Origin: an uncultured bacterium
GTDB taxonomy: Bacteria > Bacillota_I > Bacilli_A > RFN20 > CAG-826
DNA: 50,818 nt
Reading direction: 5' to 3'
Assembly: GCA_949292105.1 (NCBI GenBank)
Contig: CASEYK010000017.1
Coordinates: 1 to 50,818, forward strand
Shown: positions 1 through 50,818 of the stretch, one piece after another
How positions within the stretch are numbered: the first letter of the stretch is position 1
Layout: each line of letters starts with the position of its first letter
Translations under genes and position numbers: made by a program
Notes under the pieces: generated by a model
What the model was told of the DNA's origin: nothing
Seen by the model: only the letters and a program-made list of their open reading frames with translations
The model's database searches: none

Positions 1-92
1 TGACGCTGTTTAGGTGTTCCTATAAATTCGATGTATTCGCCATTTTTATGCTTGTTGACGCATTCAAGCTTGTATTCCCATGAATATTTCAT
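1..92 (-). CDS. IS3-family transposase OrfA-like protein, N-terminal fragment
   Basis: The gene runs leftward out of the window, so only about 30 N-terminal residues are visible. They begin MKYSWEYKLECVNKHKNGEY, which resembles the helix-turn-helix N-terminus of OrfA proteins of IS3/IS150-type transposases in Bacilli. The start is the ATG complementary to 90-92, preceded on the minus strand by a purine-rich GGAAAGGGG ribosome binding site. A sequence resembling an IS terminus lies just outside it (115-139). OrfA supplies the DNA-binding part of the transposase and is normally fused to OrfB by frameshifting; OrfB would lie outside the window. The family call rests on a short stretch of protein and is moderate. 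A stand-alone HTH protein is the alternative. Confidence 0.5.
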   Translation of the reverse strand, partial: MKYSWEYKLECVNKHKNGEYIEFIGTPKQR

Positions 93-139
93 AGAAAAAG
101 TACCCCTTTCCTAATGTCTAGGATTTTGGGTACCTCTCA
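1..139 (-). mobile_element. Left-running end of an IS3-like insertion sequence (partial)
   Basis: Read on the minus strand from 139, the sequence begins TGAGAGGTACCCAAAATCC and then CTAGACA. This resembles the TG-beginning terminal inverted repeats of IS3/IS150-group elements and lies about 47 nt before the OrfA-like start codon, the usual distance. The other end of the element is outside the window, so the inverted repeat and target duplication cannot be confirmed. The boundary at 139 is inferred. Confidence 0.4.
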
Positions 140-155
140 ACGCGAGGTCTTTTTA
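132..155 (+). terminator. Possible intrinsic terminator at the IS boundary
   Basis: ACCTC (132-136) pairs with GAGGT (144-148) across a 7-nt loop, followed by CTTTTTATTT. The stem is only 5 bp and spans the inferred IS end, so it may be fortuitous. If active, it would stop transcription leaving the element towards gdpP. Apart from a TATAAT at 238-243 upstream of gdpP, nothing else is visible in 156-263. Confidence 0.3.
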
Positions 156-263
156 TTTATTAGCACATAAAATTCGTCGGCGTTTTAAGAAATGCATTTG
201 TTTGTAAAACTTTATGTAATAAAAAGAGTAAATCATTTATAATAGTTAAGACGAAGGTTTTTT

Positions 264-2303
264 ATGGGCAAAGCAATTAAACGAATACGTGTTGGATCGT
301 TCATTACCATTTTGTTGGAACTTATCCTCATTGCTACTTTTTGTGCGCTTTATTTCAATAATGTTTTCCATTTAAAGGAATACATTGCTGTTGAGTACAT
401 TATCGTTGGTGCTGCGGCTATCGTTTTCTTGAATTGTTTATTTGTTTGGATTGTCGTTATTTTAATTTCGCGTTTAAGACAACAAACTGATTTGCACGCC
501 GCTGAAGTTATTGGTAGTGATGTCCAAGAAGCATATAATTTCGCCATGATAGGCTTGGTTGTTACTGATAATAAAGACATGGTTCTTTGGACTAATGATT
601 TATTTAAAGATCGACATATTGATATCATCGATTCAAATATTTTGGTGTGGCAACCGGATTTAGCTGAATTAAAAGAAAGTGCCGGTAATGATAAAACAAC
701 CAAAGTTGTTATTAATTCTCGCAATTACGAAGTAAAGTTTTTATTGGAAGCAGGTCTTTGGATTTTTAAAGACATTACTGACTACGAATCTATCTACAAA
801 TACTCGAAAGAACAAGCACCTGTTATTGGCATATTGTCTTTAGACAACTATCAAGATGTTGTTCATGGTGAAGATGATTTTAATGATACTGTCACCAAAG
901 TTAAAAATGTCATATTCAATTACGCCAAAGAATATGGTGTGCTTTTAAGAAAAATCAAAGATGACAGTTACTCAATGCTATGCAATTATGAATCTTTTGC
1001 CAAAATGAAAGCTGATAATTTTTATATTGTTGATAAAGTTAGGGAAATTGGAGCGGGCACAGATATTCCTCTCACTATTTCCATTGGATTGGCGCATGAA
1101 TTTCCAGATGTTATTAAACTTAACGAATTAGCCAACGAAGCTCTTGATATTGCCATGTCAAGAGGTGGTGATCAAGTCGTTATTTCTGCTTATGGTTCCG
1201 ATATGGAATTTATTGGTGGTAAAACTGAAGCTCAAGAAAAAAGAAATCGTGTTAAAGTTAGGGTTTTGGCCGATTCTCTTATTGGTTTAATCAAAACATC
1301 TTCGCGTATCCTTATTATGGGACACCGCGACATGGATATGGATGCCCTAGGTGCTTGTTTGGGCATTAAAGCTATTTGTAGTCGATTATCAAAACCATCC
1401 AAAATAGTGGTGGATTTAAAACTTACCGAGTTTAAAACACGAGCTGCGATTACTTCAAATTTTTCAAAAGATGAAATCGGCGAAATCATGATTAGTCCTA
1501 AAGAAGCAGCTGAACAAATTAGTCCTGATACTCTACTCGTTGTTTGTGATGTTCACATTCCAAGTATGGTTATGGCACCTAATTTGCTTGAGAAGGCGAG
1601 TAAAATTGTCGTCATCGACCATCATAGACGAGCTGAAGAATATATTGATAGCCCAGTATTTAATCATATTGATCCATCAGCCTCTTCATCTTGTGAATTG
1701 ATAGCTGAATTAATTCGCTATGCTTCGATTAATCCACGCATAGAATTACCTCAAATTTTTGCTACCATTATGCTCTCTGGTATTTTTCTCGATAGTTCAT
1801 ATTTCAAGAGCAAACACACAGGTTTAAGAACATTTGAAGCTTGTACCATTCTCAAAGATTATGGTGCTGATAACTCTCTTGCTGATGATTTGCTTAAAGA
1901 TGATTTTGAAGAATATGTGACAATTAATGAACTTGTCAGAACGATGCAGACACCCGCTTATGGAGTTGTTTATGCCATAGGTCCTGAAAATCGTATATAT
2001 GATAGCGCTACGCTCGCCAAAGCTGCTAATTTGTGTTTGACCATGAAAGGTAATCATGCCGCTTTTGTCATCGGAAAAACTTCTAATAAAGATGTTCGTA
2101 TCTCTTGCCGAAGCGATGGTTCGATTAATGTTCAGTTGCTCGCTGAAAAATTAGGTGGTGGTGGCCATTTTACTTCAGCGGCGGTATCCATTGAAAAAGC
2201 TGATTTAGAAACGGTAAAAAATTCTTTGCTCAATGTTTTAGAGACATCCTTGAATATGGCGAGAGCTGATGCTAAAACAAGATCTAAGCTGGAGGAAGAT
2301 TGA
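264..2303 (+). CDS. gdpP: Cyclic-di-AMP phosphodiesterase GdpP
   Basis: A membrane-bound phosphodiesterase that hydrolyses c-di-AMP to pApA, so it sets second-messenger levels controlling potassium and osmolyte transport and envelope stress. The 679-residue length is close to B. subtilis GdpP. Two N-terminal membrane helices (about 12-32 and 40-70) are followed by a PAS-like segment and a degenerate GGDEF domain with RGGDQ near residue 300. The C-terminal DHH/DHHA1 module has GHRDMDMDALGA at about 353, VCDVH, DHHRR at about 452 and GGGGHFTSA at about 631. The ATG has GAAGG 7 nt upstream, and TATAAT lies at 238-243. It heads the rplI-dnaB-walJ-rlmH run, as in Bacilli. A c-di-AMP synthase is not in the window. 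Confidence 0.95.
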   Translation: MGKAIKRIRVGSFITILLELILIATFCALYFNNVFHLKEYIAVEYIIVGAAAIVFLNCLFVWIVVILISRLRQQTDLHAAEVIGSDVQEAYNFAMIGLVVTDNKDMVLWTNDLFKDRHIDIIDSNILVWQPDLAELKESAGNDKTTKVVINSRNYEVKFLLEAGLWIFKDITDYESIYKYSKEQAPVIGILSLDNYQDVVHGEDDFNDTVTKVKNVIFNYAKEYGVLLRKIKDDSYSMLCNYESFAKMKADNFYIVDKVREIGAGTDIPLTISIGLAHEFPDVIKLNELANEALDIAMSRGGDQVVISAYGSDMEFIGGKTEAQEKRNRVKVRVLADSLIGLIKTSSRILIMGHRDMDMDALGACLGIKAICSRLSKPSKIVVDLKLTEFKTRAAITSNFSKDEIGEIMISPKEAAEQISPDTLLVVCDVHIPSMVMAPNLLEKASKIVVIDHHRRAEEYIDSPVFNHIDPSASSSCELIAELIRYASINPRIELPQIFATIMLSGIFLDSSYFKSKHTGLRTFEACTILKDYGADNSLADDLLKDDFEEYVTINELVRTMQTPAYGVVYAIGPENRIYDSATLAKAANLCLTMKGNHAAFVIGKTSNKDVRISCRSDGSINVQLLAEKLGGGGHFTSAAVSIEKADLETVKNSLLNVLETSLNMARADAKTRSKLEED

Positions 2304-2304
2304 T

Positions 2305-2757
2305 ATGAAAGTTATACTTTTACAAGATGTGAAAGGTCTTGGCAAAAAAAATGCTCAAATTAATGTGAGCGATGGCTATGCCAAAAACTTTTTATTTCCT
2401 CGCAAATTGGCGGTGCCGGAAACACAAAAAAGTTTAGAAATCCTTGCAAATCAGCAAGAAAATTTGCGAATTCAAGATGAAAAAAATCGTCAAGATGCTC
2501 TTGAATTAAAAGAAAAACTCAAAGATATTACATTAGAATTCGAAATGAAATCAGGCAAAGATGGAAAGATGTTTGGCTCGATTTCTTTAAAACAAGTCGA
2601 AGAAGAAATGCTTAAAGTTCATAACATTAAAATCGATAAGCGCAAATTTATCGATAAAGGACCAATTGATATTTTTGGTATTATGAGGCTAAGAATAGAA
2701 CTATATAAAGGGGTTGAAGGCATTGTTAATGTTCATGTAAAGGAGCAAAACAAATAG
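2305..2757 (+). CDS. rplI: 50S ribosomal protein bL9
   Basis: Ribosomal protein L9 binds 23S rRNA near the L1 stalk and helps maintain reading frame. The 150-residue product starts MKVILLQDVKGLGKKN and continues with the VSDGYAKNFLFPRKLA signature of the N-terminal domain, then the long connecting helix and the C-terminal domain. The open frame extends upstream to 2269 inside gdpP, but the ATG at 2305 has GGAGGA 8 nt upstream (2291-2296) and gives the family N-terminus. It starts 1 nt after the gdpP stop, so the genes are translationally close. Confidence 0.96.
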   Translation: MKVILLQDVKGLGKKNAQINVSDGYAKNFLFPRKLAVPETQKSLEILANQQENLRIQDEKNRQDALELKEKLKDITLEFEMKSGKDGKMFGSISLKQVEEEMLKVHNIKIDKRKFIDKGPIDIFGIMRLRIELYKGVEGIVNVHVKEQNK

Positions 2758-2758
2758 T

Positions 2759-4309
2759 ATGGCAATCAATAATGATCGAGGCAAAAAATCAACTTTTGTT
2801 AAGCCTTTGCCTTCCACAAATGTTCCCGCCAATATCGAAGCAGAAAAAGCAGTGCTCGGTTCAGCGCTCCTTTCTAAAAATGCTCTTTTAAACGTTTTGA
2901 CATCGCTTGAAGAAGATGACTTTTATTTGCCTAAGCATCGGACTCTATTCCGAGCAATTAAAAATGTTCATGAAAAATCATTAAACGTTGACGCCTTAAC
3001 TGTCTTTGATGAACTGACTCTTCTGAAAGAAATTGATCATATTGGTGGAGTTGATTACATTCAACAGTGCACCGAATCGATGGTTGCTTTCGCTAACTTG
3101 GAATTTTACATTAACATTTTGATCGATCAGTCGGTCTTAAGAAAAATGCTCAATGCCGTTCAAAAAATTGATACTAACTATCGCACCGAAGCTATTGAAA
3201 ATGTTAATGACTTTATACTCGATAGCGAAGATTTGTTTAAAAGATCAATTGAAAGACGCCGCGTTTCAACATTCAAGAAGGTTGAAGAAGTGGCGGAAAA
3301 AGTTAAAACAGAATTAGGGTCTGCTAAACCTTTTGCTGAAGGTGATGATGAAGATGTTACTGGTGTGACTACTGGTTTCAAACGCCTTAACGCCTTAACC
3401 CAAGGCTTTCATCCAGAAGAATACATTATTATTGGAGCTCGACCTTCGGTTGGCAAAACAACTTTTGCGTTGAATATCGCTCTTAATGCTGCTCGACTTG
3501 GTAAAATTGGTGTTGCTATTTTTTCCTTGGAAATGTCGAGTGAAAGTTTAGTCAAGAAACTTATATCCTCGCTTTCTTTTGTGTCGTTAAAAAGCATAAG
3601 CATGAATCGTGTTATTGGCCAAGACAAGGTTAAAGTAGCCGCCGCGATTGATGAGATATCTAATGCAAACATTTATATCGATGATTCTCCAGGACTGCGT
3701 TTATCCGATATTCAAAATAAATCTAAAAAACTTCTGGCTGCCGACCCAAATCTAGGCATGATTGTTGTCGATTATCTCGGTTTAATTACTTCTTCTCCTG
3801 ACGCCGATAAGCGTTCTAGTGATAATCGACAGGAAGAAGTAAGAAAAATTTCTCAAGGATTAAAACAACTCGCAAGAGATTTAAAGGTTCCTGTTATTAT
3901 TGTTTCGCAACTTTCTCGTGAAGTTGATAAACGTAAAGAAAACCGCCGTCCAATGCTCTCTGATTTGCGCGAATCTGGTGCAATTGAACAAGACGCAGAT
4001 GTTGTTCTACTTCTCTATCGCCCAGACTATTATAAAAATGGTGCCGCCACTGAAGTTGAAAAGAAAAAGACCAGTCAACTAACTGATGACGAGCGCTTTG
4101 AAATGGCTAAAAAAGCAGAAGAGAGACAACTCGGTCAAGAAATGCCGGGTAATGCTTCTTATGTTGAAGTTATTATTGCCAAAAATAGAAATGGGCAAAC
4201 AGGGCGATGCGGTTTATTCTTTTACAAAGATTTTGCAAAATTTGAAACTCCGAGCAAAGAGTGGGAAGAAAAAATGCTCAACGCCACCGACAAAGAGAGT
4301 GAAGATTAA
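2759..4309 (+). CDS. dnaB: Replicative DNA helicase DnaB (DnaC in B. subtilis)
   Basis: Hexameric 5'-3' helicase that unwinds DNA at the replication fork and recruits primase. The N-terminal domain begins near residue 20 (VPANIEAEKAVLGSALL). The RecA-like domain has a Walker A, GARPSVGKTTFALNIA, near 226-241, a Walker B, MIVVDYLGLI, and the later LSDLRESGAIEQDADVVLLL segment. At 516 residues it is longer than the usual 440-460. Part of the excess is a charged, lysine- and glutamate-rich insertion at about 424-468, just before the conserved VEVIIAKNRNG strand. AAAGGAG at 2739-2745 supports the start, 1 nt after the rplI stop. Confidence 0.96.
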   Translation: MAINNDRGKKSTFVKPLPSTNVPANIEAEKAVLGSALLSKNALLNVLTSLEEDDFYLPKHRTLFRAIKNVHEKSLNVDALTVFDELTLLKEIDHIGGVDYIQQCTESMVAFANLEFYINILIDQSVLRKMLNAVQKIDTNYRTEAIENVNDFILDSEDLFKRSIERRRVSTFKKVEEVAEKVKTELGSAKPFAEGDDEDVTGVTTGFKRLNALTQGFHPEEYIIIGARPSVGKTTFALNIALNAARLGKIGVAIFSLEMSSESLVKKLISSLSFVSLKSISMNRVIGQDKVKVAAAIDEISNANIYIDDSPGLRLSDIQNKSKKLLAADPNLGMIVVDYLGLITSSPDADKRSSDNRQEEVRKISQGLKQLARDLKVPVIIVSQLSREVDKRKENRRPMLSDLRESGAIEQDADVVLLLYRPDYYKNGAATEVEKKKTSQLTDDERFEMAKKAEERQLGQEMPGNASYVEVIIAKNRNGQTGRCGLFFYKDFAKFETPSKEWEEKMLNATDKESED

Positions 4310-4312
4310 AAC

Positions 4313-5065
4313 ATGCATTTTGTTGTCGTGGCCTCTGGTTCGAAAGGTAATGCCACTTTAGTTTTTGATCGAGATACAATTATTCTTATTGATATGGGTA
4401 TCCCCCTTTCTCGTCTTGAAACCGAATTATCTAGATATAGCAAAACAATCAACGATATCGATGGTGTTTTATTCACGCACGAGCACACCGACCACATCAA
4501 TGGCTTGAGATTTTTAAAAACGAAAAAAATGTATGCTCTAGAAGGCACTCTTCCAAGTACCAATTCAAATCAAGTCTTTTTGTTTGAAACTTTTAAAATC
4601 AAAAATATTTGCATTACCCCAATTCCTACCTCACACGACGCCATTAATCCATGTGGATACATATTAGAAGGCAGTAAAAAAATGGTTTACATGACAGATA
4701 CTGGCAAGGTTTGCGAAAGTGCGATGAAATATTGCCGTGACGCCAACTTCATTCTTATTGAATCTAACCACGATATCTCCATGCTGCTGAAAAGTGAAAG
4801 ACCATATGACTTAAAAATGAGAATCCTATCTGAATATGGTCATTTGTCAAATGAAGATTCTGCTCTTGCTTGTGCTAATATGATCGGGCATAACACCGAG
4901 CAAATTGTTCTAATGCATTTATCTGAAGAGTGTAATACAAAGCAAAAGGCAATTAACGCTTATCATAAAACATTTAAATATTGTGGTATCAACATCGATA
5001 AATATCGAGTGTTTTGTTCTGATCAGTGGAGCAGCACATATGGAGGTGACCCATATGAAGATTAG
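4313..5065 (+). CDS. walJ: Metallo-beta-lactamase-fold hydrolase WalJ/YycJ
   Basis: A metal-dependent hydrolase of the YycJ/WalJ family. In Bacilli this gene is linked to the WalKR cell-wall regulon and to coordination of replication with division; it is proposed to have a nuclease-like MBL fold. The metal-binding signature HEHTDH is at residues 56-61, with SGSKGNATLVF at the N-terminus and a later MTDTG motif. At 250 residues it has a typical length. No WalK/WalR genes are present, so only the walJ-rlmH end of the usual cluster is retained. There is no strong SD, and the gene begins 3 nt after dnaB, so translation is probably coupled. Confidence 0.88.
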   Translation: MHFVVVASGSKGNATLVFDRDTIILIDMGIPLSRLETELSRYSKTINDIDGVLFTHEHTDHINGLRFLKTKKMYALEGTLPSTNSNQVFLFETFKIKNICITPIPTSHDAINPCGYILEGSKKMVYMTDTGKVCESAMKYCRDANFILIESNHDISMLLKSERPYDLKMRILSEYGHLSNEDSALACANMIGHNTEQIVLMHLSEECNTKQKAINAYHKTFKYCGINIDKYRVFCSDQWSSTYGGDPYED

Positions 5066-5531
5066 AATCATTTCTGTCGGTAAAAAATGTGATAAATATT
5101 TATCATTGGGAATTTTGGACTATTGTCAAAAAATACAGCCTTATGCACAAATTGAACTAATTGAATTAAACGACTCCTCTCCGAGAAAAGAAGAAGCAGC
5201 AGAAATTGAAAAATGCAAAATTGAAGAAGGCAAAAAAATACTGAAATTGCTTAAAAATCAAGATTATGTTGTAACATTAGATTTAGATAAAACAGAAATG
5301 AATTCTTTGCAATTCTCTACTTTTTTAGTTAATAAATTAGAAGAATCTGGTTCCTTTTTAACATTTATCATCGGTGGTTCGTATGGCTTAAGTGAAGAAG
5401 TAAAACGACGCGCTAATTTTGCTTTATCGCTTTCGAAAATGACTTTTCTGCACCAAATGAGTAGACTAATATTATTGGAACAAATATATCGTGCTTTTAA
5501 AATATATCATCATGAGGTTTATCATAAATGA
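5055..5531 (+). CDS. rlmH: 23S rRNA (pseudouridine-1915 N3) methyltransferase RlmH
   Basis: SPOUT-class methyltransferase that methylates pseudouridine 1915 in helix 69 of 23S rRNA using SAM. The 158-residue product has the family length. It carries the knot motif FIIGGSYGLS and the C-terminal signature RLILLEQIYRAFKIYHHEVY ending HK. The frame is open from 4983, but the ATG at 5055 is right: it gives MKIRIISVGK and has GGAGGTGA at 5042-5049. The start overlaps the 3' end of walJ by 11 nt, implying translational coupling. Confidence 0.95.
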   Translation: MKIRIISVGKKCDKYLSLGILDYCQKIQPYAQIELIELNDSSPRKEEAAEIEKCKIEEGKKILKLLKNQDYVVTLDLDKTEMNSLQFSTFLVNKLEESGSFLTFIIGGSYGLSEEVKRRANFALSLSKMTFLHQMSRLILLEQIYRAFKIYHHEVYHK

Positions 5532-5869
5532 AAATATATCCAGAGTTTGAAAATCTAAAAACCATAAAAGATGAAAATAATCCTTTTTGTGCTCTTTTTG
5601 AAACCGCTAGTGGAGCGCGATTTTATATTGAGCCAGCCTTTTATACTCAATTAATGGGATTTAAGGAACAAAGAACTGAACAATTTCCTTTAATTATTGA
5701 TAAGCTCTTAGAACTTGTTGAGAAGAATAGAAAAATTGTTTTTACAGCTAATTTTGAATATCCTCAAACGGAAGTAGATGACTATATTTATTTGGAAATA
5801 ACAGATGTGACCGATCCGCTTCATATATATGCCGAAGATAAATCTCGAGGTTCCGATTATGGAGATTAA
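5528..5869 (+). CDS. Hypothetical protein, 113 residues
   Basis: I do not recognise this protein. It is a soluble, acidic 113-residue product without signal peptide or membrane segment, starting MKIYPEFENLKTI and ending in a charged tail. Its start overlaps the rlmH stop as ATGA, so it is the last gene of the gdpP operon, followed at once by a terminator. Reading frame and context support a real gene; the sequence gives no function. Confidence 0.75.
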   Translation: MKIYPEFENLKTIKDENNPFCALFETASGARFYIEPAFYTQLMGFKEQRTEQFPLIIDKLLELVEKNRKIVFTANFEYPQTEVDDYIYLEITDVTDPLHIYAEDKSRGSDYGD

Positions 5870-5870
5870 A

Positions 5871-5892
5871 AAAGCCTTCAATTGAAGGCTTT
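5871..5892. terminator. Bidirectional intrinsic terminator
   Basis: A perfect 22-bp palindrome: AAAGCCTTCAA followed by TTGAAGGCTTT. A-rich sequence lies to the left and ATTTTTAAT to the right. It sits between the convergent gene at 5528-5869 and the minus-strand gene ending at 5897, so it can serve both. Confidence 0.88.
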
Positions 5893-5896
5893 ATTT

Positions 5897-7012
5897 TTAA
5901 TATTGAGGTCTTAATTGTCGCATAGACAGCCACATCGTTCTCAAACCAAGCAAGATTATAAAGAACATAACGGCGTAATTAGGTAATATGAAACCTAAAA
6001 TCATCGCCAATAGGCCAGGACAGAAGCACGACCAGGCATTGATTTTTTGGCATGTAAAAAACGATAAATAGCGATAGTAATTTTTCTTACCTCTTGTGAG
6101 GAGGAAAATCATTAAGCCCATGAAGAAAGTCAATCCGATGTAAATGGCTTCAAAAATTAAAGTAGAGTAGAGAAGCGTATTATCTTTACTCGTTAAATAA
6201 CTGAGATTAAAAGATTGTTTCCAATTGTCAAAAGCTCCATCGATATAAGCCGTGGTTTTCATCAGAGTTGTTTGATTTTCAACATTAGGAACATATGTGG
6301 TCTCGCTGACTGTGACAGTTAAATAATCTCGTAGCAAAGAGTTTGTTACCTCGTGATGCTTCCAATCTCCGCCACCAGATGTGCTCAATGTTGTTGTGGT
6401 TGGTTTATAAATCGCTGTATAAACGCCGCTCGGATAAAAAATAATGAATGAAGGGCGATAAAGCGTTTTAGTTTCTTCTTCGCTTGTTAAATTGCTATTG
6501 ATAGAATCTAAATCATCGGTTGTTCCTTCTATTGCTGTACCAGAAATATATGTTTTTGCAACAACAACATCTAGCAAGTCATCGAGCGTTGAGGAACCGC
6601 GTGTAGAACGAATAGTGTAATATACTTCAAAATCAACCTGACTTGTTTCGCTATTAATGTATTGAAAAATTGGAAGAATATCTTGCTCGGCTGATGGGGA
6701 GTATTTCACTCCATCTTTTGTCGCACTTAATTCGTGCTCATCATCTATTGAAAATTCATAGCCATTGAGGTAAATATCCATAGTGGATCCAACGAGCTGA
6801 ACATCATAACCATATGTATTGCTAGTTAAAAACTGAGAGCCATAACTATTGCTGATACTTACCATCGTTGGAATAATTGGCAAAAATACGCCTAAGATAA
6901 AACAAATAAGTGCCGACCACCAAGGCAATGTTTTGCCACATTCGACAACTCTCGCATTGGAAAATGGTGAGCCAAGCACATTGAATAAAGTTACTTTAGT
7001 TTCTGCTTTCAT
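5897..7012 (-). CDS. Membrane protein with a large extracytoplasmic domain, unknown function
   Basis: A 371-residue integral membrane protein. One helix near the N-terminus (WWSALICFILGVFLPIIPTM) is followed by about 230 residues rich in Ser, Thr, Asp and Tyr that should lie outside the cell, then three or four C-terminal helices. This layout resembles DUF1189/MalA-type proteins of Bacillota, but I see no diagnostic motif. The open frame extends to a GTG at 7069. I chose the ATG at 7012 because AGAAGGAA lies 8 nt upstream and because a good promoter (7048-7076) falls inside the longer version. Confidence 0.75.
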   Translation of the reverse strand: MKAETKVTLFNVLGSPFSNARVVECGKTLPWWSALICFILGVFLPIIPTMVSISNSYGSQFLTSNTYGYDVQLVGSTMDIYLNGYEFSIDDEHELSATKDGVKYSPSAEQDILPIFQYINSETSQVDFEVYYTIRSTRGSSTLDDLLDVVVAKTYISGTAIEGTTDDLDSINSNLTSEEETKTLYRPSFIIFYPSGVYTAIYKPTTTTLSTSGGGDWKHHEVTNSLLRDYLTVTVSETTYVPNVENQTTLMKTTAYIDGAFDNWKQSFNLSYLTSKDNTLLYSTLIFEAIYIGLTFFMGLMIFLLTRGKKNYYRYLSFFTCQKINAWSCFCPGLLAMILGFILPNYAVMFFIILLGLRTMWLSMRQLRPQY

Positions 7013-7047
7013 TAATCTATTTCCTTCTAATCTCTTATGTAGTTGAT

Positions 7048-7076
7048 ATTGTATGGTATTATCGCCCACTTTACAA
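7048..7076 (-). promoter_or_regulatory. Promoter of the 5897-7012 membrane gene
   Basis: On the minus strand TTGTAA (7071-7076) and TACAAT (7048-7053) are separated by exactly 17 bp, a good sigma-A-type promoter. Transcription would start near 7041, giving a leader of about 30 nt that contains the AGAAGGAA ribosome binding site. This decides the shorter start at 7012. Confidence 0.6.
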
Positions 7077-7096
7077 ATAGTTATTATTAACTAATT

Positions 7097-8395
7097 TTAT
7101 TGCTGGATTTCTCTCTGAGGAATCTCTCCTGCCTTTGTTAATGCCCATTTTGTTACTAGCGGTCCAACTAGCTCATAGACAATTGTGCTGACGATAATGC
7201 AGGTGTAGAGCAAATCACCAGTCAGCATTAAATCAGCATCTCCGAGCGAAGTAAAAAATAATTTGGCGCTTGAAGCGAGTCCTAATGCGACACCAGCTTG
7301 CGGGATAAGAGTAAAACCTAGATATTTTTTAACGGTTGGTTCACAGCGAGTAATTTGTGCTCCGATAGCCGAACCGCCCCATTTTCCAATAACACGGCAA
7401 ATGATATAAATCAAAGCTATTGCAATAACAAGAAGGGCTGCTTCGTCCATAAAAATACCAAAATTCAAATTGGCGCCACTAATGATAAAAAAGAGCATAA
7501 AAATCGGCGCGGTGAATTTCTCGAGAAAAACATTTGTCGTTTCTATTCCGCGAGCAAAGTTTACATAAATTGCTCCCATTGCCATCACTGTCAACAAACT
7601 AGATAATTGAAAAGAAAATCCCCATCCTAAAGTGCTCGTTTCAATCATTGATAAACCGACGCAAATTAACACCGCTGCGACACAGATCATCATTCTATTG
7701 CCCCGACCTTTGAACCAGCGAGTTGCTAATGCAATAACAAATCCCATGGCCGCTCCAATAACTAGTGATAATACAATTTCGAGCAAAGGAATAACCAATC
7801 CATCAATGACATCAAAACTGCCGCCCACTGCGATGACTTTGCTGATGGCAAATAAAACAGCGAAAGCCATCAAAGCGACACTATCATCGAAGGCGACTAC
7901 TGGAATTAGAGTTCTTGTCACTGGCCCCTCTGCTTTATACTGTTGTATAACGAGCAAAGTAGCAGCAGGAGCAGTCGCACAAGCCATTGATCCAAGAGTC
8001 AATATCATCGGGATTGATAAGCCCATGTCTTTCAAACCGCAGAAATATCCAATTAAAAGCCCAATAATCACGATTGCGGCTCCACCTAGCGCCTCAAAAA
8101 TCGTAATGACTGTTGCTCTTTTACCTACTTTTTTTAATGTTGATAATTTAAAAGAACCACCGATAGTAAATGCAATAAAGCCAAGAGCGATATCACTAAT
8201 CCAGCTCACACTAGAAAGAATATTGTTAAATTGACCTTGATCAAAAAGACCTAAAACCCACGGTCCAATTAACACGCCAGAAAGCAAATAACCTGTAACA
8301 TTTGGGAAATGGACAATTTTCATCAGCTTTGACATCAATAGTCCGACCATCAAAGCTAATCCGACCCAAAGAATGCTGGCAATAACAATTGACAT
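7097..8395 (-). CDS. Cation:proton antiporter, CPA2 family
   Basis: A 432-residue polytopic transporter with about 12 membrane helices, no cytoplasmic tail and no TrkA-N domain. Family features include the N-terminal VTGYLLSGVLIGP segment, the FIAFTIGGSF helix and the discontinuous-helix region with AFDDSVALMAFAVLF. It probably exchanges Na+ or K+ for H+ across the cytoplasmic membrane. AAGGAAG lies 9 nt upstream of the ATG. The gene starts 2 nt after the PII-like gene at 8398-8727, so the two form an operon and the small protein may regulate the channel. Ion specificity cannot be read from the sequence. Confidence 0.88.
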   Translation of the reverse strand: MSIVIASILWVGLALMVGLLMSKLMKIVHFPNVTGYLLSGVLIGPWVLGLFDQGQFNNILSSVSWISDIALGFIAFTIGGSFKLSTLKKVGKRATVITIFEALGGAAIVIIGLLIGYFCGLKDMGLSIPMILTLGSMACATAPAATLLVIQQYKAEGPVTRTLIPVVAFDDSVALMAFAVLFAISKVIAVGGSFDVIDGLVIPLLEIVLSLVIGAAMGFVIALATRWFKGRGNRMMICVAAVLICVGLSMIETSTLGWGFSFQLSSLLTVMAMGAIYVNFARGIETTNVFLEKFTAPIFMLFFIISGANLNFGIFMDEAALLVIAIALIYIICRVIGKWGGSAIGAQITRCEPTVKKYLGFTLIPQAGVALGLASSAKLFFTSLGDADLMLTGDLLYTCIIVSTIVYELVGPLVTKWALTKAGEIPQREIQQ

Positions 8396-8397
8396 GT

Positions 8398-8727
8398 TTA
8401 GAAGCTTCCTTCGTAACTTTCAAGAGGAATAACAAACATTCCGCCTCGGCAACGAGTAAAGTGTTTAGTCGATTCACGAATAATGTTCTGAACATCCTCG
8501 ACTTGATTTTCTTCGGCGACGATATAAAGCGTTGTATTGTTTTCAAATTTGCCATGTTCAAAAAGTGACAAATTGACAAACATTGGAACTTCCCCATCGT
8601 TTTCTAAAGTGTGTTTTAAAGAAGTGGAAGGAATAACAGTGCCGTTATATCCCATTTTTGATAATTTCATCAATGTTTCTTCAGCGGCGTGACTATTTTC
8701 CAACACTGCAAATATTAAATGTTTCAT
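8398..8727 (-). CDS. PII-like signalling protein (DarA/PstA-like size and C-terminus)
   Basis: A 109-residue soluble protein with a ferredoxin-like pattern. It starts MKHLIFAVLENSHAAEETLM and has an NTTLYIVAEENQVEDVQNII segment and a GGMFVIPLESYEGSF end. These resemble the NTTFMIGVED strand-helix and the VFVLPVDEF end of the c-di-AMP-binding PII-like protein DarA/PstA, which also has 109 residues. The middle, corresponding to the ligand loops, differs and lacks the TGGFL motif, so the ligand is unknown. The ATG at 8727 follows GAGG at 9 nt; the upstream frame extension to 8892 overlaps the promoter and is not used. It is co-transcribed with the antiporter. Family assignment by eye is moderate. 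Confidence 0.65.
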   Translation of the reverse strand: MKHLIFAVLENSHAAEETLMKLSKMGYNGTVIPSTSLKHTLENDGEVPMFVNLSLFEHGKFENNTTLYIVAEENQVEDVQNIIRESTKHFTRCRGGMFVIPLESYEGSF

Positions 8728-8758
8728 GGACCTCAACCTCGGTTTCTTTTCTTCGTTT

Positions 8759-8786
8759 ATTATATGACTTTTTTGTTGTTTTACAA
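8759..8786 (-). promoter_or_regulatory. Promoter of the PII-like/antiporter operon
   Basis: On the minus strand TTGTAA (8781-8786) and TATAAT (8759-8764) are separated by 16 bp. The predicted start is about 20 nt upstream of the ATG at 8727. The short TTGT/ACAA inverted repeat over the -35 could be fortuitous. Confidence 0.6.
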
Positions 8787-8859
8787 CAATATTTGCTGAT
8801 ATAAAGTTAGCGTTGGACTTGCATTTTGTCTTGAAAACAGCAATAATATTAACACACAT

Positions 8860-9252
8860 GGGGTCGAAATGGATTCGACGGGAACCAATCATGCTTTAAC
8901 GGCAGTCGAGCGATGACGTAATCATCAACAAAAAATAACTGACAACAGTTATATGAGAAGCACTCCTCGTGCTTCACAATTGGTTGCTGCTTAATTAGCT
9001 CCTAATATTTGGATCTAGCGGATATCGCTAGGCAACCCATCCTCCAAGGTTTAGTCTCTCACGCTTGGTCAGGGTGTCATAACAAGAGAATAAGCGCCTT
9101 ATTTTGATTAGAATGGGCGACGAAAAAATTAAATCTCGCTCTCTTGCTTTGATGAAGTAGATGCTGGAGAGTTAAAAATCAATTTCATCTAAACTGTAGA
9201 TGTTATTGTTGGATTGTTCTCGGACGCGGTTTCGATACCGCCGGCTCCACCA
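8860..9252 (+). ncRNA. ssrA: Transfer-messenger RNA (tmRNA)
   Basis: tmRNA rescues stalled ribosomes and tags nascent proteins for degradation. The 5' end GGGGTCGAAATGGATTCGAC and the 3' end GCGGTTTCGATACCGCC, then GGCTCCACCA with encoded CCA, form the tRNA-like domain. The tag frame most likely resumes at GAC 8941 and ends at TAA 8992-8994, encoding DNSYMRSTPRASQLVAA after the tRNA-borne Ala. The terminal LVAA fits the usual -ALAA/-LVAA end, although the tag is longer and more basic than most. GAAGCAC/GTGCTTC within the frame forms a hairpin. A TAATAT at 8844-8849 is placed correctly for initiation at 8860. The length of 393 nt is normal. Confidence 0.96.
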
Positions 9253-9262
9253 AACGATTATT

Positions 9263-9287
9263 ACACCCAATTATGGGTGTTTTTTTG
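9263..9287 (+). terminator. Intrinsic terminator of ssrA
   Basis: ACACCCA (9263-9269) and TGGGTGT (9274-9280) form a 7-bp stem with a 4-nt loop followed by seven T residues, 10 nt after the tmRNA CCA end. Confidence 0.92.
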
Positions 9288-9351
9288 TTAAAAATATGGT
9301 ATCTTACTATCGCTCGCAGTTTGCGATTATAATAACAAAAGGAGATTAAAT

Positions 9352-10212
9352 ATGAAAATTGCATTAAGTACCGAGAGCACAGTCGATCTGACTGAAGAAA
9401 TTGTTAAAGAAAATGACATTCACATTTTACCCGGCACCGTTATTTTAGGCGATAAGACCTATCTTGATGGCGTTGACATTAATCCGCTTCAAATTTTTGA
9501 ATATGTCGACCAAAATAAAATTTTGCCAAAAACAGCCGCTATCAATGTTTATCAATTTGAAGAATATTTCACAGGTCTTTTAAAAGATCATGATGCTGTT
9601 ATTCATGTTTGCTTATCGAGCGGTATTTCTTCGACATGCGCTAACGCCATTGCTGCGTCACAAACCGATGGATTAAAAGGCAAAGTATTCGTTGTCGATT
9701 CTAAATCACTCTCAACCGGCATTGCTCTTCTCGTTTTATACGCTAGAAAACTTATCAATCAAGGGTTAGACGTTTCTGAAGTTTATGAGAAAGTTGTCAA
9801 AAGAGTACCATATGTTCAAGCTAGTTTTGTCATTAACACTATTGATTATCTTTACAAAGGTGGGCGCTGTTCAGGTGTTGCGGCTTTTGCTGCTGCTGTT
9901 TTCCGCATTAAACCTCAAATTATTGTTGACGGCGGGAAAATGCATCCAGGAAAGAAATATTCTGGACGCGGTGTTGCGGTTGTGAAAAAGTATTGTGAAG
10001 ATACATTAGCTGAATTTAAGAATCCTGATTTGTCAATTGGGTTTGTTACTCATTCTCACGCTGCACCAGAAATGGTTGAAGTGGCAATGGAAGCTATGAA
10101 AAAAAGAGGATTCAAGAAGATATATGAAACGACTGCGGGATGTACTATCTCATCACACTGTGGTCCCAAAACACTTGGTATTCTCTATATCAATGATGGT
10201 GGGGATAATTAA
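9352..10212 (+). CDS. DegV family fatty-acid-binding protein
   Basis: DegV/FakB proteins bind a fatty acid and present it to the kinase FakA for phosphorylation and phospholipid synthesis. The 286-residue product begins MKIALSTESTVDLTEEI, matching the family (TDSxxDL). It has an HVCLSSGISSTCANA segment with the conserved SSGxS and a later SFVINTIDYLYKGGRCSG segment. It is soluble. AAAGGAG precedes the ATG, and TATAAT at 9328-9333 is the likely -10. No fakA gene is in the window. The gene is monocistronic and ends 3 nt from a convergent XRE gene, with a terminator inside that gene. Confidence 0.92.
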   Translation: MKIALSTESTVDLTEEIVKENDIHILPGTVILGDKTYLDGVDINPLQIFEYVDQNKILPKTAAINVYQFEEYFTGLLKDHDAVIHVCLSSGISSTCANAIAASQTDGLKGKVFVVDSKSLSTGIALLVLYARKLINQGLDVSEVYEKVVKRVPYVQASFVINTIDYLYKGGRCSGVAAFAAAVFRIKPQIIVDGGKMHPGKKYSGRGVAVVKKYCEDTLAEFKNPDLSIGFVTHSHAAPEMVEVAMEAMKKRGFKKIYETTAGCTISSHCGPKTLGILYINDGGDN

Positions 10213-10215
10213 TTT

Positions 10216-10911
10216 TTATTCTTCACTTTGGTTATTCGAATCAGTTTTAGAGGTTTCTACTTTTGAAGCCTCTTTTCTTTTCTTCATATTTTGAAGTAGT
10301 TTTGCAGTGAATGATTTAAATGACCATTTGAGTAAAAACCATAGGAAAGCTAACACTTGAAGCGGGACGACGATAATGAAAATCAAAAATAAATACGTAG
10401 ATGGGGCATACATCACCCACGGGATATAAATCGATGTAGCGGCGCACCACATTAATCCAGATACGGATATAAATGACCAAAATCGCTGTTTATATAAATT
10501 GGCAAAAACGAGGCAAATGATAAAAGTTGGAATAGTGGCAAAAATAAAAACCAACCAACTGTCTGATAATTGTCCGTTAGAAAAAATCATCAAGAATGCG
10601 TATATTATAGACGCGACCAACCAAACTAAACCGACGGATAGTAAAACGATGAGCAATCTCTTTTTTGTCACTGGGGGGTAATATTTTTTTGGCTTTTCGC
10701 GGAAAAAATCATTGATGGTAATGCCATAGAAATCAGCGAGTGTTTTCAAGACAAAGATATCAGGAAAACTTTCTCCTCTTTCCCATTTTGAGATTGTTTT
10801 ATCTGAATAATTAAATTTTTCAGCAAGTTGAATTTGCGTATATCCATACGCCTTTCGATAATATATTAAGTTGTTAGCAACAATTTCAGGTAGATTCAGC
10901 TCTTTTTTCAT
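10216..10911 (-). CDS. XRE-family transcriptional regulator with C-terminal membrane domain
   Basis: The 231-residue protein has an N-terminal XRE helix-turn-helix (about residues 10-65) with YGYTQIQLAEKFNYSDKTIS and KWERGESFPDI. It is followed by two pairs of predicted membrane helices (about 83-150 and 155-200) and a charged tail. This is a DNA-binding domain tethered to the membrane, as in other Bacillota XRE-plus-TM proteins that sense envelope or lipid signals; the signal here is unknown. An inverted repeat 18 nt upstream (10929-10949) suggests autoregulation. Only a weak GAAG-type SD is present. Confidence 0.85.
   Translation of the reverse strand: MKKELNLPEIVANNLIYYRKAYGYTQIQLAEKFNYSDKTISKWERGESFPDIFVLKTLADFYGITINDFFREKPKKYYPPVTKKRLLIVLLSVGLVWLVASIIYAFLMIFSNGQLSDSWLVFIFATIPTFIICLVFANLYKQRFWSFISVSGLMWCAATSIYIPWVMYAPSTYLFLIFIIVVPLQVLAFLWFLLKWSFKSFTAKLLQNMKKRKEASKVETSKTDSNNQSEE
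10250..10280 (+). terminator. degV terminator embedded in the convergent XRE gene
   Basis: GAGGTTTC (10250-10257) pairs with GAAGCCTC (10265-10272), including one G-T pair, across a 7-nt loop and is followed by TTTTCTTTTC. It lies 38 nt past the degV stop and inside the 3' coding end of the XRE gene on the other strand. Confidence 0.65.
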
Positions 10912-10928
10912 TTTTCTTCAACCTTGTC

Positions 10929-10949
10929 TTATTTGATATTACCAAATAA
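10929..10949. promoter_or_regulatory. Putative operator of the XRE regulator
   Basis: TTATTTG (10929-10935) and CAAATAA (10943-10949) form a perfect 7-bp inverted repeat with a 7-bp spacer, 18 bp upstream of the XRE start codon. The symmetry and position fit an autorepressor site, but AT-rich sequence makes chance symmetry possible. Confidence 0.4.
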
Positions 10950-11073
10950 ATAAAAAAAACAAAACTTGATAATTTGAATATTTATCTCTACATTGTCCAA
11001 AAATTATTCATTTTTTAATTTTATTAGTGCGAAGTTATGGTAAAGTAATGGAAAGTTGGAGAGGAAGAATAAT

Positions 11074-11229
11074 ATGTCGCACGAGAAGAAAAAACATGAC
11101 ATCTTTAAAGATGACTTGACATATAAAGAAGCAGAAATGTTTGCTAAAGCATATTTAACAGGCGAAAGCGAAGAAGAATATAATTTGCTCAATGTTCAAA
11201 GCCTCTCTGAAGATACACCAAATTCATAA
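11074..11229 (+). CDS. Small acidic protein, 51 residues
   Basis: A complete short frame starts MSHEKKKHDIFKDDLTYKEA and ends EDTPNS. It is preceded by GGAGAGGAAG (11058-11067) at a suitable distance and by an extended -10-like TATGGTAAAGT, and is followed 7 nt after the stop by a strong terminator. These flanks make it a convincing independent gene despite its size. The product is hydrophilic and highly charged, with a run of Glu at the centre. I do not recognise a family. Confidence 0.68.
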   Translation: MSHEKKKHDIFKDDLTYKEAEMFAKAYLTGESEEEYNLLNVQSLSEDTPNS

Positions 11230-11236
11230 AACTAAG

Positions 11237-11256
11237 ACCGCCGATTGGCGGTTTTA
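11237..11256 (+). terminator. Intrinsic terminator
   Basis: ACCGCC (11237-11242) and GGCGGT (11247-11252) form a 6-bp GC-rich stem with a GATT loop, followed by TTTAATTT. It ends the small gene at 11074-11229. Confidence 0.82.
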
Positions 11257-11313
11257 ATTTGGATAGTGCAATCGCGTTTATCATTTTGTAAAATAACTTT
11301 ATTGGAATTTGAT

Positions 11314-12720
11314 ATGTCAACTGAAGAAAAAGAAGATCTTAAGCAGAAATCTGCCAAAATTAATGATCGTTTAAGCGTTGTGGCTTTTCTTTCGCTTGAA
11401 GTGTTAGCCTTAACTGCTTTCACATTCACTGGATCGATTTTGACTTACGCTATCTTGGGCGTCGCGCTTTTTCTTGGTGTTATTATTTCTTCTTTTCATG
11501 AAATTAAAAAGGATGGTTTATTGACATCCATCTATTTTTTCATACCCCTTTTCATTTATTCGTTAATGCTCGCTGTTTCTCATTTTAGCGATTCTTCTTT
11601 CTCTCTTTTTGAAAGAATATTTATTCCATTTACGCTTGTCGCTTTTTCTGGATGCGGATATTATTTCCGTTACTTTAAAGCAGTTAAATTAACTACAATT
11701 TTTACTGTTATTTATTCTGCATTAGCGCTTTATACATTGATAGGCTTTGCCTACTCAATGATTCAATTTGCCCCTTTCTATCCTTTTATTTATAACAATT
11801 CTTATTTTTATTACAACGGTCGCCCATCGAGTGTCGCCATCGGTGACATGGCTTATTCTTTAATGGGCTTTAGTATGTATGAAGTCAGCATTGAATATTT
11901 TATTCTTTTCCCGTCGCTACTTCTCACATCGGTCATCGCTTTGTTTTATATTTCACCTAAATCCCAGACGAGAACGTTCGTGCTTTATTGCGTTTTCACA
12001 TTTATTGCTGTTTTAGCTCTTATGTTTATGAGCAATGTTTACACTCTTCTCACTAGTATTGCTATTGTTGTATTAATCGCTCTTGTACTGTGTTATGGCA
12101 AATTAAAATTGAAATATAAACCAATTGTTATAGTTTTGTATGTCGTTGGCGCGATATTTGGGCTATGGCTGTTATCTTTGTTCATTCTTTCACAATCTGA
12201 ACTAACATACCTCAATCCAGTTCGAGACTTTGTTTCATCCATTCCTTTTGTCGGTAAAATTATGCTGTTAGGGCGTTATCGAGTTATTTTAGATGGCTTG
12301 TTCACAAGTTCTAAAATATTTGGTTTTACTATTAATGCTGGTACTAATTTGAGCAACTCTTGGCTTTTTGACAGTGCGATGATGAGCGGCTTATTTGGCT
12401 TCGTTGCCCTTTTGGTGTTTGTGGTTTTTGCTATTGTTACACTCTTAAGGTTTTTTGCTCTATCTAAAGAAACGGTTATGAACAAGTCCTTACTCCTTGC
12501 TTTTGTCTTTACTTTTATTGGATACACACTTATCAATGGTGATAACACTCCATATGTAAACTATGCCAATGTGTTTCCGGTTTGGGTAAATGGCCCAGGT
12601 TTGATTGCTTTATTTTTAATTGGCTATGCCACTGTTGAGGGGTATTTATTTAGTAAGCACAAGGAAGTCGAAGAAAAGCCAGTAGTGGAGGTAAATGAAT
12701 ATGAAAAAACAATCGATTAA
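11314..12720 (+). CDS. Polytopic membrane protein, possibly O-antigen ligase/polymerase-like
   Basis: A 468-residue protein with about 11-12 membrane helices and a large loop in the middle (YFYYNGRPSSVAIGD region). The helix density and long periplasm-side loop are reminiscent of Wzy/WaaL-type polymerases and ligases, and other polysaccharide genes occur in the window, but no diagnostic motif is visible, so this is only a suggestion. The open frame begins at 11245, inside the preceding terminator. The ATG at 11314 gives a normal cytoplasmic N-terminus, MSTEEKEDLKQK. The SD is weak (GGA). It overlaps the next gene by 20 nt, indicating an operon with a lipoprotein. Confidence 0.7.
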   Translation: MSTEEKEDLKQKSAKINDRLSVVAFLSLEVLALTAFTFTGSILTYAILGVALFLGVIISSFHEIKKDGLLTSIYFFIPLFIYSLMLAVSHFSDSSFSLFERIFIPFTLVAFSGCGYYFRYFKAVKLTTIFTVIYSALALYTLIGFAYSMIQFAPFYPFIYNNSYFYYNGRPSSVAIGDMAYSLMGFSMYEVSIEYFILFPSLLLTSVIALFYISPKSQTRTFVLYCVFTFIAVLALMFMSNVYTLLTSIAIVVLIALVLCYGKLKLKYKPIVIVLYVVGAIFGLWLLSLFILSQSELTYLNPVRDFVSSIPFVGKIMLLGRYRVILDGLFTSSKIFGFTINAGTNLSNSWLFDSAMMSGLFGFVALLVFVVFAIVTLLRFFALSKETVMNKSLLLAFVFTFIGYTLINGDNTPYVNYANVFPVWVNGPGLIALFLIGYATVEGYLFSKHKEVEEKPVVEVNEYEKTID

Positions 12721-13600
12721 ATTCGCTTTGCTTTTCATCACCCCATTATGCTGTGCATCCTGCAGTTTGCTGCTCGATGAAACATATGCTGGCAACGCTT
12801 ATAATTCACCCGTTTTTGCTGAAAATTACTATAAGACTTGGGATGAGCGCATCGATGAACAAAGTGATAAGTATATCGTAAGTAGCGAAACACAAGTAAC
12901 TTTAGATGAAAGCGAAGACAAAGTATTTACTAGCTATTATTCGCTCGGCTCGACACAAACCGTTTCATCCAATCTTTATTTATTAGATAGCCAAACTTCT
13001 AGCCTCAAATATAGCGATGATAATTCAACAGGACTCGATGATTCTAATTTGTATGGCGTGGCTTATGGCGAAACAAGAAAAATGAGTAGAATCGATGATA
13101 GTTTTAGATATGGTTATTTATCTAAATTATTTGATGGTCAAATGTTTTGCGAAGGGCGTTATCAATTGGCTCGAGTTCAAATCGATACTCAAGGTTTTGG
13201 ACATATGTTTTCAAAAGAACTAAAGGATTATACTGCCAGCACTTATTTTGCCCTTAATTTTAAAGCCGCGGTTGATTATACCAATCCTGAGACGCCAGCA
13301 TCTACTCATACTTCTGATATCGATTTGCACATTTCTTTCTACACTAGAAATACTGACAATTCGCTAAACAAACAAACCGCTACATATCGCATAGAATCTA
13401 TTCCAACCAACGCTTCAGAAAGTCACTCTAGTTCGTGCTATACATTCTTTGGATTTTCATTAGCTAAATTCAATATATCTCGCCTGTGTGGCATTTCAAT
13501 TGAATATACCCTATTGCGTGACGAATATGCAGAAAATTATGGGTTAGATTATTCGTTAATGCTTTATGAAATGATGATTCCGTTTACGACTTGGTATTAA
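12701..13600 (+). CDS. Lipoprotein of unknown function
   Basis: A 299-residue protein with a lipoprotein signal: MKKQSIKFALLFITPLCC followed by the lipobox C-A-S-C with Cys21 as the predicted lipidation site. The mature part is rich in Ser, Thr and Tyr and hydrophilic, so it should be anchored outside the membrane. Two ATGs lie close together (12695 and 12701); GGAGGT at 12687-12692 is 8 nt from the second, which I chose. It overlaps the upstream membrane-protein gene by 20 nt and is probably translated with it. No domain is recognised. Confidence 0.8.
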   Translation: MKKQSIKFALLFITPLCCASCSLLLDETYAGNAYNSPVFAENYYKTWDERIDEQSDKYIVSSETQVTLDESEDKVFTSYYSLGSTQTVSSNLYLLDSQTSSLKYSDDNSTGLDDSNLYGVAYGETRKMSRIDDSFRYGYLSKLFDGQMFCEGRYQLARVQIDTQGFGHMFSKELKDYTASTYFALNFKAAVDYTNPETPASTHTSDIDLHISFYTRNTDNSLNKQTATYRIESIPTNASESHSSSCYTFFGFSLAKFNISRLCGISIEYTLLRDEYAENYGLDYSLMLYEMMIPFTTWY

Positions 13601-14501
13601 TATACTGATCAATGTTTAACCATTCACCCATTTCAAAATCACATTTATCGTCATCGAGTATCAATGTTCCTTTCGCTGGCGTAAATGTCATCTCTGAAAA
13701 ATAGATTTTACCATCAATGTTATATAAATCCACTCGAACGAATGAGAAAGGCTTGGCTAATGCTTCGCTCATTTTTACCATATCATCCCAATGTTTTGGC
13801 TTTTGAAGAGGATAGTCAGTCTTTTTCCAGCCATTGAACTGTGATCCGTCAAATGGCGTCCAATCGATATAGTAGTTGTTGTAGCGGATATCAACGCCTC
13901 GGGATGTGACAACGTACATCGATTTTGCTTTGCCGTTAAAAACATGAATTTTATATTCGGTTGGCAATTTATTATTTTCTAACAAAAATTCTTCAATAAT
14001 TATTTGTGGTTTAATTGGTGAGTAGTGCAACTCAACTGTCTTTTTACCATAATTCGTTTTGAGCCACTTATTGAACATCTTTTTTAGTTTGGGATAGTCG
14101 ATTTGTCTTTTATCTCGACACAAATAGTTAAAAGCGCAAGCATGTGAACATTTCATGACAAAAGTTGATGGCAATGCATCAAAATCAATATCTTCAAAAC
14201 GATCGAAAATCCCATATATTTTGATTAAATTCTTTTCAAAACCGGCATTTTTTACATAATTTCGCACTGTTACTCTGCCAGCACACTGGCTGACTAAAGG
14301 AGTCTTAGGATAAACAAACAAGCGCAAATACTGAAGCTTTTCTGTATATCGAACAGGCGGATTTAAATGCAGTTTATGGCCAGTAATATACCGGTACTGC
14401 CATTTCACATAAGCGGTTTTAGAAAAACATTTAACGATGTTTCTGACGGATACCGCAAAAAAACGTTTTACTTTATTTTCTTTTAAATTTGGATTTGCCA
14501 T
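13584..14501 (-). CDS. TupA-like ATP-grasp protein
   Basis: A 305-residue soluble protein of the TupA-like ATP-grasp family, named for teichuronopeptide biosynthesis. Visible family segments are HLNPPVRYTEKLQYLRLF at about 43-60, FVMKCSHACAFN, the charged EYKIHVFNGKAK strand, and the metal/ATP-binding end FSFVRVDLYNIDGKIYFSEM followed by TFTPAKG. Such enzymes ligate amino acids to sugars or peptides in surface polymers; the substrate is unknown. The 3' end overlaps the convergent lipoprotein gene by 17 nt. The ATG at 14501 has no SD and lies 6 nt from a -10, suggesting a leaderless mRNA. Confidence 0.85.
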   Translation of the reverse strand: MANPNLKENKVKRFFAVSVRNIVKCFSKTAYVKWQYRYITGHKLHLNPPVRYTEKLQYLRLFVYPKTPLVSQCAGRVTVRNYVKNAGFEKNLIKIYGIFDRFEDIDFDALPSTFVMKCSHACAFNYLCRDKRQIDYPKLKKMFNKWLKTNYGKKTVELHYSPIKPQIIIEEFLLENNKLPTEYKIHVFNGKAKSMYVVTSRGVDIRYNNYYIDWTPFDGSQFNGWKKTDYPLQKPKHWDDMVKMSEALAKPFSFVRVDLYNIDGKIYFSEMTFTPAKGTLILDDDKCDFEMGEWLNIDQYINTKS

Positions 14502-14507
14502 AACTTA

Positions 14508-14557
14508 ACTATAATCGTTAGTGTTTTATTTTGCTAGTCTATGGTAAAATATGACCT
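14508..14557. promoter_or_regulatory. Divergent promoters for two probably leaderless genes
   Basis: The minus-strand -10 TATAGT (complement of 14508-14513) ends 6 nt before the ATG at 14501. The plus-strand extended -10 TATGGTAAAAT (hexamer 14545-14550) ends 7 nt before the ATG at 14558. Neither start has an SD, and transcription should begin at or next to each ATG. Confidence 0.6.
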
Positions 14558-14932
14558 ATGAAAGACGCTTTCAAGGATTATAAAATTTATGTTGTTGGAG
14601 GTATTTTAGGACTTCTCGGAGTTGGAATTCCTCTTGGCATTTTAGGTATTACATTAATTCCATCATTAAATGTTGCTCCTTTTGACGGATATCTTTATTT
14701 GATGGGCGCAATTATGATTTTTTACTTTTTTGTCGGCTTTATTTGGGGTGACTTAAAAGAAGCTTCTTATCGGCGAAAAGAGAAAAAATGGGATGATAAA
14801 CTCGATGAATCTACAAAAACAATGCTGTGGAAAAGAAGACTCCCTTTTTATCTTGCTGGGCTAATTGTTCTTATCGTTTTCGCTGGTTTTGACATCGCTT
14901 GGGCGGTGACAAATTCTATCCCGCTCATCTGA
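14558..14932 (+). CDS. Small membrane protein, 124 residues
   Basis: Three predicted membrane helices (about 10-33, 43-63 and 96-118), with a charged cytoplasmic segment between the second and third containing EASYRRKEKKWDDKLDES. I do not recognise a family. The start is probably leaderless: extended -10 TATGGTAAAAT, 7 nt gap, then ATG, with no SD. It stands alone between a divergent TupA-like gene and the opp operon. Confidence 0.72.
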   Translation: MKDAFKDYKIYVVGGILGLLGVGIPLGILGITLIPSLNVAPFDGYLYLMGAIMIFYFFVGFIWGDLKEASYRRKEKKWDDKLDESTKTMLWKRRLPFYLAGLIVLIVFAGFDIAWAVTNSIPLI

Positions 14933-14968
14933 TGGATTTCCACTTTTAGTTGATTTATTCTCTTATAC

Positions 14969-14986
14969 ATATATGCTTGCATATAT
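14969..14986. repeat. Inverted repeat upstream of the opp operon
   Basis: ATATATGC and GCATATAT are separated by TT, and no T-run follows, so it is not a plain terminator. It lies about 50 bp upstream of the opp -10 and could bind a regulator or be a remnant. Confidence 0.35.
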
Positions 14987-15036
14987 ATGTTCGCGTGTGA
15001 AAAAACTCTTTGTTTTTTTTATGTTTTGTAGTAAGG

Positions 15037-15058
15037 TATAAACAATCATTCATGATTG
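15037..15058 (+). promoter_or_regulatory. opp promoter -10 with an operator-like palindrome
   Basis: TATAAA (15037-15042) is the likely -10. It is immediately followed by CAATCAT-TC-ATGATTG (15043-15058), a perfect 7-bp inverted repeat covering the expected start of transcription. A repressor bound here would block initiation. The -35 is weak (T-rich). Confidence 0.5.
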
Positions 15059-15086
15059 AAAATTTTTTCAAAGGAGGAAACAAAAA

Positions 15087-17504
15087 ATGAAATTAGGAAA
15101 AATAAGATCTGCTATGATTTTAGGACTTGTAGCTGTTCTTGCTTCCTGTGGCGGTGGCGGTGGCAACACATTTACCATCAGAAATTCAAAATATGATTTG
15201 TTGAATGGCCGAGTCGCCCGCAACACATACCGTGCTCTTCTTGCTACATCCGTTGGCAATTTGAACTATCTTGAAACTCAAGAAGCGGTAGACGCCCAAC
15301 ATTTCGCAAACTTTGTTGATGGTTTACTTCTCCACAACGAATATGAAGTTCTAGAGAAGAATTTAGCGACAAAAGTCACTCATAATGAGGACTACACTGT
15401 CTTTACTTTTGATGTGCGCGAAAATGTCCCGTGGGTCACATGGCAAGGCGAACAGTATGTCTCTGAAAATGGATCAGGTGATCCACAATATGTTTCAGCT
15501 GAAGACTGGGTTACTTCCGCTAAACAAATTCTTAACTCTGCAAACGCTAGCTCGCTTGCATATTTAATCTCTAACTTCGTCGTTGGAGCTGAAGAATATT
15601 ATCAATACACAGTTATTGCTGCTGGTATTGCTAATGGTAATTCTCAATTCGTTCGTATGGATGATCAAGACAAAGCTGATTACATCAACGAACAAATCGC
15701 GATTAACAACCCAACTGTTTATAATGCATGGTATGCCGCTAACCCAGTCCAAGCCAGCGATATCGCTGCTATTGCCAGCGGTTCTAAACTAGGCATTACT
15801 GCAACAAATGTTACTAAAAATGGTGGCGGAACCATTACCTATGAACTTTATTCATCATCTCGTTGGTTCCCAACCCTCTTTACTTATTCGGCTTACATGC
15901 CAGTAAACGCTGACTTTATTTCTTCGGTCCGTTTTGCTAACTTTGGTACTGACAAGACCAAAATCTTGTATTGTGGACCATTCTTGCTCAACCAAGCCGA
16001 TGAAACAAATGTTGTTTACGTTAAAAACCAAAAATATTGGAACAAAGATGTTGTCAATATTGAACGCATCGAATACATGGTTGCACCAGCTGAAATTGGT
16101 AACACCTATGTTCGTGATCAATTTGAATCTGGAAATATTGACGGCTTCTCATTAACGACTAACGACTCGCAAGGTTGGAAAAATTATATTACTGGTCCAG
16201 ACGGCACTGGTACATATGAAGATCCATATGATTCTCGAGTCAACGCTCGTTTGTTAGATACCATCGGAAACATGTATGGCACTAACGTTGTAATGGCGCG
16301 TGACAAAACAAATTCACTAACATCTTATTCCACATCAGGAAACGCTAATACTGTTAGAAATACAGCTCGTGCTTTAAGCATTAAAGAAGTTCGCGAAGCG
16401 GTTATTGGTGCATTAGACCACAGCGTGTACAATGTCCGCTATGGTGATTCTGATGACGAAACAATGGCCAACCTCTTACAATCTCAATACATGGTTCATA
16501 CTTATACACCAAAAGGATTCGTTATTGATGATGATGGTAATGACTATGTCACCCATCACCTCTATCCTGTTTATGCTGAAGAGCTCGGCATTCCATCTGG
16601 TATTGAAGAATTGTCTAAACCAGACGAAGAACAAAACTTAGAAGGAACAGTCGCTGGTCTTCTCGAACCAGGACAATATACCGAAACTGATTTGACTGAT
16701 GATGAAGTTTGGGAATTAGTTCAAAAAGCTCAAAAAGCCATTGAACTATATAACGCTCAAGCTGAAGCTGGTCAACAGATTACATATCCAATCAATATTG
16801 AATACTATTCAATGTGGTTCGATGGCGATACTCAACTCTATGATACTGCAACCATTGAAAGCATGAATTTGAGATTGAACCATCTTGAAACCACTCAGAC
16901 TCAATATCCAATTTTCAATGTCGTCCCAACTGATAAAGTTACCAATGCAAATTACGAAACAGTATCAAGAAGCGGCTGTTGGGATTATGCTCCTGTTCAA
17001 TGGGGCTGGGGCGCTGACTACGGCGATCCACTTACTTACATGAACACATTCACCAAAGGTGGTGACTGGGGCGATGTCTTCCCATTCATCAATCTTGATG
17101 TTTGCGACAACTATTATCTCGATAATAACGGCAATCTTCAAAAGAACGATTTGTTAGCTGATTATACTGCGCTTGTCGAAGAAGCTGCTGCTATTTCAGA
17201 TGATACAAATGCTCGTTTCGATTTATTCGCAGAAGCAGAGTATATGCTTCTTGAAGAATTAGCTATTTATTCTCCTCAAATCAACTATGGACAAGGTTGG
17301 ACATGGAGTGTCTCACGTTCTGCTGGCTATGAAATGCCAACTGCTGCTTATGGCTTAAGCAATGATCGTCTGACAGGAATGTATGTCCTTGAAAACGTCT
17401 TAACCAGAGAAGAAAGAAACTCTTTACGTGCTGAGCAAGCCGAAAATAAAGAAGAGTACTTGCAACAAACTGGTGGCGGTTCCATGAACATCTACGATGA
17501 TTAA
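15087..17504 (+). CDS. oppA: Oligopeptide ABC transporter substrate-binding lipoprotein OppA
   Basis: Captures peptides outside the cell and delivers them to OppBC. A lipoprotein signal is present: MKLGKIRSAMILGLVAVLAS with lipidation at Cys21, then a glycine linker GGGGG. At 805 residues it is longer than the usual 540-600; the extra is spread through the middle and C-terminus. The SBP_bac_5 signature region GWGADYGDPLTYMNTF is present near residue 645. The ATG at 15087 has AAAGGAGGAAA upstream. It is the first gene of oppABCDF. A hairpin after it (17546-17596) probably reduces readthrough so that OppA is made in excess. Confidence 0.93.
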   Translation: MKLGKIRSAMILGLVAVLASCGGGGGNTFTIRNSKYDLLNGRVARNTYRALLATSVGNLNYLETQEAVDAQHFANFVDGLLLHNEYEVLEKNLATKVTHNEDYTVFTFDVRENVPWVTWQGEQYVSENGSGDPQYVSAEDWVTSAKQILNSANASSLAYLISNFVVGAEEYYQYTVIAAGIANGNSQFVRMDDQDKADYINEQIAINNPTVYNAWYAANPVQASDIAAIASGSKLGITATNVTKNGGGTITYELYSSSRWFPTLFTYSAYMPVNADFISSVRFANFGTDKTKILYCGPFLLNQADETNVVYVKNQKYWNKDVVNIERIEYMVAPAEIGNTYVRDQFESGNIDGFSLTTNDSQGWKNYITGPDGTGTYEDPYDSRVNARLLDTIGNMYGTNVVMARDKTNSLTSYSTSGNANTVRNTARALSIKEVREAVIGALDHSVYNVRYGDSDDETMANLLQSQYMVHTYTPKGFVIDDDGNDYVTHHLYPVYAEELGIPSGIEELSKPDEEQNLEGTVAGLLEPGQYTETDLTDDEVWELVQKAQKAIELYNAQAEAGQQITYPINIEYYSMWFDGDTQLYDTATIESMNLRLNHLETTQTQYPIFNVVPTDKVTNANYETVSRSGCWDYAPVQWGWGADYGDPLTYMNTFTKGGDWGDVFPFINLDVCDNYYLDNNGNLQKNDLLADYTALVEEAAAISDDTNARFDLFAEAEYMLLEELAIYSPQINYGQGWTWSVSRSAGYEMPTAAYGLSNDRLTGMYVLENVLTREERNSLRAEQAENKEEYLQQTGGGSMNIYDD

Positions 17505-17545
17505 TCTTTCTTAGTCATTTTGTTGTTCATAAAATCAACCAATTT

Positions 17546-17596
17546 ATAGGGAGTCGGTGGTTCTATCTTTAGAATCACCGGCCCTATTTTGTCTTT
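17546..17596 (+). terminator. Intercistronic hairpin/attenuator between oppA and oppB
   Basis: A long imperfect stem: ATAGGG (17546-17551) pairs with CCCTAT (17582-17587), and inside it CGGTGGTTCTA pairs with TAGAATCACCG around TCTT. It is followed by TTTTGTCTTTT. It lies between the oppA stop and the oppB SD, fitting partial termination or 3'-end protection of oppA mRNA. Confidence 0.75.
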
Positions 17597-17611
17597 TAGA
17601 AGGAGGATTAT

Positions 17612-18784
17612 ATGACATTATATATAGTAGGATATACAATCATTATCTTAGTCGTTCTTTTTGTTATATTCTCTATCCTAGTCAAAAAAAGAGTCTTATT
17701 CGGCAATACTCCTGCCATGCAAAAAATATTTGCCCATCCTCTTCTTCACTATTCATTTAAAAGAATTGGATCGGCATTTATTTCTATTACGCTTGCCATC
17801 TTAGTCACTTTCTTTTTGGTAAGATTAGCGCAACCTGCTGATGCGACTTGTGTCGAAAAATTTGCTGAGCCTCACATACCTGTAGGCTCTTTAATTTACA
17901 ATCTTCGATGCGATAACTGGAAAGAGAATATGGGTTTTTCAGGTTCGATTGGAGAACAGTTGATTAATTTCTTCTATGCGATTTTGCCTTTCCCAAAAAC
18001 TCTATGCATCACTTCAATCGATACTGATACGATGATGTATACTGTCGGGAACTGCCAAAATTTCATCATTGATTTAGGAAGAATTTATGATATGTCTGGT
18101 GTTGCTGATGGTGAATTCGTCATCAACTATATGTCATCACGAATGGTTACCTCATTCAAAATTGGCATTTTAGCCGTCATACTAGAACTCGGATTAGGAT
18201 ACCCTTTTGGTATTTTAATGGCCAAATACCAAAACGGTGCTTTCGATAAAATTGGAAAGGCCTACATCATATCAATCGACGCCATCCCTGGCGTTGCTTA
18301 TTACTACATCTGGATGTCATTATTCTGTGGTGTAATGATGATGCCACAGAGGTATAGTGCAAATAACTTTGTTAGCTGGTTGCCAGCTATATTGACTATG
18401 GGCTTTACCGGCATGGCTGGTATCGGCCTGTGGGTTAGAAGATACATGGTCGACGAATTTAATTCTGACTATGTGAAATTTGCAAGGAGCAAAGGCTTAA
18501 AATCTGGGCGTATTTTAAGAGTCCATATTTTAAGAAATGCTGTTGTTCCTTTGGTTAGAACTTTCCCTTCCGCCGTTATCGGTGCTCTGATGGGAACTTA
18601 TTATCTTGAAAATATTTATGGTATCAATGGTATTGGACAAGCGATTATTATTGCAAACGATACGAAAAACGCTAGCTTGTTACAAGGAGTTATTATTGTT
18701 TCGGCATATCTAGGCGTTCTTGCATACCTATTGGGCGATATCGTGACAGCTATGGTTGATCCGCGTATCAGCTTCTCAGATTAG
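17612..18784 (+). CDS. oppB: Oligopeptide ABC transporter permease OppB
   Basis: Membrane permease forming the translocation pore with OppC. The EAA-type cytoplasmic loop that contacts the ATPases is seen around residue 290 (YVKFARSKGLKSGRILRVHI), followed by LRNAVVPLVRTFPSAVIGAL. At 390 residues it is longer than usual (about 310). There is an extra N-terminal helix before the canonical FKRIGSAFISITLAILVTFF helix, and an external loop with four cysteines at about 85-150. AAGGAGG precedes the ATG at 17612. Confidence 0.93.
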   Translation: MTLYIVGYTIIILVVLFVIFSILVKKRVLFGNTPAMQKIFAHPLLHYSFKRIGSAFISITLAILVTFFLVRLAQPADATCVEKFAEPHIPVGSLIYNLRCDNWKENMGFSGSIGEQLINFFYAILPFPKTLCITSIDTDTMMYTVGNCQNFIIDLGRIYDMSGVADGEFVINYMSSRMVTSFKIGILAVILELGLGYPFGILMAKYQNGAFDKIGKAYIISIDAIPGVAYYYIWMSLFCGVMMMPQRYSANNFVSWLPAILTMGFTGMAGIGLWVRRYMVDEFNSDYVKFARSKGLKSGRILRVHILRNAVVPLVRTFPSAVIGALMGTYYLENIYGINGIGQAIIIANDTKNASLLQGVIIVSAYLGVLAYLLGDIVTAMVDPRISFSD

Positions 18785-18802
18785 GAAGGGAGGAATGTTT
18801 AG

Positions 18803-19903
18803 ATGTCAAAAAAGAAACTTAGAAAAAATGGCATTGATGAAGAAAATTTATTTTCTTTAATTAATGATGATCCTCGCCTTGCCAATTCTGTACCTGTCGA
18901 TGAGACAATTCAAACTAACCTTAACGATTTATTTAAAGTCGTTGGTACTAGCGATGAAAAAATTGATCGCCTTGAGTCCGCTCCTTATTCCTATTGGAGA
19001 ATGACTTTCAATCAACTATTTAAAAATCCGATGGCAATCGCTTGTATCGTGATTTTATTTCTTATTCTTTTCTTTACCATTTTCGGTCCTATGATCCATT
19101 ATTACGCACCAGTTGTTATTGAGAATGGTGTAGTCAAACAAGGTGTAACTTTTACCACCAATGCTGGCTACCTCGGTCCTAACAGCGTTAACTGGTTTGG
19201 CGTGTGTGGTGAAAACATGGGCTCATGGTTCAAAGGCACTGATATGTGGTCCTGCGTTTGGGATGGCACGCGTTTATCCTTGCTTTTAGGAACAGTCGTT
19301 GCCGTTATACAAATTATTTTAGGTATCGCTATCGGCGCAGCTTGGGGATATTTCCGCTGGCTTGATCCTATCCTTATTGAATTTAGAAATTTTGTTAACA
19401 ATATTCCAACTCTTTTGCTCGACATTATGTTGATGCAATACTTTAGTCCATATATGAAACAATATGGTTTCTGGATTATTGTTTTCTTGCTTTCTGCGTT
19501 AGGTTGGATTGGACTTGCCGGATTCGTCCGTAATCAAATCATCATTATCCGCAACCGCGAATACAATATCGCTTCTCAAACTCTTGGTAGCCGCTCCATC
19601 ACAATGATTAACCATAACTTGCTACCTTACTTGGTGAGCGTGATTGTGACGGTTGTTTCAACCGCCATTCCAGCAGCAATTAGTTCAGAAGTTGGCCTCG
19701 CCTTCTTTAATCTTTCTTTCAAGATTAGTGATGGCGATATCACTTTAGGACAAGTTTTGACTAAAGCTGTTTCTGGTTATGCATGGTTAGACAACCCATA
19801 TTTGCTTTTAGGACCATTAATTGTTATGGTGCCTATGACAATTGCGTTCTTCTATTTAGGTCTGGCTCTCGCGGATGCGACTGACCCGAAATCCCATCGC
19901 TAG
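18803..19903 (+). CDS. oppC: Oligopeptide ABC transporter permease OppC
   Basis: Second permease of the peptide importer. The 366-residue product has a charged N-terminal tail of about 70 residues, the first helix MAIACIVILFLILFFTIFGP, and an EAA loop with LAGFVRNQIIIIRNREYNIA plus SQTLGSRS. The C-terminal ALADATDPKSHR is typical of the family. GGGAGG precedes the ATG 19 nt after the oppB stop. oppD follows 12 nt after the stop. Confidence 0.93.
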   Translation: MSKKKLRKNGIDEENLFSLINDDPRLANSVPVDETIQTNLNDLFKVVGTSDEKIDRLESAPYSYWRMTFNQLFKNPMAIACIVILFLILFFTIFGPMIHYYAPVVIENGVVKQGVTFTTNAGYLGPNSVNWFGVCGENMGSWFKGTDMWSCVWDGTRLSLLLGTVVAVIQIILGIAIGAAWGYFRWLDPILIEFRNFVNNIPTLLLDIMLMQYFSPYMKQYGFWIIVFLLSALGWIGLAGFVRNQIIIIRNREYNIASQTLGSRSITMINHNLLPYLVSVIVTVVSTAIPAAISSEVGLAFFNLSFKISDGDITLGQVLTKAVSGYAWLDNPYLLLGPLIVMVPMTIAFFYLGLALADATDPKSHR

Positions 19904-19915
19904 GAGGTGTTTAAA

Positions 19916-21085
19916 ATGAGTGAAGTGAAAAAGACAAAACACATTGATAACAAACCTATCGATATCGAAAAGGGTTCCATGAAAGAATTTGTTCCAGAAC
20001 CTGGAAAAGAAGTTATTTTATCAGTCCGCGATTTGAATATCGGCTTTGTGACACGCGGCAAAAAGACACATGTTTTGCGTGACATCAATCTCGATGTTTA
20101 CAAAGGCGAGACTTTAGCCATTGTTGGTGAATCCGGTTCTGGTAAGTCAGTTTTTACAAAAACATTTACTGGGATGCTCGATTCTAACGGCTTTATCAGC
20201 AGCGGTTCTATTATGTTTGGCGGCATGGATTTAGTCAGTTTTAAATCCGATAAAGATTGGCTTAAAATTCGAGGAAAGCGCATTGCGACTATTTTCCAAG
20301 ACCCAATGACGAGTTTAAATCCTTTGCTTTCAATCGGATATCAAATTAGTGAAGTTCTTCGACTTCACCGTGGTATGAGCAAGGAAGAAGCTAAAAAAGA
20401 AGCTATTAATTTGCTGGAAAAAGTGAAAATTCCTAATGCCGCTGAAAGATATAAAGATTATCCATTCCAATACTCTGGCGGTATGCGTCAAAGAGTGGTT
20501 ATTGCAATTGCTCTTGCTTGCCGACCAGAAATATTGATTTGTGATGAGCCGACGACAGCTCTTGATGTGACTGTTCAATCGCAAATCATCAATCTTATCA
20601 AAGAACTTCAAAAAGAATATCAATGGACAACCATCTTCATTACCCACGATTTAGGTGTTGTTGCTAACATCGCTGATCGAATCGCTGTTATGTATGGTGG
20701 CCAAATAGTGGAATATGGCACTGTTCAAGAAGTTTTCTATGAACCAGCACACCCTTATACTTGGGCGCTTTTGTGTTCTTTGCCACAGCTCGGTAGTAAA
20801 GATGAACCATTGAGTTTTATTAAGGGTAATCCGCCTAGTTTCGGTAAAGAAATTATTGGCGATGCCTTTGCCCCACGAAACGAATTTGCAATGAATATTG
20901 ATTTTGTTCGCGAACCACCAATTTTTAAAATAAGTGAATCGCACTGGGCAAAGACATGGTTATTATCCCCATATGCACCCAAAATTAAAAAGCCGAAAGT
21001 TATTGTTGAACTCCACGAGAGAATGAAACAAGCGGCTCAAGAATTAGAGAGACAGGAGGGATTCACACATGAAGAAAACGAATAA
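19916..21085 (+). CDS. oppD: Oligopeptide ABC transporter ATPase OppD
   Basis: ATPase powering peptide import. Walker A is GESGSGKSVFT near residue 72, the ABC signature is YSGGMRQRVVIA, Walker B is LICDEPTTALD and the switch region is FITHDLGV. The frame is open from 19907, but the ATG at 19916 has AGGAGGTG 6 nt upstream. In many OppD/DppD proteins the C-terminal segment has four cysteines (CPFAPRC...C...C) that bind a 4Fe-4S cluster. Here it reads GDAFAPRNEFAMNIDFVREP and then HWAKTWLL, so every cysteine is replaced. It overlaps oppF by 17 nt. Confidence 0.94.
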   Translation: MSEVKKTKHIDNKPIDIEKGSMKEFVPEPGKEVILSVRDLNIGFVTRGKKTHVLRDINLDVYKGETLAIVGESGSGKSVFTKTFTGMLDSNGFISSGSIMFGGMDLVSFKSDKDWLKIRGKRIATIFQDPMTSLNPLLSIGYQISEVLRLHRGMSKEEAKKEAINLLEKVKIPNAAERYKDYPFQYSGGMRQRVVIAIALACRPEILICDEPTTALDVTVQSQIINLIKELQKEYQWTTIFITHDLGVVANIADRIAVMYGGQIVEYGTVQEVFYEPAHPYTWALLCSLPQLGSKDEPLSFIKGNPPSFGKEIIGDAFAPRNEFAMNIDFVREPPIFKISESHWAKTWLLSPYAPKIKKPKVIVELHERMKQAAQELERQEGFTHEENE

Positions 21086-22124
21086 AGAAAAAAAGATTAT
21101 CGTTGAAGAAAATGCAAAAACCCCTTCAAAACCTGTTGTATTAGATGAATTTCAGCAAAATTATGTCGCTGATGAACCAATTATTAAAATGCGAGATGTT
21201 AAAATTTCGTTCAAAATGGGCACCGCCGAAAGAATTGTTATCAACCATTTAAATCTTGATATCAATCGTGGTGAAATTCTTGGTTTAGTCGGTGAGTCAG
21301 GCTCTGGCAAAACAACGGTTGGCCGTGCTATCATTCGTGTCAACAGCGTCAGCGCCGGTGAAATTCTTTATAACAATGTTCGCATTTCTGGAAAAATTCC
21401 AAAAAGCCGTGAACGACTATTAAAAACAAAAATTCAAATGATTTTCCAAGATCCAGGAGATTCATTGAACGATCGAGCCAACATCGACTATATCGTTTCT
21501 GAAGGTTTAAGAGCCTTCCACATGTATGAGAACGAAGCTGACCGTTTGAAAAAGGTCACTGATATGATGATTCGTGTTGGTTTAAGACCTGAATACCTCA
21601 CTCGTTTTCCACACGAATTCAGCGGTGGTCAAAGACAAAGAATCGGCATTGCACGATGCATGATTATGAATCCTGAATTTGTTGTTGCTGACGAACCGAT
21701 TTCCGCTCTTGATGTTTCTATTCGTGCTCAAGTTTTGAATTTGATTAAGCAGTTCCAGCAAGAGAGAAAGATGACCGTTTTATTTATCGCTCACGATTTG
21801 AGTGTTGTTAAATATATTTCGGATCGTATCGCCGTTATTTATTCAGGCAAAATTGTTGAACTTGCAAGTGCCAATCGATTATTTGAGGCACCATTACATC
21901 CTTATACGAGAGCGCTTTTAACAGCAGTGCCAATCCCTGATCCGGAGATTGAAAAGAAAAAACAAATCGTTGTTTATAATCCTGCCACCGCGCATCAATA
22001 CACTCGTCAAAATCCGCCGTCATTAAGAGAAATTGAACCAGGACATTTTGTCCGTTGTGATGACCGCGAATTTGAATTATACAAAAAAGAATTAGAAAGA
22101 TTTGGAGGTGAGTCAAATGGCTAA
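21069..22124 (+). CDS. oppF: Oligopeptide ABC transporter ATPase OppF
   Basis: Partner ATPase of OppD. Walker A is [13 protein letters not shown], the signature is [14 protein letters not shown], Walker B is [11 protein letters not shown] and the switch is FIAHDLSVV. The tail [20 protein letters not shown] is of the Gram-positive OppF type and lacks the cysteine cluster apart from a single Cys. AGGAGGG lies upstream of the ATG inside oppD. The next gene starts 8 nt before the oppF stop, so the whole operon is coupled. Length is 351 residues. Confidence 0.94.
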
Positions 22125-24168
22125 AAATGTTTACGATTTATCAGAAGATATTTTTCTTCCTGAACCAGAAGACGAAACCAAGAAAAAGAAACGCCGTCTC
22201 ACTCCAAAGCAAAGAAACTACGCCATTGGCTTACCGATTTTAGGCGTTTGTTTGATTTGTATCGGCCTCATTTATTATTTTGCCGCAAATGTGTGGCTTA
22301 TCGATTATGCAACTATTGATTATTTAACATTTGCTTATTCAACTACAACTGATGGAAGCAAGAGCGATGCACAAGTCATAGCTATTGATGGCTCGAGCAA
22401 TTATCCCTCTGTTTTCCGCATTCCATCTGAAATCAATGGCCATAAAGTGACTTCGATTGCTGATGGTGCATTCGTCGGTGCTTCAAGACTTAAAAAAGTC
22501 ATCATGACCGACAACATTGTTTCAATCGGTTCTCGCGCTTTTGCAAACTGCACTTCGCTTGAAAGCTTTGTCTTTTCTAAAAACATTGAAAGCATCGGCA
22601 GTGGTGCATTTGAAAATACTGCTTTTGAAGCGAACTGGCCAGATGATGATATCGTAGTTGTTGGCGATATCTTATTGAGCGTCGGCGAAGATTATTTTGA
22701 GCCTAATTCAATTATCTTAAAAGATCGCGACAGTACCATTCCGTCAAAGTATATTGACTCACCAGTCTATTATTTTTCAGAAATCGCCGATGTTGATCAA
22801 TGGATGGAAGGTATTTTTGATGGCAACGAAAATTTGGTCTTCGTTGAAATGCCATCTTATTTGGAAGTTATTCCGAATGAATCATTCCAAAATTGTTACA
22901 ATCTCGAAGGTGTGGCGTTCCCCGACAATGTTTCTGCTATTGGCGAATATTCTTTTGCTAATTGCTCTAATCTCGTCGATGCATATGTTCCTTCGACTGT
23001 CACAACATATGGCGCGTATTCATTTAAAAATACATCCGCCAACATTGCTGCTGATATGTCGCATGTGACAAGCATCGGAGAAGGCGCATTCCAAAATTGT
23101 CTTGGCGTTACCAATGTCATCTATCCTAACATCTCTGTTCCACAGTACGCCTTTGATGGATGTTCTAATTTGACAGATTTTGAATTTGCTGATGTTAATC
23201 CAGCAATTACTAGTATTGGCTTTGCGGCATTCAGAGGCACTAGTTTGACAGAATTTACATTCCCACAAAAAGTATCATCTATTGACGATTATGTTTTAGC
23301 GAACTGTGAACAACTAGAGACTGTTTATATGTATGACAACGGACCAGCTCGTATTAATGCGTATGCCTTCTATGGATCGAAAAAATTTGACTCTTTATTA
23401 TTGCTCAACGATAATGGGGGCATCTTGGAGCGTTGCACCGATTTAAATACTGTTTACATTCCTTCTTCGGTTACTTCGACAGCTAATGCGTTGACAAGTT
23501 CTCGAGGTTATATTTTCTCTGGAACAGATGTGAAGAGAGTAGAATTCCCATCTTCTTTAATTACAATTGGGCAAAACATCTTCTCGGGATTATCTAGCCT
23601 TGAAGAAGTTGTTTTCCTCAAAGATCAAGATGGCAAAACTGGATTAACAACAATTGAAACTGGTGCTTTCTCTGATTGTATTAATTTGAAAAAGATATCG
23701 TTACCAGAGTCGCTCACGACATTGAACACTTTAATTTTCTCTGGTTGTACTTCTTTAACTGAAGTAGTTTTTGAGGGTAATCCATCTATTCGAACATTGC
23801 CAGTTGGTCTTTTCCAAAACTGCAGTTCGCTTGTATCAGTAAAATTGCCATCGAGTTTCTCGAGAATGAACGCTAATGCTTTTGCTGGCACTACATCGCT
23901 TGAATATCTCTATATTCCAAGCACAATAAGCACCATCGAGGCTGGCGCTGTGTCTAATGTTAGAACAGTTGAAGGCGAGAAAATGCCAATTTATGTTGAA
24001 CTTACTGAAAGTGCTTACGAGGCTAAAGCAACAATTAAAGATGGCTGGTATGATGATACCTGTGCACTTTATTTGTATAGCGAAACAGCCCCAGAGCAAC
24101 CGAGTTCTGAGTACGCTGGTTATTGGCATTACGATAACAGCGGCAATATTGTTGTTTGGGATATTTAA
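22117..24168 (+). CDS. Membrane-anchored BspA-like leucine-rich-repeat protein
   Basis: A 683-residue protein. The acidic/basic N-terminus (1-35) is cytoplasmic, a single helix spans about 36-56, and the rest should be outside the cell. The ectodomain consists of BspA/LRR_5 repeats of about 22-23 residues, with recurring SIGxxAFxNCxxLxxVxxP units, for example SIGEGAFQNCLGVTNV and TIETGAFSDCINLKKISLP. Such domains bind surfaces, host proteins or peptides. The start at 22117 has GGAGGTG 6 nt upstream; the frame extension to 22102 is not needed. Its start overlaps oppF by 8 nt and a terminator follows, so it is the sixth gene of the opp operon. Its function with the importer is unknown. Confidence 0.88.
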   Translation: MAKNVYDLSEDIFLPEPEDETKKKKRRLTPKQRNYAIGLPILGVCLICIGLIYYFAANVWLIDYATIDYLTFAYSTTTDGSKSDAQVIAIDGSSNYPSVFRIPSEINGHKVTSIADGAFVGASRLKKVIMTDNIVSIGSRAFANCTSLESFVFSKNIESIGSGAFENTAFEANWPDDDIVVVGDILLSVGEDYFEPNSIILKDRDSTIPSKYIDSPVYYFSEIADVDQWMEGIFDGNENLVFVEMPSYLEVIPNESFQNCYNLEGVAFPDNVSAIGEYSFANCSNLVDAYVPSTVTTYGAYSFKNTSANIAADMSHVTSIGEGAFQNCLGVTNVIYPNISVPQYAFDGCSNLTDFEFADVNPAITSIGFAAFRGTSLTEFTFPQKVSSIDDYVLANCEQLETVYMYDNGPARINAYAFYGSKKFDSLLLLNDNGGILERCTDLNTVYIPSSVTSTANALTSSRGYIFSGTDVKRVEFPSSLITIGQNIFSGLSSLEEVVFLKDQDGKTGLTTIETGAFSDCINLKKISLPESLTTLNTLIFSGCTSLTEVVFEGNPSIRTLPVGLFQNCSSLVSVKLPSSFSRMNANAFAGTTSLEYLYIPSTISTIEAGAVSNVRTVEGEKMPIYVELTESAYEAKATIKDGWYDDTCALYLYSETAPEQPSSEYAGYWHYDNSGNIVVWDI

Positions 24169-24191
24169 TTCATATTACATTCAATCAAAAT

Positions 24192-24217
24192 ATCGGCACG
24201 ATTTGTGCCGATTTTTT
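24192..24217 (+). terminator. Intrinsic terminator of the opp operon
   Basis: ATCGGCAC (24192-24199) and GTGCCGAT (24205-24212) form an 8-bp stem with a GATTT loop, then a T-run. The minus strand also shows T-rich sequence after the stem, so it may work weakly for the convergent flippase gene. Confidence 0.92.
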
Positions 24218-24253
24218 TATTTAAAATGTAGTATTTTAAGGGACTTTTGCTAG

Positions 24254-25777
24254 TTAATTAGTCTTTTGCTCTTGCTTTTTGCGAATAAAAGAATACACTA
24301 GATTTTCTTTTAAAAGAAGCAATAAACCGATATAAATAACCGCATCGATTAAGACGATAGAAACTAGTTGTAAGACATAGATATAACCCGTGCCAAGCAT
24401 TGTTAGATGTTCGAGATAGAAATTTAATAGTGGATCATTTATCAAAATAGACACAAGGAGAATGAGCGCCCCTGCGCCAACAATTTTTAATGTGTTGAAA
24501 TTGAAAACGGCTTGCTTAATCCATTTCCACGAACAAGCGAATAAAAAGACAATGACAAGCACCTCGACTATCATTGTTGAAATAGCGATTCCGATAGAGG
24601 GATGTTCTTTGAAAACGAAAAGTCCAAAAACAACAGATAAAATTGTATTTAGTATCGCCCCTACGCCAAGAGCGATTAAGTAGTATTTTTCTTTTTTCAT
24701 CGGCAAAAGAATCTGACCATATATCATCTCTCCAACAGAATAAGTAACCATCATCGATGAGAGAATGATTAGAACAATGGAAGAAGTACCATACTCGCCA
24801 TTGATGTCATTTAAATTATAATTTCCTGAAATAAGAGCACATATGGGTTTAGCTAACACCGACATAGTTATAATAGCTGGTATTGTTATAAAGACGGCGA
24901 TGTTGATTGAATACCGATTCAAATTGTTAAAAAAGCGTTTATCTTCTTTCTGATAATAGTAGGCGCTTCTTGGCACAAAGACGGTGCTCAACGCTGTCAT
25001 AATACCGACAATAATGTCGATTCCCTTGACACCAACTGAATAAGATGCGACCTCTTTTTTGCTCTCGTCTAAAAATCCGAGTACAAAGGTATCGGTTTGA
25101 TTATACAAAGAGATAACAAAACTTAATGTAAAAAGTATCAACAATGGTCGGACATATTCTTTGTAAGAATAAGGCATTGTTTTCTTAAACGAGATGTATT
25201 TTCCAACATAAATAAGATTGATGACAATGGTGAGAATCGTACTCCCAACAGTCAGCAATGCGTAAATATAAATATCGCTAGGTGTTGTAACAAAGACAAT
25301 AATCAAAATAGCGCTCAGCACTAAAACGATTATGCTTCTCACTGACATATAGAATTGTTTTTCTAGAGCAATAAAAATCCATTCAAAAGAAAAAGCACCC
25401 GCTAAAAAGTTGAGGCTTAAAATAAAAATGAGTGCTTGATTATCTCTTAAGGAAGGAACACTAAAAACAACCCCAACCATGATAAGGAAGGATAAAACGG
25501 TGGCAATCATCTGGAGCAAAAAGAATGATTGAGCTTTGTTGGATAGCAGTTCTTTATTATCGCGGACTTTGACACATTCTCTAATGGCTAAATTTGGAAG
25601 ACCGATTTTTGCTAAAATGAGAAAATAGCCGACGAAAGTTGCTAACCATGTGTATAACCCCATCGCTTCATCGAGTAAATATCGGCAAGCCCATGGGAAA
25701 GTAATAAAAGAAAGAAGTGTTAAAACAATCGTTCGAACAATATTAATGACGACATTAACGCGGATATTATCTTTCAT
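24254..25777 (-). CDS. Polysaccharide flippase (Wzx-like, MOP superfamily)
   Basis: Moves lipid-linked sugar units across the membrane for envelope polymer assembly. The 507-residue product has about 14 helices and a family-typical start, with YLLDEAMGLYTWLATFVGYF and LIVAKIGLPNLAIRE-type helices. The open frame begins at 25849, but the ATG at 25777 (MKDNIRVNVVINIVR) is the natural start. There is no SD: TATAAT ends 10 nt upstream, or the overlapping TAATAT 8 nt, so the leader is at most a few nt. Glycosyltransferase genes flank it. Confidence 0.85.
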   Translation of the reverse strand: MKDNIRVNVVINIVRTIVLTLLSFITFPWACRYLLDEAMGLYTWLATFVGYFLILAKIGLPNLAIRECVKVRDNKELLSNKAQSFFLLQMIATVLSFLIMVGVVFSVPSLRDNQALIFILSLNFLAGAFSFEWIFIALEKQFYMSVRSIIVLVLSAILIIVFVTTPSDIYIYALLTVGSTILTIVINLIYVGKYISFKKTMPYSYKEYVRPLLILFTLSFVISLYNQTDTFVLGFLDESKKEVASYSVGVKGIDIIVGIMTALSTVFVPRSAYYYQKEDKRFFNNLNRYSINIAVFITIPAIITMSVLAKPICALISGNYNLNDINGEYGTSSIVLIILSSMMVTYSVGEMIYGQILLPMKKEKYYLIALGVGAILNTILSVVFGLFVFKEHPSIGIAISTMIVEVLVIVFLFACSWKWIKQAVFNFNTLKIVGAGALILLVSILINDPLLNFYLEHLTMLGTGYIYVLQLVSIVLIDAVIYIGLLLLLKENLVYSFIRKKQEQKTN

Positions 25778-25863
25778 AGTTAAGAATATTATATGAACAT
25801 TTTTTATTTTTGAATAGAAAATATCCTTATTTAATCTATTAAATATCAAATATAATTGCTAAA
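25778..25863. promoter_or_regulatory. Divergent promoters for flippase and glycosyltransferase
   Basis: The plus-strand TATAAT (25851-25856) is separated by exactly 7 nt from the ATG at 25864. The minus-strand TATAAT (complement of 25788-25793) lies 10 nt from the flippase ATG. Neither gene has an SD. The 86-nt gap contains nothing else. Confidence 0.55.
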
Positions 25864-27072
25864 ATGTTAAAAATGAAAATCCTCGTTATTTGTCAATTCT
25901 ATTATCCAGAAAATTTTGTAATTTCAAAAATTGCTGAGCAGTTTGTTAAAGAAGGGCATGATGTCAGTGTTTTAACTGGGCTTCCTAATTATGGCTATGG
26001 CTATATCATCCCTGAATATAAAAATACTCGCTTTGAAATTATAAATGGTGTAAAAGTCTATCGCGTTAAGTTAGTGGCCCGCTCTAAATCGCGCTTTTCG
26101 ATTATTCGCAATTATTTATCGTTTTGGAGAAATTCAAAAAGATGGATTAGAAAACATATTAAAGAAGATTTTGATCTTGTTTATTCGATGTCTTTATCTC
26201 CTGTCACGATTTTGGCACCTGGAAATTTATACAAAAAGAAAAGAAAAGTTCCGCATGTTGTCCACTGTGTTGATTTATGGCCTGAATCAGTTCTTATCAC
26301 TCACGCTGTCAGTCGCCATTCGCCTATGTATTCTATTTTGTATAAGTGGAGCAAGAAACTTTATTCTGCTGCCGATTACATCTGTGTTGGATCACCATCG
26401 TTTGAGGAATATTTTTATAATGTGTTAGATATCAAACACATACCAATCGAATATGTTCCACAGCCGTCCTTAATTGAAGATATTTCGCAATATGAAACAT
26501 ATAATTTCGGTGAGGGTTTTCATATCGTTTATTGTGGCAATATCGGTCAAATTCAAATGGTTGAAAAATTGCCTGAAGTTTTTTCACTTCTCAAAAGTAA
26601 AAACATTTATATGCATATTATTGGCATGGGACCAAAATCGGAACAACTTACGGAAGAGATTAAAAAGTATGGCGTAGAGAAAAATGTGATTTATCACGGA
26701 CCATTAACCGCTGATAAGTCTGCACCATTTCTCAAAGGTTGTGATGCTTTATATGTCAGTTTAAAAGCTGATGGTTATGTCGGTAAAACAATTCCGAACA
26801 AATTGATGTTTTATATGACTTTTGCCAAGCCCATTTTGGCTTGTTTAGAGGGCGATGGAAAAGATGAACTAGTCAAAACACGAGGAGCTCTTTTTTGCCA
26901 AGATAATCCGGATTCAATTCGACAAAGCGTAGAAAGATTGGCTGCTCTTGACCAGACAGTATTAAAACAAATGGGCGAATTAAATCAATCGTACTATTTT
27001 CAATATTTTTCGTTAAAGTCTGTTTCTAATCGATTACTCACCATTTTTGACCAATTTCAAAAAAGGCATTAA
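25864..27072 (+). CDS. Glycosyltransferase family 4 (WbuB/WcaI-like)
   Basis: Transfers a sugar from a nucleotide donor to a growing surface polysaccharide. The 402-residue protein starts with the GT-B N-terminal fold ILVICQFYYPENFVISKIAE and TGLPNYGYG, typical of WbuB/WcaI-like proteins. The C-terminal nucleotide-binding half has IVYCGNIGQIQMVEKLPEVF and KTIPNKLMFYMTFAKPILA. M1 at 25864 is chosen because TATAAT ends 7 nt before it; M4 at 25873 is the alternative. The 3' end overlaps the convergent gene at 27034-28197 by 39 nt. Confidence 0.9.
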   Translation: MLKMKILVICQFYYPENFVISKIAEQFVKEGHDVSVLTGLPNYGYGYIIPEYKNTRFEIINGVKVYRVKLVARSKSRFSIIRNYLSFWRNSKRWIRKHIKEDFDLVYSMSLSPVTILAPGNLYKKKRKVPHVVHCVDLWPESVLITHAVSRHSPMYSILYKWSKKLYSAADYICVGSPSFEEYFYNVLDIKHIPIEYVPQPSLIEDISQYETYNFGEGFHIVYCGNIGQIQMVEKLPEVFSLLKSKNIYMHIIGMGPKSEQLTEEIKKYGVEKNVIYHGPLTADKSAPFLKGCDALYVSLKADGYVGKTIPNKLMFYMTFAKPILACLEGDGKDELVKTRGALFCQDNPDSIRQSVERLAALDQTVLKQMGELNQSYYFQYFSLKSVSNRLLTIFDQFQKRH

Positions 27073-28197
27073 TTTTTCATTAATTGTTGATAAAGAAAAG
27101 AGCGAACGAACTTTTTCTTGGCCTTTCAATCCGAGCGCTTGTCTTTCTTCTTTGCTCAATTCTAAAACGCGATTTAAACCAAAGAGTAAGTCTTCGACAT
27201 CATTGGATTTGCACCAGATTATTTCCTCGGAGAAATATTTTTGCAATCTTGTATTTTTCACGCTGACAGTAGGTTTGCCGCTATAAAGATATTCAATTGT
27301 TTTTGATGGAATTGAAAAACGGTCTAAGTCTTCCGAAGTTGGGCGTGGATTAATATTAGCTAAAGAATTTGTCTCAAATTGTAGTGTTTTCTCAACGGGT
27401 AAAGTACCGAGATAGTGGATATCGTATCCTTTAGTCGCATCAAGCAGTCGTTTTTCATCCGCGTGATGACCGAGTATGTACAAACTTATATCTTTTCGAT
27501 TTAAACGCTTATAAGCTTCGATTAAATTGTATATGCCATAGTACGGCATCAGTGTTCCAGCATAAAGAAAATATGGTTTGCTCACGCCCTCAGGCGTTTT
27601 ATATTTCTCTTTTTCATCTTCAACTAATCCTTCGATAATAATAGATGGTCTGTCTTTGGGATTAAATAAATCATTTAAGCCTTTTGTCAAGGCGATGTAG
27701 CCGTCTAAATCATTAGTTTTATCCAATAGATATAAAGTGTATGAGCGCGATGTATTGGAAATATTACTTGGTGAATCAGTACATACACCTACGATTGGCA
27801 AATGATATTTTTTACTGCATTTTTTGGCAAAAGTAATAACCATTGGATTAATCGTATCGCTAATAATGATGGCATCCTCATAATCAATTTTTTTCATCGC
27901 TTTTTTTACTTGCGCACTGTAAGTAAGATATCTATCGATGCGATGCTTTTTTACTTTGAAATAAATATAATGAATGTCGTTGTTTTCTTTTTCTTCATAA
28001 TTTAAAACCTTATCGAGACAGAGTCGTTTTGAAAAAGGGCGAAAAGAAAAAACAGTCAACTCATTGTTGATTGCTAGTGATCTTATCATTTTATCGTGAA
28101 AGTTTTGTTGAGATGGATTTGGTGAAGAAGACCAGCGCTTTAAAAAGCTGGCATAATCATTTTTATCAATTGCGGTTGTAAAATATAGAATTTTCAT
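27034..28197 (-). CDS. Glycosyltransferase (GT-B fold)
   Basis: A 387-residue cytoplasmic glycosyltransferase. The C-terminal half has YAGTLMPYYGIYNLIEAYKR, YILGHHADEKRL, and FSIPSKTIEYLYSGKPTVSV with the Glu that usually contacts the donor ribose. It overlaps the upstream glycosyltransferase gene by 4 nt as ATGA, and AAGGAAT lies upstream. The two form an operon read leftward from 29298. Sugar specificity is unknown. Confidence 0.87.
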   Translation of the reverse strand: MKILYFTTAIDKNDYASFLKRWSSSPNPSQQNFHDKMIRSLAINNELTVFSFRPFSKRLCLDKVLNYEEKENNDIHYIYFKVKKHRIDRYLTYSAQVKKAMKKIDYEDAIIISDTINPMVITFAKKCSKKYHLPIVGVCTDSPSNISNTSRSYTLYLLDKTNDLDGYIALTKGLNDLFNPKDRPSIIIEGLVEDEKEKYKTPEGVSKPYFLYAGTLMPYYGIYNLIEAYKRLNRKDISLYILGHHADEKRLLDATKGYDIHYLGTLPVEKTLQFETNSLANINPRPTSEDLDRFSIPSKTIEYLYSGKPTVSVKNTRLQKYFSEEIIWCKSNDVEDLLFGLNRVLELSKEERQALGLKGQEKVRSLFSLSTINEKLMPFLKLVKNGE

Positions 28198-29285
28198 TTT
28201 TGAATTAATTCCTTAAAGCATGAATAGTGAATTTGGGCAGAAGCTTCAATTGTGTTTTCATTTGCGGTTTTTAAAACATTGTTGATATTGATGTTTTTAA
28301 TGTTGTTCATAGCATGAACCGTTTCTTCAATGTCGTGAACTACATAACCATTATAACCATTTTTAATAAGATGTTTGGCTGAAATAATGTTGTTTGAAGC
28401 AATAACTGGCAATCCGTTTGCCAAAGCTTCGTTAATGGTGTGCCCATAAATATCTTCGTTTGATAGAGTAATATGGAAATTACAAGCTCGAATAAGTTCA
28501 AAGAGTTCTTTTTTTGACAAGAACGACAAGATAGTAACATTTTTCATTTTCTCTTTTTCAATAAATTTTATGTAATTCTTTTTTTCTGGCCCGTCGCCTA
28601 TCAAAAGCAAATGCTCTTTGCGCAAGCGGAAACATTCAAGAATCTCGAGGATGTTTTTTCTTTTGATAAATTGGCTGAAAGCAGAACCAATAACACCGCT
28701 CGGCAAATTATATTTTTGCCTAACTGCTTCTTTATCTTCTTTTGATAGAGGCTCTTTCAGCAATTCAGAAACATAAACAGTTGAATATGGATAGTGATAG
28801 ATGTTTTCTGGTTTTGCACCGTATTGGAATAAATATTCGTCAGCTTCAGTGCATGGCGAAAAACATTTAATCGCATTTTGAATTACATTTTCTTTAATCT
28901 TTCGTTTAAACCATGTATCTTTTTTAACAATTCCGCCATTGATGTAAAAAGCATAAGGAATTTTATGTTTAATCATATAATGCAAGGCTAATAATTCCGT
29001 AAAAGTGGAATAGCCGTTCATAATAATTAAATCGTATTCTTTGTAGTGGTGCTTAATGTAATTTTTTAGTTCCCATGTTAAAGAATTTTCTTTGCCAATA
29101 TACCCTTTTTTAAGAAAAATAGTGGAGAAATGATAGTTTTTTTCATTATAAAACTGCGATTTTCTATCGCTTGCTTGTTTCCTTTCGAAGATGACAGTTA
29201 AGTCGATATCATCGTATTTAGCTATCTCGTTAAACAAGGCGACTTTGTATGGCGCAGGATGATTAAAGACGAAAAGAATTTTCAT
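28194..29285 (-). CDS. Glycosyltransferase family 4
   Basis: A 363-residue GT-B glycosyltransferase. The N-terminus ILFVFNHPAPYKVALFNEIA is a standard GT4 start. The C-terminal donor site has AFSQFIKRKNILEILECFRL, LLLIGDGPEKKNYI and SNEDIYGHTINEALANGLPV, with the E-x7-E-like motif. The ATG at 29285 has no SD; a TATAAT ends exactly 7 nt before it, so the mRNA is probably leaderless. It is the first gene of the two-gene glycosyltransferase operon. Confidence 0.9.
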   Translation of the reverse strand: MKILFVFNHPAPYKVALFNEIAKYDDIDLTVIFERKQASDRKSQFYNEKNYHFSTIFLKKGYIGKENSLTWELKNYIKHHYKEYDLIIMNGYSTFTELLALHYMIKHKIPYAFYINGGIVKKDTWFKRKIKENVIQNAIKCFSPCTEADEYLFQYGAKPENIYHYPYSTVYVSELLKEPLSKEDKEAVRQKYNLPSGVIGSAFSQFIKRKNILEILECFRLRKEHLLLIGDGPEKKNYIKFIEKEKMKNVTILSFLSKKELFELIRACNFHITLSNEDIYGHTINEALANGLPVIASNNIISAKHLIKNGYNGYVVHDIEETVHAMNNIKNININNVLKTANENTIEASAQIHYSCFKELIQK

Positions 29286-29332
29286 GACTAATATTATACT
29301 GATTTTAATTCAAAAGTGTTAATATGTCGTAT
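29286..29332. promoter_or_regulatory. Overlapping divergent promoters for two leaderless genes
   Basis: The minus-strand TATAAT (complement of 29293-29298) lies 7 nt from the ATG at 29285. The plus-strand extended -10 TGTTAATAT (hexamer 29320-29325) lies 7 nt from the ATG at 29333. The whole intergenic space is 47 nt and has no SD for either gene. Confidence 0.62.
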
Positions 29333-30022
29333 ATGAGTGAAAACTACGAATCTTGGAATGAATTTTTTTATCAACTCAAAAGCAAAGATTACATTGTGCG
29401 GCTTCATGACTTTTTAGAATCAGAGTATAAAAATCATATTTGCTATCCGCCTCGACAACTCTTATTTAATGCTTTCCGATTAACGCCGCTTAAGTCTGTG
29501 CGGGTAGTTATTGTCGGTCAAGATCCCTATCCTAATCCTAACCAGGCGATGGGTTTATCTTTTTCTGTGCCCCAAGGAGTCACTCCTCCCCCATCTCTCA
29601 TCAATATTTATAAAGAGATTGAAAAGGAGTTTGGCATGCCTATGAACATGGCAAGTGGCGATTTAACATATTTAGCCAAACAAGGTGTTTTATTGCTCAA
29701 TTCTATTCTTTCAGTTCGCAAGCAAGAACGGCTTTCACATGATACAAGCGAATATAGAATGTTTCTTAGCGATGTACTATCTGTTTTAAATGAACAAGAA
29801 CAACCAATCGTGTTTATGCTCTGGGGAGGACCGGCTCGCAAATTAAAAGTTTATTTGAATAACCCCCGCCATCTCGTGTTAGAAGCAACTCATCCTTCGC
29901 CGTTGGGCGCCAATCAAGGAGGATGGTTCGGATGTAATCACTTTATTAAAGCTAATGAATTTTTGGTCAGCAATGGTTCAAAAGCGATTGTGTGGCAAAA
30001 TCAAGAAGCTCCTCAATTTTAA
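29333..30022 (+). CDS. ung: Uracil-DNA glycosylase, family 1
   Basis: Removes uracil from DNA to start base-excision repair. The 229-residue product has GQDPYPNPNQAMGLSFSV with catalytic Asp64, and THPSPLGANQGGWFG with catalytic His187; both numbers coincide with E. coli Ung. In the first motif the usual GQDPYH has Pro at position 67 instead of His. I chose the second ATG at 29333: the first (29324) overlaps the -10 TAATAT, which ends 7 nt before the second. There is no SD. Confidence 0.93.
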   Translation: MSENYESWNEFFYQLKSKDYIVRLHDFLESEYKNHICYPPRQLLFNAFRLTPLKSVRVVIVGQDPYPNPNQAMGLSFSVPQGVTPPPSLINIYKEIEKEFGMPMNMASGDLTYLAKQGVLLLNSILSVRKQERLSHDTSEYRMFLSDVLSVLNEQEQPIVFMLWGGPARKLKVYLNNPRHLVLEATHPSPLGANQGGWFGCNHFIKANEFLVSNGSKAIVWQNQEAPQF

Positions 30023-30025
30023 TCA

Positions 30026-30054
30026 TTTAAAAATCGTAATAAAACTAATATAAT
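30026..30054 (+). promoter_or_regulatory. Promoter of the TPP-riboswitch/thiT transcript
   Basis: TTTAAA (30026-30031) and TATAAT (30049-30054) are separated by 17 bp. Transcription should begin near 30061, at the 5' side of the aptamer. The promoter starts right after the ung stop. Confidence 0.65.
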
Positions 30055-30059
30055 TCTTT

Positions 30060-30174
30060 TGGGAGTTTGGCGAACCAGACTGAGAGGATTCTTCTTCGAA
30101 TCGACCGCACCTGATCTAGGTAATGCTAGCGGAGGGAATAAGTCTTTTTTATCCCTCCATTTTGGAGGTTTTTT
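30060..30174 (+). promoter_or_regulatory. TPP riboswitch (THI element) with SD-sequestering expression platform
   Basis: The thi-box cores are clear: CTGAGA near 30079-30084, and ACCTGATCTAGGTAATGCTA (30109-30128) then GCGGAGGGAA. The platform is readable. GGAGGGA (30131-30137) can pair with TCCCTCC (30152-30158). Alternatively CCTCC (30154-30158) pairs with the SD GGAGG (30164-30168), followed by six T residues. TPP binding should hold GGAGGGA in the aptamer, freeing CCTCC to hide the SD and form a short terminator. It controls the thiT-like gene at 30176. Confidence 0.92.
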
Positions 30175-30175
30175 C

Positions 30176-31138
30176 ATGAAAACAAAAGAAACGCAATTTT
30201 TAATCGGTGGTATTGTTTTTGTTTTTTCTATATTTGGATTATTTGGTCCTTTTCTGACTTACGGTAGTATGACTTTATCTGCGGTTGAATGTTTTGGACA
30301 AACAACTAATAACATCGGATATTTTTGTCTTTTGCTCGCACCATTTATCTTATCTTTTCTATTTGCTGTTTTTGCTCTTATTTTCAAAGAAGCGAAGTGG
30401 AATACATATCTGCTCTTTTTTCTTAGCGTTGTCAGTGGTGTTTTATTTTTATTCTCAAACTTGTTTTATGCTAACTCGCTCGATATCGATGTCGACAGTG
30501 TAGCCGCCGGCAACTGCCTAATCGTTTTAGGTGTGGGAATGCTGCTCATCAGCTTATACTATGTTTCTAAAATTCTTGAGTCCAATCAATTCACCATCAA
30601 CGACATTGTTGAAATCGCTATGTTAGTGAGTTTGGCAATCGTCCTCGATTTAGCCATTTTTAAAATTAAAGTTGTCGCTCAAGGTGGTTCTATTTCATTA
30701 GCTATGGTGCCGCTTGTGCTGATTGCGCTGCGCAAAGGCTTTGTTAAAAGTTTTATCGCTTGTGGAATTGTATATGGCTTTTTGAATTGTTTAATTGACG
30801 GATATGGTTTTATCACTTATCCACTCGATTATCTATTAGGATTTGGTTCGCTTGCTATTGTTGGTTTATTCCGCAAATTAATCATGAACAAGGATGCAAA
30901 AGTGACTGTAAAAGGAACGGTTTTTCTTGTCGTCTCAATTATATTGGCTTGTACAGGTCGTACTATCGCTTCAACCATATCGGGCATTGTCTTATATGAC
31001 ACACCATTTGTAGAATCGCTCATCTATCAACTGACTTATATGGGACCGAGCATGATAATTTTAATTGTCGTGGTTTTGATTTTATATCGCCCAATTATGC
31101 TCTTGAACCGCAAATATCAAAAATCTTTATCTGAATAA
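30176..31138 (+). CDS. thiT: Thiamine transporter ThiT (ECF S component) with extra N-terminal membrane domain
   Basis: Substrate-binding subunit for thiamine uptake by an energy-coupling-factor transporter; the EcfAA'T module is not in the window. The ThiT core spans about 138-320, starting TINDIVEIAMLVSLAIVLDL and containing GGSISLAMVPLVLIALRKGF, GIVYGFLN, and YPLDYLLGF. About 135 residues with four predicted helices precede the core; ThiT alone is usually about 180-190 residues. The ATG at 30176 has GGAGG 7 nt upstream and lies just after a TPP riboswitch, which supports the thiamine assignment. The frame extension to 30059 is inside the riboswitch and is not translated. Confidence 0.9.
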   Translation: MKTKETQFLIGGIVFVFSIFGLFGPFLTYGSMTLSAVECFGQTTNNIGYFCLLLAPFILSFLFAVFALIFKEAKWNTYLLFFLSVVSGVLFLFSNLFYANSLDIDVDSVAAGNCLIVLGVGMLLISLYYVSKILESNQFTINDIVEIAMLVSLAIVLDLAIFKIKVVAQGGSISLAMVPLVLIALRKGFVKSFIACGIVYGFLNCLIDGYGFITYPLDYLLGFGSLAIVGLFRKLIMNKDAKVTVKGTVFLVVSIILACTGRTIASTISGIVLYDTPFVESLIYQLTYMGPSMIILIVVVLILYRPIMLLNRKYQKSLSE

Positions 31139-31232
31139 CTAATCGTTTACACATTTTTTCATCTCAAAAATATATTAGTAATTATTTTTGTGTGCAAATA
31201 TGATATATTTATTCATAAGTGAGGTGCAACCT

Positions 31233-32300
31233 ATGCTCGATAAAGATATCAATGAAGTAGAAAAAGAACAGTCATCTTTGACTGATGAATCCAAAACTGA
31301 AGAAGTGGAAGCAAAAGAAAATAACGATGAACAAAATGAAAAAACAGAAGATGTTCAGGCTAAAGAAGAAGGCAAAGAAATATCTAACCCTAAAGACATA
31401 AAACTATCAGAACCGGCTTCTTTAGACAATATTGAAAACGCTCGACAAGATTTATATGCTCTATACAAAAAGAGCAAAAAATTATCCAATATCATTTTAG
31501 TTATCGTTCTTATCGTCGTTATTGCTTGCTTTATTCTGGTGGCTCAAAAAGCAATGTGGATGAAGATTATCGGTTATGTTCTTGGCGGATTAGCCATTTT
31601 AACTCTTATTCTTTACTACATCTTGGTTAAGAATAAATTTCCTAATGCGACTCGTAAATATATTGAATATGTCAACGAACAGTTAAATGGATATGTTTTT
31701 GAATCGTCTGACTTTACAAAAGCTCTTTATGATCCCTTAGAAAAAATAGATCAAAGTGAAATCATGTCCGACCGCGTTTATATGAATGTTAGTCGTATCG
31801 GCAGCAGAAATGTTGTTATTGGAACATTTAAAAACAAGAGATTTAAGGTTTCAGATTTAGCGGTTTATTCTTCTGGCGAAAAAAATAAACAAGAAACAGC
31901 ATTTGTTGGTAAATACATAGCCACATCAAATACGCTCAAATTTGATGGAAGATATGTTATCAATGTCAAAGGATTAAAGCCAACTGATTTGCCAACAGAT
32001 ATTACCGATTTAACTCTTCTCGATGAAAGCGAAGATTTTGTAATCTATGGTCCTGATAAAGGAGAATATAAGCAGATTTTAACAACTAAGTTTATTTCGG
32101 CGATTAAAAATATCAAAGTTGACAAAGATTTGCTCAACTTAAATGTTGTTGTGTGGGGTGGACATACCGCCATTTATATTTCATATACTGATGCTGTTAT
32201 TGCTTTGCCTTTTCAGGATCCATTCAAGAAAGAAGCAACTGAACAGTATCGAAAAGATTTGTTACTTGCACTTCAAGCTGCTTTAACTATCAATAAATAA
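31233..32300 (+). CDS. Membrane protein with acidic N-terminal tail, possibly DUF3137-like
   Basis: A 355-residue protein. The first 80 residues are disordered and very rich in Glu, Lys and Asn. Two helices follow at about 88-110 and 112-135, then a soluble domain of about 220 residues. The segment with GSRNVVIGTFKNKRFKVSDL and a C-terminal domain after two N-terminal helices resembles DUF3137 proteins, but this is only a guess. The open frame starts at 31188; the ATG at 31233 has GAGGTG upstream. It is the probable first gene of the operon ending with tsaD. Confidence 0.7.
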   Translation: MLDKDINEVEKEQSSLTDESKTEEVEAKENNDEQNEKTEDVQAKEEGKEISNPKDIKLSEPASLDNIENARQDLYALYKKSKKLSNIILVIVLIVVIACFILVAQKAMWMKIIGYVLGGLAILTLILYYILVKNKFPNATRKYIEYVNEQLNGYVFESSDFTKALYDPLEKIDQSEIMSDRVYMNVSRIGSRNVVIGTFKNKRFKVSDLAVYSSGEKNKQETAFVGKYIATSNTLKFDGRYVINVKGLKPTDLPTDITDLTLLDESEDFVIYGPDKGEYKQILTTKFISAIKNIKVDKDLLNLNVVVWGGHTAIYISYTDAVIALPFQDPFKKEATEQYRKDLLLALQAALTINK

Positions 32301-32318
32301 AAATTGGAAGGCCGAAAA

Positions 32319-32867
32319 ATGGAATATATCGGTCATTGGTTAAATGTGCAAAGTTATAAGCATGATGGGACCTTGCATCGCATTTGGGACCGTGGTTTAG
32401 TATTGGACAATAACGAAGACTTTGTTGTCATTGCGACTAAACGCGCGAAAGTTGTTGAAACTAACGGTCGAAGCTGGTTTACCAAAGAACCAGCCGTCAC
32501 TATTTTTTCTAAAAAAGAGTGGTGGAATGTAATATGCATGATAAAGCGCGAAGGCATTTGTTATTACTGCAACATCGCTTCTCCATCAATTGTTGATAAA
32601 GATAGCATTAAATATATCGATTACGATTTAGATACAAAATTATTTCCAAACGATAAAATGTGTATTCTCGATGAGAAAGAATATTCGAGGCACAAAAAAA
32701 CTTATTCGTATGGTGAAAAACTAGATGTCGTGCTGAATTATTCGATGGAACAAATTATTGCAAAAATGAAAGCAAAGATATTTCCTTTTGATAATGAAAA
32801 AATCAGCAATTATTATCAACATTTTTTAAATTTAATTGCAGATAAAAAAGAAGGTGGTACCCAATGA
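32319..32867 (+). CDS. DUF402 nucleoside tri-/diphosphate phosphatase (Ntdp)
   Basis: Homologue of B. subtilis YgaC and S. aureus Ntdp, a small phosphatase acting on nucleoside di- and triphosphates. The 182-residue product has the family core IWDRGLVLDNNEDFVVIATK, then KEPAVTIFSKKEWWNVICMI, YYCNIASPSIVD and IKYIDYDLDTKLFPND with the conserved acidic metal ligands. The ATG at 32319 has GGAAGG upstream; the frame extension to 32304 is not used. It overlaps tsaE by 4 nt (ATGA). Confidence 0.88.
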   Translation: MEYIGHWLNVQSYKHDGTLHRIWDRGLVLDNNEDFVVIATKRAKVVETNGRSWFTKEPAVTIFSKKEWWNVICMIKREGICYYCNIASPSIVDKDSIKYIDYDLDTKLFPNDKMCILDEKEYSRHKKTYSYGEKLDVVLNYSMEQIIAKMKAKIFPFDNEKISNYYQHFLNLIADKKEGGTQ

Positions 32868-33310
32868 GTTCATTAAAAATCGTGTCTCGTTCCGCTGATG
32901 AGACAATGCAGTTGGGTGAAAAGATGGCTGCAATACTGCCTGTTGGGTCTACCATTTGTTTATTAGGTGACCTAGGTGCTGGTAAAACAACCCTAGTCAA
33001 AGGTTTGGCTAAAGGCCTTGGTATTACTGAAACCGTTCAATCTCCAACCTTCAACATTATGAAACTATATTTAAAAGGCAAGAAACCTTTGATTCATATT
33101 GATGCTTATCGATTGTTAGATCATGATGCCGATATTGGATTAGATGAATATATCGGTTATGAAGAGGGAATCACAATGATTGAATGGCCACAATACATCG
33201 CCAAATTGATTCCAGCTGATGCGATTAAGATTACAATTAAAAATAATGGCGATGATTTGCGTAGCATTGAAATTGAAGCAAGCGATAAGTTACTCGAGAG
33301 GTTAGCATAA
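32864..33310 (+). CDS. tsaE: tRNA threonylcarbamoyladenosine biosynthesis ATPase TsaE
   Basis: P-loop ATPase that works with TsaB and TsaD to transfer threonylcarbamoyl to A37 of ANN-decoding tRNAs (t6A). Walker A is GDLGAGKTTLVKGLAKGLGI near residue 36. The later QSPTFNIMKLY and HIDAYRL segments and IEWPQYI are family hallmarks. The 148-residue length is typical. It overlaps ntdp by 4 nt and tsaB by 1 nt, so the run is tightly coupled. Confidence 0.95.
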   Translation: MSSLKIVSRSADETMQLGEKMAAILPVGSTICLLGDLGAGKTTLVKGLAKGLGITETVQSPTFNIMKLYLKGKKPLIHIDAYRLLDHDADIGLDEYIGYEEGITMIEWPQYIAKLIPADAIKITIKNNGDDLRSIEIEASDKLLERLA

Positions 33311-33903
33311 TGAAACAATATACTATTTTGCTTGATTCGAGCGTTTCTGATTTATCTGTTGGGATAGCAAAAGATTCTACCATTCTAGCTTCAGCACAAT
33401 ATGAGGCATGGCAAAAGCAGTCTGAACTAATGGTGGATGAACTTAATAAATTGCTGATTCAACTTTCAATTAATCGCAATGAGATTAAAGATATTTGCGT
33501 TGGTGTAGGGCCAGGCTCTTATACAGGAGTCAGAATATCTTTAACGATAGCCAAAGTCATTTCCCTAGCTTTAAATGTGCCTATTTATCCAATGAGTTCA
33601 TTGCAAATTTTAGGTAAAAAAGATAGTCCATCCATTTGTCTTATTAACGCTCGCAGCGCTCGTTCATATATAGGCGTATATGATAACGAGCAAGTAATTG
33701 TTAAAGATTGTATTATGAGCAATAGTGATGTTTTAACCTATATTAGTGAAAATAAAGACTACACAATTTGTGGGGATGTATCATATTTAAACCTTGCTAA
33801 TGAGAAGAATAACATTTTTGAGCAAATGCTCCTTTTAAAAGAAACATCATCAAGTGTAAATGATCCAAATTTAGTTAAGCCAGTATACCTTAAGGAGCAA
33901 TAA
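33310..33903 (+). CDS. tsaB: tRNA threonylcarbamoyladenosine biosynthesis protein TsaB
   Basis: Non-catalytic partner that dimerises with TsaD in t6A synthesis. Of ASKHA fold, it starts YTILLDSSVSDLSVGIAKD and contains the CVGVGPGSYTGVRISLTIAK motif with the conserved glycines. At 197 residues it is slightly shorter than B. subtilis TsaB, the shortening being in the C-terminal lobe. The ATG overlaps the tsaE stop by 1 nt (TAATG). Confidence 0.93.
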   Translation: MKQYTILLDSSVSDLSVGIAKDSTILASAQYEAWQKQSELMVDELNKLLIQLSINRNEIKDICVGVGPGSYTGVRISLTIAKVISLALNVPIYPMSSLQILGKKDSPSICLINARSARSYIGVYDNEQVIVKDCIMSNSDVLTYISENKDYTICGDVSYLNLANEKNNIFEQMLLLKETSSSVNDPNLVKPVYLKEQ

Positions 33904-34391
33904 TGGATTTTTTACAAGTTGATATCCGTCCGATGACTAAAAGTGATTTGCCAAGCGTTATGGAAATAGAGCGCTTGTGTTTTAAGGCTCCATATACCGA
34001 AGAGAATATTCTTTATGAGATTGAACAGAATCAATATTCAAATATATGGGTTGTGGAGCTGAATTATCAAAATCAAACATGTATTGCTGGATTTTCTATC
34101 TATTGGCAGTTGTTTGATATGGCGAGTATTCTTCAAATCGCCATTCATCCCACTCTACAACATCGGCAGTTAGGAACAGCATTAATGGATGAAATTATTA
34201 ACGACTGTTTTGCAAAAAAAATTCGTAAAATCAGCCTAGAAGTGCGTGAAAATAACGCAAAAGCTATTAAATTTTATGAAAAAAATGGATTTAAAAAAAC
34301 ACAACTAAAACCGCATTATTATTCCAACGGAGATAATGCGATTATTATGGAAAGAGAGGTTGAAATCAATGGCAACAATTTTAGCAATTGA
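33903..34391 (+). CDS. rimI: Ribosomal-protein-alanine N-acetyltransferase RimI
   Basis: GNAT acetyltransferase that in E. coli acetylates the N-terminal alanine of ribosomal protein S18. Visible parts are VDIRPMTKSDLPSVMEIERL at the start, the acetyl-CoA loop IHPTLQHRQLGTALM, and LEVRENNAKAIKFYEKNGFK at the end. The 162-residue length fits. It lies between tsaB and tsaD as in many Bacilli and overlaps tsaB by 1 nt and tsaD by 23 nt. Confidence 0.9.
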   Translation: MDFLQVDIRPMTKSDLPSVMEIERLCFKAPYTEENILYEIEQNQYSNIWVVELNYQNQTCIAGFSIYWQLFDMASILQIAIHPTLQHRQLGTALMDEIINDCFAKKIRKISLEVRENNAKAIKFYEKNGFKKTQLKPHYYSNGDNAIIMEREVEINGNNFSN

Positions 34392-35385
34392 AAGCAGTTG
34401 TGATGAAACAGCGGTAGCGATTGTTGAGAACGGCAAATTGCTTGCTGATGTTATTTCATCGCAAGTTGAAGTCCACGCAAAGTATGGTGGTGTTATGCCA
34501 GAAATTGCTTCTCGACTCCATGCTGAAAATATCACAATTGTTCTCCAAGAAGCATTAATTAAATCAAACAAAAAATTAGAAGATATTGATGCCTTTGCCG
34601 TAACAAGAGGCCCTGGATTAATCGGCGCTTTACATGTTGGTATGCAAGCCGCCAAGACTTTAGCAATGTTATACCAAAAACCTTTGATTCCAGTTCATCA
34701 TTTAGCAGGGCATATCTATGCGAATGAATATATTGAAAAACTAACCTACCCATTATTGGCTGTTGTTGTATCTGGTGGCAATTCTGAATTTGTTTTAATG
34801 AAAGAAGAAATGAGTTTTGAAGTCGTCGGGCAAACACGTGATGACGCAATCGGCGAATGCTATGATAAAGTTGCTCGTGTTTTAGGTTTACCTTATCCAG
34901 GTGGTGTTCCGATTGATCGTTTAGCTAAAGAAGGACATCACACTTATAATCTTCCTATTCCACTCAAAGGTGAAGATACACTTGATTTGTCATATTCTGG
35001 CCTTAAAACAAATGTGATTAATTTTGTTCATAATTTAGAGCAAAAGGGTGAAAAAGTTAATGTTGCTGATATGTGCAAATCATTTCAAGATGTCGCTGTC
35101 GGCGAATTAATTAAAAGAACAATCAAGGCTGTTAAGAAATATAGCGTGAAAAAAATAGTGCTTGCTGGTGGCGTGTCTGCTAATAGTTATTTGCGTGAAC
35201 AAATGAAATTAGAAATGAGCAAATTAAATGTTGATGTTCTAATTCCACCACTGTGGTGCTGCACTGATAATGCCGCTATGATTGGGAAAGTGGCTGAAAA
35301 ATTATATGACAAAAAAGTATTTGCTCCATTGAATATCGGCGTGGACCCTAACTGGGAAATTTCTAATTATTTACATTTTGAATAA
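34369..35385 (+). CDS. tsaD: tRNA N6-adenosine threonylcarbamoyltransferase TsaD
   Basis: Catalytic subunit of t6A synthesis. The 338-residue product begins ATILAIESSCDETAVAIVEN and has the metal-binding motif VHHLAGHIYANE (HxxxH). It also has VVSGGNSEFVL, the DDAIGECYDKVARVLGLPYP segment and LAGGVSANSYLRE near the C-terminus. The frame is open from 34336, but the ATG at 34369 has GAGAGG upstream and gives the correct N-terminus. It is the last gene of the t6A run. Confidence 0.96.
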   Translation: MATILAIESSCDETAVAIVENGKLLADVISSQVEVHAKYGGVMPEIASRLHAENITIVLQEALIKSNKKLEDIDAFAVTRGPGLIGALHVGMQAAKTLAMLYQKPLIPVHHLAGHIYANEYIEKLTYPLLAVVVSGGNSEFVLMKEEMSFEVVGQTRDDAIGECYDKVARVLGLPYPGGVPIDRLAKEGHHTYNLPIPLKGEDTLDLSYSGLKTNVINFVHNLEQKGEKVNVADMCKSFQDVAVGELIKRTIKAVKKYSVKKIVLAGGVSANSYLREQMKLEMSKLNVDVLIPPLWCCTDNAAMIGKVAEKLYDKKVFAPLNIGVDPNWEISNYLHFE

Positions 35386-35411
35386 AGGTTATAACACTAT
35401 ATTTTATCCAT

Positions 35412-35420
35412 TGATATAAT
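35412..35420 (+). promoter_or_regulatory. Extended -10 promoter of asnS
   Basis: TGATATAAT (TG at 35412-35413, TATAAT at 35415-35420) is a perfect extended -10 motif. The ATG of asnS is 37 nt downstream and has its own AAAAGGAG SD. No T-box leader is visible in the short space between. Confidence 0.6.
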
Positions 35421-35457
35421 ATAGATTACGAAATAGAAGTAAAAAGGAGATAAAAGT

Positions 35458-36837
35458 ATGGCTTATAAAGATGTAACAGTCAAAACTCTTTTGCAGACTG
35501 TTGAGGATAAAAGATTTGAAAATACCACCATTCAACTCGATGGGTGGGTGCGAACAAACCGCGATAATGGTTCTATTGGTTTTATTGAACTAAATGATGG
35601 TTCTTGTTTTAAAAATGTTCAATTAGTTTATACTTCGGATAATCCAAATATTTCTATTTTGACTTCAGTTCGAACTGGAGCTTGTATTTCAATTACTGGT
35701 CAAGTGGTTTATACACCACAAGGAAAGCAACCATTAGAAATTAAAGTGCTCTCTTGTCAACTCAACGGGGATGTTATGGATGATTATCCCCTACAAAAGA
35801 AAAGACATTCGTTTGAATTTTTAAGAGAAATTGCTCATTTGCGCCCGCGCGCTAATACATTCAATGCACTTTTCCGCGTGCGAAATGTGCTTAGTATGGC
35901 AATTCACCAATTTTTTCAAGACAACGACTTCATGTATGTTCACACACCGATTATCACCACGAATGATGGTGAAGGTGCTGGCAATGTTTTTGATGTTGTC
36001 ACGCACGATCAAAAAGATGAAAATTCTTTCTATGGCCGACGCGTCAATTTAACAGTTACAGGGCAATTACATGTTGAACCATTTGCTCTTGCTTTCCGCA
36101 AAGTTTATACATTCGGTCCTGTTTTTAGAGCAGAACATTCTAATACCATCCGCCACGCATCAGAATTTTGGATGATTGAACCTGAAATGGCTTTTTGCGA
36201 TTTAAATGAGAATATGGATGTTATCGAAGCATGCGTTAAATATTGTATTCAAACACTTTTTGATAAATGCCCTGATGAAATGAATTTCTTTAATACAATG
36301 ATTGATTCAACTCTTATCGAACGATTAAAACATGTTTTGCATTCTGAATTTAAAAGAATGACATACACTCGCACAATTGAGCTGTTAAAAGAAGCGGTTG
36401 CTAATGGTCACAAATTTGAAAATAGTAACATCGAATGGGGCATGGATTTACAGTCAGAACATGAAAAATATATCACTGAACAAATTGTTAAAGGGCCAGT
36501 ATTTTTAATTGATTATCCTAAAGAAATTAAAGCTTTCTACATGAAAGAAAATCCTGATCAAAAAACAGTTGCTGCTTGTGATTTGCTTGTCCCAGCTGTC
36601 GGTGAATTAGTTGGCGGTTCACAAAGAGAAGAAAATTATGAGCGTTTATGCAATAAAATGATAAAACTCGGTATCAAGGATGAACTAGATTGGTATTTAG
36701 ACACACGCCGCTATGGAGGATGCATTCATTCTGGCTTCGGAATTGGCTTTGATCGATTATTGATGTATGTAACTGGTATGCAAAATATTCGTGATGTTCA
36801 ACCTTATCCTCGCACATCAAATACGATAAAATATTAA
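35458..36837 (+). CDS. asnS: Asparaginyl-tRNA synthetase
   Basis: Charges tRNA-Asn with asparagine. Class II synthetase of 459 residues. The N-terminal OB fold is around 18-110 (IQLDGWVRTNRDNGSIGFIE). Motif 2 is at about 224-247 with FRAEHSNTIRHASEFWMIEP, and motif 3 is GFGIGFDRLLMYVTG near the C-terminus. The LTVTGQLHVEPFA stretch is typical of AsnRS rather than AspRS. AAAAGGAGATAAAAGT precedes the ATG. The window also carries gatCAB, so the cell can charge Asn directly and probably uses GatCAB for Gln-tRNA (inference). Confidence 0.96.
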   Translation: MAYKDVTVKTLLQTVEDKRFENTTIQLDGWVRTNRDNGSIGFIELNDGSCFKNVQLVYTSDNPNISILTSVRTGACISITGQVVYTPQGKQPLEIKVLSCQLNGDVMDDYPLQKKRHSFEFLREIAHLRPRANTFNALFRVRNVLSMAIHQFFQDNDFMYVHTPIITTNDGEGAGNVFDVVTHDQKDENSFYGRRVNLTVTGQLHVEPFALAFRKVYTFGPVFRAEHSNTIRHASEFWMIEPEMAFCDLNENMDVIEACVKYCIQTLFDKCPDEMNFFNTMIDSTLIERLKHVLHSEFKRMTYTRTIELLKEAVANGHKFENSNIEWGMDLQSEHEKYITEQIVKGPVFLIDYPKEIKAFYMKENPDQKTVAACDLLVPAVGELVGGSQREENYERLCNKMIKLGIKDELDWYLDTRRYGGCIHSGFGIGFDRLLMYVTGMQNIRDVQPYPRTSNTIKY

Positions 36838-36851
36838 TGTAGATAGATATT

Positions 36852-36998
36852 ATGAAAAAACAGACTGCTCCTCTTACTGAAGAAGAATATGCAAGACGAA
36901 AAAAGTCTCGTTTTCGTTTGCTTTGGCTTTTAATAATTGTTGATTGTTTATTAGTTCTATATTTAGTTATTGAATTAGTGATTGTCTTTTTACACTAA
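36852..36998 (+). CDS. Small single-helix membrane protein, 48 residues
   Basis: A complete short frame begins MKKQTAPLTEEEYARRKKSR and has one hydrophobic helix of about 24 residues (LLWLLIIVDCLLVLYLVIEL) near the C-terminus. It starts 14 nt after asnS with no SD; a TAGATA 6 nt before the ATG could be a -10, or it may be read from the asnS transcript. A terminator follows 30 nt after the stop. The amphipathic charged start plus clean helix supports a real product; function unknown. Confidence 0.55.
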   Translation: MKKQTAPLTEEEYARRKKSRFRLLWLLIIVDCLLVLYLVIELVIVFLH

Positions 36999-37006
36999 AA
37001 CCAGCA

Positions 37007-37798
37007 TTAAGGATTTGAGTTTGATTGGCCTCCACCGAGTGGAGGTCTTTCATTTGGTTGAGCAGAGGTAGGGTCTTGTTGATTATTAACTTGGTTATTT
37101 TGCGGTTGCTGTACGGCGCCCAAATTTGGATTAGTTGGATTAGGAAAAGCAGAGAGCGGGATATTCGTAAAATCGTTTTGGTTGTATCCTTCCAAACTTT
37201 TTTCAAAAATAGAATGGCTCAATTTGAATAAGCGATAACTGCGAGCTATCAAGCATTGAATAGCGATTAAATACCAAATGACCCCAACCAAAAAAGTGGG
37301 CACAAATATGTATGATCCTAAGGCTTCAATTTTGAAAGTCGGTGAATGAACAAGCGGTGGCCAATCAGCAATAATACGAATTCCGAACCAATTAACATAA
37401 ATATTTGGATCATTAAAATCCCATACAAAAAGAATGGTTCCTATACCTGTTGTTTCATAATCAAAGATGTCGTAGTGGAAGTCATTGCGAATTAAACAGG
37501 TAATCAAAAGAACCAAAAAACTTGCCATCACTATAATGAGTGGCACCCATGCTTGTTTATAAAATTGTCTCCAATTTTTTTTGCGCCCATACCTGATTAA
37601 ATGTTTTTTATCGGTAATAACTTTCGTGACTACAGCATCGTGGACGAGAGTGTCCATTCTCTTTCCTTGCCATTTCATGACTTTGGAAATCCACATGCCA
37701 ATAAAACCAATTAAGACAAAAACTAAAATAAGAATAAGCAAAAGGGCAAAGATTAAGCGTTTGTCATTTTCAGACAATTGAACTAAAATAGCGTTCAT
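37007..37798 (-). CDS. Membrane protein with low-complexity C-terminal tail
   Basis: A 263-residue protein with three predicted helices (about 15-38, 90-110 and 165-190) and a cytoplasmic segment RMDTLVHDAVVTKVITDKKH after the first. The last 60 residues are rich in Asn, Pro, Gln and Ser and probably unstructured. AAAGGGG precedes the ATG. Its ATG overlaps the stop of the upstream gene by 1 nt, so the two membrane proteins are co-translated. No family recognised. Confidence 0.7.
   Translation of the reverse strand: MNAILVQLSENDKRLIFALLLILILVFVLIGFIGMWISKVMKWQGKRMDTLVHDAVVTKVITDKKHLIRYGRKKNWRQFYKQAWVPLIIVMASFLVLLITCLIRNDFHYDIFDYETTGIGTILFVWDFNDPNIYVNWFGIRIIADWPPLVHSPTFKIEALGSYIFVPTFLVGVIWYLIAIQCLIARSYRLFKLSHSIFEKSLEGYNQNDFTNIPLSAFPNPTNPNLGAVQQPQNNQVNNQQDPTSAQPNERPPLGGGQSNSNP
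37029..37050 (+). terminator. Terminator for the asnS transcript inside the convergent gene
   Basis: CCTCCAC (37029-37035) and GTGGAGG (37039-37045) form a 7-bp stem with a 3-nt loop, followed by TCTTTCATTT. It lies 30 nt after the 48-residue gene and within the 3' coding end of the minus-strand gene, where it encodes the PPLGGG stretch. Confidence 0.5.
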
Positions 37799-38556
37799 TA
37801 TTTTTTACCCCTTTCTTTGAAAGAAGAAATAGAAACACCATTGTTGTTATCACCTTCATCTTCATCTTCTTCAAAGTCATCTTCTTGATCAAAATGTCCT
37901 TGCTTCGGCTCATAAAATCCAACTCCGACATCAATCGGTTTTACTGTTTCTTTTGGTTTTGTCGGCTCGTTGATTTTAACTTCCTCAGGCTCTTCGATAA
38001 TTATCGGTTCTTTCTCGGCGGGTTGATTATACGGATTATTTGTTTCACCACCGTCACGCCTTAAAACAATATTATCTTCTTGGTCGTTAGGCTCTTCGGC
38101 GGTAGTGGTTATTGGTCCACTTTCAATCATTTTGATATTATCACTTTCGTTTCCAATTAAGACTGTATCACTTTGATTATCGATAGCCTGAACTTTTTTT
38201 AAGAGTTGTTCGGGGTTTTGAATACCATTTAAATCATTTGGGCTAACAATAAAAATGTTATTTGTTGTTGTCGTAGTATTTGTCGTATTAGATACAGGGA
38301 CAGTCGGATTTAATTGGTTCGCTAATATTTGTTGAGCTGCTGCTTTATTAGCATCAATAATTGCTTTTGCTTGTATGTCTTCTTCTAAATCACTGAAGAT
38401 AGATTTTCCTCGGAAAAACAAGATAATGTTTTTAAGAAACAAAACGATTAAAATTAAAAGTCCAAAAACTGCGTAGATGGCTAAAATGGCAATAACAAAA
38501 GGAAGAAATAAACAGTATAGGATTCCTTTTCCAAAACTTTTGAAAAAACCTGCCAT
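37798..38556 (-). CDS. Membrane-anchored protein with a long acidic tail
   Basis: A 252-residue protein with two closely spaced N-terminal helices (about 10-32 and 35-50), followed by about 200 mostly disordered residues with Thr/Asn-rich and Glu/Pro-rich stretches and an acidic cluster DDFEEDEDEGDNNN near the end. GAGGAC precedes the start. On the minus strand a TACAAT element lies upstream. It is co-translated with the membrane gene at 37007-37798, and the pair probably forms one complex (inference). Function unknown. Confidence 0.68.
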   Translation of the reverse strand: MAGFFKSFGKGILYCLFLPFVIAILAIYAVFGLLILIVLFLKNIILFFRGKSIFSDLEEDIQAKAIIDANKAAAQQILANQLNPTVPVSNTTNTTTTTNNIFIVSPNDLNGIQNPEQLLKKVQAIDNQSDTVLIGNESDNIKMIESGPITTTAEEPNDQEDNIVLRRDGGETNNPYNQPAEKEPIIIEEPEEVKINEPTKPKETVKPIDVGVGFYEPKQGHFDQEDDFEEDEDEGDNNNGVSISSFKERGKK

Positions 38557-38625
38557 AAGTCCTCGCTTTTTATTGTATCTTTTTTAATTGTTTTATAAAA
38601 CACTAAGTTGCGTTTTATAAATCAT

Positions 38626-39576
38626 TTACTCATTATTTAGCTGAGTTATATTGCTATTTTGAACCTGTTTATTCTTTTTCTTTTCTTGTACATAATTAGT
38701 TAAATCCTGGCAAAACCCAACTAAACTGATTGAAATAAAGAAAATTGAAAGCAACAAATAGTTCGCTGGTGCTTTGATAAGAGAGTATAAACTAGCAAAG
38801 ATAAGTATGGAAACAAAACCAACGATTGGAAGTGCAATCCAACTTGCTTTATTTCCTCTTACAATGGTATCGATTAAGATGTACATCGAAAAGTAGATAA
38901 GCGCCATCATGAACAAAAAAGCGATGGGGCAATAAATGAAAGCAAAGATAATAATTATTAAAGCACTTGCCGCTAGTCCAACATATGATGACCATAAATA
39001 AAAGCGGTGGTCGACAACAGTATAATTGAACTTAGGGAGTTCTTCTTTGATAACGATATAGGAAAAAGCAGATTGAGTTAATGACAAGAAAAAGATAAAT
39101 GATGGAACAAGATAATCCAAATAAACAAAGTTGCTAACACCAAAGGCACTTGCAAAAACATTGATAATGTTCACTTCTGTAATCCACTCAGCAACCGGTA
39201 TCATTAGGTATGAAAATATAAGTTGAACTAAGGCGGTTGAGAAAATAATCCACAGAGAATGAATTTTGTAGATAATCATTATGCCGAATAAGAATCCGGA
39301 AACAATGGAAGGGATTACATAAAAAAGTGTATCTGATATATTCCAGAATGTGACGAGCATACAAAGGCCGACCGTTGCTAAAGCGTAAATGGCAAAATAT
39401 CTCTTTTTGCAGTAAAGAGTCACAATTGTACTCGTCAAAGGAAGCACGAAAATAATCAAGAACATCAAGACGGGAACAAATGTAGTCAGCAAGACAAAAA
39501 CAACATTTATCGCTGCCATCATCGCCATATATGTAATGTTTTGGACAAGCGTTTCTTTCTTTTTGAATAAGGCCAT
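38626..39576 (-). CDS. Polytopic membrane protein, YybS (DUF2232)/ECF-S-like
   Basis: A 316-residue protein with about eight helices. The first two, MAMMAAINVVFVLLTTFVPV and LIIFVLPLTSTIVTLYCKKR, resemble the start of YybS/DUF2232 and ECF S components. In B. subtilis yybS lies next to gdpP; here it is far from it. The start is the second ATG (39576). The first one overlaps an extended -10 (TGCTAAAAT), which ends 6 nt before the second, and there is no SD, so the mRNA is probably leaderless. Substrate unknown. Confidence 0.72.
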   Translation of the reverse strand: MALFKKKETLVQNITYMAMMAAINVVFVLLTTFVPVLMFLIIFVLPLTSTIVTLYCKKRYFAIYALATVGLCMLVTFWNISDTLFYVIPSIVSGFLFGIMIIYKIHSLWIIFSTALVQLIFSYLMIPVAEWITEVNIINVFASAFGVSNFVYLDYLVPSFIFFLSLTQSAFSYIVIKEELPKFNYTVVDHRFYLWSSYVGLAASALIIIIFAFIYCPIAFLFMMALIYFSMYILIDTIVRGNKASWIALPIVGFVSILIFASLYSLIKAPANYLLLSIFFISISLVGFCQDLTNYVQEKKKNKQVQNSNITQLNNE

Positions 39577-39623
39577 GGACATATTTTAGCACAATTTCTA
39601 AAAATTGTTGCCTATATATGAGT
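39577..39623. promoter_or_regulatory. Divergent promoters for two leaderless genes
   Basis: The minus-strand extended -10 TGCTAAAAT (hexamer complement of 39583-39588) ends 6 nt before the ATG at 39576. The plus-strand TGCCTATAT (hexamer 39612-39617) ends 6 nt before the ATG at 39624. No SD is present on either side. Confidence 0.55.
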
Positions 39624-40052
39624 ATGCGAAAACTAGTTTGTTTAGTCCTTACTCTTTTCCTTGGAGCTTGTACCTGCCCATATTATGAACTTTCAAAGGG
39701 TTCTTGTGATTTCACCTACGAGGATGTATCTCATCGAGAAATTAAATGGGAAGAAATGTTAAGACAAAATGATGAGATTTACTATGTGTATATTTATCAA
39801 ATTCAATGTCTTCACTGTCAACAAATCAAGAACTTTGTCATCAGTTTTACTCTTTTTAATCTCGTCCCTCTTTATTTTATTCATTACATTTCTAGCATAC
39901 CAAGATGTCTAGATGACTCAGCTATTATCTGTGTTGAAGGTGTCCCATTATTATTTAAAATTGTTAATCAATGTGTAGTCGATAAAGCATTAGGTAGCGA
40001 AGAAGTTGTAAACTTTTTGCTAAGTGAATTTAATCGCAATATAGGTTTTTAA
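39624..40052 (+). CDS. Thioredoxin-fold lipoprotein
   Basis: A 142-residue protein with a lipoprotein signal, MRKLVCLVLTLFLGAC, lipobox LGAC and Cys16 as the acylated residue. The mature part contains a CLHC active-site-like motif (62-65) after a strand YYVYIYQI, and VEGVPLLF with Pro108 in the cis-Pro position of a thioredoxin fold. It probably acts in thiol-disulfide exchange at the outer face of the membrane; the partner is unknown. The second ATG is chosen because the first overlaps the -10. It ends 61 nt before pcrA. Confidence 0.72.
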   Translation: MRKLVCLVLTLFLGACTCPYYELSKGSCDFTYEDVSHREIKWEEMLRQNDEIYYVYIYQIQCLHCQQIKNFVISFTLFNLVPLYFIHYISSIPRCLDDSAIICVEGVPLLFKIVNQCVVDKALGSEEVVNFLLSEFNRNIGF

Positions 40053-40097
40053 GTTGCTTATCTCTTTATTGAAAAAAGCAAGGCAAAATGTGATAAT

Positions 40098-40113
40098 ATA
40101 TTGTAAACAATAT
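40098..40113. promoter_or_regulatory. Palindrome overlapping the pcrA start region
   Basis: ATATTGT-AA-ACAATAT is a perfect 16-bp inverted repeat directly before the pcrA ATG. An extended -10 TGATAATAT overlaps its left end, so a protein bound here would block initiation. It is not a LexA box. Confidence 0.4.
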
Positions 40114-44324
<4,211 letters not shown>

Positions 44325-44341
44325 CCTACAACAATTATGGT

Positions 44342-44373
44342 ATATTTTATATAAAATATCGTTGTGCTAATAT
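44342..44373 (+). promoter_or_regulatory. gatC promoter with overlapping palindrome
   Basis: An extended -10 TGCTAATAT (hexamer 44368-44373) precedes gatC. The 18-bp perfect palindrome ATATTTTAT/ATAAAATAT (44342-44359) covers the -35 region. AT-rich composition makes the symmetry weak evidence for an operator. Confidence 0.45.
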
Positions 44374-44401
44374 AAAAGGCGATTTAGAAAGCAGGTATTA
44401 T

Positions 44402-44698
44402 ATGAAGAAAGTTACGCTTGAAGTTTTAAAAGAATCTGCTCACAAACTCTTGTTTGATATGAGCGATGCTGAATATAAAACGCTTCTCGAAGAGTTTAAT
44501 GTTATTACTGAACAAATGGAAATCATCTCCGCCATTAAAGGCGTCGATCAACTTGAACCGATGACTTTTCCTTTTGAATGTTCGACTTCTTATTTGCGTG
44601 AAGATGTTCCCTCAATCCCTCTTAGCCAAGAAGATGCATTAAAAAATGCTCACGATGTTGTCGATGGACAAATTCGTTTGCCAAAGGTGGTGGGATAG
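44402..44698 (+). CDS. gatC: Glutamyl/aspartyl-tRNA amidotransferase subunit C
   Basis: Small subunit that stabilises GatA-GatB. The 98-residue product starts MKKVTLEVLKESAHKLLFDM and has the conserved C-terminal part with LEPMTFPFECST, LREDVP and the VVDGQIRLPKVVG end. AGG lies 8 nt upstream of the ATG. It is first in gatCAB, and gatA follows after 1 nt. Confidence 0.92.
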   Translation: MKKVTLEVLKESAHKLLFDMSDAEYKTLLEEFNVITEQMEIISAIKGVDQLEPMTFPFECSTSYLREDVPSIPLSQEDALKNAHDVVDGQIRLPKVVG

Positions 44699-44699
44699 T

Positions 44700-46160
44700 A
44701 TGAAAAAATTTGGTGTTTTAACAATCGAAGAACTCCATCGCGCTTATGTTGACAAACTTTTAACACCCCTCGATGTTGTTCGCCAAGTCATCGAATTAAT
44801 GAAACAAGATGACAATAATGCTTTCGAGATGATTTTAGAAAAACAAGCGATTGAAGAAGCGAGCAAATTAACAGTTGTTGAAGAAGATAACCTTTTGTGG
44901 GGCGTTCCATATGTACTTAAAGATAATTTTTCAACTGTGGGAATAGAAACGAGTGGCTCGAGCAATATTCTTAACGGCTATGTTCCTATATACTCAAGTG
45001 AAGTTTATCAGCGACTTCAAAATAAAAAAGCTATTTTAGTCGGCAAAGCAACACTTGACGAACTGGCAATGGGTGGAACTGGGACAACAGGTCGAAAAGG
45101 TAAAACTTATAATCCATATGATCCATCTCATCGTCACATGATTGGTGGTTCGTCGTGTGGCTCTGCTGCTTCGGTCGCCAGTGGTTTAGTTCCTTTTTCT
45201 CTCGGATCGGATACTGGTGATAGTGTTCGAAAACCGGCGTCGTATTCTGGTTTAGTCGGATTTAAACCAACATGGGGAAGAATTTCTCGATATGGCTTAT
45301 TCCCGTTTGCTCCATCTTTGGATCATGTTGCTTATTTTACTCGTAGTGTAAAAGATGCCGCTACTTTGTTAAATGTCTTAGCGGGTCGCGATGATAAAGA
45401 TTCAACATCTTCTACTGTTGAAGTTAAAGATTATCGAAAACTTGTGAAAGGCAATATCAAAGGATATAAAATTGCGGTTATCAAAGAGATTATCGATAGC
45501 ATTGATCAAGAGGCAATTAAACTTGCTTTTTTAAAAACCATTGAAAGTTTAAAAGCTATGGGAGCAATCGTGAATTTTGTTTCATTTGATGAGCAGTTGT
45601 TAAGAGCTATCTATCCAACCTATATCGTTATTTCATGCGCAGAAGCCACGAGCAATAACGCCAATTTGGATGGAATTAAATTTGGGCCAAGATTTGAAGG
45701 CGACACATATGAAGAAGTAATGGAAAAAGCTCGTACCAAAGGCTTTTCCGAACTTATTCGCCGACGCTTTGTAATTGGCAGTTATTCTCTTTTGAGAGAA
45801 AATCAAGATGAATTGTTCCTAAGAGCACAAAAATGCCGAAGACTAATCGTTAATAAACTCAACGAATTACTTTCTAATTATGATTTGATTTATTTGCCAG
45901 CTGCTCCAACTACAGCACCTCTTTTTGATGCTGCGTCAGATAAGTTATCCAATGAATATCTCATTGCTGATAACCATCTCGTTTTAGCCAATTTTGCTGG
46001 TCTTCCGTCTTTAACAATTCCAATTGGTTTTGATTCTTTGTTGCCGTTTGGTGGTAATTTTACCGGCCGAGCTTTTGAAGAAGATAAAGTCTTAAATGCT
46101 GGTCTTGCCCTTGAACAAGAGACTGGATTTTATAACTTATATGCTAAGGAGGAACGATAA
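44700..46160 (+). CDS. gatA: Glutamyl/aspartyl-tRNA amidotransferase subunit A
   Basis: Amidase that releases ammonia from glutamine for transamidation of Glu-tRNA-Gln or Asp-tRNA-Asn. The 486 residues contain the Ser-cisSer-Lys catalytic region: VGKATLDELAMGGTG with the Lys, then MIGGSSCGSAASVASGLVPF and GSDTGDSVRKPAS with the nucleophile Ser. The more usual forms are SSGGSAAAVA and GSDTGGSIRQPA; the changes are at neighbouring positions. The frame is open from 44646 inside gatC, but the ATG at 44700 has AAGGTGG upstream. Confidence 0.94.
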   Translation: MKKFGVLTIEELHRAYVDKLLTPLDVVRQVIELMKQDDNNAFEMILEKQAIEEASKLTVVEEDNLLWGVPYVLKDNFSTVGIETSGSSNILNGYVPIYSSEVYQRLQNKKAILVGKATLDELAMGGTGTTGRKGKTYNPYDPSHRHMIGGSSCGSAASVASGLVPFSLGSDTGDSVRKPASYSGLVGFKPTWGRISRYGLFPFAPSLDHVAYFTRSVKDAATLLNVLAGRDDKDSTSSTVEVKDYRKLVKGNIKGYKIAVIKEIIDSIDQEAIKLAFLKTIESLKAMGAIVNFVSFDEQLLRAIYPTYIVISCAEATSNNANLDGIKFGPRFEGDTYEEVMEKARTKGFSELIRRRFVIGSYSLLRENQDELFLRAQKCRRLIVNKLNELLSNYDLIYLPAAPTTAPLFDAASDKLSNEYLIADNHLVLANFAGLPSLTIPIGFDSLLPFGGNFTGRAFEEDKVLNAGLALEQETGFYNLYAKEER

Positions 46161-46162
46161 TT

Positions 46163-47590
46163 ATGGATTATGAAGCCGTCATTGGACTTGAAATTCATGT
46201 CGAGATGAAAACAAAGTCGAAAATGTTTTCTTCAGCCCCAGTCAGTTTTGGTTATGAGCCCAATACACAAACCGTTCCACTCGATTTAGCGTTTCCTGGC
46301 ACTATGCCAACTGTTAACAAACAAGCAGTTATTAATGCCATCCGTGTTTCACATGCTCTTCATATGGATATTGATAGAGAATTATGGTTTGACCGCAAAA
46401 ACTACTTCTATAGCGATTTACCAAAAGGCTATCAAATCACACAGCAGCATCGCCCAATTGGTAAAAATGGATATCTAACCGTTAATGTTGGCGGTGTAGA
46501 TAAAAAAATTCGCATTGAAAGGCTTCATATGGAGGAAGATACATGCAAACAACTCCATTCATATGATTGTACTTTGCTCGATTACAATCGAGCTGGCGTA
46601 CCGCTTATTGAAATCGTTTCCTTACCTGACATAAGAAGCGGTGAAGAAGCTAGCAAATATGTTGAACAAATTCGTTCTATTGTTACTTTTCTAGATGTCA
46701 GTGATGGCAAAATGGAAGAAGGATCGCTTCGATGTGATGTCAATATATCGATTCGCCCAGTTGGAAGCGAGACATTTGGGACAAAAGTTGAAATTAAAAA
46801 TTTAAATAGTATTGCCAATGTGCAAAAAGCTATTGATTTTGAATACAAAAGACAAGTTGAACTAGCTTCAAACGGTCAAGAAGTTCAACAAGAAACAAGG
46901 CGTTTCGATGAAGCGAGCAAACAAACCGTTTTAATGCGCGTCAAAACGGATGCGGTTGATTACAAATATTTTATTGAGCCTAATATTACTCCGATTCGTT
47001 TGAGCGAAACTTTTATTCAAGATGCCATTGAGACTATGAATGAACTCGCTGAATCTAAGCTTAAGCGTTATCGCGATATGGGTTTAAACGAATATGACGC
47101 AAACATTCTTATTAGTAACAAAGATATTTCAAATTATTTCGACCGAGCAACTAGAGACGGCGCATCTTATAAACTGATTGCTAACTGGATTATCGGCGAT
47201 ATTCAATCGGTGTTAAATAAGAACAATATGTCAATTGCTGATTTCCCTATTCAGCCCGAGTCTTTATCTGAACTTGTTAAATTGATTGAGAATGGTACTA
47301 TTCAAAATAAACATGCCAGAGAAATTTTTAATAAACTTTTAGAAAATCCATCTTTATGTGTCAAAGAATTGAGCAAAGACATATCTAAAGATATGATTGG
47401 AGATGAAAATGAGATTGTTGTTTTAATCAATGAAGTGTTAGACAATAATCCACAGTCTATAACTGAATATAAAAATGGTCGCGACCGTGTGGTTGGATTT
47501 TTAATGGGCCAATTGATGAAAAAAACAGGCGGCAAAATAAATCCGGCGATTGCAAACAAATTATTGCTTGAACAATTAAAAAGGAGATAA
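46163..47590 (+). CDS. gatB: Glutamyl/aspartyl-tRNA amidotransferase subunit B
   Basis: Binds the mischarged tRNA and phosphorylates its side-chain carboxylate. The 475-residue product begins MDYEAVIGLEIHVEMKTKSK and has the DLAFPGTMPTVN and FDRKNYFYSDLPKGYQITQ segments of the cradle domain, LDYNRAGVPLIEIVSLPDI, and a C-terminal YqeY-like tail domain. AAGGAGG precedes the ATG 2 nt after gatA. Confidence 0.96.
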   Translation: MDYEAVIGLEIHVEMKTKSKMFSSAPVSFGYEPNTQTVPLDLAFPGTMPTVNKQAVINAIRVSHALHMDIDRELWFDRKNYFYSDLPKGYQITQQHRPIGKNGYLTVNVGGVDKKIRIERLHMEEDTCKQLHSYDCTLLDYNRAGVPLIEIVSLPDIRSGEEASKYVEQIRSIVTFLDVSDGKMEEGSLRCDVNISIRPVGSETFGTKVEIKNLNSIANVQKAIDFEYKRQVELASNGQEVQQETRRFDEASKQTVLMRVKTDAVDYKYFIEPNITPIRLSETFIQDAIETMNELAESKLKRYRDMGLNEYDANILISNKDISNYFDRATRDGASYKLIANWIIGDIQSVLNKNNMSIADFPIQPESLSELVKLIENGTIQNKHAREIFNKLLENPSLCVKELSKDISKDMIGDENEIVVLINEVLDNNPQSITEYKNGRDRVVGFLMGQLMKKTGGKINPAIANKLLLEQLKRR

Positions 47591-47592
47591 TT

Positions 47593-48615
47593 ATGGGGAA
47601 AATTTTGGTCACTGGTGGAACTGGATATATTGGTTCACATACAGTCGTAGAATTGCTTAACCACGGGTATGATGTTGTTATCGTTGATAACCTATCTAAC
47701 TCTAAATTAGAAGTTCTCAATCGAATTGAAAAAATTACCGGCAAAAAACCAGCTTTTTATCAAATATCTGTGCAAAACAAAGAAGAAATGCGTCAAATAT
47801 TTCAAAAATATGACATTGACAGCGTTATTCATTTCGCGGGTTTAAAAAGCGTCAAAGAAAGTGTTGAAAAACCAGAATTGTATCGCTCAAACAACATTGG
47901 CTCGAGCCGAATTCTTCTCGAATTAATGGAAGAGTATGGTGTAAACAATTTAGTTTTTTCATCTTCCGCCACTGTCTATGGCGTTCCTAAAAGAGTGCCG
48001 CTATATGAAACTGATCCAATTGGTGGATGTACCAATCCTTACGGGCAAACTAAAGTTGATATTGAATTGATGCTCAATGAATATGCTAAAACCCATCCGC
48101 AAGCCAACATTGCTATTTTACGATACTTTAATCCAATTGGTGCTCATAGCAGTGGCCTTATTGGGGAAGATCCTCAAGGTATTCCTAACAATCTAATGCC
48201 ATACATTACACAAGTCGCAGTTGGTAAACTTCCACATTTAAATGTTAATGGCAACGATTATAAAACGGTCGATGGAACTGGTGTTCGCGATTATATCCAT
48301 GTTGTCGATTTAGCGAGCGGGCATCTCGCCGCACTAAAAAAATTAGAAGAAAAACCAGGATTAGTCATATATAATTTAGGAACAGGCAAAGGCACTTCTG
48401 TTCTTGAATTAGTTCATGCTTTTGAGAAAGCTAATCACCTCGTTATTCCATATGTCATCGCTCCAAGACGTCCCGGCGATGTCGATGAAAATTATGCCAA
48501 TTGTGATAAAGCGTGGAATGAAATGCATTGGAAGGCTAAACTGAATATAGAAGATGCATGCCGTGATTCATGGCTATGGCAGAGCCATAATCCTCATGGA
48601 TATGATGAAGATTAG
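47593..48615 (+). CDS. galE: UDP-glucose 4-epimerase
   Basis: Interconverts UDP-glucose and UDP-galactose, supplying galactose for surface polysaccharides made by the transferases at 24-29 kb. The 340 residues begin with the NAD-binding motif VTGGTGYIGSHT, and contain IHFAGLKSV, FSSSATVYG and the catalytic NPYGQTK (Tyr-x3-Lys). AAGGAG precedes the ATG, 2 nt after the gatB stop. The hydrolase gene follows 12 nt after the stop. Confidence 0.94.
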   Translation: MGKILVTGGTGYIGSHTVVELLNHGYDVVIVDNLSNSKLEVLNRIEKITGKKPAFYQISVQNKEEMRQIFQKYDIDSVIHFAGLKSVKESVEKPELYRSNNIGSSRILLELMEEYGVNNLVFSSSATVYGVPKRVPLYETDPIGGCTNPYGQTKVDIELMLNEYAKTHPQANIAILRYFNPIGAHSSGLIGEDPQGIPNNLMPYITQVAVGKLPHLNVNGNDYKTVDGTGVRDYIHVVDLASGHLAALKKLEEKPGLVIYNLGTGKGTSVLELVHAFEKANHLVIPYVIAPRRPGDVDENYANCDKAWNEMHWKAKLNIEDACRDSWLWQSHNPHGYDED

Positions 48616-48627
48616 GAGAATAAACTT

Positions 48628-49557
48628 ATGACGAGAAAAGAACAAATTTATGTTAAGGTCAAAGATACTATTTCCTTTGGGCTATCTTGGACTGTTGAAG
48701 ATAGCATTGCTAATGTTGTGATTATGGAAGGAATGGAAGAGTATACAGATAGGTATGACGATTTTGCTAGATTTTTGAATAAGCATAAATTTAATGTTTA
48801 TGCCTTGGATAATTTTGGGCAAGGATTGAATGTTTTACCAGATTTGTCTAATTTAGGCATCGTTCCTAAATCTGCTTTTAGAAAACAAGTGCAGGCTGTT
48901 GATGCTTTGGTCAATAAATTACGAGTTTCCGCAAGGCCAACATTTATTTTTTCGCACAGTATGGGATCGCTTTATTGCCAAGATTATATTCAAAGATATA
49001 CAGAACACGTTTCTAAAGTTGTTCTCTGTGGCTCAATGGCTAAAAATTGGTTGACACCAATTGGCTATACAATAGCAAAAATTGTAGTTAACAAAAAAAA
49101 TCGCGATAAAAAAGCTAAATTTTTAAATAAATTAATTTTTGGTGGATTTAACAGTAAGGTTGAGAATCCTCTCACCCCTTATGATTGGATATCTGTTAAT
49201 CAGAATAATGTCAAAGATTATATTGATAGTCCTTTATGCGGATATGGGCCTACCAATGGTTTTTGTCTAGAACTATTAAAGGGTGTAAATCGTTTACATA
49301 AAAAAAAGTTTCTTAATAAGATTCGTAAAGATTTAGATATTTTTATTGTCTCTGGTAGTGGCGATCCAGTTACTCATTACGGGAAAGACGTTTTAAAGCT
49401 AGAAAAAATGTATAAAAAACTAGGAATTCAAAACGTAACTTCAAGAGTTTACGACGGCATGCGACACGAAATACTTCTCGAGGAACAAAAAGAAATTGTC
49501 TACCATGATATCCTTGAATTTTTCCTCCAAGATTTAAAGAAAAAGAATGTTGTATAA
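48628..49557 (+). CDS. Alpha/beta hydrolase, lysophospholipase-like (S33 type)
   Basis: A 309-residue soluble hydrolase. The nucleophile elbow is FSHSMGSLYCQDYI (Ser in SHSMG), the early NVVIMEGMEEYTDRYDDFAR is the oxyanion region of monoacylglycerol-lipase-like proteins, and SGSGDPVTHYG plus DGMRHEILLEE supply the Asp and His. It probably acts on lipid or ester substrates; specificity unknown. AGGAG precedes the ATG. It is the last gene of the gatCAB-galE run. Confidence 0.87.
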   Translation: MTRKEQIYVKVKDTISFGLSWTVEDSIANVVIMEGMEEYTDRYDDFARFLNKHKFNVYALDNFGQGLNVLPDLSNLGIVPKSAFRKQVQAVDALVNKLRVSARPTFIFSHSMGSLYCQDYIQRYTEHVSKVVLCGSMAKNWLTPIGYTIAKIVVNKKNRDKKAKFLNKLIFGGFNSKVENPLTPYDWISVNQNNVKDYIDSPLCGYGPTNGFCLELLKGVNRLHKKKFLNKIRKDLDIFIVSGSGDPVTHYGKDVLKLEKMYKKLGIQNVTSRVYDGMRHEILLEEQKEIVYHDILEFFLQDLKKKNVV

Positions 49558-49593
49558 GTTATGTAGACGAGGTGGGATTAAATAATCTCATCC

Positions 49594-49669
49594 GACCTCC
49601 TAGCGTAATGGATAACGCAATCGCCTCCTAAGCGATAGATTTCGAGTTCGACCCTCGAGGAGGTCGCCA
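49594..49669 (+). tRNA. tRNA-Arg (anticodon CCU)
   Basis: A 76-nt cloverleaf including encoded CCA. The acceptor GACCTCC pairs with GGAGGTC, the D stem GCGT with ACGC, the anticodon stem ATCGC with GCGAT around the loop CTCCTAA (anticodon CCT), and the T stem TCGAG with CTCGA around TTCGACC. It follows the hydrolase gene and is followed by a terminator. Confidence 0.95.
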
Positions 49670-49681
49670 GAACATTCAAAA

Positions 49682-49712
49682 AAAGAAACCATTATGGTTT
49701 CTTTATTTTATA
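49682..49712. terminator. Bidirectional terminator between tRNA-Arg and the nitroreductase
   Basis: AAAGAAACC (49682-49690) and GGTTTCTTT (49696-49704) form a 9-bp stem with an ATTAT loop, followed by ATTTTATAT on the plus strand. The minus strand shows T-rich sequence after the stem. The stem overlaps the nitroreductase stop codon. Confidence 0.85.
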
Positions 49713-50197
49713 TAATGAACTCTTGTCTTGTCGTATCTTGATGTTTGCTCTTTTTGATGAGCTTTGTGGCCAATTGGAATGAGGGCAAAAGGCTCTAATT
49801 CATCAGGAATGGAAAGAATATCTTTCATTATTTGCATTCTTTCAACAATCGGCGATACACCGACCCATACCGCCCCAAGGCCTAAGGCTTCAACTTCTAA
49901 TAAAAGGTTTTCGGTGCTAGCAGCGAGGTCAATATCATGAAAATGTGGGGAGATTGATTCTTTTCGATAGCAGGGAACGATAGCAATAGCGGCCTGTGCG
50001 CACATTTTGCTATATGGTGATGAATTGCCCAAAGCATTGAGAATTTCCTTGTTTTTAATGACATAAAATTCCCACGGCTGTCCATTTCTAGCGCTTGGTG
50101 CTTGCATGGCAGCTTTTAAGATCAGTTCAATTTCTTCATCGGTAATTGGTTCGTCGGTAAATTCACGCGTACTGACTCTTGTAAATATTGGATTCAT
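49703..50197 (-). CDS. Nitroreductase family protein (FMN-dependent)
   Basis: A 164-residue oxidoreductase of the nitroreductase/NADH oxidase family. The FMN-binding N-terminus is MNPIFTRVSTREFTDEPI, the middle has AAMQAPSARNGQPWEFYVI, and the C-terminal half has GLGAVWVGVSP. The size fits the short single-domain class. AAGAGG lies 8 nt upstream of the start. It stands alone; substrate unknown. Confidence 0.92.
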   Translation of the reverse strand: MNPIFTRVSTREFTDEPITDEEIELILKAAMQAPSARNGQPWEFYVIKNKEILNALGNSSPYSKMCAQAAIAIVPCYRKESISPHFHDIDLAASTENLLLEVEALGLGAVWVGVSPIVERMQIMKDILSIPDELEPFALIPIGHKAHQKEQTSRYDKTRVHYIK

Positions 50198-50272
50198 AAT
50201 TTTATACCTCTTCTTTCATTTTAAGATTGTTTGTTACACATTGCATATTGTTTTACAATCAATATGTTTTTC

Positions 50273-50302
50273 TTGATTTATCAAACCATTTGTTTGTATA
50301 AT
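50273..50302 (+). promoter_or_regulatory. Promoter of tRNA-Ala
   Basis: TTGATT (50273-50278) and TATAAT (50297-50302) are separated by 18 bp. The expected start is about 10 nt before the tRNA. Confidence 0.6.
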
Positions 50303-50318
50303 CTATTTCGCAACATAT

Positions 50319-50394
50319 GGGGCTGTAGCTCATCTGGAAGAGCGCTTCCATGGCATGGAAGAGGTGGAGGGTTCGAGCCCCTTCAGCTCCACCA
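50319..50394 (+). tRNA. tRNA-Ala (anticodon GGC)
   Basis: A 76-nt cloverleaf with encoded CCA. The acceptor GGGGCTG pairs with CAGCTCC, including one G-T pair, the anticodon stem CTTCC pairs with GGAAG around ATGGCAT (anticodon GGC), and the T loop is TTCGAGC. The space to its 3' side begins a non-coding stretch. Confidence 0.95.
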
Positions 50395-50472
50395 TCTTAT
50401 AACTAACATTTTGATACAAAGATGAACTGAACCCCATTTAGTTCAGCAAAGGTATCAAAGTGAGCGATATTT

Positions 50473-50495
50473 GTCCGAGAAATCGGGCATTTTTT
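50473..50495 (+). terminator. Intrinsic terminator
   Basis: GTCCGA (50473-50478) and TCGGGC (50483-50488) form a 6-bp stem with one G-T pair around GAAA, followed by A and six T residues. It could end the tRNA-Ala transcript. Confidence 0.65.
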
Positions 50496-50559
50496 CATTT
50501 CAAGCGTCTTGCTAGTAGAGAAAAATTGATTTGAATCTACGGATTTTAGAATTTTGGTT

Positions 50560-50616
50560 CTACTAGAAAAATGAAAGCCTACTAGCAAAACGTATCTCTA
50601 CTAGAAAAGATATCCT
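50560..50616. repeat. Three direct repeats with 19-bp period
   Basis: CTACTAGAAAA (50560), CTACTAGCAAAA (50579) and CTACTAGAAAA (50598) recur at exactly 19-bp steps. An inverted copy of the core, CTAGTAG, lies at 50512-50518. The core is near-palindromic. The repeats lie about 100 bp upstream of an HTH gene and could be regulator-binding iterons. Confidence 0.6.
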
Positions 50617-50683
50617 TATGAATCCACAATTTTATTTTAATTAAGCGGCAACATAATGACTATGAATAAGTTAAATCAATTTG

Positions 50684-50712
50684 TTGTTTTTAGGTCGGTA
50701 TACCGATATAAT
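50684..50712 (+). promoter_or_regulatory. Promoter with central palindromic operator for the HTH gene
   Basis: TTGTTT (50684-50689) and TATAAT (50707-50712) are separated by exactly 17 bp. The spacer holds the perfect 12-bp palindrome TCGGTATACCGA (50695-50706). A half-like copy, TTGGTATGAC, lies over the start codon. This is the arrangement expected for autorepression. Confidence 0.62.
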
Positions 50713-50718
50713 ATTGGT

Positions 50719-50818
50719 ATGACATTTTTAGATTTATTAGCTTTTAAAAAAACAACAGTTTATGCGTTATCCAATAAAAGCGGGATTCCGAAAACCACTT
50801 TAATTGATATTGCGTCTA
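50719..50818 (+). CDS. Small helix-turn-helix regulator, N-terminal fragment
   Basis: The frame starts MTFLDLLAFKKTTVYALSNK and continues with SGIPKTTLIDIAS to the window end. It looks like the XRE-type HTH domain of small regulators often found next to nucleotidyltransferase toxin (AbiEii-like) genes in Bacillota; the neighbour is outside the window, so that link is a guess. TATAAT ends 6 nt before the ATG with no SD, so the mRNA should be leaderless. The gene is cut by the window edge. Confidence 0.65.
   Translation, partial: MTFLDLLAFKKTTVYALSNKSGIPKTTLIDIAS

Follow-up and report, generated by a model that had tools for sequence, protein, structure and literature searches.

Gene pair and its surroundings

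The window, which is the whole stretch of 50,818 nucleotides analysed here, carries on its minus strand a gene for a 109-residue PII-like protein followed by a gene for a cation/proton antiporter. The features of the locus, by position in the window, are as follows.

264..2303, plus strand: gdpP, encoding a c-di-AMP phosphodiesterase (PF24898, DHH, DHHA1); context only
5897..7069, minus strand: membrane-protein-like ORF of 390 aa, starting 27 nt past the antiporter gene, no Pfam match
7097..8395, minus strand: cation/proton antiporter of 432 aa, PF00999 only, NapA/NHA2-like predicted fold
7883..7888, minus strand: Asp170-Asp171 codons of the antiporter (alignment column; presumed role)
8398..8727, minus strand: PII-like gene, 109 aa, first of the pair (ORF calls, homologue starts and AlphaFold model)
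8401..8415, minus strand: C-terminal YEGSF codons of the PII-like protein, with GAAGGA a few bases 5' of the antiporter ATG
8446..8466, minus strand: codons of the short B-loop (residues 88-94), without the PII motif TGxxGDGKI (model and alignment)
8539..8625, minus strand: codons of the T-loop (residues 35-63, beta2-beta3), low pLDDT (model and alignment)
8759..8786, minus strand: promoter-like hexamers with 10/12 matches and a 16-nt spacer, 31 nt 5' of the PII-like start codon
8860..9252, plus strand: tmRNA, divergent from the pair, with the same neighbour in locus L025

The ORF of the PII-like gene could extend to 8892 (164 aa in the mechanical ORF list), and the start was set at the Met at 8727 because homologues begin there. 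Its stop codon is followed by AC and then by the antiporter ATG at 8395, which confirms the 2-nt spacing described in the first-pass annotation. The GAAGGA within the C-terminal codons may double as the ribosome-binding site of the antiporter. Codons for E/D-G at this C-terminal position, often GAAGGA, were found in 49 of 72 loci with the PII-like gene first, in none of 32 with the antiporter first and in 15 of 18 solitary PII-like proteins, the last count indicating that translation coupling is not the sole cause of the motif. The promoter-like site is weak, since the region has 10 such sites compared with 6.4 +/- 2.5 in shuffles. In L025, a locus of the same genus, a homologue of the 5897-7069 ORF also lies 3' of the pair, and the window's ORF is a possible third member of the operon. 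A terminator-like hairpin (9263-9280) was seen beside the tmRNA gene of the window, and PADLOC gave no defence-system match. The presence of gdpP in the window had been noted correctly, and a DAC domain is encoded elsewhere in the window's genome, indicating that c-di-AMP metabolism is present in the organism; because the pair is not adjacent to gdpP, the latter is weak evidence for a c-di-AMP link.

Pfam assigned residues 14-420 of the 432-residue antiporter to PF00999 (Na_H_Exchanger, 1.7e-26) and, up to E=1, revealed no RCK/TrkA or other extra domain, in agreement with the earlier description of an antiporter that lacks a regulatory domain. At the same limit, RCK_C/TrkA_C was found in neither protein of the pair. 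TIGR00932 (2a37, CPA2) scored 32.8 bits, far below its cut-off of 238.3, so that only fold and motif speak for the label 'CPA2'. The AlphaFold2 model (pLDDT 81.6) matched NHA2 (Z 36.5), NapA (Z 34.5) and SOS1. Asp170-Asp171, which we take to be the ion-binding pair of NapA-type exchangers, is conserved in all 102 paired antiporters in which the column is filled (103 rows including the window, one gap) and in 21/21 unpaired antiporters, and R334 and K338 are kept in paired and unpaired antiporters alike. The catalytic residues of the antiporter are intact. When 95 relatives were searched, the 20 best antiporter matches (>570 bits) all had a PII-like neighbour, whereas most of those at 300-462 bits had none. 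The window's own genome also encodes one unpaired antiporter paralogue (L122), beside a gene that is presumably of the LysR type. Since such sister antiporters exist, the regulator is dispensable for this type of transporter.

Fold and loop layout of the PII-like protein

The AlphaFold2 model of the PII-like protein, built from a 24-row alignment, reached a pLDDT of 81.8 and a pTM of 0.74. Its elements (E2-9, H13-24, E30-34, a low-confidence stretch at 35-63, E64-72, H73-87 and E95-102) give the topology beta-alpha-beta-beta-alpha-beta with a ferredoxin-like core. Foldseek against the PDB yielded 41 matches at E<=0.001, with 9.3e-5 for 3l7p and 2.9e-4 for 4wk1, and every named row was PII or PII-like. 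In VIA-align, PstA 4wk1 came first (Z 11.3; 84 residues, 2.1 A), tied with DarA 4rle (Z 10.9) and GlnK1 2j9e (Z 10.7), and the lower matches were DUF3240 3ce8 (Z 10.0) and SbtB 6n4a (Z 9.9) and 6mmc (Z 9.6). These matches establish the PII fold at the level of the model, and the first-pass annotation was right on this point. A sequence search of the PDB gave nothing informative; OspB and Rab2 were unrelated false leads. Two Pfam families matched below threshold, CdAMP_rec PF06153 (18.6 bits, cut-off 27; residues 62-92) and P-II PF00543 (17.6 bits, cut-off 25), and the PF00543 gathering score was passed by 4 of 10 remote relatives (25.4-28.1).

In every one of the 127 aligned sequences (the window protein and 126 relatives), T-loop length falls within 28-33 aa and B-loop length within 5-8 aa. 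Conservation is highest at G29, T30, G95, F98 and P101: residue 30 is Thr or Ser in 126/127, a Gly precedes beta4 in 121/127, and position 98 is aromatic in 122/127 with Trp counted. His39 occurs in only 49/127, and there is no conserved cysteine or histidine cluster. Neither TGxxGDGKI nor GGFL is present in the PII-like protein, as judged from its sequence and the alignment.

The protein had been likened to the c-di-AMP receptor DarA/PstA because of its length and C-terminal strands. As described in passages of PMC4475381 and PMC4316997, PstA has its T-loop at residues 35-38, its B-loop at 65-94 and the conserved motif TKLxxxGGFLxxGNTT, and a short T'-loop with GGFL together with a long B'-loop defines DarA/PstA. 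The first of these sources, in the same passages, gives 20 residues for the PII T-loop, 6 for the PII B-loop and TGxxGDGKI as the B-loop motif, and places pstA with a thymidylate kinase gene. The family described here therefore has the loop layout of canonical PII (long T, short B), the reverse of DarA/PstA. It shares with DarA/PstA the length, the fold, Gram-positive hosts and the beta2 Thr (T30 here) that corresponds to the adenine-contacting Thr28 of PstA (PMC4316997, in part), and it differs in the loops, the missing GGFL and the gene neighbours. Moreover, 63 of the 75 non-f1 genomes with a PII-like protein encode DarA in a gene of its own (0/24 in family f1), so that the two coexist in 63 genomes; a search of the rest of the window's genome for canonical PII or DarA gave no match at E<=1e-3.

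It could be argued that the protein is a true DarA/PstA-family receptor that moved beside an antiporter by chance, as the top rank of PstA in VIA-align, the weak PF06153 match and the production of c-di-AMP by the organism (DAC domain, gdpP) would allow. We regard this as very improbable. GlnK is tied with PstA and DarA in the structural comparison, and the protein stays under every DarA cut-off, scoring only 17 bits against 140 for NCBIfam DarA NF058593 in addition to the sub-threshold PF06153 score. The reversed loop lengths and the absent GGFL, as far as the cited passages define them (PMC4316997, PMC4475381), and the separate DarA genes also argue against it. The likeness to DarA is only at the level of the fold; the suggested kinship did not hold up, and that both proteins have 109 aa is coincidental.

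A second possibility is that the protein senses metals or anions, in the manner of CutA or PII-NG, and answers the transported ion instead of a nucleotide. In Geobacter, PII-NG genes are clustered with those for CzcABC, a metal exporter driven by protons, and metal sensing has been proposed for them (PMC7726332); the DUF3240 structure is among our matches. The lack of a conserved Cys/His cluster and the scattered His39 speak against such a sensor, as does the long T-loop, whereas CutA loops are truncated (PMC6516651). We consider it improbable.

Conservation and co-inheritance of the pair

A single-sequence search detected homologues of the PII-like protein in 23 of 95 relatives. A first profile matched in 60 of 392 genomes of the phylum, at least three of these matches being weak or false, and a wider profile, A3, matched in 116 of 395 genomes of the class (99 at E<=1e-10). 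The locus counts below leave out G472 (PII-like match, E 2e-11) and matches to A3 weaker than 1e-9. Of 126 distinct PII-like relatives, 104 adjoin a same-strand antiporter at a distance of no more than 400 nt, and in 97 of these cases the distance is no more than 30 nt. The antiporter was downstream in 72 and upstream in 32; the median gap was 2 nt when the PII-like gene came first (67/72 within 30 nt) and 11 nt when the antiporter did (30/32 within 30 nt). Four of the remaining loci had another, divergent antiporter, and 18 had none at the profile's threshold. The pairing rate is no artefact of an antiporter-based search: the PII-like protein led to 122 of the 126 relatives, of which 100 are paired, and the antiporter to only four (L134, L136, L140 and L142). 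Adjacency that recurs in 104 of 126 relatives is more than chance, and the pair is kept in related genomes across many families of uncultured Bacillota. With the PII-like fold of the model, both grounds on which the first-pass annotation could have been rejected are removed. The pair also occurs on a Subdoligranulum variabile plasmid (OY725837.1, Clostridia). In Proteobacteria, Photobacterium and Ruegeria replicons carried antiporters without a PII-like neighbour.

The 18 unpaired loci comprised all nine of family f15, five in f1, L213 in f14, L194, whose sequence ends 69 nt past the PII-like gene, and L205 and L211, which are extra PII-like copies within 1.5 kb of an antiporter. In genome G047, the unpaired f1 gene is divergent and lies beside an antiporter-like ORF that the profile missed. 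The nine f15 loci (L051, L054, L057, L059, L060, L064, L065, L083 and L084) have a related PII-like gene without an antiporter or a constant neighbour.

Some loci showed other arrangements. At L035, L036, L037, L042 and L020 (f1), the PII-like gene is divergent from a different, more distant antiporter, which suggests partner switching in several f1 genomes. At L205 and L200 (G560) and at L210 and L211 (G100), one antiporter has two PII-like genes nearby, no more than a few kb away, and an oxidoreductase-like ORF lies in between. Two weak profile matches in frames of ~450 aa (G234 and G330) were considered as fusions of the PII-like protein and the antiporter and rejected, having no antiporter match; we take these frames to be methyltransferase-like ORFs.

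The two genes have also been inherited together. On a FastTree tree of 123 antiporters (102 paired, 21 unpaired), the label downstream, upstream or unpaired needs 6 changes, compared with a mean of 46.8 after shuffling, and 30 of the 32 antiporter-first antiporters form one fully supported group. Gene order switches twice in the PII-like tree and twice in the antiporter tree. Partner distances correlated with a Spearman coefficient of 0.67 (102 pairs), to which shared species history adds; the best of 500 shuffles reached 0.10 and the best of 500 within-family shuffles, a partial control, 0.39.

The 18 relatives without an adjoining antiporter indicate that some PII-like proteins act elsewhere. 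This bears on a third explanation, in which the operon is shared for ion or osmotic homeostasis and the PII-like protein targets an enzyme or a transcription factor instead of the antiporter. It would fit the relatives that stand alone (f15 and five f1 genomes), the antiporters without a partner and the lack of a fusion protein among the frames found. However, a near-exclusive antiporter partner over families, in two gene orders and with correlated trees, is what a direct partner predicts, and we judge the other-target explanation unlikely.

c-di-AMP, proposed mechanism and known systems

Rfam revealed an RF00379 (ydaO) c-di-AMP riboswitch just 5' of the antiporter in 24 of the 32 antiporter-first loci (4/5, 16/20 and 4/7 by batch), namely L071, L072, L073, L074, L075, L140, L173, L174, L176, L178, L180-L182, L186, L189, L190, L192, L198, L200-L203, L210 and L212. 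The eight misses were L067 and L134, both outside the main clade, L179, which has only 48 nt of upstream sequence, and L197, L206, L207, L208 and L209. The riboswitch ends 20-90 nt before the first possible start in 20 loci; in the other four the longest ORF overlaps the aptamer, indicating that the true antiporter start is later there. No riboswitch was detected in 48 PII-first loci (0/15, 0/13 and 0/20), some of which have little upstream sequence, at 17 unpaired antiporter loci, at three solitary PII-like loci, before the window's pair or elsewhere in its genome. In the window's 39-genome neighbourhood, G061 was the only carrier; at its locus L228 (G061:C102) the riboswitch precedes an antiporter that has no PII-like gene beside it, and the ORF that comes next (83 aa) contains paired CxxC motifs. 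The riboswitches, a link at the RNA level, make the module part of c-di-AMP and ion homeostasis in the antiporter-first clade, where c-di-AMP would control expression of the operon, a control that is not demonstrable in the window's lineage.

Taken together, we consider it fairly probable that the 109-aa protein is a dedicated PII-like regulatory subunit that gates the adjoining NapA-type antiporter; that it has a ligand and touches the antiporter is inferred. The protein would form a homotrimer, and a small ligand, probably an adenine nucleotide, would bind the cleft between subunits. An adenine nucleotide is suggested because the beta2 Thr that PstA uses for adenine is kept, and since the phosphate-binding motifs are missing, none of c-di-AMP, AMP, ADP and ATP is singled out. 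In one ligand state the long T-loop, the probable partner-binding loop, would dock on the cytoplasmic face of the antiporter and either inhibit or release cation/proton exchange. The module would serve Na+/K+/pH homeostasis, and in the antiporter-first sister clade c-di-AMP would set its expression. In GlnK-AmtB and SbtB-SbtA, T-loop docking is governed by ligands of the intersubunit cleft (passages of PMC10710835), a scheme that agrees with the length and conservation of the T-loop here and with the dedicated linkage of the two genes. A broader proposal, that the whole family evolved to gate NapA-type antiporters on a canonical-PII loop layout with c-di-AMP or a related adenine nucleotide as ligand, is tentative and rather doubtful.

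The oligomeric states present a real difficulty. CPA antiporters are dimers. The use of PII appears to be restricted to transporters able to be trimers, according to part of the review PMC10710835. A trimeric regulator on a dimeric transporter needs asymmetric docking, an unusual oligomer, or binding by monomers or one T-loop.

The analysis ties a barely annotated, widespread PII-like family (strong matches in 99/395 class genomes) to a dimer-type antiporter, and it brings together a PII-fold partner encoded with an ion transporter and a clade under a c-di-AMP riboswitch. The pair is a concrete case for whether c-di-AMP or energy charge reaches antiporters via the PII fold. If the broader proposal is true, c-di-AMP would reach cation/proton exchange without RCK, a dimeric transporter would be under the control of a PII protein, and c-di-AMP would act twice on the module of the antiporter-first clade, at the riboswitch and at the protein. 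At a time when PstA had no known target, Choi et al. 2015 suggested for it a role like that of GlnK, in the control of an ion transporter.

In the open-access journal literature, we came across no description of a CPA antiporter whose gene is paired with one for a PII-like protein. The transporter targets of PII named in the relevant passages of a review are AmtB, Amt1, NrtABCD, UrtABCDE and SbtA (PMC10710835). SbtB-SbtA resembles the pair in that a PII-like protein lies beside a secondary ion transporter, and SbtB is a lower-ranked structural match; however, SbtA, the cyanobacterial bicarbonate transporter, is a trimeric Na+/solute symporter (same passages), and the sequences are unrelated beyond the fold. 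GlnK-AmtB shares the PII fold, the long T-loop with a short B-loop and a gene adjoining a membrane transporter, whereas the target here is of the Na_H_Exchanger family, not Amt, and the window protein, unlike GlnK, lacks TGxxGDGKI and stays below the PF00543 cut-off. The way in which c-di-AMP is known to reach cation/proton exchange is RCK_C control of CPA antiporters (KhtT, CpaA). KhtT-KhtU and CpaA share the c-di-AMP link, and in KhtTU, too, the antiporter is encoded together with a small cytoplasmic subunit; the soluble partner here is PII-like instead of RCK_C, and the antiporter has no RCK domain. In the case of PII-NG and CzcABC, an operon likewise combines a PII-type gene with a cation exporter driven by protons, but there the exporter is an RND pump, the hosts are proteobacteria, the cations are metals and not monovalent, and the PII subgroup is another one. 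The nearest precedents of the pair are PII-NG beside CzcABC and the RCK_C systems KhtT and CpaA.
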